Shown here piece by piece: positions 1 through 64,000 of a stretch of 64,000 nt of DNA. This DNA is from Stutzerimonas stutzeri TS44 (GTDB lineage: Bacteria; Pseudomonadota; Gammaproteobacteria; Pseudomonadales; Pseudomonadaceae): assembly GCA_000263395.1 (NCBI GenBank), contig AJXE01000002.1:186001-250000 (forward strand). Direction: 5' to 3'. The first letter of the stretch is position 1; each line of letters begins with the position of its first letter. The position numbers and the translations under genes were made by a program. The notes under the pieces were generated by a model, which ran no database searches, had not been told where the DNA came from, and saw nothing but the letters and a program-made list of their open reading frames with translations.

Positions 1-103
1 TCCGTTGCGCTGCCCGGCGGTGCGATGGCCAGAGGCCGCGCTTCCTCGGGCTGCGGCAAAAGCGCACAATAGAGCGCTTTTTTGCGGCCCTAGGAAGGAC
101 CCC

Positions 104-997
104 ATGGCATCTCCCGACCTGCGCAAAGGCTACCTGCTGGGGCTCGTCACCTTCGGCATCTGGGGCATGTTCCCGCTGTACTTCAAATCCATCGAACAGT
201 TCGGCGCCCTGGAGATCGTCACCCAGCGCGCGATCTGGTCGGCGCTGTTCGGCACGCTGGTGCTGCTGGTCTGGCGCCACCCCGGCTGGCTGCGCGAGCT
301 GCTCGAACACCCGCGGCGCATCGGCGTGCTGGCGATCTCCAGCCTGCTCATCGCGAGCAACTGGCTGATCTACGTCTGGGCGGTGAACCACGGTCACATG
401 GTCGCGGCCAGCCTGGGCTACTACATCAATCCGCTGGTCAACGTGCTGCTCGGGCTGATCGTGCTGCGCGAGCGGCTGCGTCCGCTGCAGTGGCTGGCGG
501 TGGCGATGGCAGCTGCCGGCGTGGCCTTGCAGCTGCTGACGCTGGGCGAGTTTCCGTGGATCTCCATCGCGCTGGCGCTGAGCTTCGGCAGCTATGGGCT
601 GTTGCGCAAACAGGCGCCGGTGGCGGCGCTGCCCGGGCTGGTGGTGGAAACCTGGCTGCTGCTGCCGGTGGCGCTGATCTGGCTGTTGTTCTTCGGCAAC
701 GGCGCGAGCACCGAGCCGGCGCTGTGGACCACCCGCGAAGCGCTCTGGCTGATGGCCGCCGGGCCGGTGACGCTGATCCCGCTGCTGTGCTTCAACGCCG
801 CCGCGCGCCACCTGCCCTACTCGACGCTGGGGTTTCTGCAGTACATCACCCCGACGCTGTTGCTGATCCTCGCCGTGCAGCTGTTCGACGAGCCCTTCCC
901 GGCGGACAAGCAGCTGGCGTTCTTTTTCATCTGGGCGGGGCTGGCGGTGTACAGCGTCGATACCTGGCGGCTGATGCGCAAGACCGCAACGGCCTGA
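104..997 (+). CDS. rarD: RarD family EamA-type permease
   Basis: This is a 297-residue inner-membrane protein of the drug/metabolite transporter superfamily. It has about ten hydrophobic segments and the family opening GYLLGLVTFGIWGMFPLYFK just after the start. RarD was named for chloramphenicol sensitivity in enterobacteria and its substrate is unknown. The open frame runs back to base 5, but the ATG at 104 is preferred because AAGGA lies just upstream (about 95-99) and family members begin with the same short N-terminus. It is convergent with the ACT-domain gene, with only 15 bases between the stops. The family assignment is firm and the substrate cannot be inferred. Confidence 0.9.
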   Translation: MASPDLRKGYLLGLVTFGIWGMFPLYFKSIEQFGALEIVTQRAIWSALFGTLVLLVWRHPGWLRELLEHPRRIGVLAISSLLIASNWLIYVWAVNHGHMVAASLGYYINPLVNVLLGLIVLRERLRPLQWLAVAMAAAGVALQLLTLGEFPWISIALALSFGSYGLLRKQAPVAALPGLVVETWLLLPVALIWLLFFGNGASTEPALWTTREALWLMAAGPVTLIPLLCFNAAARHLPYSTLGFLQYITPTLLLILAVQLFDEPFPADKQLAFFFIWAGLAVYSVDTWRLMRKTATA

Positions 998-1012
998 CCG
1001 CGACCGCGCCGC

Positions 1013-1531
1013 TCACTCCGGCGCTTGCAGCTTGAGTTCCACCATCAGGTCGTCGGCCAGGGTTTCCAGGCGGCCTTGCAGGACTTCCAGCGACAGCTCG
1101 CTGGGCACCGCCAGGCGCGCCTCGGCACGGAACAGCGGCTCGCCGCTCATCGGCGCCGACAGCACGTCGGTGTCCAGACTCTCCAGGTTGACGCCATGCT
1201 CGGCGAGCAGGCGGGTGATGTCGCGCACGATGCCGGGGCGGTCGTTGCCGACCAGCTCCAGCTCGATTTCCTGCCAGCTGGTCGGCGGCTCGCTGCCGCT
1301 GTGCGCCAGCAGCACGCGAATGCCCTGCGCCTGCAAACCCTGCAGCGCCGCGGTGAGTGCGGCATGGGCTTCGCTCGGCACCGCCACCCGCAGGATTCCG
1401 GCGAACTGCCCGGCCATGCGCGACATGCGGCTCTCCAGCCAGTTACCGCCATGTTCGGCGATGCACTGAGCCAGCCGCTCGACCAGCCCGGGCTGATCCT
1501 CGGCGATGACGGTGAGTACGAGGTGATCCAT
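1013..1531 (-). CDS. Two-ACT-domain regulator, GcvR family
   Basis: This is a 172-residue cytoplasmic protein made of two ACT domains, roughly residues 3-75 and 88-168. Each opens with the ligand-loop pattern D-x-P-G: EDQPGLVERL near residue 11 and NDRPGIVRDI near residue 94. ACT pairs of this type resemble GcvR, which represses the glycine-cleavage operon through GcvA in E. coli. No gcv genes are nearby. Pseudomonads also carry another GcvR-like gene elsewhere, so this may be a paralogue with a different partner. It reads divergently from glcB, with about 226 bases between starts. The regulatory target is unknown. Confidence 0.85.
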   Translation of the reverse strand: MDHLVLTVIAEDQPGLVERLAQCIAEHGGNWLESRMSRMAGQFAGILRVAVPSEAHAALTAALQGLQAQGIRVLLAHSGSEPPTSWQEIELELVGNDRPGIVRDITRLLAEHGVNLESLDTDVLSAPMSGEPLFRAEARLAVPSELSLEVLQGRLETLADDLMVELKLQAPE

Positions 1532-1757
1532 TGCCTGCTCCTTTGACGCTAAGCGGTTCGCATGAAAAGACGTTTTCTAGGTATAGCAGGCAGCGACGCA
1601 GCGGCCGGCGCCGGGCACAACCGGCCATCGCCGCGCGGCAGGAAAGCGCCACTTTCAGCGGACTGATTTTCCCCGGCGCTTCATGTAGTATCCGCCGACC
1701 CGGACTACAAGAAATTGCATCCGACAGATTTGAAAGAAGAACCAAGTGAGGCGAGTA

Positions 1758-3938
1758 ATGACTGAGCGCGTTCAAGTCGGTGGCCTGCAGGTCGCCAAAG
1801 TCCTGTACGACTTCGTGAACAACGAAGCGATTCCCGGTACTGGCGTCGATGCCGCGGCCTTCTGGGCCGGCGCTGATCGCGTCATCCACGACCTGGCGCC
1901 GAAGAACCGCGCGCTGCTCGCCAAGCGTGACGAATTGCAGGCCAAGATCGACGCCTGGCACCAGGCGCGCGCCGGTCAGGCTCACGATGCCGTCGCCTAC
2001 AAGGCCTTCCTGCAGGAAATCGGCTACCTGCTGCCGGAAGCCGAAGACTTCCAGGCCACCACGCAGAACGTCGACGAAGAAATCGCCGCCATGGCCGGCC
2101 CGCAGCTGGTGGTGCCGATCATGAACGCGCGCTTCGCGCTGAACGCCGCCAACGCTCGCTGGGGCTCGCTGTACGACGCCCTCTACGGCACCGACGCGAT
2201 CTCCGAAGAAGGCGGCGCGACCAAGGGCCCGGGCTACAACGAGATCCGCGGCAACAAGGTCATCGCCTACGCGCGCAACTTCCTCGATGAAGCCGCGCCG
2301 CTGGAAAGCGGCTCGCACGTCGATTCCACCGGCTACCGCATCGAAGGCGGCAAGCTGGTCGTCGCACTGAAGAACGGCAGCACCACCGGCCTGAAGAACC
2401 CGGCGCAGCTGCAGGGCTTCCAGGGCGAGGCCGGCGCACCGGTCGCCGTGCTGCTGAAGAACCACGGCATCCACTTCGAGATCCAGATCGACCCGTCCAG
2501 CCCGATCGGCCAGACCGACGCCGCCGGCGTGAAAGACATCCTGATGGAAGCGGCGCTGACCACCATCATGGACTGCGAAGACTCCATCGCCGCCGTCGAC
2601 GCCGACGACAAGACCGTCGTCTACCGCAACTGGCTCGGCCTGATGAAGGGCGACCTGGTCGAGGAGCTGGAAAAGGGCGGCAAGCGCATCACCCGCGCGA
2701 TGAACCCGGACCGCGTCTACACCAAGGCCGACGGCAACGGCGAGCTGACCCTGCACGGCCGTTCGCTGCTGTTCGTGCGTAACGTCGGACACCTGATGAC
2801 CAACGACGCCATCCTCGACAAGGACGGCAACGAAGTGCCGGAAGGCATCCTCGACGGTCTGTTCACCAGCCTGTGCGCGATGCACAACGTCAAGGGCAAC
2901 ACCACCCGCAAGAACACCCGCACCGGCTCGGTCTACATCGTCAAGCCGAAGATGCACGGCCCGGAAGAAGTCGCCTTCGCCACCGAACTGTTCGGCCGCG
3001 TTGAGGACGTCCTCGGCCTGCCGCGTAACACCCTGAAGGTCGGCATCATGGACGAGGAGCGTCGCACCACGATCAACCTCAAGGCGTGCATCAAGGAAGC
3101 GCGCGAGCGCGTGGTGTTCATCAACACCGGCTTCCTCGACCGCACCGGCGACGAAATCCACACGTCCATGGAAGCCGGCCCGGTGGTACGCAAGGCCGCC
3201 ATGAAGGCCGAGAAGTGGATCAGCGCCTACGAGAACAACAACGTCGACGTCGGTCTGGCCTGCGGCCTGCAGGGCAAGGCGCAGATCGGCAAGGGCATGT
3301 GGGCCATGCCCGACCTGATGGCGGCGATGCTCGAGCAGAAGGTCGGCCACCCCATGGCCGGCGCCAACACCGCCTGGGTCCCGTCGCCGACCGCCGCCAC
3401 CCTGCACGCCATGCACTACCACAAGGTCGACGTGCAGGCGCGCCAGGCCGAGCTGGCCAAGCGCGAGAAGGCGTCCATCGACGACATCCTCACCCTGCCG
3501 CTGGCGCAGGACACCAACTGGAGCGAGGAAGAGAAGCGCAACGAGCTGGACAACAACTCGCAGGGCATCCTCGGCTACATGGTCCGCTGGGTCGAACAGG
3601 GCGTCGGCTGCTCCAAGGTGCCGGACATCAACGACATCGCGCTGATGGAAGACCGCGCCACCCTGCGTATCTCCAGCCAGCACGTGGCCAACTGGCTGCG
3701 CCACGGCATTGTCACCCAGGAGCAGGTGGTCGAGAGCCTCAAGCGCATGGCCGCGGTGGTCGACCGGCAGAACGCCGGTGACGCGCTGTACCGCCCGATG
3801 GCGCCGGACTTCGACAGCAGCGTGGCCTTCCAGGCTGCGCTGGAGCTGGTCCTCGAAGGCACCAAGCAGCCCAACGGCTACACCGAGCCGGTACTGCACC
3901 GCCGCCGCCGCGAGTTCAAGGCCAAGAACGGCCTGTAA
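1758..3938 (+). CDS. glcB: Malate synthase G
   Basis: This 726-residue protein condenses glyoxylate with acetyl-CoA to give malate in the glyoxylate bypass and glycolate use. Its length is that of the large single-chain G isoform. Active-site stretches are visible: [17 protein letters not shown] near residue 270, [17 protein letters not shown] near 430 (catalytic and Mg-binding acids), and [16 protein letters not shown] near 458. The ATG at 1758 is chosen over an in-frame GTG at 1746 because GAGGCGAG precedes it and [11 protein letters not shown] is the family start. It stands alone, without glcDEF, and ends at a strong terminator. Confidence 0.97.
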
Positions 3939-3960
3939 CCCGCGTCAGAGCTGCACAAGA

Positions 3961-3984
3961 ACCGCCCTCCGGGGCGGTTTTTTT
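3961..3984 (+). terminator. Rho-independent terminator of glcB
   Basis: A 7-bp GC-rich stem (ACCGCCC / GGGCGGT) closes a TCCG tetraloop and is followed by a run of seven T. It starts 22 bases after the glcB stop. Its T-run ends about ten bases before the 3' end of the convergent small secreted gene. Confidence 0.9.
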
Positions 3985-3993
3985 ATGTCTGCC

Positions 3994-4320
3994 TCAATAA
4001 GCCTTGCCCTCGCCGCCCTCGCCGTCCGTGTCGGCGCTACCTGGCTGGCCATGCGGCTCGCCGTTGGCGCCCTGGTCGCGCTCGCCGGCCTTGGAGCCAT
4101 CGTTGCCGGTGCCGCGGGTATCGGTCTTGCCGCCCTTGCCTTCCGCCGAATTCTGCGCCGCGCTGCCGAAGCCTTTGCCGCTGTAATCGCCACCGTGGGC
4201 GCTTTCCTCCATCGCCTCCTGACCGTTCTCCGAGCGGCTGTTGGCGTTGTCGGCGGCGGCCTGCGCGCCAGCGGCCAGCAGCGCGGCAAAGGCCAGGGCG
4301 GTCATCTGGATCAGCTTCAT
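3994..4320 (-). CDS. Small secreted Gly/Asp/Asn-rich protein, unknown function
   Basis: This predicted protein of 108 residues has a typical Sec signal peptide (MKLIQMTALAFAALLAAGAQ, cleavage likely after AQA near residue 21). A low-complexity, highly hydrophilic tail follows, rich in Gly, Asp, Glu, Asn and Ser (for example HGGDYSGKGFGSAAQNSAEG). No cysteine, catalytic motif or membrane span follows the signal. The ATG at 4320 is chosen because it begins the signal peptide and GAGGTGACGAAC lies upstream; the frame stays open further 5'. It is probably a periplasmic or extracellular disordered protein. I do not recognise a family, and there is no operon partner. Confidence 0.65.
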   Translation of the reverse strand: MKLIQMTALAFAALLAAGAQAAADNANSRSENGQEAMEESAHGGDYSGKGFGSAAQNSAEGKGGKTDTRGTGNDGSKAGERDQGANGEPHGQPGSADTDGEGGEGKAY

Positions 4321-4572
4321 GTTCGTCACCTCTGTGAAGGGCTTACTCCAGTTCGGGCAACAACGAACGCGCAAGGTTTCATCGCTCGACGCATTGCCCC
4401 GGGCGACGCCGAAACGGCTTAAGCCTGTGCGCGCATTGATAGCAATCTGCTTACCGATTGCCATCACGTTGGCGGCCGTTTCCCGCCATACGACTGAACT
4501 TCGCCACAGAGTGCTGGTCGTTTATTAACTTTTTCCACCAATCTTCCCGCTCGACTGACCAGGTACCCAAAC

Positions 4573-5226
4573 ATGGATGAGGATCGTACGCAGGACGCCC
4601 ACGCGCCGACTGTCACGCTGCTGACCGGCAATGAACTGCTGGGGCTGTTCTTCCGCCACTTCCTCGGCGAGCAGGCGCAAATGGAGGTCCGCCTGGCCGA
4701 TTTCCGTCAGGTCGCCGAGGCGCACGCGGACCTGATCCTGGTGGACGCCGGCCAGGCGCGGACCGAAGAGCTGTCCGAGTTGATCGACCGTATCGACGAG
4801 CGGGCACCGCTGGCGCTGGTGAACATCGTCCCGCAGCAGGCCGAGCAACTGCTCGACAAGCATCCCGGCATCCGCGGCGTGTTCTACAGCCATGTCACCC
4901 GCGAGCACCTGCTCAAGGGCATCGGCACGCTGCTCGCCGGCGGCGACTGGCTGCCGCGCCTGCTGATGGAGCGCCTGCTCGGCCAGTTGCGACGGATGCG
5001 CCGGCTGGCCGAGAGCAAGGCCACGCTGACGCTGCGCGAGCGGGAAATCCTCACGCTGGCCGGCAAGGGCCTGTCGAATGCGGAGATCGCCGAGCGGCTG
5101 AGCCTCAGCCCGCACACCATCAAGAGCCACATCCACAACCTGCTGCGCAAGATCGGCGCCTCCAACCGGGCCGAGGCCGCCTACCTGCTGCGCAGCCGTC
5201 TCGACTGGGACGAATGCCACGCCTGA
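4573..5226 (+). CDS. CsgD-like LuxR-family transcriptional regulator
   Basis: This is a 217-residue regulator with an N-terminal receiver-like domain (about 10-130) and a C-terminal LuxR helix-turn-helix (about 150-210; LTLREREILTLAGKGLSNAE, then LSLSPHTIKSHIHNLLRKIG). The segment GIRGVFYSHVTREHLLKGI closely follows E. coli CsgD (GVFYSMEDQERVVNGL), and the receiver lacks an evident phospho-Asp pocket, as in CsgD. CsgD regulates curli and biofilm matrix genes. The next gene downstream is a CsgC/CsgH-like protein, which supports the assignment. The targets csgAB and csgEFG are not in this window. Confidence 0.75.
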   Translation: MDEDRTQDAHAPTVTLLTGNELLGLFFRHFLGEQAQMEVRLADFRQVAEAHADLILVDAGQARTEELSELIDRIDERAPLALVNIVPQQAEQLLDKHPGIRGVFYSHVTREHLLKGIGTLLAGGDWLPRLLMERLLGQLRRMRRLAESKATLTLREREILTLAGKGLSNAEIAERLSLSPHTIKSHIHNLLRKIGASNRAEAAYLLRSRLDWDECHA

Positions 5227-5432
5227 ATAAACCGCCGCCCGCGGGTCGAGCTGCCCGGCGCATCGTCCCCGCCGTGCGCCGCCAGTCGGGAACAGCGTGC
5301 GGCAGGAGCACAACGCAGCCGCCATCCGCCGGCGCATGGCGGCCGGCGACTACACTGCGCACAGCGCGCCGCTCCCGCAGTGACGCCCGCGCCCGGCATT
5401 AGCGCACGGAGCCTTTCGAGGAGGCAGAACGG

Positions 5433-5822
5433 ATGCTCGAGCTGATTCTCGCCCAGTGGCTCGCCGCCACGGCGCCCGCGGTGGAGGCCAGCCTGGAGTT
5501 GCGCGCCGTCACCGAGCAGCGCATCGAGCTGGCGCTGTGCTTCCAGGGTCGCGGCCAGCGCGTGCGCTACCGGCTGCAGATCCGCTCGCACAGCCAGGCC
5601 GGCACCGCGCGCAGCGAGCAGACCGGTGCGCTGGTGGCCGATACCGCCCGCCAGTGTCCGCTGCACAACCCCCTCGGCGTCGTGCCGGACGGCCGGATCA
5701 GCGCCGAGTTGCGCTGGTGGATCGACGATGTCGAACAGCCGCCACTCGAACGCCGCTGGCCGCCGGTGGAGGACGAGACGCCACCCGCACCGCCGCCGCG
5801 CGAGGGTGAAGTGGTCGTCTGA
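5433..5822 (+). CDS. CsgC/CsgH-like curli assembly chaperone
   Basis: This 129-residue protein has a hydrophobic start (MLELILAQWLAATAPA) that could act as a signal peptide. The body aligns by eye with E. coli CsgC: RLQIRSHSQAGTARSEQTG against VQILSLREGSSGQSQTKQE, and the ends LERRWPP and LSQQWPP match. CsgC and CsgH are small periplasmic immunoglobulin-like proteins that hold the amyloid subunit CsgA unaggregated. The tail is proline-rich (PPVEDETPPAPPPREGE). GAGGAGGC lies 8 bases before the ATG. It follows the CsgD-like regulator by 206 bases on the same strand. The similarity is short, so confidence is moderate. Confidence 0.65.
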   Translation: MLELILAQWLAATAPAVEASLELRAVTEQRIELALCFQGRGQRVRYRLQIRSHSQAGTARSEQTGALVADTARQCPLHNPLGVVPDGRISAELRWWIDDVEQPPLERRWPPVEDETPPAPPPREGEVVV

Positions 5823-5829
5823 GGCGAGC

Positions 5830-6504
5830 TCAGCCGATCGCCGGCGCGCCGCCTGCCAGGTGTTCGATGAACCAGTCGCCGGCCAGCCGGGTTACCTCCT
5901 CCAGCGTGCCCGGCTCGTCGAACAGGTGCGTCGCCCCGGCCACCACCTCCAGCCGCCGCACGCCGGGCAGTTGCTCGAGCGCCGCCCGATTGAGCGCCAG
6001 CACCTCGCCATCGCGCCCGCCGACGATGAACAGCGTCGGCGCGCCGACCTGCGCCAGCGAATGCTCGGCCAGATCGACCCGGCCGCCGCGCGACACCACC
6101 GCCGCGATGTCCGCCGGGCGCGACGCCGCGCTGATCAGCGCCGCAGCGGCACCGGTACTGGCGCCGAACAGGCCGATGCGCAGCGCGCGCAACGATTCGT
6201 CCTGACGCAGCTGGTCGACCACCCCGGTCAGGCGCTGGCTGAGCAGCGGGATGTCGAAACGCAGCTGGCGGGTGAGTTCGTCGAGCGGCTGTTCATGCTC
6301 GGTGAGCAGGTCAAACAGCAGCGTCGCCAGCCCGCGCGCGTTGAACGCCCGCGCCACACGCTGGTTGCGCGGGCTGTGCCGGCTGCTGCCGCTGCCGTGG
6401 ACGAACACCACCAGGCCGCCGGCATTCGCCGGCACGCAGAGCTCGCCGTGCAGCCGCGCCTTGCCGAGGGTGAAGCGCATCGGTGTCGCGCCAGTGGTAT
6501 TCAT
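5830..6504 (-). CDS. Alpha/beta hydrolase, dienelactone-hydrolase-like
   Basis: This 224-residue cytoplasmic hydrolase has the nucleophile elbow FGASTGAAAALIS (G-x-S-x-G, Ser near 116), an oxyanion-region VFVHGSGSSRHSPRN near residue 33, an acid in VGGRDGEVL, and a catalytic His in AGATHLFDEPGT. The substrate is unknown. Its ATG overlaps the TGA of the phosphoribosyltransferase gene by 4 bases, so the two are translationally coupled. Proteins of these two families also occur together, or fused, in other bacteria. Confidence 0.85.
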   Translation of the reverse strand: MNTTGATPMRFTLGKARLHGELCVPANAGGLVVFVHGSGSSRHSPRNQRVARAFNARGLATLLFDLLTEHEQPLDELTRQLRFDIPLLSQRLTGVVDQLRQDESLRALRIGLFGASTGAAAALISAASRPADIAAVVSRGGRVDLAEHSLAQVGAPTLFIVGGRDGEVLALNRAALEQLPGVRRLEVVAGATHLFDEPGTLEEVTRLAGDWFIEHLAGGAPAIG

Positions 6505-7169
6505 ACGCCCGCCCCTCCCCGGTTCCAGGCACGTTGCAGCAGCTCGACCACCTCGGCGTCGGCGGTCTGCTCGAAATCCACGTACCAGCGGCCGATCGCG
6601 TAGAGGTCGCGCGGCTGGTGCACGCAGACCACCTGCTCGGCCAACTGCTCGAGCTGCGCAACGCTCTGCGGCGCCGCCACCGACACGGCCACCACCACCC
6701 GCCCGGCCCCCAGCGCGCGCACCGCCCGTACCGCCGCGCGCATGGTCGCGCCGGTAGCCAGGCCGTCATCCACCAGGATCACCGTGCGCCCCTCGACCAC
6801 CGGCCGCGGGTGCTGGCCACGGTAGGCCTGCTCGCGACGCTGCAGCTCGTGGCTTTCGCGGGCGATGGTGCCGTCGATCTCGGCCTGCGAGGCCTGGGTG
6901 TAGCGCACGATGTCCTCGTTCATCACCCGCACGCCGCCGCTGGCGATGGCGCCCATCGCCAGTTCGCGGTTGCCCGGCGCGCCGAGCTTGCGCACTACGA
7001 GGATGTCCAGCTGCAGGCCGAGCCGCTCGGCGACCTCGAAGGCCACCGGCACGCCGCCGCGCGGCAGGGCGAGCACCAGTGCATCGGGCCAGGCGCCGGA
7101 CTGCGCCAGTTGCTCGGCCAGCGCCCGACCGGCCTGGGTGCGATCGGGGAAGGGAATGGTCGGTGACAT
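6501..7169 (-). CDS. Phosphoribosyltransferase-family protein
   Basis: This 222-residue type I phosphoribosyltransferase-fold protein carries the PRPP-binding loop VILVDDGLATGATMRAAVRA near residue 122 and an upstream LVLALPRGGVPVAFEVAERL flexible-loop region. The family contains predicted PRTases with no assigned base, so the substrate is unknown. It is the first gene of a two-gene operon with the overlapping hydrolase. The start at 7169 is the only good ATG; a leader of about 85 bases separates it from the oxidoreductase operon. Confidence 0.85.
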   Translation of the reverse strand: MSPTIPFPDRTQAGRALAEQLAQSGAWPDALVLALPRGGVPVAFEVAERLGLQLDILVVRKLGAPGNRELAMGAIASGGVRVMNEDIVRYTQASQAEIDGTIARESHELQRREQAYRGQHPRPVVEGRTVILVDDGLATGATMRAAVRAVRALGAGRVVVAVSVAAPQSVAQLEQLAEQVVCVHQPRDLYAIGRWYVDFEQTADAEVVELLQRAWNRGGAGV

Positions 7170-7255
7170 GGGCAGTTCCTCGACGGACAGACCCTCTGAG
7201 TCTGGCTCAAGAATCCGTACCCGACCGAACGCGTGCGCAACCGGTCATCGCCCGC

Positions 7256-8083
7256 TCAGCACGGCTGCGGCGGCAGGCAGGTCGCCGCCGTCTGGCCGCT
7301 GGCCGCCAGCAGCCGCAGGTACTCGTCGTAGCGATAGGTCGGTCCGTCGAGGCAGGCGTAGCTGCTGCCGATGTAGCAGTGCCCGCACAGGCCGACGCCG
7401 CAGTGCATGCGCCGCTCCAGCGACAGCCAGATCCGGCGGGCCGGCAGCCCTTGGTCGATGCAGCGCCGCGCCACCGCCAGCATCAGCGGCTCCGGCCCGC
7501 AGCAGAGCACCTTGGTCGGCACCGGCCCGCAGTTCAGCGCCTGCTGCAGTGCATCCAGCGGGTCACCCTGCGGCAGACCGTCATCGCCCTGGTCCAGCGT
7601 CTCGACCAGCCTCAGCCGCCCACGCCAGCGCACCCGTTCGCGCGCCAGCACCTGGTAGGCGCGGTTGCGCGCGGCGTAGATCAGCTGCAGCTCGCCATCG
7701 GCGGCGTCGATCAGCCCGGCCAGTGGCGCCAGCCCGCAGCCGCCGGCCACCAGCAGCAACCGCTCGCCGGGTTCGGGCAGCGGCCAGCCGCGGCCGAACG
7801 GCCCGCGATAGCCGAGCACGGCGCCCGGCGCGAGGGCGAACAGCGCGGCAGTCAGCGTGCCGGTCTGGCGGATCAGCGCACTGAGGCGCCCGTCGGCATC
7901 CGGCGGGCTGACGTAGGTGAAGGCCGCCTCGCCGACGCCCGGCACGGTGAGCATGAAGAACTGCCCGGGCTGCGCAATCGGTTCGTCGGCCGAAGGCTCC
8001 ATGGCGAAGCTGAAGTGCCGCGCCGCCTCGCCGTCGTCGTAGCACTCCAGCAGGCGCAGGGGCCGTGGCGTCAGGTCGATCAT
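7256..8083 (-). CDS. FAD/NAD(P)-binding subunit, hydrogenase gamma (HydG)-like
   Basis: This 275-residue ferredoxin-NADP reductase-fold protein resembles the gamma subunit of soluble (sulf)hydrogenases. It has a FAD domain (about 1-100, with QPGQFFMLTVPG), an NAD(P) domain with LLLVAGGCGLAPLAGLI near 130, and a C-terminal Cys cluster MHCGVGLCGHCYIGSSYACL (about 225-245) suited to one [2Fe-2S] centre. The start at 8083 overlaps the stop of the beta-like gene (ATGA). It is the last gene of the three-gene operon and probably passes electrons between the iron-sulfur subunit and NAD(P)H. Confidence 0.85.
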   Translation of the reverse strand: MIDLTPRPLRLLECYDDGEAARHFSFAMEPSADEPIAQPGQFFMLTVPGVGEAAFTYVSPPDADGRLSALIRQTGTLTAALFALAPGAVLGYRGPFGRGWPLPEPGERLLLVAGGCGLAPLAGLIDAADGELQLIYAARNRAYQVLARERVRWRGRLRLVETLDQGDDGLPQGDPLDALQQALNCGPVPTKVLCCGPEPLMLAVARRCIDQGLPARRIWLSLERRMHCGVGLCGHCYIGSSYACLDGPTYRYDEYLRLLAASGQTAATCLPPQPC

Positions 8084-9090
8084 GGCTGGCCGATCCTCTT
8101 CATCACCTGGTGCACGCCGATGCCGCCGGGGCACACCGCATCGCAGCGCCCGCAGCCGACGCAGCCGTCGCGGCCGAAGAGCTGGCGGAAGTCCTCGCCG
8201 AACTTGTGGTACCAGAAGCGCTGCACGCGCTGGCCCGGCGTGGCGCTGGGGTTGTAGCCGCTGGCCTCCTTCTGGAAGCCCTGGTACAGGCAGGAATCCC
8301 ACACCCGCTCCTGCACCACGCCGCCGGCCGCGTCCGGTTGCTGCAGCGGCGCGAAGCAGGAACAGGTCGGGCACACCGAGGTGCAGCCGGAGCAGCCCAG
8401 GCAGCGCAGGCCCAGTGCTTCCCAGGTCTGGCTGTCGACCGTCTCGCCATTGAGCGCCGCGCAGCCGAGGGCAATCTCGGCCTGCTCGCCCTGCTCGACG
8501 GCCACCTGCAACGCCTGGGCGTCGCGCCGCTGCGCCCAGTCCGCCGGCGCGGGCTGCAGCGCGAACCCGACCAGCGCCTGCTCGCCGCGTTCGGAGGCGA
8601 CCAGCAGCAGCCAGCGCTGCTGCAGCGGGCAGAGGATCAGGTCGGCGGTGTGTGGCCGCACTTCCGGGCCACTGTCCATCATCGCGCAGAAGCCGTGCTG
8701 GCAGCTGTGCGCGCAATCCACACCGACCAGCAGGGTCGCGGCACGGCGCGCCTGGTAATGCGGGTCGCTGGCAAAGAAGCGGTCCTGGTAGGCCAGCGCG
8801 GTGAGGTCGCAGGCGGTCAGGCCGAACAGCACCTGCGGGCGCACCGCCGGCGGCAGCGGGATGAACTGGCCGTTCTCGTAGCGAAACAGCGCCTCGCGCT
8901 CGGCGAAGAAGAACGCCTTGGCCGAGAACAGCGGCGGCTCGGCCGGCGCCACGAAGGGCCGCTCGTCGTCAGCCGTCAGCGTCTGCCAGCGCAGCGTGCC
9001 CTGCTCGTCCGGCTGCGGCTGGTAGAGCCGCCGTTCGCGCGCCAGATGGGCGCGCAGGCGCTCAGGACGATCCAGTTCATAGGCCTGCAT
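8080..9090 (-). CDS. 4Fe-4S electron-transfer subunit, hydrogenase beta (HydB)-like
   Basis: This 336-residue cytoplasmic iron-sulfur protein has two C-terminal ferredoxin-type clusters, CLGCSGCTSVCPTCSCF near residue 230 and GCVGCGRCDAVCPGGIGVH near 315. A further Cys-containing region, GVDCAHSCQHGFCAMMDSG, lies near 125. The layout matches the beta subunit of archaeal-type sulfhydrogenase and the anaerobic sulfite reductase A subunit. Here the neighbour is a molybdopterin enzyme and no hydrogenase large subunit is present. It overlaps the upstream gene by 14 bases and the downstream gene by 4. Confidence 0.85.
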   Translation of the reverse strand: MQAYELDRPERLRAHLARERRLYQPQPDEQGTLRWQTLTADDERPFVAPAEPPLFSAKAFFFAEREALFRYENGQFIPLPPAVRPQVLFGLTACDLTALAYQDRFFASDPHYQARRAATLLVGVDCAHSCQHGFCAMMDSGPEVRPHTADLILCPLQQRWLLLVASERGEQALVGFALQPAPADWAQRRDAQALQVAVEQGEQAEIALGCAALNGETVDSQTWEALGLRCLGCSGCTSVCPTCSCFAPLQQPDAAGGVVQERVWDSCLYQGFQKEASGYNPSATPGQRVQRFWYHKFGEDFRQLFGRDGCVGCGRCDAVCPGGIGVHQVMKRIGQP

Positions 9091-11173
9091 GCTCGGCCTC
9101 CTGCGGGCGCTCCAGCTCGCTGCGCGGCGCCTGGCCGGGCGCTAGCGGCGTCAGCGCCACCGCGCAGGCCTTGAGCTCGGGCATGTGGCTGATCGGGTCC
9201 TGGGCGCTGTTGGTCAGGCGGTTACAGGGCGCCTCGCGGAAGTGATAGGGCATGGCGACGGTGCCCGGCGGCACGTCATCGGTGAGGTGTGCGCGGGTTT
9301 CCAGCTGGCCGCGGCGCGACGCCACGCGCACGCCCTGCGCCTCGGCCAGGCCCAGCCGGGCGGCATCCTGCGGGTGGATGAACAGCAGGCCGGCGGGAAT
9401 CTCCCGCTCGAGCAGCGGCGACTTGCGCGTCATCGCTCCGCCGCCGTAGTGAAAATGCAGGCGCTGGGTGGTGAAGCAGAACGGGTAGTCGGCGTCCGGG
9501 CATTCATCCGGCTCGACCTGCGACACCGGAATCAGCTGCGCGCGGCCGCGCGGGAAACAGTGCCGATGGAGGATCGCCGTGCCGGCCGGGTGCGCCTCGT
9601 CGCACGGCCATTGCAGTCCACCGGCCTGCGCCAGCCGCGCGTGGCTGATGGCACTGAACGGCGGCGCCAGCGCGGCCATCTCGGCGAACACCTCCTCAGC
9701 GTTGGCCCAGCGCATGCCTTGGTAGCCCATGCGCTCGGCCAGTGCGGCGAGAATCTGCCAGTCCGCGCGCGCCTGCCCGGGCGGCTCGACGGCCTTGTGC
9801 AGCAGCTGCATGCGCCGCTCGCAGTTGCTGAAGGTGCCGTCCTTCTCGGCGAACGATGCAGCCGGCAGCACCACGTCGGCGAAGCGCGCGGTCTCGCTCA
9901 AGGTCAGCTCGACCACCACCAGAAAATCCAGCGCGGCCAGCGCGCGGGCCAGCTTGTGCTGGTCCGGGTCGGTGACCACCAGCTCCTCGCCGAGCACCAG
10001 CAGCACGCGGAACTCGCCACGCAGCGCCGCCTCGCTCATGCCCAGCGAGGTCAGCCCCGGCGCCGGCGGCTGTGCCACGCCCCAGGCGCGGGCGAATTTC
10101 TCGCGCACCTGCGCATCGGCGACCGGTTGGTAGCCGGGATACACATCCGGCAGGCAGCCCATGTCGCAGGCGCCCTGTACGTTGTTCTGCCCGCGCAACG
10201 GGTTGACCCCGGTGCCCGGCCGGCCGAGCTGGCCGCAGACCAGCGCCAGGTTGGCCACCGCGATGACGTTATGGGTGCCGCTCTGGAACTGGGTGATGCC
10301 CATGCCGTAGGCGATGAAGGCGCGCCGCGCCTGGCTGTAGGCGCGCGCCAGTTCGTACAGCGCCAGCACCGGCACGCCGGTCTGCGCGCTGGTGATTTCC
10401 GGGGTGAGGTTGCGCACATGGGCGCGCAGCGCCGCCTCGTTGGCGCAGCGGCAGGCGAGGAAGTCGCGGTCCTCCCAGCCGTTGGCGAAGATGATCTGCA
10501 GCAACCCGTTGAGCAGCGCGATGTTGCTGCCCACGCGCAGCTGCACGTGCTGGTCGGCCAGCCGCGCAAGGCGCGTGCGTCGCGGGTCGACGACGATCAG
10601 CCGGGCGCCGCGTGCCTGGGCCCGCAGCATGCGCGCGCCGATCATCGCGTGGTTCTCGCTGACGTCGGCGCCGATTACCAGGATCAAGTCAGCCTCGTCG
10701 ATATCGGCGATGGAATTGGTCATCGCCCCGGAACCCAGGCTGCGGCTCAGGCCCGCTACCGAAGGGCTGTGGCAGATGCGCGCGCAGTGGTCGATGTTGG
10801 CCGTGCCGAGCACCGCGCGGGCGAACTTCTGCGCGGCGTAGTTATCCTCGTTGGTGGCATGGGCACAGCTGATCACCCCGACACTGCTCGGCCCGGCGGT
10901 TTCCAGCGCGGCGCGGAATTCGCTGGCCACCAGCGCCAGCGCCTCGTCCCAGCTCGCTTCGCGGAACCGCCCGTGCTCCTTGATCAGCGGCGTGCGCAGG
11001 CGGTTGCCGGCATCGATGGCAAAACCGCTGGCCCAGCCCTTGGCGCACAGCTGCCCGGCGCTGACCGGATGCCCCGGCTGCGGCTCCACACCCACCACGC
11101 GGCCGTCCTCGACGCGCAGGCCGAGGCCGCAGCCGACGCCGCAGAAGGTGCAGATGCTCGGAACAACCTGCAT
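9077..11173 (-). CDS. Molybdopterin oxidoreductase, formate dehydrogenase type
   Basis: This 698-residue catalytic subunit of the DMSO-reductase family has an N-terminal [4Fe-4S] motif (CTFCGVGC, then Cys43 in GQLCAKGW). The active-site segment HCARICHSPSVAGL near residue 133 has Cys where E. coli FdhF has selenocysteine (CARVUHGPSVAGL). It also has FRVLLVLGEELVVTDPD and a C-terminal dinucleotide-binding domain. The start at 11173 is used because MQVVPSICTF is a natural beginning and there is no Tat signal, so the enzyme is cytoplasmic. Formate oxidation is the likeliest activity; nitrate reduction or another substrate cannot be excluded. It leads the operon with the HydB- and HydG-like subunits. 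Confidence 0.85.
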   Translation of the reverse strand: MQVVPSICTFCGVGCGLGLRVEDGRVVGVEPQPGHPVSAGQLCAKGWASGFAIDAGNRLRTPLIKEHGRFREASWDEALALVASEFRAALETAGPSSVGVISCAHATNEDNYAAQKFARAVLGTANIDHCARICHSPSVAGLSRSLGSGAMTNSIADIDEADLILVIGADVSENHAMIGARMLRAQARGARLIVVDPRRTRLARLADQHVQLRVGSNIALLNGLLQIIFANGWEDRDFLACRCANEAALRAHVRNLTPEITSAQTGVPVLALYELARAYSQARRAFIAYGMGITQFQSGTHNVIAVANLALVCGQLGRPGTGVNPLRGQNNVQGACDMGCLPDVYPGYQPVADAQVREKFARAWGVAQPPAPGLTSLGMSEAALRGEFRVLLVLGEELVVTDPDQHKLARALAALDFLVVVELTLSETARFADVVLPAASFAEKDGTFSNCERRMQLLHKAVEPPGQARADWQILAALAERMGYQGMRWANAEEVFAEMAALAPPFSAISHARLAQAGGLQWPCDEAHPAGTAILHRHCFPRGRAQLIPVSQVEPDECPDADYPFCFTTQRLHFHYGGGAMTRKSPLLEREIPAGLLFIHPQDAARLGLAEAQGVRVASRRGQLETRAHLTDDVPPGTVAMPYHFREAPCNRLTNSAQDPISHMPELKACAVALTPLAPGQAPRSELERPQEAEHAGL

Positions 11174-11365
11174 GACGAAGCCTCCCGCGTCGGACGCCGC
11201 AGCCCTGGTAGCCAGCCAAACACAGCGCGCCGACAACCTGATGACAGTCTAGTAACGAACAGCGGATGTGCGAGCGGCGCGCCGGACGTTCCGTCGGTCG
11301 CCTGTCCGGCAACGTCGCCGCCGGTCGTTGTCGTAACCAGACCCACCACCGATCGGAGCCACGTC

Positions 11366-11974
11366 ATGACGCTGTCCGTCTTCGCCCTGAACTGCACACT
11401 CAAGTCCTCGCCAGCCGCCTCCTCCTGCGAACTGCTGCTGCGCCAGACGCTCGGCGCCTTCGCCGAGCACGGCGCGTCTGGCGAGCTGCTGCGCGCCGCC
11501 GACTTCGATATCCGGCCCGGCGTGCGCTCCGACGAGGGCAACGGCGACGAATGGCCGCTGCTGCGCGGCAAGATTCTCGCCGCCGACATCTTTCTGCTCG
11601 GCACGCCGATCTGGCTCGGTCACCCGTCAAGCCTGTGCCAGCGCGTGCTGGAACGGCTGGACGCGTTCCTCGGCGAGACCGATGCCACCGGGCGCATGCC
11701 GTCCTATGGCAAGGTCGCCGGCGTCGCGGTGGTCGGCAACGAGGATGGCGCCCATCACGTCAGCGCACAGCTCTACCAGGGTCTGAACGACGTCGGCTTC
11801 AGCCTGCCGGCCAACGCGGTGACCTACTGGGTCGGCGAGGCCATGCAGGGTAAGGACTACAAGGACCTGCCCGCCACCCCGGACAAGGTCGCGCAGACCA
11901 TCGACACCCTCGCGCGCAACGGCATCCACCTGGCGCAGCTGCTCAAGACCGCGCCCTACCCCGGCGAGAGCTGA
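11366..11974 (+). CDS. Flavodoxin-fold NAD(P)H-dependent FMN reductase-like protein
   Basis: This 202-residue protein has the NADPH-dependent FMN reductase/flavodoxin fold. The start, LSVFALNCTLKSSPAASSC, gives the FMN phosphate loop. GTPIWLGHPSSLCQRVLERL near residue 80 and VAGVAVVGNEDGAHHVSAQL near 117 form the isoalloxazine-side loops. It is cytoplasmic, with no signal. It is transcribed divergently from the molybdopterin operon, with about 190 bases between starts, so shared regulation is possible. The physiological substrate is unknown. Confidence 0.8.
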   Translation: MTLSVFALNCTLKSSPAASSCELLLRQTLGAFAEHGASGELLRAADFDIRPGVRSDEGNGDEWPLLRGKILAADIFLLGTPIWLGHPSSLCQRVLERLDAFLGETDATGRMPSYGKVAGVAVVGNEDGAHHVSAQLYQGLNDVGFSLPANAVTYWVGEAMQGKDYKDLPATPDKVAQTIDTLARNGIHLAQLLKTAPYPGES

Positions 11975-12027
11975 AACTGCAGCGCCCGCTACACTCCGCT
12001 CAACGGACCCTGACGGAGGCGCCGCGC

Positions 12028-12153
12028 ATGCATCGACGACATCTGCTCCAGTTCGGCCTGCTGGGTCCGCTGCTGGTACTGGCCGCGCCACCGATCCCGC
12101 CCATCCGCCTCGTCGAGCGCGACGGCTGGCTGCTGCGCACGGAAGATCGCTGA
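12028..12153 (+). CDS. 41-residue Tat-like leader peptide coupled to GMC oxidoreductase
   Basis: The peptide begins MHRRHLLQFGLLGPLLVLAA, a twin-arginine plus hydrophobic segment resembling a Tat signal, and ends after only 20 more residues (PIPPIRLVERDGWLLRTEDR). A strong GGAGG Shine-Dalgarno lies 8 bases before the ATG, and the TGA overlaps the ATG of the GMC oxidoreductase by one base. In several GMC dehydrogenases a small Tat-carrying subunit exports the signal-less large one. This could be a reduced version or a remnant of such a subunit, which is inference. Confidence 0.6.
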   Translation: MHRRHLLQFGLLGPLLVLAAPPIPPIRLVERDGWLLRTEDR

Positions 12154-13580
12154 TGCTCGTCAGCGCCGGGCAGCTCGCCGCCGCCGCGCCGTTCGACTAC
12201 TGCATCATCGGTAGCGGCCCGGCCGGCATCACCCTGGCTCTTGCGCTGGAAGCCAGCGGCGCGCGCATCCTGCTGGTCGAAGGCGGCGGGCTGGTGCCGT
12301 CCGAGACGAGCCAGCAGCTGTATCGCGGCGAGGTCATCGGGCATGCCTATCGGCCGCTGGAACGCTGCCGGATACGCGCCTTCGGCGGCTCCTCGAACGG
12401 CTGGGGCGGCTGGTGCCGTGCGCTTGACCCGGTGGATTTCCAGGCCAAGCCGGACCTACCCGACAGCGGCTGGCCGATCGGCCACGCAGACCTCGCGCCC
12501 TACGCGGCGCAGGCAGACGCGCTGCTCGGACTGCGCCCCGCCGAGGACGATGCCGAGCTGCCCGGCGCGGCGCTCAAGCAGAGCGGCTTTCGCTATTCCA
12601 CGGTCAACTTTGCGCAGGCATACCGCGAGCGCCTGTTCGCCTCGCCGACTATCGCGCTGGCCGTGGATACCAGCCTGCTGACGCTGCGCACCGACGGCGC
12701 GGCGGTCACCGGCGTGGAGCTGGAGAGTACCGGCGTGCGCAGCGTGCTTCAGGCGCGCCGCTACATCCTCGCCACCGGCGGCATCGAGAACAGTCGCCTG
12801 CTGCTCTGGAGCAACCACCTCGCGCAGGGCACGCTGATCCGCCAGCCGGCCACGCTGGGCCGCTACTGGATGGAGCACCCGCATTTCACCCTGGGCGCCG
12901 CGCTGCTGCGCCAGCGGGCCGGCTTGCGCTTCGACGAGAAGCAGATCGCCTTCGTCGCGCCGACACCCCAGTTGATGGCGCAGCAGCGGCTGCTCAATTG
13001 CGGCCTGCGGCTGATCCGCCAGAGCGCGGCCGAAACGCTGGCCGGCATCCGCCAGCTCGGCGCAACCGCGCCGAACCTGGCCGCCACGCTGCTGCACGAG
13101 CTGCGCCAGGGGCAGGCCTACGGCGCACGGCTGCGCGCCAGCTGGGAACAACCGCCACGCGCGGACAACCGCATCACGCTGGCAAGCACGACCGACCGCC
13201 TCGGCATCCCGCAGCCGATCCTGCACTGGACGCTCGACGCCGCCGACAAGCACGCCCCACGGGAAACCGCCCGCCAGCTCGGCCGCCACCTCGCCGCCCA
13301 GGACCTCGGCCGCCTGCGCCTGGACAACTGGCTGACGGGGGCCGCGCCCTTCCCGGACGACGACGAAATCGCCGGCTGTCACCACATGGGCGGCACGCGC
13401 ATGGCCAGCGACGCGCAACAGGGCATCGTCGACCGCGACTGCAAGGTCTTCGGCCAGCGCAACCTGTACATCGCCGGCTCCTCGGTCTTCCCCAGCAGCG
13501 GCTTCGCCAACCCGACCTACACCATCGTGCAGCTGGCACTGCGCCTGGCGGCGCATCTGGCGAGCAGCAACAACGCCTGA
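12153..13580 (+). CDS. GMC-family FAD oxidoreductase
   Basis: This 475-residue glucose-methanol-choline oxidoreductase has the Rossmann FAD motif DYCIIGSGPAGITLALALE at about residue 14 and the FAD-contacting FGGSSNGWGGWCRALD near 76. The C-terminal signature CHHMGGTRMASD (catalytic His region) is near 410 and LYIAGSSVFPSSGFANPTYT near 440. It has no signal peptide of its own. It is translationally coupled to the upstream 41-residue Tat-like peptide, which suggests export as a pair. The alcohol or sugar substrate is not predictable. A strong terminator follows. Confidence 0.88.
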   Translation: MLVSAGQLAAAAPFDYCIIGSGPAGITLALALEASGARILLVEGGGLVPSETSQQLYRGEVIGHAYRPLERCRIRAFGGSSNGWGGWCRALDPVDFQAKPDLPDSGWPIGHADLAPYAAQADALLGLRPAEDDAELPGAALKQSGFRYSTVNFAQAYRERLFASPTIALAVDTSLLTLRTDGAAVTGVELESTGVRSVLQARRYILATGGIENSRLLLWSNHLAQGTLIRQPATLGRYWMEHPHFTLGAALLRQRAGLRFDEKQIAFVAPTPQLMAQQRLLNCGLRLIRQSAAETLAGIRQLGATAPNLAATLLHELRQGQAYGARLRASWEQPPRADNRITLASTTDRLGIPQPILHWTLDAADKHAPRETARQLGRHLAAQDLGRLRLDNWLTGAAPFPDDDEIAGCHHMGGTRMASDAQQGIVDRDCKVFGQRNLYIAGSSVFPSSGFANPTYTIVQLALRLAAHLASSNNA

Positions 13581-13606
13581 GCTCCGCCCGGTTTTCGCCC
13601 CGCAAC

Positions 13607-13642
13607 AAAAAGCCCCGCCCGGATCGCTCCGGGCGGGGCTTT
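13607..13642 (+). terminator. Terminator after GMC oxidoreductase
   Basis: An extended stem of AAAAGCCCCGCCCGG and CCGGGCGGGGCTTT surrounds a six-base loop. Flanking A and T runs let it work in both directions, so it also serves the convergent truncated typA copy. Confidence 0.85.
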
Positions 13643-13660
13643 CATTTACCGCGTGTCGCT

Positions 13661-14602
13661 TTAGACCTTGCTGCGCTCGTAGCGCTTGCGGTCGTTCTCG
13701 TTGAGGTACTTCTTGCGCAGGCGGATCGACTTCGGCGTCACTTCCACCAGCTCGTCGTCGGCGATGAATTCCAGCGCCTGCTCGAGGGTGAACTTGATCG
13801 GCGGCACCAGGGCGATGACTTCGTCCTTGCCGGAGGCGCGCATGTTGTCGAGCTTCTTGCCCTTGGTGGGGTTGAGCACCAGGTCGTTGTCACGGCTGTT
13901 GATGCCGCACAGCTGGCCTTCGTAGATCTCGTCGCCCGGCGCCAGGAACAGCTTGCCGCGCGCCTGCAGGGTTTCCAGCGAGTAGGTCAGCGCGGTACCG
14001 GTGGCCATCGACACCAGTACGCCGTTCTGGCGGTTGGTCACTTCACCGGCCTTGATCGGGCCGTAGTGGCTGAAGGTCGAGGTGAGGATGCCGGTGCCCG
14101 AGGTCAGGGTCAGGAAGTTGTTGCGGAAGCCGATCAGACCGCGCGCCGGGATGGTGTATTCCAGGCGCACGCGGCCCTTGCCGTCGGGGATCATGTTGGT
14201 CAGATCGCCCTTGCGCAGGCCCATCTGCTCCATCACCGGGCCCTGGTGCTGCTCTTCGATATCGATGGCGACGTTCTCGTACGGCTCCTGCTTCTCGCCG
14301 GCCTCGTTCTCGATGATCACCACTTCCGGACGGCCCACGGCCAGTTCGAAGCCTTCACGGCGCATGGTTTCGATCAGTACCGACAGGTGCAGCTCGCCAC
14401 GGCCGGAGACCTTGAACTTCTCCGGGCTGTCGCCCGGCTCGACGCGCAGGGCGACGTTGTGCAGCAGTTCCTTCTCCAGGCGGTCCTTGATGTTGCGGCT
14501 GGTGACGAACTTGCCTTCCTTGCCGGCGAACGGCGAGTCGTTGACTTGGAAGGTCATGCTCACGGTCGACTGGTCGACGGCCAACGATATCGTCACCACC
14601 AT
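13661..14602 (-). pseudogene. 5'-truncated second copy of typA/bipA
   Basis: The 305 C-terminal codons are nearly identical to residues 302-606 of the full-length TypA encoded at 19736-21556 (for example [19 protein letters not shown]). Only a few amino-acid changes are seen (VDQS for VDQP, ENVAID for ENVTID, GEVTNR for GEVSNR, IKFTL for IRFTL). The GTPase domain and domain II are missing. Homology stops abruptly at 14580, after which the sequence is unrelated. An in-frame ATG at 14602 could start a 313-residue product, but it would lack GTP binding. The stop is TAA, against TGA in the intact gene. Confidence 0.9.
13662..14580. repeat. Direct repeat, copy 1 (typA 3' part)
   Basis: About 919 bases match 19737-20655 in the same orientation with a constant offset of 6075 and no indels. 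The first 250 bases show only a few percent mismatch. The match starts at the typA stop codon and ends sharply at 14580/14581. The two copies bracket the norVW-norR block. Confidence 0.9.
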
Positions 14603-14783
14603 GGCCTACATTCCAGAGGACGTCCTGGCGCTGGGGCTGGTGGGTAACAGTCGTCTTTGCCTCGCGGCAGGGCTGCTGGATTTCGCACAGCAGTGAAGTC
14701 ACCGCGCGGGCGTCACCCGCCCTACAAAGCCATCTTCGAATCGGGACGTAGCGCGGGTGAAACCCACGGCATTTATCGAGCTG
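14581..14783. other. Junction segment between truncated typA and norVW terminator
   Basis: No complete gene is visible. On the plus strand a frame is open to 14696 and ends in GLVGNSRLCLAAGLLDFAQQ, possibly the tail of a lost gene, but I do not recognise it. The stretch 14700-14770 contains GCGGGCGTCACCCGCC and GCGGGTGAAACCC, a motif style also seen near 19260-19300. Confidence 0.4.
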
Positions 14784-14809
14784 AAAAAAAGCAGGCTCAA
14801 AGAGCCTGC
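14784..14809 (-). terminator. Terminator of norVW operon
   Basis: On the minus strand a perfect 8-bp stem (GCAGGCTC / GAGCCTGC) with a 3-base loop is followed by seven T. It lies 63 bases beyond the norW stop. Confidence 0.9.
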
Positions 14810-14871
14810 AAAAGGAGCACCACAACAACACAGGAAAAAACTTTGGATCGTGCAGCCAGCCGGGCCGCGCC

Positions 14872-16005
14872 TCAGCCAGGCAACTGGCGCAGCAGGGCGA
14901 ACGCATCCTGCAGGCGCCCTTCGCTGACCACGAAACCGCGCAGTTGCGCTTGCGCATCGAAGGCGCGGGCAAGCATGCCCAGTTCGTCGAAACTGAGCTG
15001 CCAGTCGAGGTGGTCGCCGGTGGTCTCGCCGGCCAGTTGCAGCGGCAGGCGCGGAGTCTTCACGCGAATCAGCATGGGCGGCAGCTGCAGCGCCTGTGGC
15101 TGACCGAGCAACTTCCTGGCAAGGGCACTGGCTGCCAGTTGCGTCGGCTGCAGGAACGGCAGCACGCGGCCGTCGATCTCGGCGCAGTCGCCCAGGGCAT
15201 GGATATGCTCGTCGCTGCTGCGCAGGAGGCGGTCGACCTGAATGCCGCGGCCCACTGCCAGCCCGCTGCGGCGCGCCAGATCCACGTTGGGGCGCAGGCC
15301 GATGGCGGCGATCGCACTGTCGCAGTCGACCACATGACCATCGTTCAGGTAGGCGCGAATGCCGTCGCCGCTTCGCTCGAGGCGCTGCAGGCCGCTGCCC
15401 AGGCGCAGCTGAACACCGCTGCCGACCAGGCAGGCCTGCAGCCGCGCGCTGACGGTCGCCGGCATCAGCGATGCCAGGACGCTGCTGGCCTGGTCGACCA
15501 GCACCACCTGCTTGCCGCTGCTGTGCAGGTCCATCGCCAGCTCGCTGCCGATCAGTCCGGCACCCAGCACCAGCACGCGACGGGCGTCACGCAGCTGCGC
15601 CTCGGCAGCCTGGTACTCGCCCTGGCTGTTGAGCGTCAGCAGCAGCTCATGACCCGGCACGGGTGGCACCACGGCATTGGCGCCGGTGGCGAGCACCAGC
15701 TGGGCGTAGGCATAGCTGGCGTCGGCGGTATGCACGCGGCGCGTCTGCGGGTCGATCGACTCGACCCGGGTGAAGGGCTGCACGGTCACCTGGTACTGCT
15801 CGGCGAAGCGTGCGGCACTCAGACGGGTCAGTTCCGCGCTGCTGCGGCCCTGGCTGAACACATGGCTGATGTCCGGCTTGTTGTACTCGTCGCCGCTGTC
15901 GGCGGTGAGCATGCGGATGGGCACCTCCACGTCCAGTTTGCGCAGGCCCTTGACCAGTTGGCAGGCGGCGAACCCCGAGCCGATGATGAGGATTTCGCGG
16001 CTCAT
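14872..16005 (-). CDS. norW: NADH:flavorubredoxin reductase NorW
   Basis: This 377-residue FAD/NAD disulfide-oxidoreductase-fold protein has the same length as E. coli NorW. It has the FAD motif [17 protein letters not shown] at the N-terminus, the NAD motif [17 protein letters not shown] near 145, and the second FAD contact [12 protein letters not shown] near 270. It transfers electrons from NADH to the rubredoxin domain of NorV. The start at 16005 overlaps the norV stop by 4 bases (ATGA), so the two are translationally coupled. The upstream ATG of the longer frame lies inside norV and is rejected. Confidence 0.95.
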
Positions 16006-17456
16006 GCGGCTTTCTCCCGCAGCACGTCGAAGACATCCTTGCCCAGGCTGCATTCGGGGCAGAGGAAATTATCCGGCACCTCGCTCCAGGGGGTACCGGC
16101 AGCGACGCCTTGGATTGGTTCGCCGAGTTCGGGTTGGTAAACCCACTGGCAGACGCTGCACTGCATGGCCGGGCCGGCGTCGCCCGAACGCTCGACGGGC
16201 GGCTTGATCGCCGCTTCGGGCGTGACGGGCGTGGCGCTCGGGCTGGCGCCTGGCGGTGTATTCAAAGCCCATTCGCGCGCCAGTTGCCGGCCATGCGCAC
16301 GGCAGGCCTCCAGGGCGCTGCCGTCGGGGCGCCATTTGCTCTTGAGCGATAGCGAGGTGCTGAAGCCGGCATCCATCAAGCGGGTCTGGATGCGGTCTAC
16401 GGCGCCGCCGTTCCAACCGTAGCTGCCGAAGGCGGCTGCCTTCTTGTTGCGAAAGCGCAGGCCGGTGATCTCCTCCAGCATGCCGGCGATCTTCGGCATC
16501 ATCACGTTGTTCATGGTCGAGGAGCCGACCAGGATGGCCTTGGAACGGAACACCTGGGTGAGGATCTCGTTCTTGTCGTGGCGGGCGACGTTGAAGATCT
16601 TCACCGCCACGCTCGGATCGGCCTCGTGGATGCCTTGGGCCAGAGCGTCGGCCATCATCCGGGTGTTGTTCGACATGCTGTCGTAGAACAGGGTGATGCG
16701 GTTCTCCTGATAGTGATCGGCCCACTCCAGATACTTGCCGATGATCTGTGTCGGATCGGTGCGCCAGACCACGCCGTGGGCGGTGGCGATCATCGACAGC
16801 GGCAGATTGAAGCCGAGCACCTCGTTGATCTTGGCGGTGACCAGCGGGCTGAAGGGCGTGAGGATGTTGGCGTAGTAACGCAGGCACTGCTCCAGCAACT
16901 CCTGCTGATCGACCTCGTCGTTGAACAGGTGCTCGTCGCAATAGTGTTGGCCGAAGGCGTCGTTGCTGAACAACACGGCGTCGCCGCTGAGATAGGTCAT
17001 CATGCTGTCGGGCCAGTGCAGCATCGGCGTTTCGATGAACACCAGTTGCTTGCCATTGCCGATGTCCAGGCTGTCGCCGGTCTTCACCGGGATGAAATTC
17101 CAGTGCGGCTGGTGGTGATGGCCGGTGATCGAATCGATGGCGTTGGCGGTGCAGTAGATCGGCGTGCTGGGGATGCGCGCCATCAGCTCGGACAGGGCGC
17201 CGGCATGATCCTCTTCGGCATGGTTGATAACGATGTAGTCGATGCTCGCCAGGTCGATCTGGCTGGCCAGGTTGAGGATGAACTCGCGGCTGAAGCGATG
17301 GTGGACGGTGTCGATCAGTACGGTCTTCTCCTCGCGGATCAGGTAGCTGTTGTAGCTGGTGCCTTTGAGGGTCTTGTATTCGGTGCCGTGAAAGTCACGG
17401 ACTTCCCAATCGCGTTGACCGACCCAGTGAATGTTGTCCTTGAGCAGAATTGTCAT
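16002..17456 (-). CDS. norV: Anaerobic nitric oxide reductase flavorubredoxin NorV
   Basis: This 484-residue cytoplasmic flavodiiron protein reduces NO to N2O. It is very close to E. coli NorV along its length ([24 protein letters not shown] pattern at the start). The diiron ligands are present: His79, Glu81, Asp83 and His84 in NHAEEDHAG, His in MLHWPDSMM, Asp in GDAVLFSND and His in ATAHGVVW. A flavodoxin domain follows (about 255-395; [16 protein letters not shown]). A C-terminal rubredoxin has CSVCQWVY and [16 protein letters not shown] 17456 matches the family start. It is transcribed divergently from norR. Confidence 0.97.
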
Positions 17457-17503
17457 GCGGAGCATTACCTTGCAGAGGTGGATAAAAAGCCTGCCCGCTT
17501 CTA

Positions 17504-17520
17504 TTGCAGGTGCCGTGCCA
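17504..17520 (-). promoter_or_regulatory. Sigma-54 promoter of norVW
   Basis: On the minus strand the sequence is TGGCACGGCACCTGCAA. It has the -24 GG and -12 GC exactly ten bases apart, as RpoN promoters require. It lies 48 bases before the norV start. Confidence 0.9.
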
Positions 17521-17525
17521 ATACT

Positions 17526-17538
17526 TAAGTAATTGATA
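17526..17538 (-). promoter_or_regulatory. IHF binding site in norV-norR intergenic region
   Basis: On the minus strand TATCAATTACTTA matches the IHF consensus WATCAANNNNTTR at every defined position. It sits in an AT-rich stretch between the sigma-54 promoter and the NorR boxes, where IHF bending would bring NorR to the polymerase. Confidence 0.75.
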
Positions 17539-17563
17539 TATATCGATTTTTTGTTTCCTATTT

Positions 17564-17618
17564 GTCGTAATGACAAAGCCCCTGTATTGTCCGATCGACA
17601 TATATGAGTCAAAAGGAC
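17564..17618. promoter_or_regulatory. Three NorR enhancer boxes (GT-N7-AC)
   Basis: Three copies of the NorR half-site pattern GT-N7-AC are present: GTCGTAATGAC (17564-17574), GTCCGATCGAC (17589-17599) and GTCAAAAGGAC (17608-17618). E. coli norVW also needs three NorR sites of this type. The last one abuts the norR ribosome-binding region, so NorR may also autoregulate. Confidence 0.85.
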
Positions 17619-17623
17619 ATAGG

Positions 17624-19144
<1,521 letters not shown>

Positions 19145-19391
19145 CCGGACTGCAGCCTGGTCAGCCTCGCGTCGGCTGTCGTTTGCTCGCATACCGGCTC
19201 GCTCTGCCGGCCCAGGCGAGCGGCACTGCAGCGGGTCGCTGCCATTGCGGGTCTGCCGGTGGTAGACGCAGGGCGCGTGAAACCCGCCAAGACGTAGCCC
19301 GCCACGGCATGGTTGTCGAGCGATGCCAGGCCAATAAACGAAGCTCTGGTGCATGGCAGGATTTCGTCTGATCAAGCGGGATGAGGTGTAA
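19145..19391. other. Region between norR and the DUF2147 remnant
   Basis: No gene is supported. The segment holds GCGTGAAACCCGCC-type sequence around 19275-19300, similar in style to 14700-14770 at the other end of the nor block. It contains the point where the 5' part of the DUF2147 gene was lost. Confidence 0.4.
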
Positions 19392-19664
19392 CCGCGCGAA
19401 TTTCTCCCGCCTTTCAAGGCGAATCCGCTGTGCATCAAGTGCGAAGGCGAGCGCAAGGACCGGCCCATCACCGGCATGAGCATCCTCTGGGACCTGAAAC
19501 CGGACGGCGAACAGGTCTGGAGCAACGGCAGCATCCTCGACCCGGCCAATGGCAAGACCTACCGCTCCAAGGTCAGGCTGCTCGACGGCGGCGACAAGCT
19601 GGAAGTGCGCGGCTACATCGGCATCGAGGCGCTGGGACGCAACCAGACCTGGGTTCGTCAGTAA
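19392..19664 (+). pseudogene. 5'-truncated DUF2147 family gene
   Basis: An open stretch of 90 codons encodes the C-terminal half of a DUF2147 protein. It includes NPLCIKCEGERKDRPITGMS, then SILDPANGKTYRSKVRLLDG and RGYIGIEALGRNQTWVRQ. The conserved Cys pair of the family is present, but the signal peptide and first half (about 60 residues) are absent; the frame is closed by TAA at 19389-19391. An internal ATG at 19476 gives only 62 residues. It is therefore a fragment, convergent with typA, and its broken edge faces norR. Confidence 0.8.
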
Positions 19665-19685
19665 CGCGATCAACTCGCAGACAGC

Positions 19686-19713
19686 AAAAAGGCGCCCGTA
19701 GGCGCCTTTTTTT
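19686..19713. terminator. Bidirectional terminator between DUF2147 remnant and typA
   Basis: AAAAAGGCGCC and GGCGCCTTTTTTT flank a CGTA loop. The A/T runs on both sides suit the two convergent genes. Confidence 0.88.
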
Positions 19714-19735
19714 GTCGCAGTCAGCTACCTGACGA

Positions 19736-21556
19736 TCAGACCTTGCTGCGCTCGTAACGCTTGCGGTCGTTCTCGTTGAGGTACTTCTTGCGCAGACGGA
19801 TCGACTTCGGCGTCACTTCCACCAGCTCGTCGTCGGCGATGAATTCCAGCGCCTGCTCGAGGGTGAAGCGGATCGGCGGCACCAGGGCGATGACTTCGTC
19901 CTTGCCGGAAGCACGCATGTTGTCGAGCTTCTTGCCCTTGGTGGGGTTGAGCACCAGGTCGTTGTCACGGCTGTTGATGCCGCACAGCTGGCCTTCGTAG
20001 ATTTCGTCGCCCGGCGCCAGGAACAGCTTGCCGCGTGCCTGCAGGGTTTCCAGCGAGTAGGTCAGCGCGGTACCGGTGGCCATCGAGACCAGCACGCCGT
20101 TCTGGCGGTTGCTCACTTCGCCGGCCTTGATCGGGCCGTAGTGGCTGAAGGTCGAGGTCAGGATACCGGTGCCAGAGGTCAGGGTCAGGAAGTTGTTGCG
20201 GAAGCCGATCAGGCCGCGCGCCGGGATGGTGTACTCCAGGCGCACGCGGCCCTTGCCGTCGGGGATCATGTTGGTCAGATCGCCCTTGCGCAGGCCCATC
20301 TGCTCCATCACCGGACCCTGATGCTGCTCCTCGATGTCGATGGTGACGTTCTCGTACGGTTCCTGCTTCTCGCCGGCCTCGTTCTCGATGATCACCACTT
20401 CCGGACGGCCCACGGCCAGCTCGAAGCCTTCACGGCGCATGGTTTCGATCAGCACAGACAGGTGCAGCTCGCCACGACCGGAGACCTTGAACTTCTCCGG
20501 GCTGTCGCCCGGCTCGACGCGCAGGGCGACGTTGTGCAGCAGCTCCTTCTCCAGACGATCCTTGATGTTGCGGCTGGTGACGAACTTGCCTTCCTTGCCG
20601 GCGAACGGCGAGTCGTTGACCTGGAAGGTCATGCTCACGGTCGGCTGGTCGACGGTCAGCGGCGGCAGCGCCTCGACGGCGTTCTGGTCGCAGAGGGTGT
20701 CGGAGATGTACAGCTCGTCCATGCCGGATACGCAGACGATGTCGCCGGCTTCGGCTTCGGCGACTTCGACGCGCTGCAGACCGGAGTGGCCCATGATCTT
20801 CAGGATGCGGCCGTTGCGACGCTTGCCGTCGGCGCCGATGGCGGTCACCGGGCTGTTGGCCTTGATGGTGCCGCGGGCGATGCGGCCGATGCCGATCACG
20901 CCGAGGAAGCTGTTGTAGTCCAGCTGCGAGATCTGCATCTGGAACGGACCGTCGAGGTCGACCTTGGGTGCCGGAACGTGGTCGATGATGGCCTGGAACA
21001 GCGGGTCCATGTTGTCTTCCAGATTTTCGTGGTCCAGACCGGCGATGCCATTCAGGGCGCTGGCGTAGACGATCGGGAAGTCGAGCTGCTCGTCGGTGGC
21101 GCCGAGGTTGTCGAACAGATCGAAGATCTGGTCGACAACCCAGTCCGGACGAGCGCCCGGACGGTCGATCTTGTTGACCACGACGATCGGACGCAGGCCG
21201 GCCTTGAACGCTTTCTGGGTCACGAAGCGGGTCTGCGGCATGGGGCCGTCCTGGGCGTCGACCACCAGCAGCACGGAGTCGACCATGCTCATCACGCGCT
21301 CGACTTCACCGCCGAAGTCGGCGTGGCCGGGGGTGTCGACGATGTTGATGTTGTAGCCATTCCACTTCAGCGCGGTGTTCTTGGCCAGGATGGTGATGCC
21401 GCGTTCCTTTTCCTGGTCGTTGGAGTCCATTACGCGCTCGTTTTCGGCTTCCTTGCGGTCCAGGGTGCCGGACAGGCGCAGCAGCTTGTCGACGAGGGTG
21501 GTTTTGCCGTGGTCGACGTGGGCGATGATGGCGATGTTGCGTAGATTCTCGATCAC
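19736..21556 (-). CDS. typA: Ribosome-associated GTPase TypA/BipA
   Basis: This 606-residue translational GTPase acts in 50S assembly and stress adaptation. G1 is in [20 protein letters not shown] at residue 5, and other GTPase motifs include [12 protein letters not shown] and [15 protein letters not shown]-like domains II, III and V and the BipA-specific C-terminal domain follow. The start is GTG at 21556, giving the usual family start [11 protein letters not shown]. The last 305 codons are duplicated at 13661-14580. It lies downstream of thiI on the same strand, as in P. aeruginosa. Confidence 0.97.
19737..20655. repeat. Direct repeat, copy 2 (inside intact typA)
   Basis: This is the partner of 13662-14580, in the same orientation and colinear without indels. 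Homology starts at the typA stop codon and ends at 20655, inside the coding sequence. Confidence 0.9.
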
Positions 21557-21574
21557 TGATTCGTTTCTCTGTAG

Positions 21575-21606
21575 AGAGCTTCGAGCTGAGGCTGGAAGCT
21601 TGAAGT
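21575..21606. repeat. AAGCTTGAAG-type intergenic repeat
   Basis: AGAGCTTCGAGCTGAGGCTGG continues into AAGCTTGAAG between thiI and typA. It belongs to a short repeat family found at five other intergenic positions in this window. Confidence 0.6.
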
Positions 21607-21723
21607 AGCCCGGACGAAGGCTGGCTGTCCGAGGTTGTAACGGCACTGCATTGCGATCAGTGCAGGTCGGGAGGGCGGTGGCGGATACTGCCGCCCAGCA
21701 GTCCCGGCTGCTTCACCGAGGCG

Positions 21724-23178
21724 TCAGGCCGGACGATAGACGCGAACATTCACATGCCCCTCGCTCAGCAGATGGTGAGCATGCAGGCGGCTCATGACAC
21801 CTTTGTCGCAATACAGCAGGTACTGGCGGTTTTCATCCAGTTCCTTGAAACGGTTGTTCAGCGCGTAGAACGGCAAGGTCTGAACTTCGATGCCGGACAG
21901 TACGAGGGGTTCGTCCTCGGCGGCATCGGGGTGACGAATGTCGAGGATGACCTGCCCGGCCATCGCCTCGCGAACTTCCTCGACCTTGATGTCCTCGCCC
22001 AACTCGTCGATCACCCGGTCGATCGGCACCTGGCGCGCGCTGGCCAGGGCGCGCTCGAGGATAGCCATGTCGAACTGCTTCTCTTCGTGCTCGACGCGGT
22101 AGCGCTTGGCCTTGGTGGTCGGGTTCTTGGAGATCACGCCGCAGTACTCGGGCATGTTCTTGGCGAACTCGGCGGTGCCGATCTCGAAGGCGGTGTCGAT
22201 GATGTCCTGCTTGTGGCTGGCGACCAGCGGACGCAGCACCAGCATGTCGGTGGCCGAGTCGATCACCGAAAGGTTGGGCAGGGTCTGGCTGGAGACCTGG
22301 GAGATCGCCTCGCCGGTGACCAGCGCGTCGATGTGCAGGCGCTCGGCGATCTGCGTCGAGGCGCGCAGCATCATACGCTTGAGCACCACGCCCATCTGGC
22401 TGTTGTCGACCTTCTCGAGAATCTCGCCGACCACTTCCTCGAACGGCACGCTGATGAACAGCACGCGGTGCGAGCTGCCGTACTTCTTCCATAGATAGTG
22501 GGCGACTTCCATCACGCCCAGCTCGTGGGCGCGGCCGCCGAGGTTGAAGAAGCAGAAATGCGTCATCAGCCCGCGGCGCATCATCTGGTAGGCGGCGACG
22601 GTGGAATCGAAACCGCCGGACATCAGCACCAGGGTCTGCTCCAGCGCACCCAGCGGGTAGCCGCCGATGCCATCGTGCTGCTCGTGCACGACGAACAGGC
22701 GCTGATCGCGGATTTCCATGCGCACTTCGACTTCCGGCGCCTTCAGCGAGATACCGGCGGCGCCGCACTGCTGGCGCAGCTGGCTGCCGACATGGCGCTC
22801 GACGTCCATCGAGCTGAACGGGTGCTTGCCGGCGCGCTTGCAACGCACGGCGAAGATCTTGCCCGGCAGGCGCTCGGCGTAATGCGCCTTGCATTTCTCG
22901 ACGATGTCGTCGAGATCGCCCAGCGGGTACTCGTGTACTTCCAGGCAATGGGCGATGCCCGGCGTGCAGCGCAGGCGCTCGATCATCTCGCGCAGCAGCT
23001 TCGGCTCGGTCAGCGCGGTTTCCACCTCGATGTTGTCCCACACCCCCTCGACCCGCAGCTCGGGGTCAAGCTCGCGCAGCACGGTGCGGATGTTCTTCGC
23101 CAGCTGGCGAATGAAGCCCTTGCGCACCGGCGGGCTCTTGATGGTGATTTCGGGGAAAACCTTGACGATCAGCTTCAT
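21724..23178 (-). CDS. thiI: tRNA uracil 4-sulfurtransferase ThiI
   Basis: This 484-residue enzyme makes 4-thiouridine at position 8 of tRNA and supplies sulfur for the thiamine thiazole. The N-terminal ferredoxin-like and THUMP domains cover about 1-165. The PP-loop [18 protein letters not shown] is near 190, the conserved Cys in [17 protein letters not shown] is near 345, and a C-terminal rhodanese domain carries the persulfide Cys in [18 protein letters not shown]. The full E. coli architecture is present. It reads away from glnA, with a 339-base regulatory region between. Confidence 0.97.
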
Positions 23179-23276
23179 GGGGAAACAGCGCGTGCGCCGA
23201 CATGGCGGAAAAAGAGGGGCGCGGAGTATAGCGGAAACTGCTCAACATTTAGTCGGTTTTCTGCGCGATACGTTAT

Positions 23277-23293
23277 TGCACCAGAATGGTGCA
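23277..23293 (+). promoter_or_regulatory. NtrC binding site upstream of glnA
   Basis: TGCACCAGAATGGTGCA is a perfect match to the NtrC dyad TGCACC-N5-GGTGCA. It is about 115 bases upstream of the sigma-54 -24 element. A weaker GTGCGCGCACC dyad follows at about 23303-23313. Confidence 0.9.
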
Positions 23294-23407
23294 ATGCCTA
23301 TTGTGCGCGCACCATCCGGGCGCGCCCGCCCGGGGAATTGTCTGCGATCGCCGAAGCCAAACTGCGCCGCCGCGCCATTTGGCTGCTGCAGGTCCATTTC
23401 GGAGCAC

Positions 23408-23423
23408 TGGCATGCAATTTGCT
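23408..23423 (+). promoter_or_regulatory. Sigma-54 promoter of glnA
   Basis: TGGCATGCAATTTGCT has GG and GC separated by ten bases, as RpoN promoters require. It lies 95 bases before the glnA ATG and downstream of the NtrC dyad. Confidence 0.88.
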
Positions 23424-23517
23424 CACTTGTGAGGCAGGTCGCCTTGGCGGAACATCGCCGCCGGCTCCGCCCTCGATTCGGAAGCGAACAGGCCGCTTCC
23501 ACCATTTGGAGAACACC

Positions 23518-24924
23518 ATGTCGAAGTCGCTTCAACTGATCAAAGATTACGATGTGAAGTGGATTGATCTGCGCTTCACCGACCCGAAGGGTCGCCAGCA
23601 TCACATCACCATGCCGGCTCGCGACGCCGATGACGACTTCTTCGAAGTCGGCAAGATGTTCGACGGCTCCTCCATCGATGGCTGGAAGGGCATCGAGGCC
23701 TCCGACATGATCCTGCTGCCGGACGACAGCAGCGCCGTGCTGGACCCGTTCACCGAAGAGCCGACCCTGATCCTGGTCTGCGACGTGATCGAGCCGTCCA
23801 CCATGCAGGGCTACGAGCGCGATCCGCGCGCCATCGCCCGCCGCGCCGAGGAATACCTGAAGTCCACCGGCATCGGCGACACCGTGTTCGTCGGTCCAGA
23901 GCCGGAGTTCTTCATCTTCGACGCGGTGAAGTTCAAGTCCGACATGTCCGGCTCGATGTTCAAGATCTTCTGCGAGCAGGCGTCCTGGAACAGCGATGCC
24001 GACATGAACGGCGGCCAGGGCAACAACGGCCACCGCATCAGCGTCAAGGGCGGCTACCTGCCGACTCCGCCGGCCGATCCGGATCACGAGATCCGCACCG
24101 CCATGTGCAACGCCCTGGAAGAGATGGGCCAGGTCGTCGAAGTGCACCACCACGAAGTGGCCGCCGGCCAGAACGAAATCGGCGTGAAGTTCAACACGCT
24201 GGTCGCCAAGGCCGATGAAGTGCAGACCCTCAAGTACGTCGTGCACAACGTCGCCGAAGCCTATGGCAAGACCGCTACGTTCATGCCGAAGCCGCTGTAT
24301 GGCGACAACGGTTCGGGCATGCACGTGCACATGTCGATCGCCAAAGACGGCAAGAACACCTTCGCTGGCGAAGGCTATGCCGGCCTGTCCGACACCGCGC
24401 TGTACTTCATCGGCGGCATCATCAAGCACGGCAAGGCGCTGAACGCCCTGACCAACCCGTCGACCAACTCGTACAAGCGTCTGGTTCCGGGCTTCGAAGC
24501 ACCGGTCATGCTGGCCTACTCGGCACGCAACCGCTCCGCGTCGATCCGCATCCCGTACGTGGCCAGCGCCCGCGGCCGCCGCATCGAGGCACGCTTCCCG
24601 GACCCGGCTGCCAACCCGTACCTGTCCTTCGCCGCGCTGCTGATGGCCGGTCTGGACGGCATCCAGAACAAGATCCACCCTGGCGATGCCGCGGACAAGA
24701 ACCTCTACGACCTGCCGCCGGAAGAGTCCAAGCTGATCCCGCAGGTGTGCGGCAGCCTGAAGGAGGCGCTGGAGGCGCTGGAAGCCGACCACGACTTCCT
24801 GCTCAAGGGTGGCGTGTTCACCAAGGACTTCCTCGATGCCTTCATCGAGCTGAAGGCCGCCGAGGAGATCAAGGTGCGCACCTTCGTGCACCCGCTGGAA
24901 TACGACCTGTACTACAGCGTCTAA
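23518..24924 (+). CDS. glnA: Glutamine synthetase type I
   Basis: This 468-residue dodecameric enzyme makes glutamine from glutamate, ammonia and ATP. Visible motifs include [18 protein letters not shown] near 48, the metal-ligand region [12 protein letters not shown], and the ATP region [16 protein letters not shown] near 258. The adenylylation Tyr397 is in NLYDLPPEE, so activity should be controlled by GlnE. ATG 23518 follows TTGGAGAACACC. NtrC and sigma-54 sites lie upstream, a terminator follows, and ntrBC lies 1.5 kb downstream, as in other pseudomonads. Confidence 0.98.
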
Positions 24925-24941
24925 GCAGCACCGCCTGTACG

Positions 24942-24972
24942 CAGAGGCCGCCTTCGGGCGGCCTCTGTCGTT
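24942..24972 (+). terminator. Terminator of glnA
   Basis: An 11-bp perfect stem (CAGAGGCCGCC / GGCGGCCTCTG) with a TTCG tetraloop is followed by TCGTTT. It lies 17 bases after the stop. Confidence 0.85.
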
Positions 24973-25085
24973 TGCGTCACCGGCGCTGGCGCGCAGCTTG
25001 TGACGGCTCGCAAATCCGCGTGCCCGGGCTTGCCTGGCGCCGCCCGCGGTGCAAGGCTCTCGCTGTCCTTCACGCGGAGCTTCCC

Positions 25086-25622
25086 ATGCGCCACGCACTG
25101 TTCGGCCTGCTGCTGATCCTCAGCGCCCCGGCGATCGCCGAGATCTATACCTACACCGACGCCCAGGGCAACACCGTCTACACCAACCAGCCGCCGGACG
25201 GCATCAAGGCCGAGCGTGTCGAGCTGCCGCCGCCCAATACCGTCGAGATCCAGGTCCCGTCCACGCCGGCGCCACTGCCGACAGACGCAGAAGCCGGGCA
25301 AGCGTATCGCTCGCTGGCGCTCGCCGGCATCCCCGACGAGGCTGCGCTGCGCGCCAACAACGGCACCTTCGTGGTCAGCGCCGTGCTGGAGCCGCCGCTG
25401 CAACGCGGCCACCAGCTGCGTTTCGTTCTCGACGGCATGCCCCAGGCCACCGCCAGTCAGGCCACCTCGCTGCAGCTGAACAACGTCGCGCGCGGCGAAC
25501 ACCGCCTGCAGGTCGAGGTGCTCAGCAATGGCCGGGTGATCCAGCGCAGCGAGCCGCAATCGTTCACCGTGCAGCGCGTGCATACCTCCAGCCCCGCCCT
25601 GCGCCACCGGGCGGCGCCATGA
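25086..25622 (+). CDS. DUF4124 domain secreted protein (first of pair)
   Basis: This 178-residue protein has a Sec signal peptide (MRHALFGLLLILSAPAIA). The DUF4124 opening EIYTYTDAQGNTVYTNQPP follows directly after cleavage. A second part (about 80-170) looks beta-rich, with RGHQLRFVLDGMP and GEHRLQVEVLSNGRVIQ. It is likely periplasmic and its function is unknown. Its TGA overlaps the ATG of a homologous second gene by 3 bases, so the pair arose by tandem duplication. The same position between glnA and ntrB is occupied by DUF4124 genes in other pseudomonads. Confidence 0.85.
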   Translation: MRHALFGLLLILSAPAIAEIYTYTDAQGNTVYTNQPPDGIKAERVELPPPNTVEIQVPSTPAPLPTDAEAGQAYRSLALAGIPDEAALRANNGTFVVSAVLEPPLQRGHQLRFVLDGMPQATASQATSLQLNNVARGEHRLQVEVLSNGRVIQRSEPQSFTVQRVHTSSPALRHRAAP

Positions 25623-26242
25623 TCCGCAGCGGCTGCTGGCTGACCGCGCTGCTGCTGGCGCTGGCGGCGCCGGCAAGCGCGGGGATCTACAGCTACATCG
25701 ATGCGGACGGCAACCGGGTATTCACCGATCGCCCGACCGGCCAGGCCGCCGAGCAGGTCGAACTCAAGCCCACCAACGACATGCCGGCCCTGCCGCCCGC
25801 CGCGCCCATAGCGCCAGCGCCGGCCGCGACGGCGGCGATCCACTACCAGTTGCAGATTCTCGCCCCGGCCGAGGACGAGACCATCCGCAACAACGCCGGC
25901 GACCTGCTGGTCAGTGCCAGCGGCAACCCGGCGCCGCAGGCCGGCCACGGCTACCAGCTGCTGCTCGACGGCGAGGCGCTCAGCGCCGCCGGCCCCGAGA
26001 CCCACTTCGAGCTGCACAACGTCGACCGCGGCACCCATCGGCTGCAGCTGCGCGTGATCGACGCCGCAGGCCGCGAGCTGGCGCGCAGCCCGGCGCGCAC
26101 CTTTCATCTGATTCGCACCTCGCTGGTCCAGCGGCGCACCGCCAACCCATGCCGCAAGGACGACTACGGCGTACGCCCCGAATGCCCGCTCAAGGACAAG
26201 CCGGCGGAAAAACGCGACATCCCCTTCATTCCTTTCCTATGA
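25619..26242 (+). CDS. DUF4124 domain secreted protein (second of pair)
   Basis: This 207-residue paralogue of the preceding gene has a signal peptide (ending APASA near 21) and DUF4124 motif GIYSYIDADGNRVFTDRPT. A low-complexity Pro/Ala linker (PALPPAAPIAPAPAATA) is followed by a beta-rich domain with GHGYQLLLDGEAL and GTHRLQLRVIDAAGREL. The C-terminus adds a two-Cys tail (NPCRKDDYGVRPECPLKDK) not seen in the first copy. Its start overlaps the upstream stop (ATGA). Function is unknown. Confidence 0.85.
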   Translation: MIRSGCWLTALLLALAAPASAGIYSYIDADGNRVFTDRPTGQAAEQVELKPTNDMPALPPAAPIAPAPAATAAIHYQLQILAPAEDETIRNNAGDLLVSASGNPAPQAGHGYQLLLDGEALSAAGPETHFELHNVDRGTHRLQLRVIDAAGRELARSPARTFHLIRTSLVQRRTANPCRKDDYGVRPECPLKDKPAEKRDIPFIPFL

Positions 26243-26250
26243 TCAGCATG

Positions 26251-26267
26251 TGCACCTTTTTGGTGCA
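26251..26267 (+). promoter_or_regulatory. NtrC binding site upstream of ntrBC
   Basis: TGCACCTTTTTGGTGCA is a perfect NtrC dyad, 97 bases upstream of the sigma-54 -24 element. A related imperfect dyad, GCGCGCCGTTTTGGCGCGT, follows at about 26344-26362. Confidence 0.9.
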
Positions 26268-26363
26268 CATGAGCGACGGATAACGCCCCCGCTCACCCTT
26301 TTGGTTCACGCAGGCCGGTGCCAAACGCCGCCAGCACGCCAATGCGCGCCGTTTTGGCGCGTC

Positions 26364-26379
26364 TGGTTTGCTTCTTGCA
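26364..26379 (+). promoter_or_regulatory. Sigma-54 promoter of ntrBC
   Basis: CTGGTTTGCTTCTTGCAT contains GG and GC ten bases apart (26365-26366 and 26377-26378). It is 34 bases before the ntrB ATG, giving NtrC autoactivation of ntrBC. Confidence 0.85.
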
Positions 26380-26412
26380 TTTGCCGGCCTACCCAAAGGA
26401 TGCAGACCCGCC

Positions 26413-27491
26413 ATGCTGACCGAAGCCCTGCAACGCCTGCTGATCGAGAACCTGACCACCGCGACGCTGCTGCTCGACGCGCGCTTGCGCCTGGAGTACA
26501 TGAACCCGGCGGCCGAGATGCTGCTCGCCGTCAGCGGCCAGCGCAGCCACGGCCAGTTCATCAGCGAGCTGTTCACCGAGTCGCCCGAAGCGCTAGCCGC
26601 CCTGCGCCAGGCGGTCGCCGAGGCGCACCCGTTCACCAAGCGCGAGGCCACGCTGACCTCGGCCACCGGCCAGACCCTGACCGTCGACTACGCGGTGACG
26701 CCGATTCCCGGCAGCGGCGAAACCATGCTGCTGCTCGAAGTGCTGCCGCGCGACCGGCTGCTGCGCATCAGCAAGGAGGAGGCGCAGCTGTCCAAGCAGG
26801 AAACCACGCGGATGCTGGTGCGCGGCCTGGCCCACGAGATCAAGAATCCGCTCGGCGGCATCCGCGGCGCCGCGCAACTGCTGGCCCGCGAGCTGCCGGA
26901 GGAACACCTGCGCGATTACACCGAGGTGATCATCGAGGAGGCCGACCGCCTGCGTAACCTGGTCGACCGCATGCTCGGCTCGAACCGCCTGCCGCGCCTG
27001 GAGATGACCAACATCCACGAGGTGCTGGAACACGTCGCCAGCCTCATCGAGGCCGAATGCCAGGGCAGCCTGGTGCTGGTGCGCGACTACGACCCGAGCA
27101 TCCCCGAGATCCTCATGGACCGCGAGCAGATGATCCAGGCCGTGCTCAACATCATGCGCAATGCCATGCAGGCGCTGGCCGGGCAGACCGAACTGGGCCT
27201 GGGCCGCCTGACCCTGCGCAGCCGCACGGTGCGCCAGTTCACCATCGGCCACATCCGCCACCGGCTGGTGGCGCGCATCGAGATCATCGACAACGGCCCC
27301 GGCATCCCGGCCGAACTGCAGAACACCCTGTTCTACCCGATGGTCAGCGGCCGCCCGGACGGCACCGGGCTGGGCCTGGCAATCACCCAGAACATCATCA
27401 GTCAGCACCAGGGCCTGATCGAGTGCGAGAGCCATCCCGGGCACACCGCCTTCTCGATCTTCCTGCCGCTCGAACAAGGAGCCCCCTGCTC

Positions 27492-27495
<4 letters not shown>
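26413..27495 (+). CDS. ntrB: Nitrogen regulation sensor kinase NtrB
   Basis: This 360-residue cytoplasmic kinase phosphorylates or dephosphorylates NtrC under PII control. It has an N-terminal PAS domain (about 8-110; ATLLLDARLRLEYMNPAAEM). The phospho-acceptor His is in VRGLAHEIKNPLGGIRGAAQ near 141. The ATPase has N box NIMRNAMQAL, DNGPGIP and GRPDGTGLGLAI. There is no membrane span. ATG 26413 is close to the sigma-54 promoter. Its stop overlaps the ntrC start by 4 bases. Confidence 0.97.
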
Positions 27496-28919
<1,424 letters not shown>

Positions 28920-28923
28920 GCTA

Positions 28924-28954
28924 GGAGCTGGAAGCTGGAAGCTGGAAGCTGGAA
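28924..28954. repeat. GGAAGCT tandem repeat
   Basis: Four tandem copies of the heptamer GCTGGAA/GGAAGCT lie just after ntrC. They belong to the same dispersed intergenic family as 21575, 31987, 32061, 61796 and 63146-63247. Confidence 0.7.
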
Positions 28955-29031
28955 GGATCGTAGGATGGCTGTCGCTTTTTACCTCCACCGTGGCTCCGTT
29001 CGGCGGGCGTCACCCGGTGGGCAAGGCCCGG

Positions 29032-29481
29032 TCATGGACGATCGGGCTCCGGCGCCAGCCGTAGCTCCAGCACCCAGTCAGCCGCCTCTTGCCGCTCGCT
29101 CGCCTGTACCCGCAGCGGCCTGAGCGCGATCAGTTGCAGCAGCAGGTCCTGCCCGACGGGCTGGATGCGCCAGCGCACGCGCTGCCCGTCCACTTGCAAC
29201 TGCCCGTCACGCTCGCCGCCACGCGCCTGCAAGAGCAGCGCATAGGCACCCTCGACCGCTTGTGCGCGGTACTGTGCCGGCGCGCTGAAACGCAGCAGCA
29301 GGCCTTCGCCGACGCTCTCGACGGCGAGCAGCCGCGCCGGCTCGGGCGTCGTCAGCCGACCGATCATCAGCCCCACCAGCAGGCCGATCAGCACCAGCGA
29401 GGCGAAAAAACGCCGACGCAGGCGCGGCCTCGGGTCCGGCGCAGTAGAATCGCCGCCGTCGTCCAATCGGGTGCTGCGCAT
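29032..29481 (-). CDS. Membrane-anchored protein of unknown function
   Basis: This predicted 149-residue protein has a basic N-terminus (RPRLRRRFF), one hydrophobic span (ASLVLIGLLVGLMIG, about 28-42) and a periplasmic beta-rich domain with no cysteine or known motif. I do not recognise the family. Its ATG complement and the ATG of trmL share a CATG at 29479-29482, so the two divergent genes overlap at their start codons. That is unusual, and it may mean that the real start is a later non-ATG codon. Confidence 0.6.
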   Translation of the reverse strand: MRSTRLDDGGDSTAPDPRPRLRRRFFASLVLIGLLVGLMIGRLTTPEPARLLAVESVGEGLLLRFSAPAQYRAQAVEGAYALLLQARGGERDGQLQVDGQRVRWRIQPVGQDLLLQLIALRPLRVQASERQEAADWVLELRLAPEPDRP

Positions 29482-29974
29482 GTTTCACGTGATCCTTTTC
29501 CAGCCGGAGATTCCACCGAACACCGGCAACATTATCAGGCTCTGCGCCAATGCCGGATGCAGCCTGCACCTGATCGAGCCGCTGGGCTACGAGCTGGACG
29601 ACAAGCGCCTGCGCCGCGCCGGTCTGGATTACCACGAATACGCGCCGCTGCGCCGGCATGCCAGCCTCGACGCCTGCCTCGCCGAGCTGGGCATCGCGCC
29701 GCCCGGGCAGAGCGGCGCTGAAGACGCCCCGCGGCTGTTCGCCTTCACCACCAAGGGCTCGCAGCCGTTTCATCAGGTCGCCTTCCGCCGTGGCGACGCC
29801 TTTCTCTTCGGCCCGGAGAGCCGTGGCCTGCCCGACACGCTGCGCGACGCCTTCCCCACCGAGCGCCGCCTGCGCCTGCCGATGCGCCCGGACAGCCGCA
29901 GCCTGAACCTCTCCAATACCGTCGCCATCGCCGTCTACGAAGCCTGGCGCCAGCTCGGTTTCGCCATGGACTGA
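29480..29974 (+). CDS. trmL: tRNA (cytidine/uridine-2'-O)-methyltransferase TrmL
   Basis: This 164-residue minimal SPOUT (SpoU class) methyltransferase modifies the 2'-O of nucleotide 34 in tRNA-Leu isoacceptors. Motif 1 is VILFQPEIPPNTGNIIRLCA at the start, motif 2 FLFGPESRGLP near 110, and motif 3 LPMRPDSRSLNLSNTVAIAV near 133 forms the knotted SAM site. ATG 29480 is used because MFHVILF is the family start; a GTG at 29471 is an alternative. Confidence 0.95.
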   Translation: MFHVILFQPEIPPNTGNIIRLCANAGCSLHLIEPLGYELDDKRLRRAGLDYHEYAPLRRHASLDACLAELGIAPPGQSGAEDAPRLFAFTTKGSQPFHQVAFRRGDAFLFGPESRGLPDTLRDAFPTERRLRLPMRPDSRSLNLSNTVAIAVYEAWRQLGFAMD

Positions 29975-30082
29975 GGCGAACGCGGCGCTAGCCGATGGTC
30001 GAACGGCGTTGAAATGCTCGCGGCGGTGCCCCATATCACCCTGCATTCGGGCATTCATCGCCCCGCAGCGTGGAGATTTCCC

Positions 30083-30619
30083 TTGACCACCATCGTTTCA
30101 GTGCGCCGCAACGGCAAAGTCGTCATGGGCGGCGACGGCCAGGTTTCCCTCGGCAATACCGTCATGAAGGGCAACGCCAAGAAGGTCCGCCGCCTCTATC
30201 ACGGCCAGGTGCTGGCCGGTTTCGCCGGCGCCACCGCTGACGCCTTCACCCTCTTCGAGCGCTTCGAAGGCCAGCTGGAGAAACACCAGGGCCATCTGGT
30301 GCGCGCCGCCGTCGAGCTGGCCAAGGACTGGCGCACCGACCGCTCGCTGAGCCGCCTGGAGGCCATGCTCGCGGTGGCCAACAAGGATGCCTCGCTGATC
30401 ATCACCGGCAACGGCGACGTGGTCGAACCCGAGCACGGGCTGATCGCCATGGGTTCGGGCGGCGGCTTCGCCCAGGCCGCCGCCATGGCCCTGCTGCAGA
30501 AGGCCGGCGACGACATGAGCGCCCGCGAGATCGCCGAGACCGCGCTGAACATCGCCGGCAGCATCTGCGTGTTCACCAACCAGAATCTGACCATCGAAGA
30601 GCTGGACTCGGCCATCTGA
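30083..30619 (+). CDS. hslV: ATP-dependent protease peptidase subunit HslV
   Basis: This 178-residue proteasome-like peptidase has its catalytic N-terminal Thr exposed in [20 protein letters not shown]. The only start consistent with this is TTG at 30083 (fMet followed by Thr), with TGGAG 8 bases upstream. Upstream ATG choices at 30014 and later would add a leader before the catalytic Thr. [14 protein letters not shown] and [17 protein letters not shown] are family features. It forms a complex with HslU, encoded 22 bases downstream. Confidence 0.96.
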
Positions 30620-30641
30620 GCCGTCCCGCTGGAGTAATCGC

Positions 30642-31982
<1,341 letters not shown>

Positions 31983-31986
31983 CGGC

Positions 31987-32079
31987 AGCTGGAAGCTGGA
32001 AGCCAGAAGCTGGAAAAGGTGCGGGCACGGCCTGCCCAGCAGTAGCCAGAACTGGCTTTTGGCTTCAAGCTTCAAGCTC
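31987..32079. repeat. Inverted pair of AAGCT-type repeats after hslU
   Basis: The left arm (31987-32016, GGAAGCTGGAAGCCAGAAGC) and the right arm (32061-32079, GGCTTCAAGCTTCAAGC) are complementary over GAAGCCAGAAGC / GCTTTTGGCTTC with one mismatch. They can fold into a hairpin between hslU and the DUF971 gene. The loop contains a short GC-rich dyad. Confidence 0.6.
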
Positions 32080-32094
32080 ATACGGAGCTGACCC

Positions 32095-32469
32095 ATGCGT
32101 ATCCCCACCGCCATCAAGCTGCACAAGGCCTCGAAGACCCTGGAACTGGAGTACGGCGCCGACGAACGCTACGTGCTGAGCGCGGAATTCCTGCGCGTGC
32201 ATTCACCCTCGGCCGAGGTGCAGGGCCACGGCAATCCGGTGCTGCAGACCGGCAAGCTCAACGTCGGCCTGGACCAACTGGAACCGGCCGGCCAGTACGC
32301 GCTGAAGCTGACCTTCAGCGACGGCCACGACAGCGGCCTGTTCACCTGGGATTACCTGGAGCGCCTGGCGCTCGACCAGCAAGCGCTGTGGGAGGACTAC
32401 CTGCAGGCGCTGGAGCAGGCCGGCAAGTCGCGCGACCCGGATGAGTCGGTGGTCAAGCTGATGCTGTAA
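32095..32469 (+). CDS. DUF971 family protein
   Basis: This 124-residue cytoplasmic protein of the DUF971 family is related to the N-terminal domain of gamma-butyrobetaine hydroxylase. Features are IKLHKASKTLELEYGADERY, SAEFLRVHSPSAEVQGHG and the aromatic GLFTWDYLERL. In some proteins this fold binds zinc, but few Cys or His are present here. It directly follows hslVU in Pseudomonas genomes. The role is unknown. Confidence 0.85.
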   Translation: MRIPTAIKLHKASKTLELEYGADERYVLSAEFLRVHSPSAEVQGHGNPVLQTGKLNVGLDQLEPAGQYALKLTFSDGHDSGLFTWDYLERLALDQQALWEDYLQALEQAGKSRDPDESVVKLML

Positions 32470-32596
32470 GGACCGCTGCGACCGTCCGATGGAGCCGATG
32501 CCATCGGGCGGCGGATTGCTGTCTGCGTAATCGCAGCGGATGCTCGCGAGGAATGTGCAAAGCAACATCCACCCTACGTGCGGATGCGTTGCCCGC

Positions 32597-32872
32597 TCAG
32601 GCCAGCGCCTTGTCCAGCGCCCGCTCGATCTGCCCCTGGATGCTCGCGCCCATCGCCGACAGCAGCAGGCCCAGGTTGAGCTGCACCTTCACCCGGTCCT
32701 CGCCCACCTCGATCTGTCCGTCGGCGCCGCTGCGCTGCACCGCCAGCACGTCGCCCTGCCAGCGATAGTTGACGCCATACTCGCTGGCCAGGCGGCTGGC
32801 CAGTTGCTCGGCCTTGGCGCGGGCGGCTTCGCGACCGAGGCTGTGGGAACGCTCGACGATGATTCGGGACAT
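32597..32872 (-). CDS. Polyhydroxyalkanoic acid system family protein
   Basis: This 91-residue protein (RIIVERSHSLGREAARAKAE, YRWQGDVLAVQRSGADGQIE) matches the small family found beside PHA granule genes (the PA5062 position in P. aeruginosa). It is rich in charged helices and has no signal. In P. aeruginosa the phaC1-Z-C2-D-F-I genes lie between the DUF971 gene and this gene. Here that cluster is absent, so its function may be unrelated to PHA in this strain. Confidence 0.8.
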   Translation of the reverse strand: MSRIIVERSHSLGREAARAKAEQLASRLASEYGVNYRWQGDVLAVQRSGADGQIEVGEDRVKVQLNLGLLLSAMGASIQGQIERALDKALA

Positions 32873-33067
32873 GCCGACTCCTGACTGCAGGCCGATGAAC
32901 GGCCGGCACTATACAGCAGCCAGGACGGCAACGGACGGCGGCACTCGCAGCGGACCCGACCGTAATCAAGTTTTCCTGCATTAGCGCACCGGCGCGCCCT
33001 CGCACCTGAAGCGAGGTGCGGTCTTTTGGGTTTAGAATGCGCCGCACATTCTTCCGGTGACAGTGAC

Positions 33068-33838
33068 ATGACCGATCCACGCAAAGCGCATGACGCGGAA
33101 CCGACCACCCATTTCGGCTACAAGAACGTGCCGGAAAGCCAGAAGGCACAGAAGGTGGCCGAGGTGTTCCATTCCGTAGCCGCCAAGTACGACCTGATGA
33201 ACGACCTCATGTCCGGTGGCATCCACCGGCTGTGGAAGCGCTTCACCATCGAGCTGTCCGGCGCCCGCCCGGGCAATCGCATCCTCGATATAGCCGGCGG
33301 CACCGGTGACCTGACCCGGCAGTTCTCGCGCATCGTCGGCCCCACCGGTGAGGTGGTCCTGGCCGACATCAACGCCTCGATGCTCAAGGTCGGCCGCGAC
33401 AAGCTGCTGGACAAGGGCGTGGCCGGCAACGTCAAGTTCGTCCAGGCCGATGCCGAGAAGCTGCCCTTCCCGGACAACCACTTCGACGTGGTCACCATCG
33501 CCTTCGGCCTGCGCAACGTCACCCACAAGGAAGACGCCATCGCCTCCATGCTGCGCGTGCTCAAGCCGGGCGGCCGGCTGCTGGTGCTGGAGTTCTCCAA
33601 GCCGACCAACGCGCTGTTCTCCAAGGCCTACGACGCCTACTCGTTCAGCGCCCTGCCGCTGTTCGGCAAGCTGATCACCAATGACTCCGAGAGCTACCGC
33701 TACCTCGCCGAGTCGATCCGCATGCATCCCGACCAGGAAACCCTCAAGGGCATGATGCAGACCGCCGGTTTCGAGCGCGTGACCTACCACAACATGACCG
33801 GCGGCATCGTCGCGCTGCACCGGGGCATCAAGCCCTGA
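33068..33838 (+). CDS. ubiE: Ubiquinone/menaquinone C-methyltransferase UbiE
   Basis: This 256-residue SAM-dependent methyltransferase acts in ubiquinone (and menaquinone) synthesis. The family signature [20 protein letters not shown] is near residue 40, SAM motif [17 protein letters not shown] near 72, and [20 protein letters not shown] near 200. ATG 33068 gives the family start. It is the first gene of ubiE-ubiJ-ubiB, with the ubiE stop overlapping the ubiJ start by one base. Confidence 0.97.
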
Positions 33839-34461
33839 TGCTGCGCACAGCCCTGCTGGCCAGCGCCGAGCGCGGCCTCAACGGCATCCTGCGCCTGGAC
33901 CCGGCCGCACTGCCGCGGCTGGCCCGGCTCGGCGGCCGCATCATCGAGATCGAGTGCACGGCGCCCGCCTGGCGCCTGTTCATCCTCGCCGATGACGAGG
34001 GCCTGCGCCTGGCCTCGAGCTGGGCCAGCGACGCCGATTGCCGCCTGCGCGCGCCGGCGAGCAGCCTGCTCCGGCTCGCCGTCAGCCGCAACAAGACCGC
34101 CGTGCTGCACGGCCCGGATGTCGAGATCGACGGCGACAGCGGCGTGCTGATGAATCTCGCCGAGGTGCTGCAGGACCTCGAACTGGACTGGGAATACGAA
34201 CTCTCGCGCTGGCTCGGCCCGGTCGCCAGCCAACTGCTCGGTTCCAGCGTGCGCGCACCGCTGCGCTGGGCGCGCGACAGCGCCGACTCGCTACGCCTGG
34301 ACCTGGCCGACTACCTCAGCGAGGAAAGTCGCGCGCTGGTCGGCCAGGCCGAAGCCGAGGCGCGCTTCGCCGAGCTGGACGCACTGAAACTGGCCCTCGA
34401 CCGACTCGAGGCACGCGTCGAACGCCTCGCTCTCCACCTGCAACCAGATCAAGCCGAATGA
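33838..34461 (+). CDS. ubiJ: Ubiquinone biosynthesis accessory factor UbiJ
   Basis: This 207-residue protein has an SCP2-like lipid-binding domain (about 15-115) and a C-terminal helical, probably coiled-coil region ([20 protein letters not shown]). UbiJ binds hydrophobic ubiquinone intermediates and organises the Ubi complex. Its position between ubiE and ubiB is diagnostic, and the sequence itself is poorly conserved. It overlaps both neighbours. Confidence 0.9.
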
Positions 34462-36068
34462 AGCTGTTCGCCGCCACTGCCCGCCTGTTCCGTATCCTGC
34501 TGGTGGTGATCCGCTACCGCCTGGATGACATCCTGCTCGACCTGCCGATGCCCTGGTGGCTGCGCGCCACCAGCTACCTGCTGCCGTGGCGCTGGATTCC
34601 GCGGCGGCACAGCACGCTGTCGCGCGGCGCGCGCCTGCGCCTGGCGCTGGAGGGACTGGGGCCGATCTTCATCAAGTTCGGCCAGTTGCTGTCCACCCGC
34701 CGCGACCTGCTGCCGGCCGACCTCGCCGACGAGCTGGCCATGCTGCAGGACCGCGTACCGCCGTTCGACTCCGCGCAGGCCATCGCGCTGATCGAGCGGC
34801 AGCTCGGCGCGCCGGTCGGCGAGCTGTTCGCCCGCTTCGACAGCACACCGCTGGCCTCCGCCTCGGTGGCCCAGGTGCATGCCGCGCAGCTGCACAGTGG
34901 CGAGGAAGTCATCGTCAAGGTGGTGCGGCCGAACCTCAAGCCAGTCATCCGCCAGGATCTGGCCTGGCTGTTCATGCTGGCCAAGACCGCCGAACGGCTG
35001 TCCATCGACGCCCGCCGGCTGCACCTGGTGGAGGTGGTCGAGGATTACGCCCGGACCATCCATGACGAACTCGACCTGCTGCGCGAGGCGGCCAACGCCA
35101 GCCAGCTGCGGCGCAACTTCGAGGGCTCGCCGCTGCTCTACGTGCCGCAGATCCACTGGGACTACTGCCGCCCGCAGGTGCTGGTGATGGAGCGCATCTA
35201 CGGCGTGCCGGTCACCGACATGGCGGCGCTGGCGCGACAGAACACCGACATGCGCCAGCTCGCCGAGCGCGGCGTGGAGATCTTCTTCACCCAGGTGTTC
35301 CGCGACAGTTTCTTCCACGCCGACATGCACCCGGGCAACATCTTCGTCAGCACCCAGCAGCCGTGGAGCCCGCAGTACATCGCGGTGGATTTTGGCATCG
35401 TCGGCAGCCTGACGCCCGAGGATCAGGACTATCTGGCGCGCAACCTGATGGCCTTCTTCAAGCGCGACTACCGCAAGGTGGCGCAGCTGCACATCGACTC
35501 GGGCTGGGTCCCGGCGGAAACCAAGGTCAACGAATTCGAGGCGGCGATCCGTACCGTCTGCGAGCCGATCTTCGAGAAGCCGCTCAAGGACATCTCCTTC
35601 GGCCAGCTGCTGGTGCGCCTGTTCCAGGTCGCGCGACGCTTCAACATGGAAGTGCAGCCGCAGCTGGTGCTGCTGCAGAAGACCCTGCTGAACATCGAGG
35701 GCCTGGGCCGCGAGTTGTATCCGCAGCTGGACCTCTGGACCACCGCCCAGCCCTATCTGGAACGCTGGATGCGTGAACGCATGGGTCCGCGCCAGTTGCT
35801 GAAGAACGTGCATGCGCAGATCGAACAGGTTCCGCACCTGGCGCACATGACGCGCGAGCTGCTCGAACGCATGGCCCACCCGCACGCCGACAACCTGCCG
35901 TCGTCGTGGCGCGCGCGCAACCACGGCTGGCCGCTGCGGCTGCTCGGCGCGCTGCTGCTGGGCAGCGGCGCCACGCTCGCCGCCAGCGCCGAGCATCTGG
36001 CCAGCGTGCAAACCTGGCCGGCCTGGGTGATGCTGGTGGCCGGCACGTACATCGTCGTGCGCCGATAG
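34458..36068 (+). CDS. ubiB: Ubiquinone biosynthesis kinase-like ATPase UbiB
   Basis: This 536-residue ABC1/ADCK-family protein has the KxGQ motif in [16 protein letters not shown] near residue 70, the alanine-rich loop [15 protein letters not shown] near 133, the catalytic [11 protein letters not shown] near 290 and DFG in [11 protein letters not shown] near 312. Two hydrophobic C-terminal segments (about 490-535) anchor it in the inner membrane. It supports extraction or processing of ubiquinone precursors. Its start overlaps the ubiJ stop by 4 bases. Confidence 0.97.
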
Positions 36069-36117
36069 CCAGGGTCGATGGGGGCTGGCACACTTGGCGC
36101 ACTCAGCGGAGAGATCG

Positions 36118-36513
36118 ATGAACTGGCTGGACGAGATCAACTGGAATAGCGACGGACTGGTCCCGGCGATCGCCCAGGACCACAAGACCGGCCGCGTGCT
36201 GATGATGGCCTGGATGAACCGCGAGGCGCTGACACTGACCGCCCGCGAGCAGCGCGCCATCTACTGGTCACGCTCGCGCGGCAAGCTGTGGCGTAAGGGC
36301 GAGGAGTCTGGCCACGTGCAGAAGCTGCACGAGCTGCGCCTGGACTGCGACGCCGACGTGATCATCCTGCTGGTCGAGCAGATCGGCGGCATCGCCTGCC
36401 ATACCGGCCGCGAGAGCTGCTTCTACCGGGTATTCGAGAACGATGCCTGGAAGGTCGTCGAGCCGGTCCTCAAAGACCCGCACACCATCTATGCGGAGCA
36501 CAAGCATGAGTGA
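36118..36513 (+). CDS. hisI: Phosphoribosyl-AMP cyclohydrolase HisI
   Basis: This 131-residue enzyme catalyses histidine step 3, opening the adenine ring of PR-AMP. The zinc/magnesium site is visible in [18 protein letters not shown] and [16 protein letters not shown] (three Cys). The substrate region is [20 protein letters not shown]. It is the stand-alone form, not fused to HisE. The stop overlaps the hisE start by 8 bases. Confidence 0.97.
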
Positions 36514-36838
36514 CACCTTCAGCCGGCTGGCCGAGGTACTGGAAGCGCGCAAGGGCGCCGTACCGGACAGCTCCTACGTGGCCAGCCTGTATCACAAGGG
36601 GCTGAACAAGATTCTCGAAAAGGTCGGCGAGGAATCGGTGGAAACCATCCTCGCCGCCAAGGACGCCGCCAGCAGCGGCGACTGCAGCGATCTTATCTAC
36701 GAAACCGCCGACCTGTGGTTCCACAGCCTGGTCATGCTCGCCGCCCTCGGCCAGCATCCCCAGGCGGTGCTGGACGAACTGGACCGGCGCTTCGGTCTCT
36801 CCGGGCACGCGGAAAAAGCCGCGCGTCCGCAAACCTGA
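36506..36838 (+). CDS. hisE: Phosphoribosyl-ATP pyrophosphatase HisE
   Basis: This 110-residue all-helical MazG-fold enzyme removes pyrophosphate from PR-ATP (histidine step 2). Metal-binding acids are in [19 protein letters not shown] near 38 and [17 protein letters not shown] near 63. The C-terminus ([11 protein letters not shown]) is variable. It follows hisI with overlap and precedes tatA by 21 bases, the standard Pseudomonas order. Confidence 0.96.
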
Positions 36839-36859
36839 TCCACTCCGGAGTATCAAATC

Positions 36860-37090
36860 ATGGGTCTTGGCGGCATTAGCATCTGGCAACTCCTGATCAT
36901 CCTGCTCATCGTCATCATGCTGTTCGGCACCAAGCGCCTCAAGGGCCTGGGCTCCGACCTCGGCGATGCGATCAAGGGCTTTCGCAAGTCAATGGGCACC
37001 GACGACGACAAGCCAGGCGTCGAGGAAAAGCCCGGGCAGACCATCGACGCCCAGGCACGCAAGGTCGAAGAACCGACCCGCAAAGACTAG
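36860..37090 (+). CDS. tatA: Tat translocase subunit TatA
   Basis: This 76-residue protein has one N-terminal membrane helix ([18 protein letters not shown]), the [14 protein letters not shown] amphipathic hinge, and a charged, disordered tail. It oligomerises to form the twin-arginine translocation pore. It is the first gene of tatABC. Confidence 0.97.
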
Positions 37091-37165
37091 TCGTCCGCAG
37101 CCCCTACAGCCTGAGCAGCGCTCGGGCTGCCGGCGCGCACCTTCCCTGATGATGAGCACGTCCTG

Positions 37166-37567
37166 ATGTTCGATATCGGTTTTACCGAACTGCTTCTGGT
37201 CGGTCTGGTGGCCCTGGTGGTGCTGGGGCCGGAACGCCTGCCCGGAGCCGTTCGTACCACCGGCCTGTGGGTCGGCCGCCTGAAACGCAGCTTCAGCAAC
37301 ATCAAGGCCGAGGTCGAGCGCGAGATCGGCGCCGACGAGATTCGTCGCCAACTGCACAACGAACGCATCCTCGACCTCGAACGCGAGATGAAGCAGAGCA
37401 TCATGCCCCCGGCTTCGACCAGCGGCAGTTCCGCGGCATCCACAGCCGCCGCAGCCCCCGTGGCCGATGCAGTCGCCAGCACCCCCGCTGCCGCGCCGGC
37501 GCCCGAGCCCGCCAAACCCGCCGAGCCGGCGCCCGTTACCCGTCCTGACAGATCGCCAGAACCATGA
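37166..37567 (+). CDS. tatB: Tat translocase subunit TatB
   Basis: This 133-residue protein has the family start [20 protein letters not shown] and the conserved [21 protein letters not shown] long amphipathic helix (about 25-80) is followed by an Ala/Pro-rich tail ([20 protein letters not shown]). It works with TatC in signal-peptide recognition. The stop overlaps the tatC start by 4 bases. Confidence 0.97.
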
Positions 37568-38364
37568 GCAAGCCTTCCCTCGACGATCAGGAAATGCCGC
37601 TGATCGCCCACCTGACCGAACTGCGCAAGCGCCTGCTGCGCTGCGTGATCGCGATACTGGCGCTGTTCGGCGGCCTGTTCTACTTCTCCCAGCAGATCTA
37701 CGCGCTGGTCGCCGCCCCGCTGCGCGCCTACCTGCCCGAAGGCGCGACGATGATCGCCACGGGCGTCGCCTCGCCGTTCCTGACGCCGTTCAAGCTGACC
37801 CTGATGGTCGCGCTGTTCCTCTCGATGCCGATCATCCTGTACCAGATCTGGGGCTTTATCGCCCCGGGGCTGTACAAGCACGAGAAGCGCATCGCCGTGC
37901 CGCTGCTGGTGTCGAGCATCTTCCTGTTCTATGCCGGCATGGCCTTCGCCTATTTCGTGGTGTTCCCGATCATGTTCGGCTTCTTCGCCAGCGTGACGCC
38001 CGAGGGCGTGGCGATGATGACCGACATCGGCCAGTACCTGGATTTCGTCCTCACGCTGTTCTTCGCCTTCGGCGTGGCGTTCGAGATTCCGGTGGCGACC
38101 TTCCTGCTGATCTGGGTCGGCATTGTCGATGTCGCCACCCTGCGCAAGAGCCGCCCCTACGTGATCGTCGGCTGCTTCGCCATCGGCATGGTGCTGACCC
38201 CGCCGGACGTGTTCTCGCAGACCCTGCTGGCGGTGCCGATGTGGCTGCTGTTCGAGGCCGGCGTGCTCTGCGGCAGCATGATCAAGAAGCGCGAGGAGGC
38301 CGGGTTCGAGGACGAGCAATCGCCGTCGGACGCCGACAGTCAGCCGCCCGCTCCGCGCCCGTGA
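37564..38364 (+). CDS. tatC: Tat translocase subunit TatC
   Basis: This 266-residue polytopic protein has six membrane helices. Signature regions are [20 protein letters not shown] near residue 10, [20 protein letters not shown] and [17 protein letters not shown], and [20 protein letters not shown] near 220. It is the receptor for twin-arginine signal peptides. The C-terminus is a charged cytoplasmic tail. The stop overlaps the GTG start of rsmE. Confidence 0.97.
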
Positions 38365-39068
38365 ACCTGCTGCTGCTCGAGCCGGCGGACTTCATCGCCG
38401 AGCGCCGCGTGTTGCTGCGCGACCGGCGCCTGACCCACCTGCAGGACGTGCACCGCGCCGAGCCCGGCGCGACGCTGCGGGTCGGCCTGCTGGACGGCGC
38501 GATGGGGCGCGGCCGGCTGCTGCGCCTGACGAACGACGAGGCCGAACTCGAGGTCGAACTCGACCAGCCGCCGCCGGCGAAACTGCCGCTCACCCTGCTG
38601 CTCGCCCTACCCCGGCCGAAGATGCTCAAGCGTGTGCTGCAGACCGTGGCCAGCATGGGCGTACCGCGGCTGGTGCTGCTCAACAGCTACCGGGTGGAAA
38701 AAAGCTTCTGGCAGACGCCCTTTCTCGAACCGGCGGCGATCCGCGAACAGCTGATCCTCGGCCTGGAGCAGGCCCGCGACACCGTGCTGCCGGACGTCAT
38801 CATCGAGAAACGCTTCAAGCCCTTCGTCGAGGATCGTCTGCCGCAACTGGCTGCCGGCACCCTCGGGCTGGTCGGCCACCCCGGCGCTTATCCGGCCTGC
38901 CCGCGCGCCGTCGCGGGTCCGGTGACGCTCGCCATCGGCCCGGAGGGTGGCTGGATTCCCTACGAAGTGGACAAACTCGCCGAAGCCGGCCTGCAGCCAG
39001 TGCAGCTGGGCGAGCGCATCCTGCGGGTGGAAACAGCGGTCAGCGCGCTGCTGGCGCGGTTGTTCTAA
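38361..39068 (+). CDS. rsmE: 16S rRNA (uracil1498-N3)-methyltransferase RsmE
   Basis: This 235-residue SPOUT methyltransferase has an N-terminal PUA-like domain ([20 protein letters not shown]) and the C-terminal knot ([40 protein letters not shown]). The start is GTG at 38361, overlapping the tatC stop. The last 17 bases of the gene (39050-39066) recur exactly at 40034-40050, on the far side of the DUF4198 gene. The present 3' end may therefore be a replaced one. Confidence 0.95.
39050..39066. repeat. 17-bp direct repeat, copy 1 (end of rsmE)
   Basis: GCTGGCGCGGTTGTTCT covers the last codons of rsmE (LARLF) and the first base of its TAA. It is identical to 40034-40050. Confidence 0.9.
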
Positions 39069-39154
39069 CAGCCTCGGCACCTCCCCGGGCCCGCCCGGGC
39101 GGTTTACACCCTGCGTATAATCCGGCTCCCACTGACTTTTTTGACCGAGTTTTC

Positions 39155-39982
39155 ATGCCCATCAAACAAGCCGGCCTGGCGCTCTTGCTCGCCGCCGCTG
39201 CGGCGGGCGCGCATGCCCATGTGCCATTTCTGAAGCCCAATCAGTTCACCGTCGAACACGACCGATTTCAGGTCGAGTCATCGTTCACCGAGTTTCCCTT
39301 TCAGGCCGATTTCGCGATGGATTCACCGGGGTTCGCTGTGGTGGCACCCGATGGCAGCCTGTCGGCGATTACGCCTTCGGCAAAAACCAAGGCAGCCGTT
39401 TATCTGCAACCTCAACTGGATCGCGAGGGCAGCTACCGCATTACTACCGGCGTGCGCAAAGGGCCGATCTACAAGGCGGTTGAAACCGCTGAGGCCAGGC
39501 TGTATTTCTCGGACGACATCGCCCACCACCAGGGTGTGCCGACCTCCTTGGCCTACTTCAGCCGTGCCGACGTGTACGTAGGCAAAGGTGCGACCGCTTA
39601 TGCGCCCCGCTTTTTGAACGAGGGGGTTGAAATCATCCCGTTGTCGTCGCCTCACCAATTGGTAAAAGGTGTGGCCAGCCTGTTTCAGGTGCTGCGCGAC
39701 GGCCAGCCGGTGGCAGGCGCGCGGGTGATTGTGGTGGCTGACGGTGAGCATTTTCGCAAACACCGCATCGGTGATCTCTACGATGTGGAAAACCGCCGCA
39801 GCAGCAATATCGTGGCCGATGCGCAAGGTAAATTCAGTTTCACGCCGCAATATGCTGGGCTGAATTACCTGCTCGTCACTATTCATCAGAAGATCAACCG
39901 CGATCTCTGGCATAGCCATAATGCTGCGCTGACGCTGGAAGTCAGTCTTGCGGCTGAATCAATAAGGACAGATCTCGATTAG
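39155..39982 (+). CDS. DUF4198 periplasmic protein
   Basis: This 275-residue protein has a Sec signal peptide (LALLLAAAAAGAHA). The DUF4198 opening HVPFLKPNQFTVEHDRFQVE (His-rich at the mature N-terminus) follows, then a second beta domain with SLFQVLRDGQPVAGARVIVV (an Ig-like carboxypeptidase-regulatory style) and a His-containing tail RDLWHSHNAALTLEVSL. Family members are periplasmic and often sit near metal-uptake genes. No partner is present here. Base composition is visibly lower in GC than in the neighbours, and the gene is bracketed by a 17-bp repeat of the rsmE end. TATAAT at 39116 may be its -10. Confidence 0.8.
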   Translation: MPIKQAGLALLLAAAAAGAHAHVPFLKPNQFTVEHDRFQVESSFTEFPFQADFAMDSPGFAVVAPDGSLSAITPSAKTKAAVYLQPQLDREGSYRITTGVRKGPIYKAVETAEARLYFSDDIAHHQGVPTSLAYFSRADVYVGKGATAYAPRFLNEGVEIIPLSSPHQLVKGVASLFQVLRDGQPVAGARVIVVADGEHFRKHRIGDLYDVENRRSSNIVADAQGKFSFTPQYAGLNYLLVTIHQKINRDLWHSHNAALTLEVSLAAESIRTDLD

Positions 39983-40033
39983 CTGTTCAGAGGGCACGAA
40001 AACACGCCCGCTTTATTGCAGAAACCTGACCCG

Positions 40034-40050
40034 GCTGGCGCGGTTGTTCT
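40034..40050. repeat. 17-bp direct repeat, copy 2 (rsmE-like end)
   Basis: This is an identical copy of 39050-39066. Read in the rsmE frame it encodes LARLF followed by TGA at 40050-40052, only three bases from the convergent dtd stop. This suggests it is the original rsmE terminus. Confidence 0.88.
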
Positions 40051-40055
40051 GAGGT

Positions 40056-40493
40056 TCAGCTCTCCAGCAGGAAGGTCACCGGGCCGTCGTTCTGCAGATG
40101 CACCTGCATGTCGGCACCGAAGCGCCCGCAGGCGACCTGCGAATGCTGCCGGCAGGCCTGCGCCAGCAGGTAGTCGTAGAGCGCCTCGCCCTGCGCCGGC
40201 GGCGCCGCGCTGGAAAAGCCCGGGCGCAGGCCGCTGCGGGTGTCGGCGGCGAGGGTGAACTGCGACACCAGCAGCAGGCCGCCACCGACATCCTTCAGCG
40301 AGCGGTTCATACGCCCTTTGGCATCGGAAAAGACACGGTAGTTGAGCAGCTTGTGCAGGAGCTTGTCGGCCCGCGCCTGGTCGTCCTCGCGCTCCACGCC
40401 GATCAGTACCAGCAGGCCCTGATCGATCGCCCCGACCACCTCACCCGCCACCTCCACCCGCGCCTGGCGCACCCGCTGCAGCAGCGCCTTCAT
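40056..40493 (-). CDS. dtd: D-aminoacyl-tRNA deacylase
   Basis: This 145-residue enzyme hydrolyses D-amino acids, and mischarged Gly, from tRNA. The family motifs [20 protein letters not shown] (SQxT) near residue 78 and the C-terminal [11 protein letters not shown] (GPVT, cross-subunit Gly-cisPro) are both present. It is coupled to pip: its ATG overlaps the pip stop by one base. Confidence 0.97.
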
Positions 40494-41467
40494 CAGGCGT
40501 CATCCGCCGGCGGCACCTTGGTCAGGCGCTGCGCGATGTCGGCCGCGGCGCGCACCAGCGCGTCGGTGATGCCGCATTCGGCCGCCGAGTGGCCGGCGTC
40601 GCGGATGATCTGCAGCTCGCTCTCGGGCCACGCCTGATGCAGCGCCCAGGCGTTGTCCAGCGGGCAGATGGCGTCGTAGCGGCCATGCACGATGATGCCG
40701 GGCAGATGAGCGATGCGCGGCATGTCGCGCAGCAACTGGTTGGGTTGGAGAAAGGCCTGGTTGACGAAGTAGTGGCATTCGATGCGCGCCATCGACAGCG
40801 CGCGATGGGGATCACCGAAACGCTCCACAACCTGCGGATTGGGCCGCAGCGTGGCGGTGCGGCCTTCCCAGCACGACCAGGCCTTGGCCGCATGCATCTG
40901 CGCGATCTGGTCGCTGCCGGTCAGGCGCTGGTAGAAGGCCTGCATCAGGTCGCCGCGCTCCTCCGGCGGAATCGGTGCGACGAAGTCTTCCCAGTAGTCG
41001 GGGAACAGCCGGCTCGCGCCCTCCTGGTAGAACCAGGCCAGTTCCTGCGGGCGGCAGAGGAAGATGCCGCGCAGGATCAGCGCGTGCACGTGCGCCGGAT
41101 GCGCCTGGGCGTAGGCCAGCGACAGCGTCGAACCCCAGGAGCCGCCGAACAGCACCCACTTGTCGATGCCGAGGAATTCACGAATGCGCTGCATGTCGGC
41201 GATCAGGTGGGCGGTGGTGTTGTTCTCCAGGCTCGCGTGCGGCGTCGAGCGCCCGCAGCCGCGCTGGTCGAAGGTGATGATGCGATAGACGTTGGGGTCG
41301 AAGAAGCGCCGGCTCAGCGCGTCGCAGCCGCCGCCGGGGCCGCCATGCACGAACAGCACCGGCAGGCCATCCGGAGTACCGCTCTCGTCGACATAGAGCA
41401 CATGCGGTTCCTGTACCGCCAACTCGTGTCGCGCATAGGGTTTGATCTCCGGATACAAGGTCTGCAT
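40493..41467 (-). CDS. pip: Prolyl iminopeptidase
   Basis: This 324-residue S33-family serine peptidase removes N-terminal proline. The oxyanion region [20 protein letters not shown] is near 38, the nucleophile elbow [19 protein letters not shown] near 107, Asp in [11 protein letters not shown] and His in [12 protein letters not shown]. It is cytoplasmic. It is first of a two-gene unit with dtd. Confidence 0.95.
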
Positions 41468-41579
41468 GGCTCACTCCGATCTGCGTGGCGGGCGGTGGCC
41501 CGCGGACATGCCCGGCATCATAGCGGGGTTCGCCGGCACGAGCATGCTGGTGCGCGCAGGCGCCGCGCCGGGCGGGCGT

Positions 41580-41834
41580 TTACTTCAGACCCTTGCCGGA
41601 AAACATCATCACCTTGTCACCGGCGAACTGGACGCTGATGAAGCGGTTCTTGTCGCCCCAGGTGCAGCTGGACATGCCCAGCGCGCCCGCGCATTCCTCC
41701 GGTTTGCCGAGCATCTGCTCGACCTCGACACGCGGCATGCCGGGCTTGAGCCTGGCGAAATTGTCCTGGGTGATCTTGCTGCAGGCGCCGAGCAGCAGGG
41801 CGATGGCGATCAGGGCGGAAAAACGCAACGGCAT
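41580..41834 (-). CDS. Small outer-membrane lipoprotein, OmlA/SmpA-like
   Basis: This 84-residue protein has a lipoprotein signal (MPLRFSALIAIALLLGACSK, lipobox LGAC, lipidated Cys18). The mature part follows the SmpA/OmlA pattern: NFARLKPGMPRVEVEQMLGK, then Cys pair CAGALGMSSCTW and RFISVQFAGDKV. It is too short to be the full BamE. Function is unknown. It is a single gene with AAGGAGCTTGACCC upstream. Confidence 0.8.
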   Translation of the reverse strand: MPLRFSALIAIALLLGACSKITQDNFARLKPGMPRVEVEQMLGKPEECAGALGMSSCTWGDKNRFISVQFAGDKVMMFSGKGLK

Positions 41835-41917
41835 GGGTCAAGCTCCTTGTCAGATAGGAAAAGACTAGCGTCTGGCCGGCAAATTTGTCGCGCGCAGGCC
41901 AGTCAACCCGGTCACAT

Positions 41918-42520
41918 CTAGAAGCGCGACCCTGGCTCGCCCAGGAATGCGTGCTCGGCCTCGCTCGACTCGCGCCCGAGGATCGCATTGCGATGGGGGA
42001 AGCGGCCGAAGCGGGCGATCACCGCGCGGTGGCGCCGGGCGTGCTCGAGAAAATCGTCGAACAGCGGCTGTTCGTCCGCCGTGGCGATCTCGCGCAACTG
42101 CTCGAACTGCGCGACGGCCAGCTCCTGCTGCGCCAGATCCTCGGCGTGCTCCAGCACCAGGTAGACGAACACTCGCTGGATCGGCGTCAGCAGCACATCA
42201 CCGCCATGCGCCAGCCCCTGACGCACCAGTCGCTGCGCCCGCGCATCGCCGGCGAAGGCCTGCGGCGTACCGCGCTGGATCATCCGCGGCAGCTGGTCGA
42301 GCAGCAGGATCAGCGCCAGCCAGCCGGCGGGGCTGGCTGTCCAGTCGTCGAGTTCGCCGCGCAGCGCCTGCTCGCACAGCGGGCCGAAGCGCTCGCGGGC
42401 CTGGGCGTCCTGCTCGTCCCGGTAGCCGAACCAGAGCCCGTGCTTCTCGGCCGCGATCTCGCGCGCCGTGGCGCCCCGGCCGAACCACCAGTCCAGCAAT
42501 CGCTGCCAGGGCGCGGGCAT
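41918..42520 (-). CDS. DUF924 family protein
   Basis: This 200-residue helical protein has the DUF924 signatures LILLLDQLPRMIQRGTPQAF near 65 and RFGRFPHRNAILGRESSEAE near 170. It is cytoplasmic and tetratricopeptide-like. Function is unknown. The start at 42520 is chosen because the family begins near LLDWWFG and the longer frame overlaps fbp. It lies 4 bases downstream of the fbp stop, so it is probably in the same operon. Confidence 0.87.
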   Translation of the reverse strand: MPAPWQRLLDWWFGRGATAREIAAEKHGLWFGYRDEQDAQARERFGPLCEQALRGELDDWTASPAGWLALILLLDQLPRMIQRGTPQAFAGDARAQRLVRQGLAHGGDVLLTPIQRVFVYLVLEHAEDLAQQELAVAQFEQLREIATADEQPLFDDFLEHARRHRAVIARFGRFPHRNAILGRESSEAEHAFLGEPGSRF

Positions 42521-42524
42521 CACG

Positions 42525-43535
42525 TCAGGCCTGGTGATAGCCGGTGATGCGCTCGACTTCTTCCTTCGAGCCGAGGAACACCGGCACGCGCTGGTGCAGC
42601 GAGGTCGGCTGGATGTCGAGGATGCGCTGACGGCCATCGGTGGCGGCGCCGCCCGCCTGCTCGATGATGAAGGACATCGGGTTGGCTTCGTACATCAGCC
42701 GCAGCTTGCCGGGCTTCTCCGGCTCACGGGCATCCCAGGGATACATGAACAGGCCGCCGCGGGTGAGGATGCGGTGCACGTCGGCCACCATCGAGGCAAT
42801 CCAGCGCATGTTGTAGTTCTTGCCCAGCGGCCCTTCCTTACCGGCCAGCAGTTCGCTGACGTAGCGCTTGACCGGCTCTTCCCAGTGGCGCTGGTTGGAC
42901 ATGTTGATGGCGAATTCGGCGGTACTCTGCGGCACGCTGAGGTGCTCGTGGGTGAGCACGAAGCTGCCCAGTTCGCGGTCGAGGGTGAAGCCCATCACGC
43001 CGTCGCCGAGGGTCAGGATCAGCATGGTCTGCGGGCCGTAGATCGCGTAGCCGGCGGCCACCTGCTGGGTGCCCGGCTGGAGGAAGGCTTCCTCGCCGAG
43101 GCTGTCGTTCTGGCTGAAGCATTCGCGCGGGCAGCGCAGTACCGAGAAGATGGTGCCGACCGAGACGTTGACGTCAATGTTGCTGGAGCCGTCCAGCGGG
43201 TCGAACACCAGCAGGTAGGCGCCCTTGGGGTACTTGCCGGGAATCTGGTAGGCGTTGTCCATTTCCTCGGAAGCCATGCCGGCCAGGTGGCCGCCCCACT
43301 CGTTGGCCTCCAGCAGGATCTCGTTGGACAGCACGTCGAGCTTCTTCTGCACCTCGCCCTGGATGTTCTCGCTTTCCGCGCTGCCGAGTACACCGCCCAG
43401 CGCGCCCTTGGACACCTGGTGGCTGATGGCCTTGCACGCGCGCGCCACCACCTCGACAAGGAAGCGCAGATCCGCGGGAGTGTTGTTGCTGCGGGTCTGC
43501 TCGATGAGGTAGCGACTCAGGGTTACGCGTGACAT
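42525..43535 (-). CDS. fbp: Fructose-1,6-bisphosphatase class I
   Basis: This 336-residue gluconeogenic enzyme hydrolyses fructose-1,6-bisphosphate to fructose-6-phosphate. The metal-site motif [20 protein letters not shown] is near 110, the metal Glu pair lies in [18 protein letters not shown], and the sugar-phosphate region is [20 protein letters not shown]. The start at 43535 gives the family start [11 protein letters not shown]. It may act with the glgP and pckA products in this window in gluconeogenesis and glycogen metabolism. Confidence 0.97.
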
Positions 43536-43671
43536 GGACAAGGCTCCAGAGAGGGGAGAAAACCCGCGCAGTTTAGCAGGCCGGCACAAAACTAACTCCC
43601 CTCAGACCGGCGGCGGCGCCGCGGAGTTCAGCGCAGCGGCGACAGCCGCCCTGCGCCGCGCTCCGCGCCGG

Positions 43672-46125
43672 CTACATCACCTTCCAGATCTCGCTGGCGT
43701 ACTCGCCAATGGTGCGGTCGGAGGAGAACCAGCCGGTGCGCGCGGTGTTGAGCACCGCCGAGCGCCACCACTGCTGCGGATCGCGCCAGCGCGCCTCGAC
43801 CTCCAGCTGCGCCTGCCAGTAGGCCTCGAAGTCGGCGCAGACGTGATAGGTGTCGTGCCAGTAGAGGCCGTCGATCAGGCCCACGTAGCGCCCCGGATCG
43901 TCGGCCGAGAAGGCGCCGCCGCGAATCGCCGAAAGCACCTCGCCCAGCCGTCGCGAACCGATGATGGTGGCCTCGGCGTTGAATTCGCCGGCACGCTTGC
44001 GCGCCTCCACCTGCTGCGCGGTGAGGCCGAAGATGAACATGTGCTCGCGGCCGATCTGCTCGCTCATCTCGACATTGGCGCCGTCCAGCGTGCCGATGGT
44101 CAGCGCGCCGTTGAGGGCGAACTTCATGTTGCTGGTACCCGACGCCTCCAGTCCGGCGGTGGAAATCTGCTCGGAAAGGTCGGCCGCCGGGATGATGTCC
44201 TCGGCCAGGCTGACGTTGTAGTTGGGCAGGAACACCACCTTGAGCAGACCGCGCACGGTGGGGTCGTCGTTGATGGTGCGGGCGATGTCGTTGGCCAGCT
44301 TGATGATCAGCTTGGCCTGGTGATAGCTGGCCGCCGCCTTGCCGGCGAAGATCTTCACCCGCGGCACCCAGTCGCCGCCAGGGTCGGCGCTGATCGCGTG
44401 GTACAGCGCCACGGTGTGCAGCAGGTTGAGCAACTGGCGCTTGTACTCGTGGATGCGCTTGACGTGCACGTCGAACAGCGCCGTCGGATCGACGCTCACG
44501 CCGAGGCGCTCCTGGATCAGCGCCGCCAGGTGGCGCTTGTTGGCCATGCGTTGCTCGGCGAACTGCTGGCGGAAGGCGGCCTGCTCGGCGAACGGCTCCA
44601 GCTCACGCAGGCGGTGTTCCGGGTCGTCCAGCAGCGCCTCGCCGAGGTTGCTCACCAGCAGCGCGGTGAGGTGCGGGTTGGCCTGGTACAGCCAGCGGCG
44701 GAAGGTGATGCCGTTGGTCTTGTTGTTGATCCGCTCGGGGTAGAGCGCGTGCAGGTCGGTGAACACGGTCTTGCGCATCAGCCCGGTGTGCAGCGCCGAC
44801 ACGCCGTTGACGCTGGACGAGCCGAGGAACGCCAGGTTGCCCATGCGCACACGGCGCCCGTGATCCTCCTCGATCAGCGACACCGAACGCAGCAGCTCGG
44901 CATCCTGCACGCCGCGCTGGCGCAGGCTGTCGAGGTGATGGGCGTTGATCAGGTAGATGATCTGCATGTGCCGCGGCAGCAGGCGCTCCATCAGCCCCAC
45001 CGGCCAGGTTTCCAGCGCCTCGGGCAGCAGCGTGTGGTTGGTGTAGTTCAGCGTCGCGGTGGTCAGCTTCCAGGCGTGCTGCCATTGCAGGCCGTGCACG
45101 TCCACCAGCAGGCGCATCAGCTCGGCCACGGCGATCGCCGGGTGGGTGTCGTTGAGCTGGATCGCCGCATAGTCCGGCAGGTTGTCCAGCGTGCCGCGCT
45201 GGTCGAGGTGGCGGCGCAGCAGGTCCTGCAGCGAGGCGGCGACAAAGAAGTACTCCTGGCGCAGGCGCAGCTCCTGCCCGGCCTCGGTGCTGTCGGCCGG
45301 ATAGAGCACCCGCGAGATGCTCTGCGCCTTGGCTTCCTCGGCCACCGCACCGATGTGGTCGCCGGCGTTGAAGCGGTCCAGATGGAAATCTGCCTCGGCC
45401 CGCGCGCGCCACAGGCGCAGGGTGTTCACGCTGGCGCCGCGCCAGCCGACGATCGGCGTGTCGTAGGCAATCGCCCGCACGCCCTCGGCCCAGTGCCAGA
45501 AGTGCCGGGCTTCGCCGCCGCTCTCACCGGGGATCGCCGTGACGTTGCCGCCGAAGCCGATCAGGTAGCTGACTTCCGGCCGCTCGAACTCCCAGGGGTT
45601 GCCGAAGTCCAGCCAGGTCTCGGTCTGTTCGTGCTGCCAGCCGTCGACGATGGCCTGACGGAACAGTCCGTGGTCGTAGCGGATGCCGTAGCCATGCGCC
45701 GCCACCTGCAGCGTCGCCATGCTCTCCATGAAGCATGCCGCCAGCCGGCCGAGGCCGCCGTTGCCCAGCGCGGCGTCGGGTTCGAGCACGCGGATGCGTT
45801 CGATGTCGACGTCCAGCTCGGCCAGCGCCTCGCGTGCCACCTCGAACAGGCCGAGGTTGCTCAGGCTGTCGACCAGCAGACGGCCGATAAGAAATTCCAG
45901 CGAGAGGTAGTAGACCCGCTTGCAGCCGCCCTTGTAGGTCTGCCGGGTGCATTCCATCCAGTGGTCGATGATGTGGTCGCGCGCGGCAAGCGCCACCGCC
46001 TCGAACCAGTCGTAGTCGGAAGCGCTTTCGGAGTCCTTGCCGACCGAATAGGTCAGCTTGCGCAGGACCTTCTCGCGGTACGCGCTGACTTCGTCGGAAG
46101 GGGAAACGCCGGATTCCTGCGTCAT
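43672..46125 (-). CDS. glgP: Glycogen/starch phosphorylase
   Basis: This 817-residue PLP enzyme releases glucose-1-phosphate from alpha-glucans. The PLP-lysine signature is EASGTSNMKFALNGALTIGT near 660, and LEFLIGRLLVDSLSNLGLFE near 80 and DAALGNGGLGRLAACFMESM near 117 are family landmarks. VKRIHEYKRQLLNLLH near 545 is also present. It stands apart from other glycogen genes here. The ATG at 46125 has a weak upstream AGGATG. Confidence 0.97.
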   Translation of the reverse strand: MTQESGVSPSDEVSAYREKVLRKLTYSVGKDSESASDYDWFEAVALAARDHIIDHWMECTRQTYKGGCKRVYYLSLEFLIGRLLVDSLSNLGLFEVAREALAELDVDIERIRVLEPDAALGNGGLGRLAACFMESMATLQVAAHGYGIRYDHGLFRQAIVDGWQHEQTETWLDFGNPWEFERPEVSYLIGFGGNVTAIPGESGGEARHFWHWAEGVRAIAYDTPIVGWRGASVNTLRLWRARAEADFHLDRFNAGDHIGAVAEEAKAQSISRVLYPADSTEAGQELRLRQEYFFVAASLQDLLRRHLDQRGTLDNLPDYAAIQLNDTHPAIAVAELMRLLVDVHGLQWQHAWKLTTATLNYTNHTLLPEALETWPVGLMERLLPRHMQIIYLINAHHLDSLRQRGVQDAELLRSVSLIEEDHGRRVRMGNLAFLGSSSVNGVSALHTGLMRKTVFTDLHALYPERINNKTNGITFRRWLYQANPHLTALLVSNLGEALLDDPEHRLRELEPFAEQAAFRQQFAEQRMANKRHLAALIQERLGVSVDPTALFDVHVKRIHEYKRQLLNLLHTVALYHAISADPGGDWVPRVKIFAGKAAASYHQAKLIIKLANDIARTINDDPTVRGLLKVVFLPNYNVSLAEDIIPAADLSEQISTAGLEASGTSNMKFALNGALTIGTLDGANVEMSEQIGREHMFIFGLTAQQVEARKRAGEFNAEATIIGSRRLGEVLSAIRGGAFSADDPGRYVGLIDGLYWHDTYHVCADFEAYWQAQLEVEARWRDPQQWWRSAVLNTARTGWFSSDRTIGEYASEIWKVM

Positions 46126-46316
46126 GGATCATCCTCGCAGCTGGAAAACATACAAGAGGGACTCGTGGCGGTGCGACCGGTTCACCTCATCGGGCCGTCC
46201 GGACAGGTTTGCAGGTTTCCTTTACATCTGCGCGACCGCCCGTCCGGCGTCCGCCGCTGGCAATTGCCGCGCGGCCCGGTATGATCGCGCACCTTTTTTT
46301 CATCGAAGCGCGCGCC

Positions 46317-46730
46317 GTGAAACACTCGCTGATCGCCTCATCCGACCCGGAACGCCTGGAAACCTGGGCCCGCTACAGCAACGGCCTGTGCCGCGACTGC
46401 CACGCGACATGCTGCACCCTGCCGGTAGAGGTGCGCATCGACGACCTGATCCGCCTGGGCCTGGTCGACGAGTTCGAGCGCGACGAGCCGGCCAAGCAGG
46501 TCGCCCGGCGCCTGAGCCGCGAAGGGGTGGTCGAGCACTTCAACCACAAGCGCGAGGTCTTCACCCTGACCCGCCTGGCCAACGGCGACTGCCTCTACCT
46601 CGACCGCCAGACGCGCCTGTGCACGGTGTACGCCAAGCGCCCGGACACCTGCCGCAACCACCCGCACGTCGGCCCGCGTCCGGGCTATTGCGCCTACCAG
46701 CGCAAGGGCGAGCGCCGCTCCGGCCGCTGA
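46317..46730 (+). CDS. YkgJ family cysteine-cluster protein
   Basis: This 137-residue cytoplasmic protein has the Cys-rich pattern of the YkgJ/CxxCxxxCC family: CRDCHATCCTLP near residue 22, then NGDCLYLDRQTRLCTVYAKR and DTCRNHPHVGPRPGYCAY. These residues probably bind a metal or iron-sulfur cluster. The start is taken as GTG 46317 (V-KHSLIASSDP, as in relatives); ATG 46281 would add 12 residues. Function is unknown. Confidence 0.85.
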   Translation: MKHSLIASSDPERLETWARYSNGLCRDCHATCCTLPVEVRIDDLIRLGLVDEFERDEPAKQVARRLSREGVVEHFNHKREVFTLTRLANGDCLYLDRQTRLCTVYAKRPDTCRNHPHVGPRPGYCAYQRKGERRSGR

Positions 46731-46884
46731 AGCACGCGCTACACCGTCGCCTCGCCACTCGCGAAGGCGCAGCGACGAGGCGCCGCCAGCCGGCGAAACG
46801 CATGACCAGGCTGGAAAAATCGTGACTCAACAGTCATGCTTGACGTCTTTCCTGTCTCCGTCACGTATTAGGAATCTCCCCGGC

Positions 46885-47337
46885 ATGAGCCGCGATAGCC
46901 GCTACCTGGAAGCCATCCTCCATCACGACATTCCGCTGACTCGCTCGCTGGGTCTGCGCGTCGCGCAGTGGGAAAACCACGAACTGCGCCTGAACGTGCC
47001 GCTGCAGCCGAACATCAACCACAAGAGCAGCATGTTCGGCGGCAGCCTGTACTGCGCCGCGGTACTGGCCGGCTGGGGTTGGCTGCACCTGCGCCTGCGC
47101 GAGGCCGGCATCGAGGATGGCCACATCGTCATCCACGAAGGCCAGATCGAATACCCGCTGCCGGTGGTTGACGATGCGATCGCCATTTGCGCCGCGCCGA
47201 CGCCAGAAGCCTGGGAGCGCTTCGAAACCATCTACCGCCGCCGCGGCCGTTCGCGCCTGGAGTTGCACAGCCGCATCCTCGCCGCCGACGGCCGCGACGC
47301 GGTGCGTTTCACCGGGCAGTTCGTGCTGCACAAGTAG
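46885..47337 (+). CDS. YiiD C-terminal-type hotdog thioesterase
   Basis: This 150-residue hotdog-fold protein of the YiiD C-terminal family is a predicted thioesterase. Features are HDIPLTRSLGLRVAQWENHE, the active-site helix NHKSSMFGGSLYCAAVLAGW near 52, and RRGRSRLELHSRILAADGRD. It is cytoplasmic and its substrate is unknown. ATG 46885 with AGGAATCTCC upstream is chosen over ATG 46822. It is a separate gene from its neighbours. Confidence 0.85.
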   Translation: MSRDSRYLEAILHHDIPLTRSLGLRVAQWENHELRLNVPLQPNINHKSSMFGGSLYCAAVLAGWGWLHLRLREAGIEDGHIVIHEGQIEYPLPVVDDAIAICAAPTPEAWERFETIYRRRGRSRLELHSRILAADGRDAVRFTGQFVLHK

Positions 47338-47396
47338 CCGTACCGGGCTGGATGCCGCGGCCCCGCGCGCAGCCAGCCTTCAGCGCCGCGCCGGCC

Positions 47397-48215
47397 TCAC
47401 GGTTGCTGCGCGATATCCAGCAGCTCGCCGCGCCAGTCGGCGCCAGCCGGCAACGCCAGGAACGAGGGATTCAGATAGCCCTCGCGCGCCGCGTAGGTCA
47501 GCGGTGCACCGCTGACATCCAGCACTTCGCCGCCCGCCCCTTCGAGCACGCCCTGCGCCGCCGCGGTATCCCACTGCGAGGTCGGTGCCAGGCGCGGATA
47601 GCAGTCGGCAGCGCCCTCGGCGAGCAGGCAGAACTTCAGCGAGCTGCCGACACTCGTCAGCTCGAGTTCGCCGAAGCGCTGGCGCAGGCGCTCGAGCAGC
47701 TGCTCCTGGGCCGGGCTGCTGTGCCGCCGGCTGGCCACCACGGTGAAGGCGCCGGCCGGCTGCCGGCGCACCCGCAGCGGCCGCAGCGTACCGTCCGCCT
47801 CGCCACACCAGGCGCCCAGCGCCGCGCCACCGTAATAGCAGCGGCCATCGACGGGGACGCCGACCACGCCGAAGCACACCCGACCGTGCTCGATCAGCGC
47901 CACGTTGACGGTGAATTCCGCGCTGCCGGCGATGAATTCCTTGGTGCCGTCCAGCGGATCGACCAGCCACCAGCGCGTCCAGCCGGCGCGCTCGGCCAAA
48001 GCTTGCGCGCAGTCCTCCTCGGACAGCACCGGAATGCCCGCATCCAGCGCGCCCAGGCCAGCCGCCAGCAACCGGTGCGCCGCCAGATCGGCCGCGGTCA
48101 CCGGTGAGGCATCGGCCTTGGTCTGCACCGCCAGCTCGTGGCGCCAGTACGGCAGGATCGCCGCGCCGGCGGCGCGCACCAGGTCGATCACCGCCGGCAG
48201 ATAGGGATGCGTCAT
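47397..48215 (-). CDS. cysQ: 3'(2'),5'-bisphosphate nucleotidase CysQ
   Basis: This 272-residue inositol-monophosphatase-fold enzyme degrades 3'-phosphoadenosine 5'-phosphate from sulfate assimilation. Metal motif WLVDPLDGTKEFIAGSAEF is near 83 and LSEEDC near 65. The C-terminal TSQWDTAAAQGVLEGAGGEV near 210 is the WDxAA motif. It overlaps the upstream nudE stop by 4 bases, the usual Pseudomonas pairing. Confidence 0.95.
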   Translation of the reverse strand: MTHPYLPAVIDLVRAAGAAILPYWRHELAVQTKADASPVTAADLAAHRLLAAGLGALDAGIPVLSEEDCAQALAERAGWTRWWLVDPLDGTKEFIAGSAEFTVNVALIEHGRVCFGVVGVPVDGRCYYGGAALGAWCGEADGTLRPLRVRRQPAGAFTVVASRRHSSPAQEQLLERLRQRFGELELTSVGSSLKFCLLAEGAADCYPRLAPTSQWDTAAAQGVLEGAGGEVLDVSGAPLTYAAREGYLNPSFLALPAGADWRGELLDIAQQP

Positions 48216-48778
48216 TGGCCGAACTCCCCGCGCTGGGTCAGCAGGTCACGCGCCAGGTACAGCGCCGCCAGGGCGCGGCCCTCGCTGAACTGCGGATGCT
48301 GGATCAGGCTCGACAGCTCGCTCAGCGGATACTGCTCGACGCGCATCGGCTCCGGCTCGTCGCCCGGCAGGCACTCGGGATAGAGGTCGCGTGCCAGCAC
48401 CACCTGGATCTTCTGGCTCATGTAGCCCGGCGACAGCGACAGCTCGGTCAGCAGTTCCAGGCGTCGCGCGCCGAAACCGGCTTCTTCCTTGAGTTCGCGG
48501 TTGGCCGCCTCGAGCACATCCTCGCCCGGCTCGATCAGGCCCTTGGGCAACGACAGCTCGTAACTGTCGGTGCCGCCGCAGTATTCCTCGATCAGCAGCA
48601 CGTTGTGCGCATCGGGCAGCGCCACGATCATCACCGCGCCGTAGCCGGTGCCCTTGCCGACCAGGCGCTCGTAGGTGCGCTCGACGCCGTTGGAGAAGCG
48701 CAGCTGCAGCTCCTCGACGCGGAACAAGCGGCTGCTCGCGACGATTTCACGGGCGAGCACGGTGGGTTTCTGGCGCAT
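48212..48778 (-). CDS. nudE: ADP compounds hydrolase NudE
   Basis: This 188-residue Nudix hydrolase acts on ADP-ribose, NADH and Ap3A-type molecules. The Nudix box is complete: GLIEPGEDVLEAANRELKEE followed by AGF near residue 90. The start MRQKPTVLAREIVASSRLFR (48778) matches the family; the longer frame is rejected. It is coupled to cysQ and divergent from yrfG. Confidence 0.95.
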   Translation of the reverse strand: MRQKPTVLAREIVASSRLFRVEELQLRFSNGVERTYERLVGKGTGYGAVMIVALPDAHNVLLIEEYCGGTDSYELSLPKGLIEPGEDVLEAANRELKEEAGFGARRLELLTELSLSPGYMSQKIQVVLARDLYPECLPGDEPEPMRVEQYPLSELSSLIQHPQFSEGRALAALYLARDLLTQRGEFGQ

Positions 48779-48890
48779 GGGGACACTCCTGCAAACGCGA
48801 GCGGCTATCATAACCCGGCTTCCGGCGGCAGCCGTGAACGCTTTGCTGCGCACCGCCGCCTCAATCCTATCCGACCATCAAGAGCCCGCC

Positions 48891-49571
48891 ATGATCGCCG
48901 CCCCGCCCTGGTCCGCCATCGATACCGTCCTGCTCGACATGGACGGCACCCTGCTGGACCTGCATTTCGATAACCATTTCTGGCTCGAATTCCTGCCGCA
49001 GCGCTACGCCGAACGCCACGGCATCAGCCGCGCGATGGCCGAGATGGAGCTGACGCCACTGTTCAACGAGCACCTGGGCAAGCTGACCTGGTACTGCCTG
49101 GACTTCTGGACCCGCGAACTCGACCTGCCGATCCGCGAAATGAAACGCGAGATCGCCCACCTGATCGCCCTGCGTCCGGCCGCCGACGACTTTCTCGCGG
49201 CGCTGCGCGACGCCGACAAGCGCGTGGTGCTGATCACCAACGCCCACCGCGATTCGCTGTCGCTGAAGCTCGAGCGCGTCGAACTGGCGCCCTGGTTCGA
49301 CCGCCTGATCAGCTCGCACGATTATGGCTTCCCCAAGGAAGACGCGCAGTTCTGGCACGCGCTGCGCCAGGACCTGGAGCTGGCGCCGGAGCGCACGCTG
49401 TTCATCGACGACAGCCTGCCGATCCTGCGCAGCGCCCGCGCCTTCGGCATCGCCCACCTGCTGGCGGTGCGCGAGCCGGATAGCCGCCGCGGGCGCAAGG
49501 ACACCGAGGAGTTCGCTGCGGTCGAGGGCTATCCGGAGCTGATCCGCAGCCTGCAGGAGCGCGCGGCCTGA
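48891..49571 (+). CDS. yrfG: GMP/IMP nucleotidase YrfG
   Basis: This 226-residue HAD-superfamily 5'-nucleotidase has motif I VLLDMDGTLLDLHFDNHFW near residue 13, motif II VVLITNAHRDS near 110 and motif IV RTLFIDDSLPILRSARAFG near 165. It dephosphorylates GMP and IMP in purine turnover. It is divergent from nudE, as in P. aeruginosa. Confidence 0.93.
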   Translation: MIAAPPWSAIDTVLLDMDGTLLDLHFDNHFWLEFLPQRYAERHGISRAMAEMELTPLFNEHLGKLTWYCLDFWTRELDLPIREMKREIAHLIALRPAADDFLAALRDADKRVVLITNAHRDSLSLKLERVELAPWFDRLISSHDYGFPKEDAQFWHALRQDLELAPERTLFIDDSLPILRSARAFGIAHLLAVREPDSRRGRKDTEEFAAVEGYPELIRSLQERAA

Positions 49572-49682
49572 CAAAGCGCGCTTTTCTGCCCCGAGTAACC
49601 CCGTAGAATCGTCGCGCCGCGAGCCTGGCCTGCGCGCAGGCCGCCCCGACAGCCGACCACGGTGCAAGGAATGGAACAGGTT

Positions 49683-51902
49683 ATGCCGACAGCTGAGCGC
49701 TGGCCGCACAGCAGCAGCGAAATGGGCGAACGGATTCGCCAACACGACTGGCAGGCCAGCCCGCTGGGCCCGCCCGCGAACTGGCCGGCGGCCCTGCGCC
49801 TGCTGCTCGATACGATCCTCGATGCCCCCGGGCCCATGTGCATCCTCTGGGGCGCGGACAACGTACAGCTGTACAACGACGCCCACGCACGGCTGATCGG
49901 CCGGCGCCATCCGGCCGAGTTGGGCAGCCCGGCCTGCGACACCTGGGGCGCCACCTGGGAACTGCTCGAACCGGCCTGCGACAGCGCGCGGCGCGGCGAG
50001 GCGCGCCTGCTGCACAACCGCCACCTGCTGATCGAGCGCCACGACGAACCGGAAGATGCCTGGTTCGACATGGCGCTGAGCCCGATCCGCGACAGCCGGG
50101 GCGAGATCGCCGGCCTGCTGCTGTGCCTCAACGAGACCAGCGAGCGCATGCGCAGCGAGGCCCGGCTATCGCAGACCGCACTGCGCTACAAGCTCAGCGC
50201 CGAGGCCTATCGGCTCAGCGAACAGCGCCTGCAACTGGCGCTGGAAGCCAGCGACCTGATCGGCATCTGGGACTGGGATGTGCAGGCCGGCGCGAGCTGC
50301 GAGCAGGTCGAACTGCTCTGCCGGGTGTCCGAGCAGGACTATCCGAGCCCCCCGCAGAACCTCTCGGTGCAACCGTTCCTCGCGCACATCCACTCCGACG
50401 ACCGCGCCCGCGTATACGCGGCGATGCAGCAGTGCGTCGCCGGCAACGGCACCTTCGCCGAGCGCTACCGGCTGCATGGCGACGACGCGCAGCCGCGTTG
50501 GGCCTACGCGCGCGGGCGCTGCCACTACGACGAAGACGGCCGGGTGCTGCGCTTTCCAGGCGCGGTGATGGACATCAGCCGCCAGCACGCCAGCGAACTG
50601 GCCCTGCGCGAACTCAACGAGACGCTGGAAAGCCGCATCCAGGAGCGCACCCAGGCACTGGCCGAGGTCTACGAACGGCTGCTCAAGGAAATGGCCAGCC
50701 ACGAACAGGCCCAGGACGCCCTACGCCAGGCGCAGAAGATGGAGGCTGTCGGCCAGCTGACCGGCGGCATCGCGCACGACTTCAACAACATGCTCACCGG
50801 CATCATCGGCGGGCTGGACCTGATCCAGCGCTACATCCAGTCCGGCCGTCACGACGAAACCCAGCGCTTCATCGACGCCGCAGTCACCTCTGCCAACCGT
50901 GCCGCGGCGCTCACCCATCGCCTGCTGGCCTTCGCCCGCCGCCAGCCGCTGAACCTCAAGCGGGTCGAACTCAACGCGCTGATCGACTCGATGCACGACC
51001 TGCTGCTGCGCACACTCGGCAGCCATATCCAGATCGAAATGCGGCTGCAGGACGATCTGCGCCCGGCCCACAGCGACGACAACCAGCTGGAAAGCACGCT
51101 GCTCAACCTGGTGATCAACGCCCGCGATGCCATGCCCGACGGCGGCACGCTGCGCATCGGCACCGCCAACGTGGAGCTCGAACGCGCCCGCCAGGTCGGC
51201 GAGCTACCGCCCGGCGCCTACGTCACCCTGACGATCGCCGACAGCGGCTGCGGCATGACGCCCAAGGTCCTGGCCAGCGCTTTCGAGCCGTTCTTCACCA
51301 CCAAGCCCATCGGCCAGGGCACCGGCCTCGGGCTGTCGATGATCTACGGCTTCGCCCGCCAGGCCGGTGGTCATCTGCAGATCACCAGCGAGCCGGGGGC
51401 CGGGACCGAAGTCTGCCTGTACCTGCCGACCCACGCCGAGGCCGCGTCCTGCGCCCCGCCGCCGCGCGCCACGGGCGCCGTGCCGCGTGCCCAGCAGGGC
51501 GAATGCGTGCTGGTGGTCGAGGACGACCCGGCGGTACGCCTGCTGGTGCTCGATGCGCTGGAAATGCTCGGCTATCAGGCACTGGAGGCGGCCGAAGGCA
51601 GTGCGGCGGTAGCGCTCCTGGAGTCGGACCAGCGCATCGACCTGCTGGTCACCGACGTCGGCCTGCCGGGCATGAACGGTCGGCAGTTGGCCGACATCGC
51701 CCGGCAACCGCGTCCGCAGCTGCCGGTGCTGTTCATGACCGGCTATGCCGAGCGGGCCGCCAGCAGCGGATTCCTCGACAGCGGCATGGACATGATCAGC
51801 AAGCCGTTCACCATCGACCAGTTGGCGCAGCAGATCCGCGCCATGCTGGCCGGGGACGATGACCAGCCGGGGCGCACGGCACCATCCCTGAACCAGCCCT
51901 AG
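49683..51902 (+). CDS. Hybrid sensor histidine kinase/response regulator
   Basis: This soluble hybrid kinase of about 739 residues has no membrane span. A PAS-like region (about 20-160; [20 protein letters not shown]) is followed by a PAS/PAC region (about 180-305) and a coiled coil ([20 protein letters not shown]). The HisKA phospho-acceptor is in [14 protein letters not shown] near 363. The HATPase has DSGCGM and [18 protein letters not shown]-terminal receiver has Asp in [13 protein letters not shown] near 657. The start is uncertain: ATG 49683 is the best spaced from AAGGA, while ATG 49671 and GTG 49662 are in frame. The signal is unknown and no cognate regulator adjoins. Confidence 0.88.
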
Positions 51903-52044
51903 ACCGTTGCGCTTGCTGGAAGTTCCTTTTCAAAACAAATACTTGCAAAGCTTGCACAAATTCACACCTTTCATCGGCGAGCGCTTGCGGCATGCCCGTA
52001 TGGCGGGTAAGGATCGCGGCGCCATCCACTCTGGGATTTCGTCA

Positions 52045-52515
52045 ATGAAGTATTCCTCGATTCTGCTGTTGTCCGCGAGCCTGCTCAGCAGCGTCGCGTT
52101 TGCCGGAAGTAATACCGAAGCAGCCGTCGGCGGCGCGCTGGGCGGTGCACTGGGCTCGGTGGTTGGCGGACACCTGGGCGGCTCCACCGGCGCAGCCATC
52201 GGTGCCGGCGTCGGCGGCGCGGCCGGCGGCGCAGTGGGCGCGGACCGGCGCAACCGTACCGAGGCGGCCATCGGCGGCGGCCTGGGCGCGGCCGGCGGCA
52301 ACGTCATCGGCCAGCAGGTCGGCGGCAGCACCGGCGGGCTGATCGGCGCGGCGGTCGGTGGCGGTGCCGGCGGCGCGCTCGGCAACGCCTACGGCGACGA
52401 CGATCATGGCTACCGCGATCGCGATCGGCGCTACTACCGCGATGGCTATCGCGGCGGTCATCGCCACCCCGGCAAGGGCCACTACAAGAAAAAGTGGCAC
52501 AAGCACCATCACTGA
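52045..52515 (+). CDS. Glycine-zipper protein with basic/His-rich tail
   Basis: This 156-residue protein has a Sec signal (MKYSSILLLSASLLSSVAFA). A long glycine-zipper segment of GxxxG repeats (about 25-120; GGALGGALGSVVGGHLGGST) follows, and then a charged tail rich in Arg, Tyr, Lys and His (KGHYKKKWHKHHH). Glycine-zipper proteins associate with membranes or amyloid-like surfaces. The exact function is unknown. The tail could bind metal or nucleic acid (inference). Confidence 0.82.
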   Translation: MKYSSILLLSASLLSSVAFAGSNTEAAVGGALGGALGSVVGGHLGGSTGAAIGAGVGGAAGGAVGADRRNRTEAAIGGGLGAAGGNVIGQQVGGSTGGLIGAAVGGGAGGALGNAYGDDDHGYRDRDRRYYRDGYRGGHRHPGKGHYKKKWHKHHH

Positions 52516-53287
52516 GTGCGGCCCGAGGGCATCCACGCACGCATACCGAAGAGGCCGGGCGGATCACCGATCCCCCGGCCTCTTCGGCGTTCAGGCCAGC
52601 GTTTCGGAGGGCGCGGCGCGGGCCGTCCGCGGGCGGCCGGTCATTCTCCAGCGCGCGGGAGCAGGTCCCACCGGCCTGCACTCGCGCACCGCGGCCGGTC
52701 GCAGCGCGCTCGCGGTCTTGAGCGCACAACGTTTTACCTTGCTCCAGACAGCAGAAAGCCCACCGAAGCGGGCTTTCTCTGACCATTTCTTCCTTGAGTT
52801 GCCATCCTGGCGTGGTCGATCTTCCATGTTCCCGGGCGCGTCCTGCGCTTCAGGGACGGGCATAGATTAAGTCGCCGGCCGGGTCGGCCAAAGCAGCGAT
52901 AAGCGCGACGGCATGTAAGCCTTTTGCCATAGCGACGCGAATGAGCGGCTCCCGCGGGCGGCCAGACATGGTTCATCAGGCCCGGCGTGCAGCAGGCGAG
53001 CTTGCCGAAGGCGCAGACCATCCGCGTGACCATGCGGTGCGACGACAGTGTCGCCGGCCGGTAGAACCAGCCCGCCCAGCGCCGGTCGCCGGGATGGATG
53101 GTGCCCGGCAGGCGCAGCCGTTCACCCAGCAGGTCGCACAATCGCTGCCAGCGGTTTCGCATCGCAGGCTCTTCTCGTGATGCCAGGTCGGCCAGCCTCG
53201 ATGACTGGACATTCGACTTCCGCCGCCAGCGCGTGCAGCCGTCTATGCTCAGGGTTCGGCAAACGTACACGCGAAGGGAGGCAAGCC
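52516..53287. other. Intergenic region without a supported gene
   Basis: Here 772 bases lie between the glycine-zipper gene and the second sdhB. A GC-rich dyad lies at 52547-52586 and a terminator at 52753-52780. On the minus strand a frame is open from 53162 to 52734 (MRNRWQRLCDLLGERLRLPG), giving a possible 142-residue protein without recognisable motifs. Its composition (many Arg, Cys and Trp) looks spurious or decayed. Confidence 0.5.
52753..52780 (+). terminator. Hairpin with flanking A/T runs
   Basis: AGAAAGCCC and GGGCTTTCT form a 9-bp perfect stem around ACCGAAGC. It may end the glycine-zipper transcript. The T-run is short. Confidence 0.6.
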
Positions 53288-53995
53288 ATGCTCGATGTGC
53301 AGCTGTACCGCTACAACCCGGAACAGGACGAGGCGCCCTACATGCAGACGCTGCAGGTGCCGGACGAGATGCGCCAGCGCATGGTGCTGGACGTGCTGGA
53401 GTATCTGCGCGAGCAGGACCCGTCGCTGGCCTACCGCCGCTCGTGCCGCGAAGGCGTGTGCGGCTCGGATGGCATGAACATCGGCGGCAAGAACCGCCTG
53501 GCCTGCATCAGCCCGGTGCCAGAAGCGCTGGACGGCGCCGGCCGCCTGGTCATCCGGCCGTTGCCCGGCATGCCGGTGATCCGCGATCTGGTGGTCGATC
53601 AGAGCCAGTTCTTCCGCCAGTACGAACGCATCCGCCCGTGGCTGATCAACGATCAGCCGGCGCCCACCATCGAGCGCCTGCAATCGCCGCAGGAGCGCGC
53701 GCAGCTCGACGGCCTGTACGAATGCATCCTCTGCGGCTGCTGCTCGTCGCAGTGCCCGTCATGGTGGTGGAACCCGGAAAAGTACATCGGCCCGGCCGGC
53801 CTGCTGCAAGCCTGGCGCTTCATCGTCGACAGTCGCGACACCGCTGCCGCCGAGCGCCTGGCGGCGCTGGACGATCCGTTCAGCGTGTTCCGTTGCCGCA
53901 GCATTGGCAACTGCAGCTGGGTCTGTCCGAAGGGACTCAATCCGATGGGCGCGATCGGTCACATTCGCCGCGAGCTGTTCAAGCAGGGCACCTGA
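53288..53995 (+). CDS. Succinate dehydrogenase/fumarate reductase iron-sulfur subunit (orphan)
   Basis: This 235-residue SdhB-type protein has all three cluster motifs intact: [2Fe-2S] in RRSCREGVCGSDGMNIGGKN near 52, [4Fe-4S] in CILCGCCSSQCPSWWWNPEK near 147, and [3Fe-4S] in FRCRSIGNCSWVCPKGLNP near 204. VIRPLPGMPVIRDLVVDQSQ follows E. coli SdhB. No sdhC, sdhD or sdhA is adjacent; pseudomonads have those in the sdhCDAB-sucAB operon, so this is presumably a second copy. GGGAGGC lies 6-12 bases upstream of the ATG. The partner subunit is unknown. Confidence 0.85.
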   Translation: MLDVQLYRYNPEQDEAPYMQTLQVPDEMRQRMVLDVLEYLREQDPSLAYRRSCREGVCGSDGMNIGGKNRLACISPVPEALDGAGRLVIRPLPGMPVIRDLVVDQSQFFRQYERIRPWLINDQPAPTIERLQSPQERAQLDGLYECILCGCCSSQCPSWWWNPEKYIGPAGLLQAWRFIVDSRDTAAAERLAALDDPFSVFRCRSIGNCSWVCPKGLNPMGAIGHIRRELFKQGT

Positions 53996-54094
53996 GCGGG
54001 CACTCGAAACCAATGCTGGCACTTTGCCTTACGGCGGTTTAATCTCTGCCGCCGTCGCGGCCCCGCCGCCCCGCAAGCCAGCCGCCAGCCCGTC

Positions 54095-54268
54095 ATGGAT
54101 CGTCATCGCCCTCCCGCCACGCCGCAACCCGCCCGTCCGCAGCGCCGGTCGCGGGCGAGCGCGCTGGTCTCGCTGGGCTACATCCTCGGCCTGTTGCTGG
54201 TATTCGCCCTCAGCCTCTATCTGCTGCCGGAGCATACCGGGCTCGGCAAGTTGCTGTGGGGCAACTGA
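54095..54268 (+). CDS. 57-residue single-span membrane protein
   Basis: This small reading frame begins with a basic, proline-rich cytoplasmic start (MDRHRPPATPQPARPQRRSR). One clear hydrophobic segment (ALVSLGYILGLLLVFALSLY) and a short tail ending LGKLLWGN follow. No strong Shine-Dalgarno is visible. The distribution of charge and hydrophobicity is protein-like. It lies between the SdhB copy and the chemoreceptor. Function is unknown and I do not recognise it. Confidence 0.45.
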   Translation: MDRHRPPATPQPARPQRRSRASALVSLGYILGLLLVFALSLYLLPEHTGLGKLLWGN

Positions 54269-54383
54269 GCCGGCCGCTACCTTGGTAGCAGCGCCATAGT
54301 TGCATAGCCGCCCGCCGCGCATGCTCGTAACGTCGCCTTGAACGCAGTGCACCCGTCCTGCAGCCCTCACGAGCGAAGCCGTC

Positions 54384-56405
54384 ATGCTGTCCATCCTTCG
54401 ATCCCGCTCCGCTGCCCGTCAGGGCGATGGTGTCACCAGCCTGCTCGGCAGCGCCGCCCAGTTGCCCGAACAACTGGCGGCGCTGCGCCTGGAGCCCACC
54501 TACATCGCCGGATTCGTCTCGCCGCATGTCGATCTCGATGCGGTCGCGCGCCTGATCCGCCAGCGCTTCCCACAGGCGGTCATCAGCCTGTGCACCACCG
54601 CCGGCGAGCTGTCGAGCCAGAATGCCCAGCTGTACTGCAGCACCGGCGCGCACTGGGATCGCGTAGCGCTGCAGCTGTTCGACGCGAGCGTGATTGCCGC
54701 CGCCGAGATCGTCCACGTAGCGCTGGAATGCGGGGACATCCGCGGCCAGGGCACGCGCCTGAGCATGGCGCAACGCATCGCCCGGCTGACCGAGTCGCTG
54801 CGGCGCCTGCAGGTGAAGATGCCGATCGACTATCGCGACACCCTGGCGAACATCGTCTTCGACGGCCTTTCGGCGTCCGAATCGTTCTTCATGGAAGCGC
54901 TCTACGAATCCGGCCGCTTCCCCTGCTTGTTCGTCGGCGGCTCGGCCGGCGGCAAGCTCGACTTCAAGGCCACCCAGCTGCATGACGGCACGCGTGCCTA
55001 CCAGAACCATGCGCAGATCGTCTTCCTCAAATGCGCCCGCGACGTGCGCTTCGGCGTGTTCAAGAGCCAGAACTTCGAGCCGACCGCGCTCAGTCTCAGC
55101 GTCCTCAGCGCGTCGCTGGAAGACCGCTACATCAGCCAGGTGGTCGATGCGCGCGGCAACATCCGTTCGATGGTCGCCGCCCTCTGCGAGGCGCTGCATT
55201 GCACGCCGGGCGAGCTGGAGGCGCGGCTGGCGGATTATTCCTTTGCCATCCGCGTCGGCGAGGAGGTGTTCGTGCGCTCGATCGCGCGGATCGACTTCGC
55301 CAACGAGCGCGTGCACCTGTTCTGCGACGTCGCCCCCGGCGAGGAGCTGGTGATGGTCAAGCGCACCCCGCTGGTGGAAGCCACCCGCCGCGACTTCCAG
55401 CGCTTCATGCGCAACAAGCCCGGCCGACCGCTGGTCGGCATTCTCAACGACTGCATCCTGCGCCGGCTGAACAATGCCCAGGCGCTCGACGGCATGCACG
55501 CGGTGTTCGGCGACACGCCGGTGCTCGGCTACTCGACCTTCGGCGAGATCCTCGGGCTGAACCTGAACCAGACGCTGACGGCGGTGTTCTTTTTCCGCAC
55601 CAGCGATCAGGCCGGGTTTCGCGACGAATACACCGACAACTTCATCGCCTACCACGGCGAGTTCAAGGCGTTCTTCCTGCGCCGGCAGATCAAGAAACTC
55701 ACCGGCCTGAGCCAGGTGGTGGTCAAGCAGATCGACCAGTTCAAGCGCCAGGACTACCAGAGCAGCCTCGACATCAACGGCCTCGACGAGCACATCCGCC
55801 CGGTGTTCCGCGGCCTCGCCGATCTCGGCGCGGTGCTGCTCGATGCCGACCGCCAGCGTCAGCACATGGCCGACCAGCTGAGTCAGTGCGCCACCGACCT
55901 GCACGGCTCGATGGACGAACTGGCGCTGACCATCGACCAGCAGGCGCAGGTGATCGACCAGGCCGGCACGTCGGTCAGCCAGATGGTCGATCAGGCCGAT
56001 GCGGTGGTCGGCAGCGCGCGCGCCCTGGCGCAGTCGAGCCAGCGCATCCAGTCGGTGGTGCAGACCATCCAGCAGATCGCCGGGCAGACCAACCTGCTGG
56101 CGCTCAACGCAGCGATCGAAGCCGCGCGCGCCGGCGAGATGGGCCGCGGCTTCGCCGTGGTCGCCGACGAAGTTCGCAAGCTGGCCGAGATCACCCGCCG
56201 GAACGCCGAGGAGATCGGCACCGACATCGACCGTCTGGCCGATGCCATACGTGCCGTGGCGCAGCACATCGAGAGCCAGTCGGCGGACGTCGGCTCGCTG
56301 ACCGATGTACTCGAAGCGCTGCAGAGCACCAGCGAGGCCACCGCCGGCACGTCGCGGCGGACCAAGGGCGTCGCCGACCATCTGCTCGGCCTGACCACCC
56401 ACTGA
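54384..56405 (+). CDS. Soluble FIST-domain methyl-accepting chemotaxis protein
   Basis: This 673-residue chemoreceptor has no membrane span. FIST N (about 35-230; [20 protein letters not shown]) and FIST C (about 235-390; [20 protein letters not shown]) are predicted small-ligand sensing domains. A linker and a short MCP signalling domain (about 500-650) follow, with the hairpin tip [20 protein letters not shown] near 568 and [14 protein letters not shown]. The signalling domain is shorter than in classic receptors, and no CheB/CheR-binding pentapeptide is seen at the C-terminus (HLLGLTTH). Chemotaxis genes are not nearby. The ligand is unknown, with amino acids proposed for FIST domains in general. 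Confidence 0.88.
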
Positions 56406-56422
56406 GTTTCGCCGCGGCAACG

Positions 56423-56455
56423 AAAAAGGGCGTGCCGAAGCACGCCCTGTTTACT
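56423..56455. terminator. Terminator after chemoreceptor
   Basis: GGGCGTGC and GCACGCCC form an 8-bp stem with a CGAA loop. The A-run on the left makes it also usable for the convergent nitroreductase gene. Confidence 0.75.
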
Positions 56456-56465
56456 TTCCGTCCGC

Positions 56466-57068
56466 TCAGAAGCGGTCGCGCAGCACCAGCTCGTCGAACG
56501 GCAGCTTGCCGACGCGCGGCTTGGGCTCGACCGTGCGCTTGCCCACCGCGACCATCAGGCCAATCACATGGTTGGCCGGCAGCTTGATCAGCCGCGCCAC
56601 GGCATCGAAATCGAAGCCGTCCATCGGGCAGGAGTCCAGCCCCTTGCCGCGCGCCGCCAGCATCAGCGTCTGCGCCAGCAGGCCGCAGCTGCGCATGGTC
56701 TCGTCGCGCTGCACCTGCGGCTTGCCGCGGTAGTAGCTGTCGATGGCGCCGGCCATATAGTCCTGCACCGGCTCCGGCGCGCCATCCCAGACGCGGCGCA
56801 CGTCCGCTTCCCAGCTGTCGAGCTTGGCGCAGACCAGCACCAGCATCGACGCCTCGGTCATCTGCGCCTGGTTCCAGCCCACCTCGCGGATCTGCGCGCG
56901 CAGCGCCGGATCGCTGACCTCGACCAGCCGCACATGCTGCAGGTTGAACGCCGACGGTGCGTGCAGCGCCAGGCGCAGCAGTTCGTCCTTCTCCGCGCGG
57001 CTGAGCTGGAAATCCGTATCGTAGGCTTTGATCGCACGGCGGCTCTGGATGGCGTCTTCGATGGTCAT
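56466..57068 (-). CDS. Nitroreductase family protein
   Basis: This 200-residue FMN-dependent NAD(P)H nitroreductase-fold protein has the FMN-binding start IQSRRAIKAYD, then HAPSAFNLQHVRLVEV near 37 and DSCPMDGFDFDAVARLIKL near 150. ATG 57068 follows GGAGACGCCC; the longer frame is rejected. The substrate is unknown (nitroaromatics, quinones or other). It is monocistronic and convergent with the chemoreceptor. Confidence 0.88.
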   Translation of the reverse strand: MTIEDAIQSRRAIKAYDTDFQLSRAEKDELLRLALHAPSAFNLQHVRLVEVSDPALRAQIREVGWNQAQMTEASMLVLVCAKLDSWEADVRRVWDGAPEPVQDYMAGAIDSYYRGKPQVQRDETMRSCGLLAQTLMLAARGKGLDSCPMDGFDFDAVARLIKLPANHVIGLMVAVGKRTVEPKPRVGKLPFDELVLRDRF

Positions 57069-57183
57069 GGGCGTCTCCCGGGTCAAGAATGGCGGCCATG
57101 CTAGCGGCACCGATCGATCGAAATCACCGGTGCTTTGCGATCAAACCGATCGACTGAATCGATGCTTTGTGCACCGAGCGCCC

Positions 57184-57210
57184 ACGAAAAAGCCGCCCGC
57201 AGGCGGCTTC
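57184..57210 (-). terminator. Terminator of pckA
   Basis: On the minus strand AAGCCGCC and GGCGGCTT form an 8-bp stem with a TGCG loop, followed by TTTTTCG. It starts about 20 bases after the pckA stop. Confidence 0.85.
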
Positions 57211-57231
57211 TTGCACACGACGGAGTGCGGC

Positions 57232-58776
<1,545 letters not shown>

Positions 58777-58932
58777 GAGTGTCCCCGTCGGCCCTGGGCC
58801 GATTCCTCCATGCTGTTGTAGTGCACCAAACGGTGAACTACATCGAAAAAAGTGCGCGCGATTATGCCAGAAAACACGTCGCGCTGGGTATGAGCCCGTG
58901 ATGGCCAAAAGGTTCAGTGTGGCTTCGCGCCA

Positions 58933-59820
58933 TCAGTGGCGGGTGTCCGAGGCCGGCTGGGTGCCGCCGCCGGCGAACAGCTGGCCGATGTCGGCGGCAT
59001 CGAACACGTAGCGCTCGTTGCAGAACTGGCAATCCACGGTGATGCTGCCGCCCTGCTCCTGCAGCAGCTGTTCGGCATCGTGCTGGCCCAGGCTGACCAG
59101 CGCGTTGGCCGAGCGCTCGCGCGAGCAGCTGCAACGGAAGCGGATCGGCTGGGCCTCGAACAGCCGCAGCGGCTCCTCGTGGTAGAGCCGGTGCAGCACG
59201 GTCTCGGTATCCAGCCCCAGCAGTTCCTCGGCGCTGAGCGTGTCGGCCAGGGTACGCAGGTGCTGCCAGCTGGCTTCACGTTCCTCCGGATCGTGGATGC
59301 GGTCGGCCGGCAACTGCTGCAGCAGCAGGCCGCAGGCGCGGCGGCTGTCGGCGGCGAGCCAGAAACGGGTCGGCAACTGCTCGGAGGCGGCGAAGTAATC
59401 CGACAGGCACGCGGCCAGGTCGACGCCCTCCAGACCGACGATGCCCTGGTAGCGCTGGCCCTTGGCCGGATCGATGGTGATCGCCAGCATGCCTTCGGGC
59501 ATCAGTTCGCGCAGGGTCGCGTCCGCCGCGATCTGCTCGGCGTGGTAACGGGCTATACCGCGCACCTCGCGCTCGCTGGAGCATTCGACCATCAGCAGCG
59601 GCACCGGACCATCGGAGCGCGCCTGCAGCGACAGCAGGCCGTCGAACTTCAGCGTGCCGACCAGCAGCGCCGCGGCCGCCAGCAGCTCGCCGAGCAGCTG
59701 GGCGACCGGCTCGGGGTAGGCGTGCTTGGCCAGCACGTGCTGGTAGCTTTCGGCGAGCGTGGCGGTCTCGCCGCGCACGTCGCTGTCGTCGAAGAGAAAG
59801 CGTTGAGTCTGGTCGGACAT
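58933..59820 (-). CDS. hslO: Redox-regulated chaperone Hsp33
   Basis: This 295-residue holdase is activated by disulfide formation under oxidative stress. The zinc-binding Cys pairs CSCS (in [15 protein letters not shown], about 235) and CQFC ([14 protein letters not shown], about 268) are intact. The start is [20 protein letters not shown] (59820). The longer frame in front of it belongs to no gene. It lies upstream of pckA on the same strand, after hslR. Confidence 0.96.
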
Positions 59821-59939
59821 GCCGGATGCTCGCAAGGTGGCCGCGGAAAAAGTCGTGCATTTTACACGAAGCGTCGACACCCCGAGGCACCCGCCGTCGC
59901 TTCGCTGGAGCGCCCACCGGGCGCGCCGTCTCCTGCCGG

Positions 59940-60335
59940 TCAGCCCTTGAACGCGCGCAGCAGCTCGATCTGTCGGCGCTGCTTCTTGCTCGGCCGGCCG
60001 TCGGTCTGCACCCCGAGCGCGCCGGCCTTGCGCTGCGCCGCCGCTTCTTCGCGGCGCGCCAGGCTGTCGGCGGTTTCCGCGTAGAGCAGCTGGGCCTGCG
60101 GCGCGCCTCGGCGCACCGCCGACAGCTCGCGAATGATCACCGTGCGCTCGTCGAAGCCGATGCGGATCACCAGCTCGTCGCCGACCCTGGGTTCCTTGCC
60201 CGGCTTGCAGCGCTCGCCGCGGCAGTGCACCTTGCCGCCCTCGATGGCTTCCTTGGCCAGCGCGCGGGTCTTGAAGAAGCGCGCGGCCCACAGCCACTTG
60301 TCCAGGCGCACCTTGTCGTCGTCTTTTTCGCTCAT
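59940..60335 (-). CDS. hslR: Ribosome-associated heat shock protein Hsp15
   Basis: This 131-residue S4-domain RNA-binding protein recycles 50S subunits carrying nascent chains. The S4 motif [20 protein letters not shown] lies near residue 9, and a basic C-terminal helix ([19 protein letters not shown]) follows. ATG 60335 is preferred over an in-frame ATG 48 bases upstream. It is divergent from rimB, with 81 bases between starts. Confidence 0.95.
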
Positions 60336-60416
60336 GTTCAACCTGCGTTTCGCCTTGTGGTCCCAGCCGTGTGCAGTTGTCATGCACCACGACTAGAATG
60401 CCCGCAAATCTCACGG

Positions 60417-60893
60417 ATGCCACGCTTGGACTGTCTCGATCCCCACACGCTGATCGGCCTGCGCGAATGGGTCGCCCTGCCCGAACTGGGGATGGTCGGC
60501 CTGCGCGCGAAGATCGACACCGGCGCCGGCACCTCGGCGCTGCATGCCACCGAGATCAGCGAATTCGAGCGCGGCGGCCAGCCCTGGGTGCGTTTCACCG
60601 CGCATCTGGGCACGCTGGTGCAGCGCCGTCATCGCTGCGAGGCGCCGCTGGTGGCGCACAAGACCATCAAGAGCTCCAACGGCCAGATGCAGACGCGCTA
60701 CGTGGTGCGCACCCTGCTGGCGCTCGGCGACCATGTCTGGCCGGTCGAATTCACCCTGACCTGCCGCAAGACCATGCGCTACCGCCTGCTGCTCGGCTCC
60801 AAGGCGCTGGTCGACGGGCAATGGCTGATCGACCCGTCACGCTCCTATATTCAGAACAAACCCCAGGTTCTCACTTCCCCCGGTGCCCAATGA
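60417..60893 (+). CDS. rimB: Retropepsin-like ATP-dependent zinc protease RimB
   Basis: This 158-residue protein has a retropepsin-like aspartic-protease fold, with the motif [16 protein letters not shown] (DTGA) near residue 28. It also has [19 protein letters not shown] and [20 protein letters not shown]. In pseudomonads RimB acts with the glutamate ligase RimK on ribosomal protein S6 modification. Its TGA overlaps the rimK ATG by 3 bases. The third partner, the cyclic-di-GMP phosphodiesterase RimA, is not adjacent here. Confidence 0.88.
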
Positions 60894-61795
60894 AAATCGC
60901 CGTGCTGTCGCGCAATCCGCGTCTGTATTCCACCCATCGCCTGGTCGAGGCCGGCCAGCAGCGTGGTCATGAGGTGGTGGTGATCGACACCCTGCGCGCC
61001 TACATGAACATCGCCAGCCACAAGCCGCAGATTCATTACCGCGGCAAGCCGCTGGAGGGTTTCGACGCGGTGATCCCGCGCATCGGCGCCTCGGTGACCT
61101 TCTACGGCTGCGCGGTGCTGCGCCAGTTCGAGATGCAAGGCGTGTTTCCGCTCAACGAGTCGGTCGCCATTGCCCGCTCGCGCGACAAGCTGCGCTCGCT
61201 GCAACTGCTGTCGCGGCGTGGCGTCGGCCTGCCGGTGACCGGCTTCGCCCACTCGCCGGACGACATTCCCGACCTGATCCAGATGGTCAACGGCGCGCCG
61301 CTGGTGATCAAGGTGCTCGAAGGCACCCAGGGCATCGGCGTGGTGCTGTGCGAGACCGAGAAGGCCGCCGAATCGGTAATCGAGGCGTTCATGGGGCTCA
61401 AGCAGGACATCATGGTGCAGGAGTACATCAAGGAAGCCGGCGGCGCCGACATCCGCTGTTTCGTCGTCGGCGACAAGGTGATCGCCTCGATGAAGCGCCA
61501 GGCCAAGCCCGGCGAATTCCGCTCCAACCTGCATCGCGGCGGCACCGCCAGCCTGATCAAGATCACCCCGGAAGAACGCATGACGGCGATTCGAGCTGCC
61601 AAGGTGATGGGGCTGAACGTCGCCGGCGTCGACATCCTGCGCTCCAACCACGGCCCGCTGGTGATGGAGGTCAACTCCTCGCCGGGCCTGGCCGGCATCG
61701 AGGAAACCACCGGCAAGGACGTCGCCGGGCTGATCATCGAATACCTGGAGAAGAACGGCGGCCCGCACCTGACCCGCACCAAGGGCAAGGGCTGA
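60890..61795 (+). CDS. rimK: Ribosomal protein S6 glutamate ligase RimK
   Basis: This 301-residue ATP-grasp ligase adds glutamates to the C-terminus of S6. The N-terminus is [20 protein letters not shown], the ATP-grasp core [20 protein letters not shown] near 140, and the magnesium site [20 protein letters not shown] near 245. It is coupled to rimB. The gene is followed by the AAGCTT repeats. Confidence 0.96.
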
Positions 61796-61820
61796 AAGCT
61801 TCAAGCTTCAAGCTCCGAGC
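61796..61820. repeat. AAGCTTCAAGCTTCAAGCT repeat after rimK
   Basis: This is a member of the dispersed repeat family, between rimK and the convergent envZ gene. Confidence 0.65.
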
Positions 61821-61825
61821 TGCCT

Positions 61826-63145
61826 CTACGCCTTTATCGCATCCCTCGGCAGCAGCAGCCCCAGCGGCAGGCTGACCCGCGCCTCCAGGCCGCCGCCCTC
61901 GCGGTTGCGCAGCTCGATGATGCCGCCGTGCTGGTTGGCGATGCGCTTGACGATCGCCAGCCCCAGGCCAGCACCCTTGCCGCCGCGCGCACGGTCGCCG
62001 CGGATGAACGGGTTGAAGATGCCTTCCAGCTCGCTCGGCGCGATGCCCGGCCCGCGGTCGAGCACGCTGAGCACCACGTACGGCGCATTGCTGTCGCCGC
62101 TGACCGAGGCGGCGACCTCCACGCCGCCCCCCCCGTAGCGCCGGGCGTTCTCGATCAGGTTGACCAGCAGGCGCTTGATCGACACGCGGCGCACCGCCAG
62201 CCTGGGCATCGGCTCGACACACAGGCGCACCGACTCCTCGTGCTGGTTGTACGGCGCCACCACCTCGCGGATCAGTTCGCCCAGGTCGAGCTTCTCCACC
62301 GGCTCGTCGCGGCCGTCGCGGACGAAGGCGAGGAACTGGTCGAGGATCGCGTCCATGTCCTCGACATCGCGGATCATGTCCTCGGTCAGCTCGTCGTCGC
62401 CGGCCATCAGCTCCAGCGACAGGCGCAGGCGCGTCAGTGGCGTGCGCAGGTCATGCGACACCCCGGCGAGCATCAGCTCGCGCTCGCGTCCGGCCTGTTC
62501 GACGTCCTCGGCCATCTGGTTGAAGGCGCGGTAGACCTCGGTCATCTCGCTCGGCGTATCACCGATCGGCAGGCGCACGCTGCGGCCCTTGCCGATCTGC
62601 CGCGCGGCGTAGACCAGGCGCTTGAGCGGCAGGTTGAGCTGGCTGACGAAAATCCAGGCCGCCGCCGTCGACAGCAAACCGATGCCGAGGAACCAGCCGA
62701 GCACGCTCCAGATGCGCTGGCCGCGCAGCGGATAGGCGTAGAGCGGCACCCGCACCCAGTCCGCACCGAGCTCCGGTGCCCGCACCCAAATCGCCGTGGA
62801 CGGCTGGATGCGCACCCGCACCTCGGTCTCGGCGCCCAGCTCGGCGCGCATCTGCCGCTGGAAGATGTCGGTGTAGGGCCAGTGGTATTCGCCGCGCGGC
62901 ACCTGCAGCTCCGGCACCGTCTGCAGGCCGGCGGCGCGACCGATGCGTGCGCGGTCGGCATCGTCCGCCGCCCAGTAGGCCCGCAGCGTCAGCGCCGCGC
63001 CGTGGCTGTACTGGCGGTCCACCAGCACGTCCTCGTTGGCCATCAGGTAGAACAGCGTCAGCACCTTGGAGAACAGCACCACCACCAGCACCATCCACAG
63101 GGTGCGGGCGAAGAAGCTTTGCGGGAACCACAGCGGCGCCTTCAC
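61826..63145 (-). CDS. envZ: Envelope-stress sensor kinase EnvZ (AmgS)
   Basis: This 439-residue inner-membrane kinase has TM1 (about 10-32; TLWMVLVVVLFSKVLTLFYL), a periplasmic loop to about 160, TM2 (ILGWFLGIGLLSTAAAWIFV), and HAMP (LPLKRLVYAARQIGKGRSVR). The His-box is in LAGVSHDLRTPLTRLRLSLE near 242, and the ATPase has VNLIENARRYGGGGVEV, DRGPGIAP and GKGAGLGLAIV. It pairs with the adjacent ompR-type regulator. In P. aeruginosa the orthologues are AmgS/AmgR, which respond to aminoglycosides and membrane-protein damage. Confidence 0.96.
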   Translation of the reverse strand: MKAPLWFPQSFFARTLWMVLVVVLFSKVLTLFYLMANEDVLVDRQYSHGAALTLRAYWAADDADRARIGRAAGLQTVPELQVPRGEYHWPYTDIFQRQMRAELGAETEVRVRIQPSTAIWVRAPELGADWVRVPLYAYPLRGQRIWSVLGWFLGIGLLSTAAAWIFVSQLNLPLKRLVYAARQIGKGRSVRLPIGDTPSEMTEVYRAFNQMAEDVEQAGRERELMLAGVSHDLRTPLTRLRLSLELMAGDDELTEDMIRDVEDMDAILDQFLAFVRDGRDEPVEKLDLGELIREVVAPYNQHEESVRLCVEPMPRLAVRRVSIKRLLVNLIENARRYGGGGVEVAASVSGDSNAPYVVLSVLDRGPGIAPSELEGIFNPFIRGDRARGGKGAGLGLAIVKRIANQHGGIIELRNREGGGLEARVSLPLGLLLPRDAIKA

Positions 63146-63247
63146 GAAGCAGCCTCAAGCTCCAAGCGGCAAGCCTCAAGGAAGAGCCAGCGAGTGCCGC
63201 ACCATTGCGCTTCTACTTGCAGCTTGAAGCTTGCAGCTTGCCGCTTC
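63146..63247. repeat. Inverted AAGCTT-type repeat pair between envZ and ompR
   Basis: Arms GAAGCAGCCTCAAGCTCCAAG/AAGCGGCAAGC (63146-63181) and GCTTGAAGCTTGCAGCTTGCCGCTT (63216-63247) are complementary over AAGCGGCAAGC / GCTTGCCGCTT. They can fold into a hairpin between the two genes of the ompR-envZ unit and could reduce envZ expression relative to ompR. Confidence 0.65.
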
Positions 63248-63980
63248 ATTTGTTGCCGTCCGGCACGAACACGTAGCCCACGCCCCACACGGTCTGGATA
63301 TAGCGCGGCTTGGAAGGATCGGGCTCGATCAGCCGGCGCAGACGCGAAATCTGCACGTCGATGGAGCGCTCCAGCGCGTCCCACTCGCGGCCGCGGGCGA
63401 GGTTCATCAGCTTGTCGCGGGTCAGCGGCTCGCGGGCGTGCTGTACCAGCGCCTTGAGCACGGCGAACTCGCCGGTGGTGAGCATATGCACCTGGTCGCC
63501 GCGGGTCAGCTCGCGGGTCGCCAACGACAGCTGGTAATCGCCGAAGGTGACGATCTCCTCCTCGCTGCCCGGTGCGCCCGGCACCTGCGGCGCCTGCCGG
63601 CGCAGCACGGCGCGGATGCGCGCCAGCAGTTCACGCGGATTGAACGGCTTGGCCAGGTAATCGTCGGCGCCCTGCTCCAGGCCCTGGATGCGGCTGGTCT
63701 CGTCGCCCTTGGCGGTGAGCATGATGATCGGAACCTGGTTGTTGCTCTCGCGCAGGCGCTGGCAGGCGGACAGGCCATCCTCGCCGGGCATCATCAGATC
63801 AAGCACCACCAGCTGGAACAGCTCGCGGCTGAGCAGGCGATCCATCTGCTCGGTGTTCTCCACGGTCCGCACGCGGTAGCCCTGCTCGTCGAGAAAGCGC
63901 TCGAGCAGGCGCCGCAGACGGGCGTCATCATCGACGATGAGAATCTTTTCACCTTCGTTGGCGGACGCAGTGCTGCTCAT
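63246..63980 (-). CDS. ompR: Response regulator OmpR (AmgR)
   Basis: This 244-residue OmpR-family regulator has a receiver (about 12-125; ILIVDDDARLRRLLERFLDE) with phospho-Asp in LVVLDLMMPGEDGLSA and Lys in DDYLAKPFNPRELLARI. The C-terminal winged helix covers about 145-240 (SIDVQISRLRRLIEPDPSKP). It controls envelope genes with EnvZ. The two genes are 100 bases apart, separated by the repeat pair, and transcribed together on the minus strand. Confidence 0.97.
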   Translation of the reverse strand: MSSTASANEGEKILIVDDDARLRRLLERFLDEQGYRVRTVENTEQMDRLLSRELFQLVVLDLMMPGEDGLSACQRLRESNNQVPIIMLTAKGDETSRIQGLEQGADDYLAKPFNPRELLARIRAVLRRQAPQVPGAPGSEEEIVTFGDYQLSLATRELTRGDQVHMLTTGEFAVLKALVQHAREPLTRDKLMNLARGREWDALERSIDVQISRLRRLIEPDPSKPRYIQTVWGVGYVFVPDGNK

Positions 63981-64000
63981 GGGAACTCCCGGTTTTATCG

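Follow-up and report, generated by a model that had tools for sequence, protein, structure and literature searches.

A DUF4198 gene in place of UPF0158 between rsmE and dtd of Stutzerimonas stutzeri TS44, bordered by a 17-bp direct repeat of the rsmE end

Introduction

Illegitimate recombination has been credited with much small-scale genome diversity and, according to the excerpts of the study used here, 10-18% of variable segments are flanked by short direct repeats (PMC2884548). Another described route, homology-facilitated illegitimate recombination (HFIR), operates at very low frequency and, in the available part of the report, is rarer in E. coli conjugation than partial target duplications arising by a single crossover (PMC3240628). 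In the displacement of T6SS effectors in Vibrio cholerae, as far as the excerpted text goes, a new module likewise shifts resident sequence downstream, in one instance the 3' end of an effector; it is mainly immunity genes that are retained there, whereas at the locus described below 17 bp only are kept (PMC5361080). Among the literature matches listed, no fitting case of a single-gene insertion with target duplication was found.

Here, we report on a 64,000-nucleotide stretch of the genome of Stutzerimonas stutzeri TS44 (hereafter the window), in which a DUF4198 gene occupies the place held by UPF0158 in relatives and is bordered by an exact repeat of the rsmE end. At this locus, flanked by two conserved housekeeping genes, the turnover of a single gene can be followed cleanly, one precise scar having been left. 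It also illustrates that a genome read alone can mislead on ancestral gene order, the lost UPF0158 emerging by comparison only.

The 17-bp direct repeat

The rsmE gene (16S rRNA methyltransferase; 38361..39068, + strand; Pfam PF04452, E 5.3e-31) is intact, ends in a TAA stop at 39066-39068 and is convergent with dtd (D-aminoacyl-tRNA deacylase; 40056..40493, - strand; Pfam PF02580, E 8.6e-55). Its last 17 bases, GCTGGCGCGGTTGTTCT, are present as exact copies at 39050-39066 and 40034-40050 on the + strand, offset by 984 bases, and the repeat is exactly 17 bp long, the preceding bases (T/G) and the subsequent bases (A/G) differing between the copies. The second copy runs on into a TGA at 40050-40052, followed by GGT and by the dtd stop (TCA on the + strand, 40056-40058). 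The recurrence of the rsmE end 984 bases downstream, the TAA in which the gene now ends and the TGA located three bases from the convergent dtd stop (TGA-GGT-TCA) had all been pointed out in an earlier note on this DNA, and they stand.

Within the 4.28-Mb assembly, GCTGGCGCGGTTGTTCT has these two exact copies and no third, and at up to two mismatches it is found at 11 sites (two exact, one with one mismatch and eight with two), versus 4 for a reversed control pattern. When two 400-bp flanks were placed at random inside the window with the spacing seen at the locus, 3000 placements yielded 8 repeats of 17 bp, about 6.8 of which are expected from placements spanning the rsmE/dtd pair itself, and the next longest repeat measured 15 bp (14 times). 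As repeats of 17 bp were obtained only at about the rate of the pair itself, the repeat is not chance. Six of the nine inexact genomic sites were inspected: five sit within stop-to-stop open frames of 253-591 codons, and the sixth (L090) lies in a 151-codon frame, a TAG at the end of the motif belonging to another frame of 19 codons. Among these six, no further gene end clearly carries GCTGGCGCGGTTGTTCT, and the proposal that the same sequence might flank other cargo thus gained no clear example.

In form, the repeat fits the target-site duplication at a gene end that had been suggested. As for a transposon, an exact direct repeat of 17 bp is present, here without an empty site proving the target and, as for tyrosine-recombinase elements, a direct repeat rebuilds the gene end. 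Regarding transcription termination, the fold after rsmE is no better than that of shuffled sequences (z 0.39), and a scan for terminators returned three terminator-like matches (shuffle average 1.2), one of them spanning the rsmE end.

The segment between the repeats and its DUF4198 gene

The two copies enclose a segment of 967 bp (39067..40033, + strand) that is absent in G061 and G066, the closest relatives of this genome (~92% DNA identity). It carries a DUF4198 gene of 275 aa (39155..39982, + strand), whose product is a putative secreted metal (nickel-like) binding protein and matches Pfam PF10670 with E 1.1e-30 and 107.8 bits versus a gathering score of 34. GC3 is 0.66 in this gene versus 0.94 in tatC and 0.90 in hisI, and GC per 250-base window is 0.50-0.62 inside the segment versus 0.61-0.75 in the flanks shown; a single DUF4198 gene of differing base composition does lie between the repeats, as had been noted. 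The four other frames in or across the segment (66-198 aa) have no Pfam match at E<=1, and no transposase, integrase or recombinase gene was found among the segment frames, DUF4198 being the sole Pfam match. Terminal inverted repeats are lacking: the ends of the segment score 15, versus a shuffle mean of 12.6 and maximum of 19, a score reached by 16% of 300 shuffles.

At E<=1e-25, no homologue of the DUF4198 protein was found outside its own genome in the genus (1 of 56 genomes), in a family sample (1 of 398) or in a class sample (1 of 369). A looser search of 58 relatives turned up DUF4198-type matches in 29 other genomes, all of them distant (25-35% identity), and 23 DUF4198 loci with 56-64% identity were found in the named species genomes searched, Lysobacter, Methylophilus, Ottowia and Bacteroidales among them. 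At two Methylophilus loci, the surrounding frames are presumably cobalamin biosynthesis genes, judging from sequence features. Flank repeats were surveyed at 22 of the 23 loci, one being omitted and gene bounds being approximate, and they measure just 7-13 bp, a length expected by chance. Plasmids and phages searched with the DUF4198 protein contained no close relative (best identity 31%), and plasmids searched with the DNA of the locus matched dtd alone. The gene, for which insertion had been considered, looks foreign by its GC3 and by the distribution of its homologues, and we infer that the segment was acquired horizontally.

The protein begins with a putative signal peptide, judged by eye, whose cleavage at AHA|HVPFLKP would yield a mature protein starting with His-Val-Pro. 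H22 is invariant in the seven aligned sequences (7/7), and it would be the first mature residue only if this by-eye cleavage holds. NikK of Ideonella sakaiensis (PDB 9GCB), which binds nickel, belongs to the same family and, in the excerpted description, has an N-terminal His after its signal peptide, as the product studied here would (PMC12537917). Unlike NikK, however, the product studied here has rsmE and dtd, not nickel genes, as gene neighbours, and it matches 9GCB only weakly (E 0.56). It is probably a secreted, NikK-like metal-binding protein.

Replacement of UPF0158 between rsmE and dtd

The alignment to G061 and G066 breaks at 39066 and restarts at 40056. Identity to G066 and G061 amounts to 92.2 and 92.6% in the left flank and to 91.2 and 92.4% in the right one and, as it is similar on both sides of the break, the flanks look vertically inherited. 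In the genus, 55 of 56 genomes yielded dtd, and 52 of these, the present one included, have both rsmE and dtd in the fetched stretch, G007, G008 and G065 having no rsmE within it. UPF0158 (Pfam PF03682) was found in 51 of the 56 genomes. Where rsmE and dtd are both in view, it lies between them in 50 of 51 other genomes, including G061 and G066, where the gap, both stop codons counted, is 649 and 641 bp, respectively. The same search of 56 genomes did not find it in the present genome, G007, G008, G029 and the 73%-complete G067. Since UPF0158 stands between rsmE and dtd in relatives and was not found here, we are dealing with a replacement and not with a plain insertion. The sole other UPF0158-less genus member with rsmE beside dtd, G029, has ~100 bp between the two stops and one rsmE end only, followed by TGA; it represents an independent loss of UPF0158 without DUF4198.

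These comparisons bear on the proposal that the second copy is the ancestral rsmE terminus. The part concerning the stop codon is supported: rsmE ends in TGA in 44 of the 51 other genomes (TAA in 5, TAG in 2) and, TGA being the commonest stop, copy 2 looks like the older terminus and TAA like the newer one. The part concerning the neighbour of that terminus is not, as UPF0158 stands there in 50 of the 51. Where a single uninterrupted attB would be expected of an integrative element, relatives have one rsmE end and then, in 50 of 51, UPF0158, not dtd. The rsmE-TGA-dtd junction predicted for genomes lacking DUF4198 was not encountered, UPF0158 intervening in 50 of 51 and ~100 bp in G029, and rsmE joined directly to dtd without insert was not found in any genome examined. 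Such an "empty site" is thus at most an intermediate following the loss of UPF0158.

None of the 51 other genomes of the genus in which rsmE and dtd are both in view has a second rsmE end with fewer than three mismatches (54 rows in the scan, G061 and G066 having been fetched twice). A 3-mismatch match in G005 beats the best of 20 shuffles by a single mismatch; it lies 9.4 kb into a 15-kb insert, not at its edge, and was taken as chance. Matches with five mismatches inside the gap of L110 and L125, which surpass their shuffles by the same margin, were also taken as chance, and G058 was rejected as a second case, its match being the end of a different frame with four mismatches where shuffles reach three. 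Two resemblances to relatives were likewise discarded: a candidate remnant of the UPF0158 end just upstream of copy 2 (ACCTGACCCGG here, ACCTGGAACCGG in G061), whose score is reached by 7-8% of 300 simple shuffles, and homology of the left non-coding part to the intergenic region of G061 and G066, which comes down to a single run rich in GC (reached by 0.3% and 3.7% of simple shuffles).

Other genomes vary at this site. The insert of G005 (L128) lies between rsmE and UPF0158; it contains what we take to be type II secretion-like and PhoX-like frames and, about 180 bp from UPF0158, a 151-bp fragment of the tatA 5' end (~84% identity). Four genomes, G058 (L122), G059 (L096), G065 (L108) and G076 (L124), have ~400 bp extra between UPF0158 and dtd, apparently a small frame that, judged by eye, ends in Leu-Leu-Leu. 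To judge by this extra sequence, genes may have entered the rsmE-dtd site on more than one occasion.

Gene-end duplication at typA and other features of the window

The parallel that had been drawn with typA, in the same window, does not hold in the form given. Full typA (19736-21646, - strand) is accompanied by a partial second copy of its 3' end (13661-14602, - strand), in which 924 bp (13663-14586) are 96.2% identical to the 3' part of the full gene, versus an exact 17 bp at rsmE. The typA copies enclose a nor-like (nitric oxide) block, whose middle gene, norV-like, has rubredoxin, flavodoxin and metallo-beta-lactamase-type domains and is flanked by genes that we assume to be norR- and norW-like. 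In G061 and G066 this block is located ~3.5 kb from typA, and it therefore appears native in these genomes. The partial typA and the 62 bp behind it jointly match G020, and beyond them lies a GMC oxidoreductase gene, 79% identical, which also follows typA in G020. The typA coding parts do not tell which copy is foreign, as they are equally near G020 (96.2 and 96.3%). The typA case is a long diverged gene-end duplication and not a short target duplication, and no mechanism shared with the rsmE locus is shown.

Elsewhere in the window, a match to Rfam P34 (Pseudomonas sRNA) is located at 51818-52145 on the - strand (71 bits, gathering 44), and a 29-bp repeat of an AGCTGGA-type unit (28926-28954 and 31987-32015, 93% identical) flanks a 3-kb block containing two frames that are presumably hslV/hslU-like.

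How the locus may have arisen

We lean towards a lineage-specific replacement in which deletion of UPF0158 was followed by the illegitimate uptake of a foreign piece of DNA, with duplication of 17 bp of the target. The deletion, the staggered break, the capture of a foreign fragment and the order of the two steps are what we infer. A deletion would have removed UPF0158 and fused the rsmE end (TTC-TGA) with the sequence immediately preceding the dtd stop, the stop codons of rsmE and UPF0158 themselves being perhaps the points of joining, leaving rsmE ...GTTGTTCTGA-GGT-dtd without insert as the intermediate junction. Between the UPF0158 and dtd stops there are three bases in G061 (TGA-ACC-TCA) and four in G066, and the three-base spacing behind copy 2 is that of G061; a deletion at the stop codons is hinted at by this spacing and not more, because the 3-bp spacers differ (GGT here, ACC in G061). 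A break at the rsmE end with a stagger of ~17 nt may then have been repaired with capture of a foreign fragment of ~967 bp, fill-in of the overhangs duplicating the 17 bp, so that the upstream copy would have gained its TAA from the fragment and the downstream copy retained the old TGA. Such a course would not require a dedicated recombinase, and both rsmE and dtd are intact. For end joining, a stagger of 17 nt is long. Ku, the key protein of that pathway, has its gene at C34:14085-14636 and occurs in 53 of 56 genus genomes; it is permissive only and does not single out the lineage, since 52 other genus genomes have it. End joining is, in the available text of PMC2884548, almost absent from prokaryotes, a few species excepted.

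A fragment from a relative that carried both rsmE and DUF4198 could instead have recombined within rsmE by homology, its other end being joined illegitimately in the rsmE end of the recipient, whose last 17 bp would have been left behind as copy 2. We regard such an HFIR event as a possible, rather doubtful, origin. According to the portion of the report used, its product is a loss of resident DNA similar in size to the foreign gain, on average 1 kb in and 1 kb out (PMC3240628), and here UPF0158 is missing and DUF4198 gained, in one event or more. Pseudomonas stutzeri is named in the excerpts as a performing species (PMC3240628, PMC2884548). The TAA of the upstream copy would be a possible donor stop, the downstream TGA being the commonest in the genus. 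Over its 708 bases, rsmE differs from G061 at 56 positions and from G066 at 53, and four of these differences fall within the last 13 bases in both comparisons (three synonymous ones in the last 12 coding bases, plus the altered stop); this mild cluster, with the changed stop, leaves room for a donor-derived rsmE end. However, the donor would need rsmE adjoining DUF4198, an arrangement found in neither the family (398) nor the class (369) sample, the protein itself occurring in no other of the 398 family genomes. The recipient must, moreover, have been UPF0158-less beforehand and, in the excerpt of PMC3240628, the process occurs in P. stutzeri at a frequency 10^6-fold below that of homologous recombination.

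An exact repeat leaving the rsmE frame complete at its 3' end, with the cargo alone between its copies, would also be produced by a non-autonomous element inserted in trans by a transposase or a tyrosine recombinase, with the 17 bp as target-site duplication or att core. We hold this to be unlikely: the segment lacks terminal inverted repeats and its four other frames lack Pfam matches, GCTGGCGCGGTTGTTCT is clearly seen at no second boundary among the six inspected near-matches of nine, none of the 22 surveyed DUF4198 loci (of 23) elsewhere has a long flank repeat, and the closest rsmE-end duplication in the 51 other genus genomes has three mismatches, deep in the G005 insert. Still more improbable, and by far, is the existence of an unrecognised recombinase, or of a non-autonomous cassette system, by which genes are picked up singly at conserved gene 3' ends, a 17-bp duplication restoring the host gene, with the DUF4198 insert as one product. 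Just as little credence can be given to copy 2 being a coincidence or an assembly misjoin: the genome is a draft of 78 contigs, but the locus is interior to a contig of 392,765 bp, no exact repeat above 15 bp other than this pair arose in the 3000 random placements, GCTGGCGCGGTTGTTCT has only two exact copies genome-wide, and 17 bp is shorter than the usual assembly word sizes.

Comparison with described systems

The replacement of UPF0158 by a DUF4198 gene has its nearest counterparts in processes that are already described. In HFIR of transformable bacteria, Pseudomonas stutzeri included, gain of foreign DNA is likewise accompanied by loss of resident DNA of similar length, as far as the excerpts extend (PMC3240628, PMC2884548); a homologous anchor on the foreign side could not be demonstrated here. 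In the dimorphic loci, or small variable segments, of PMC2884548, a segment is swapped between conserved sequences as at the rsmE-dtd site, and the direct repeats, in the part of that study available, are mostly shorter than 30 bp, to be set beside the 17 bp found here. The loci of that study are intraspecific, from E. coli, S. aureus and S. pyogenes, and span 20-500 bp, whereas a whole gene is concerned here and the comparison is made between species (PMC2884548, in excerpt). The mechanism is already known in outline, and what stands between rsmE and dtd has the look of a common, isolated scar left by DNA capture and not of a novel mobile element.
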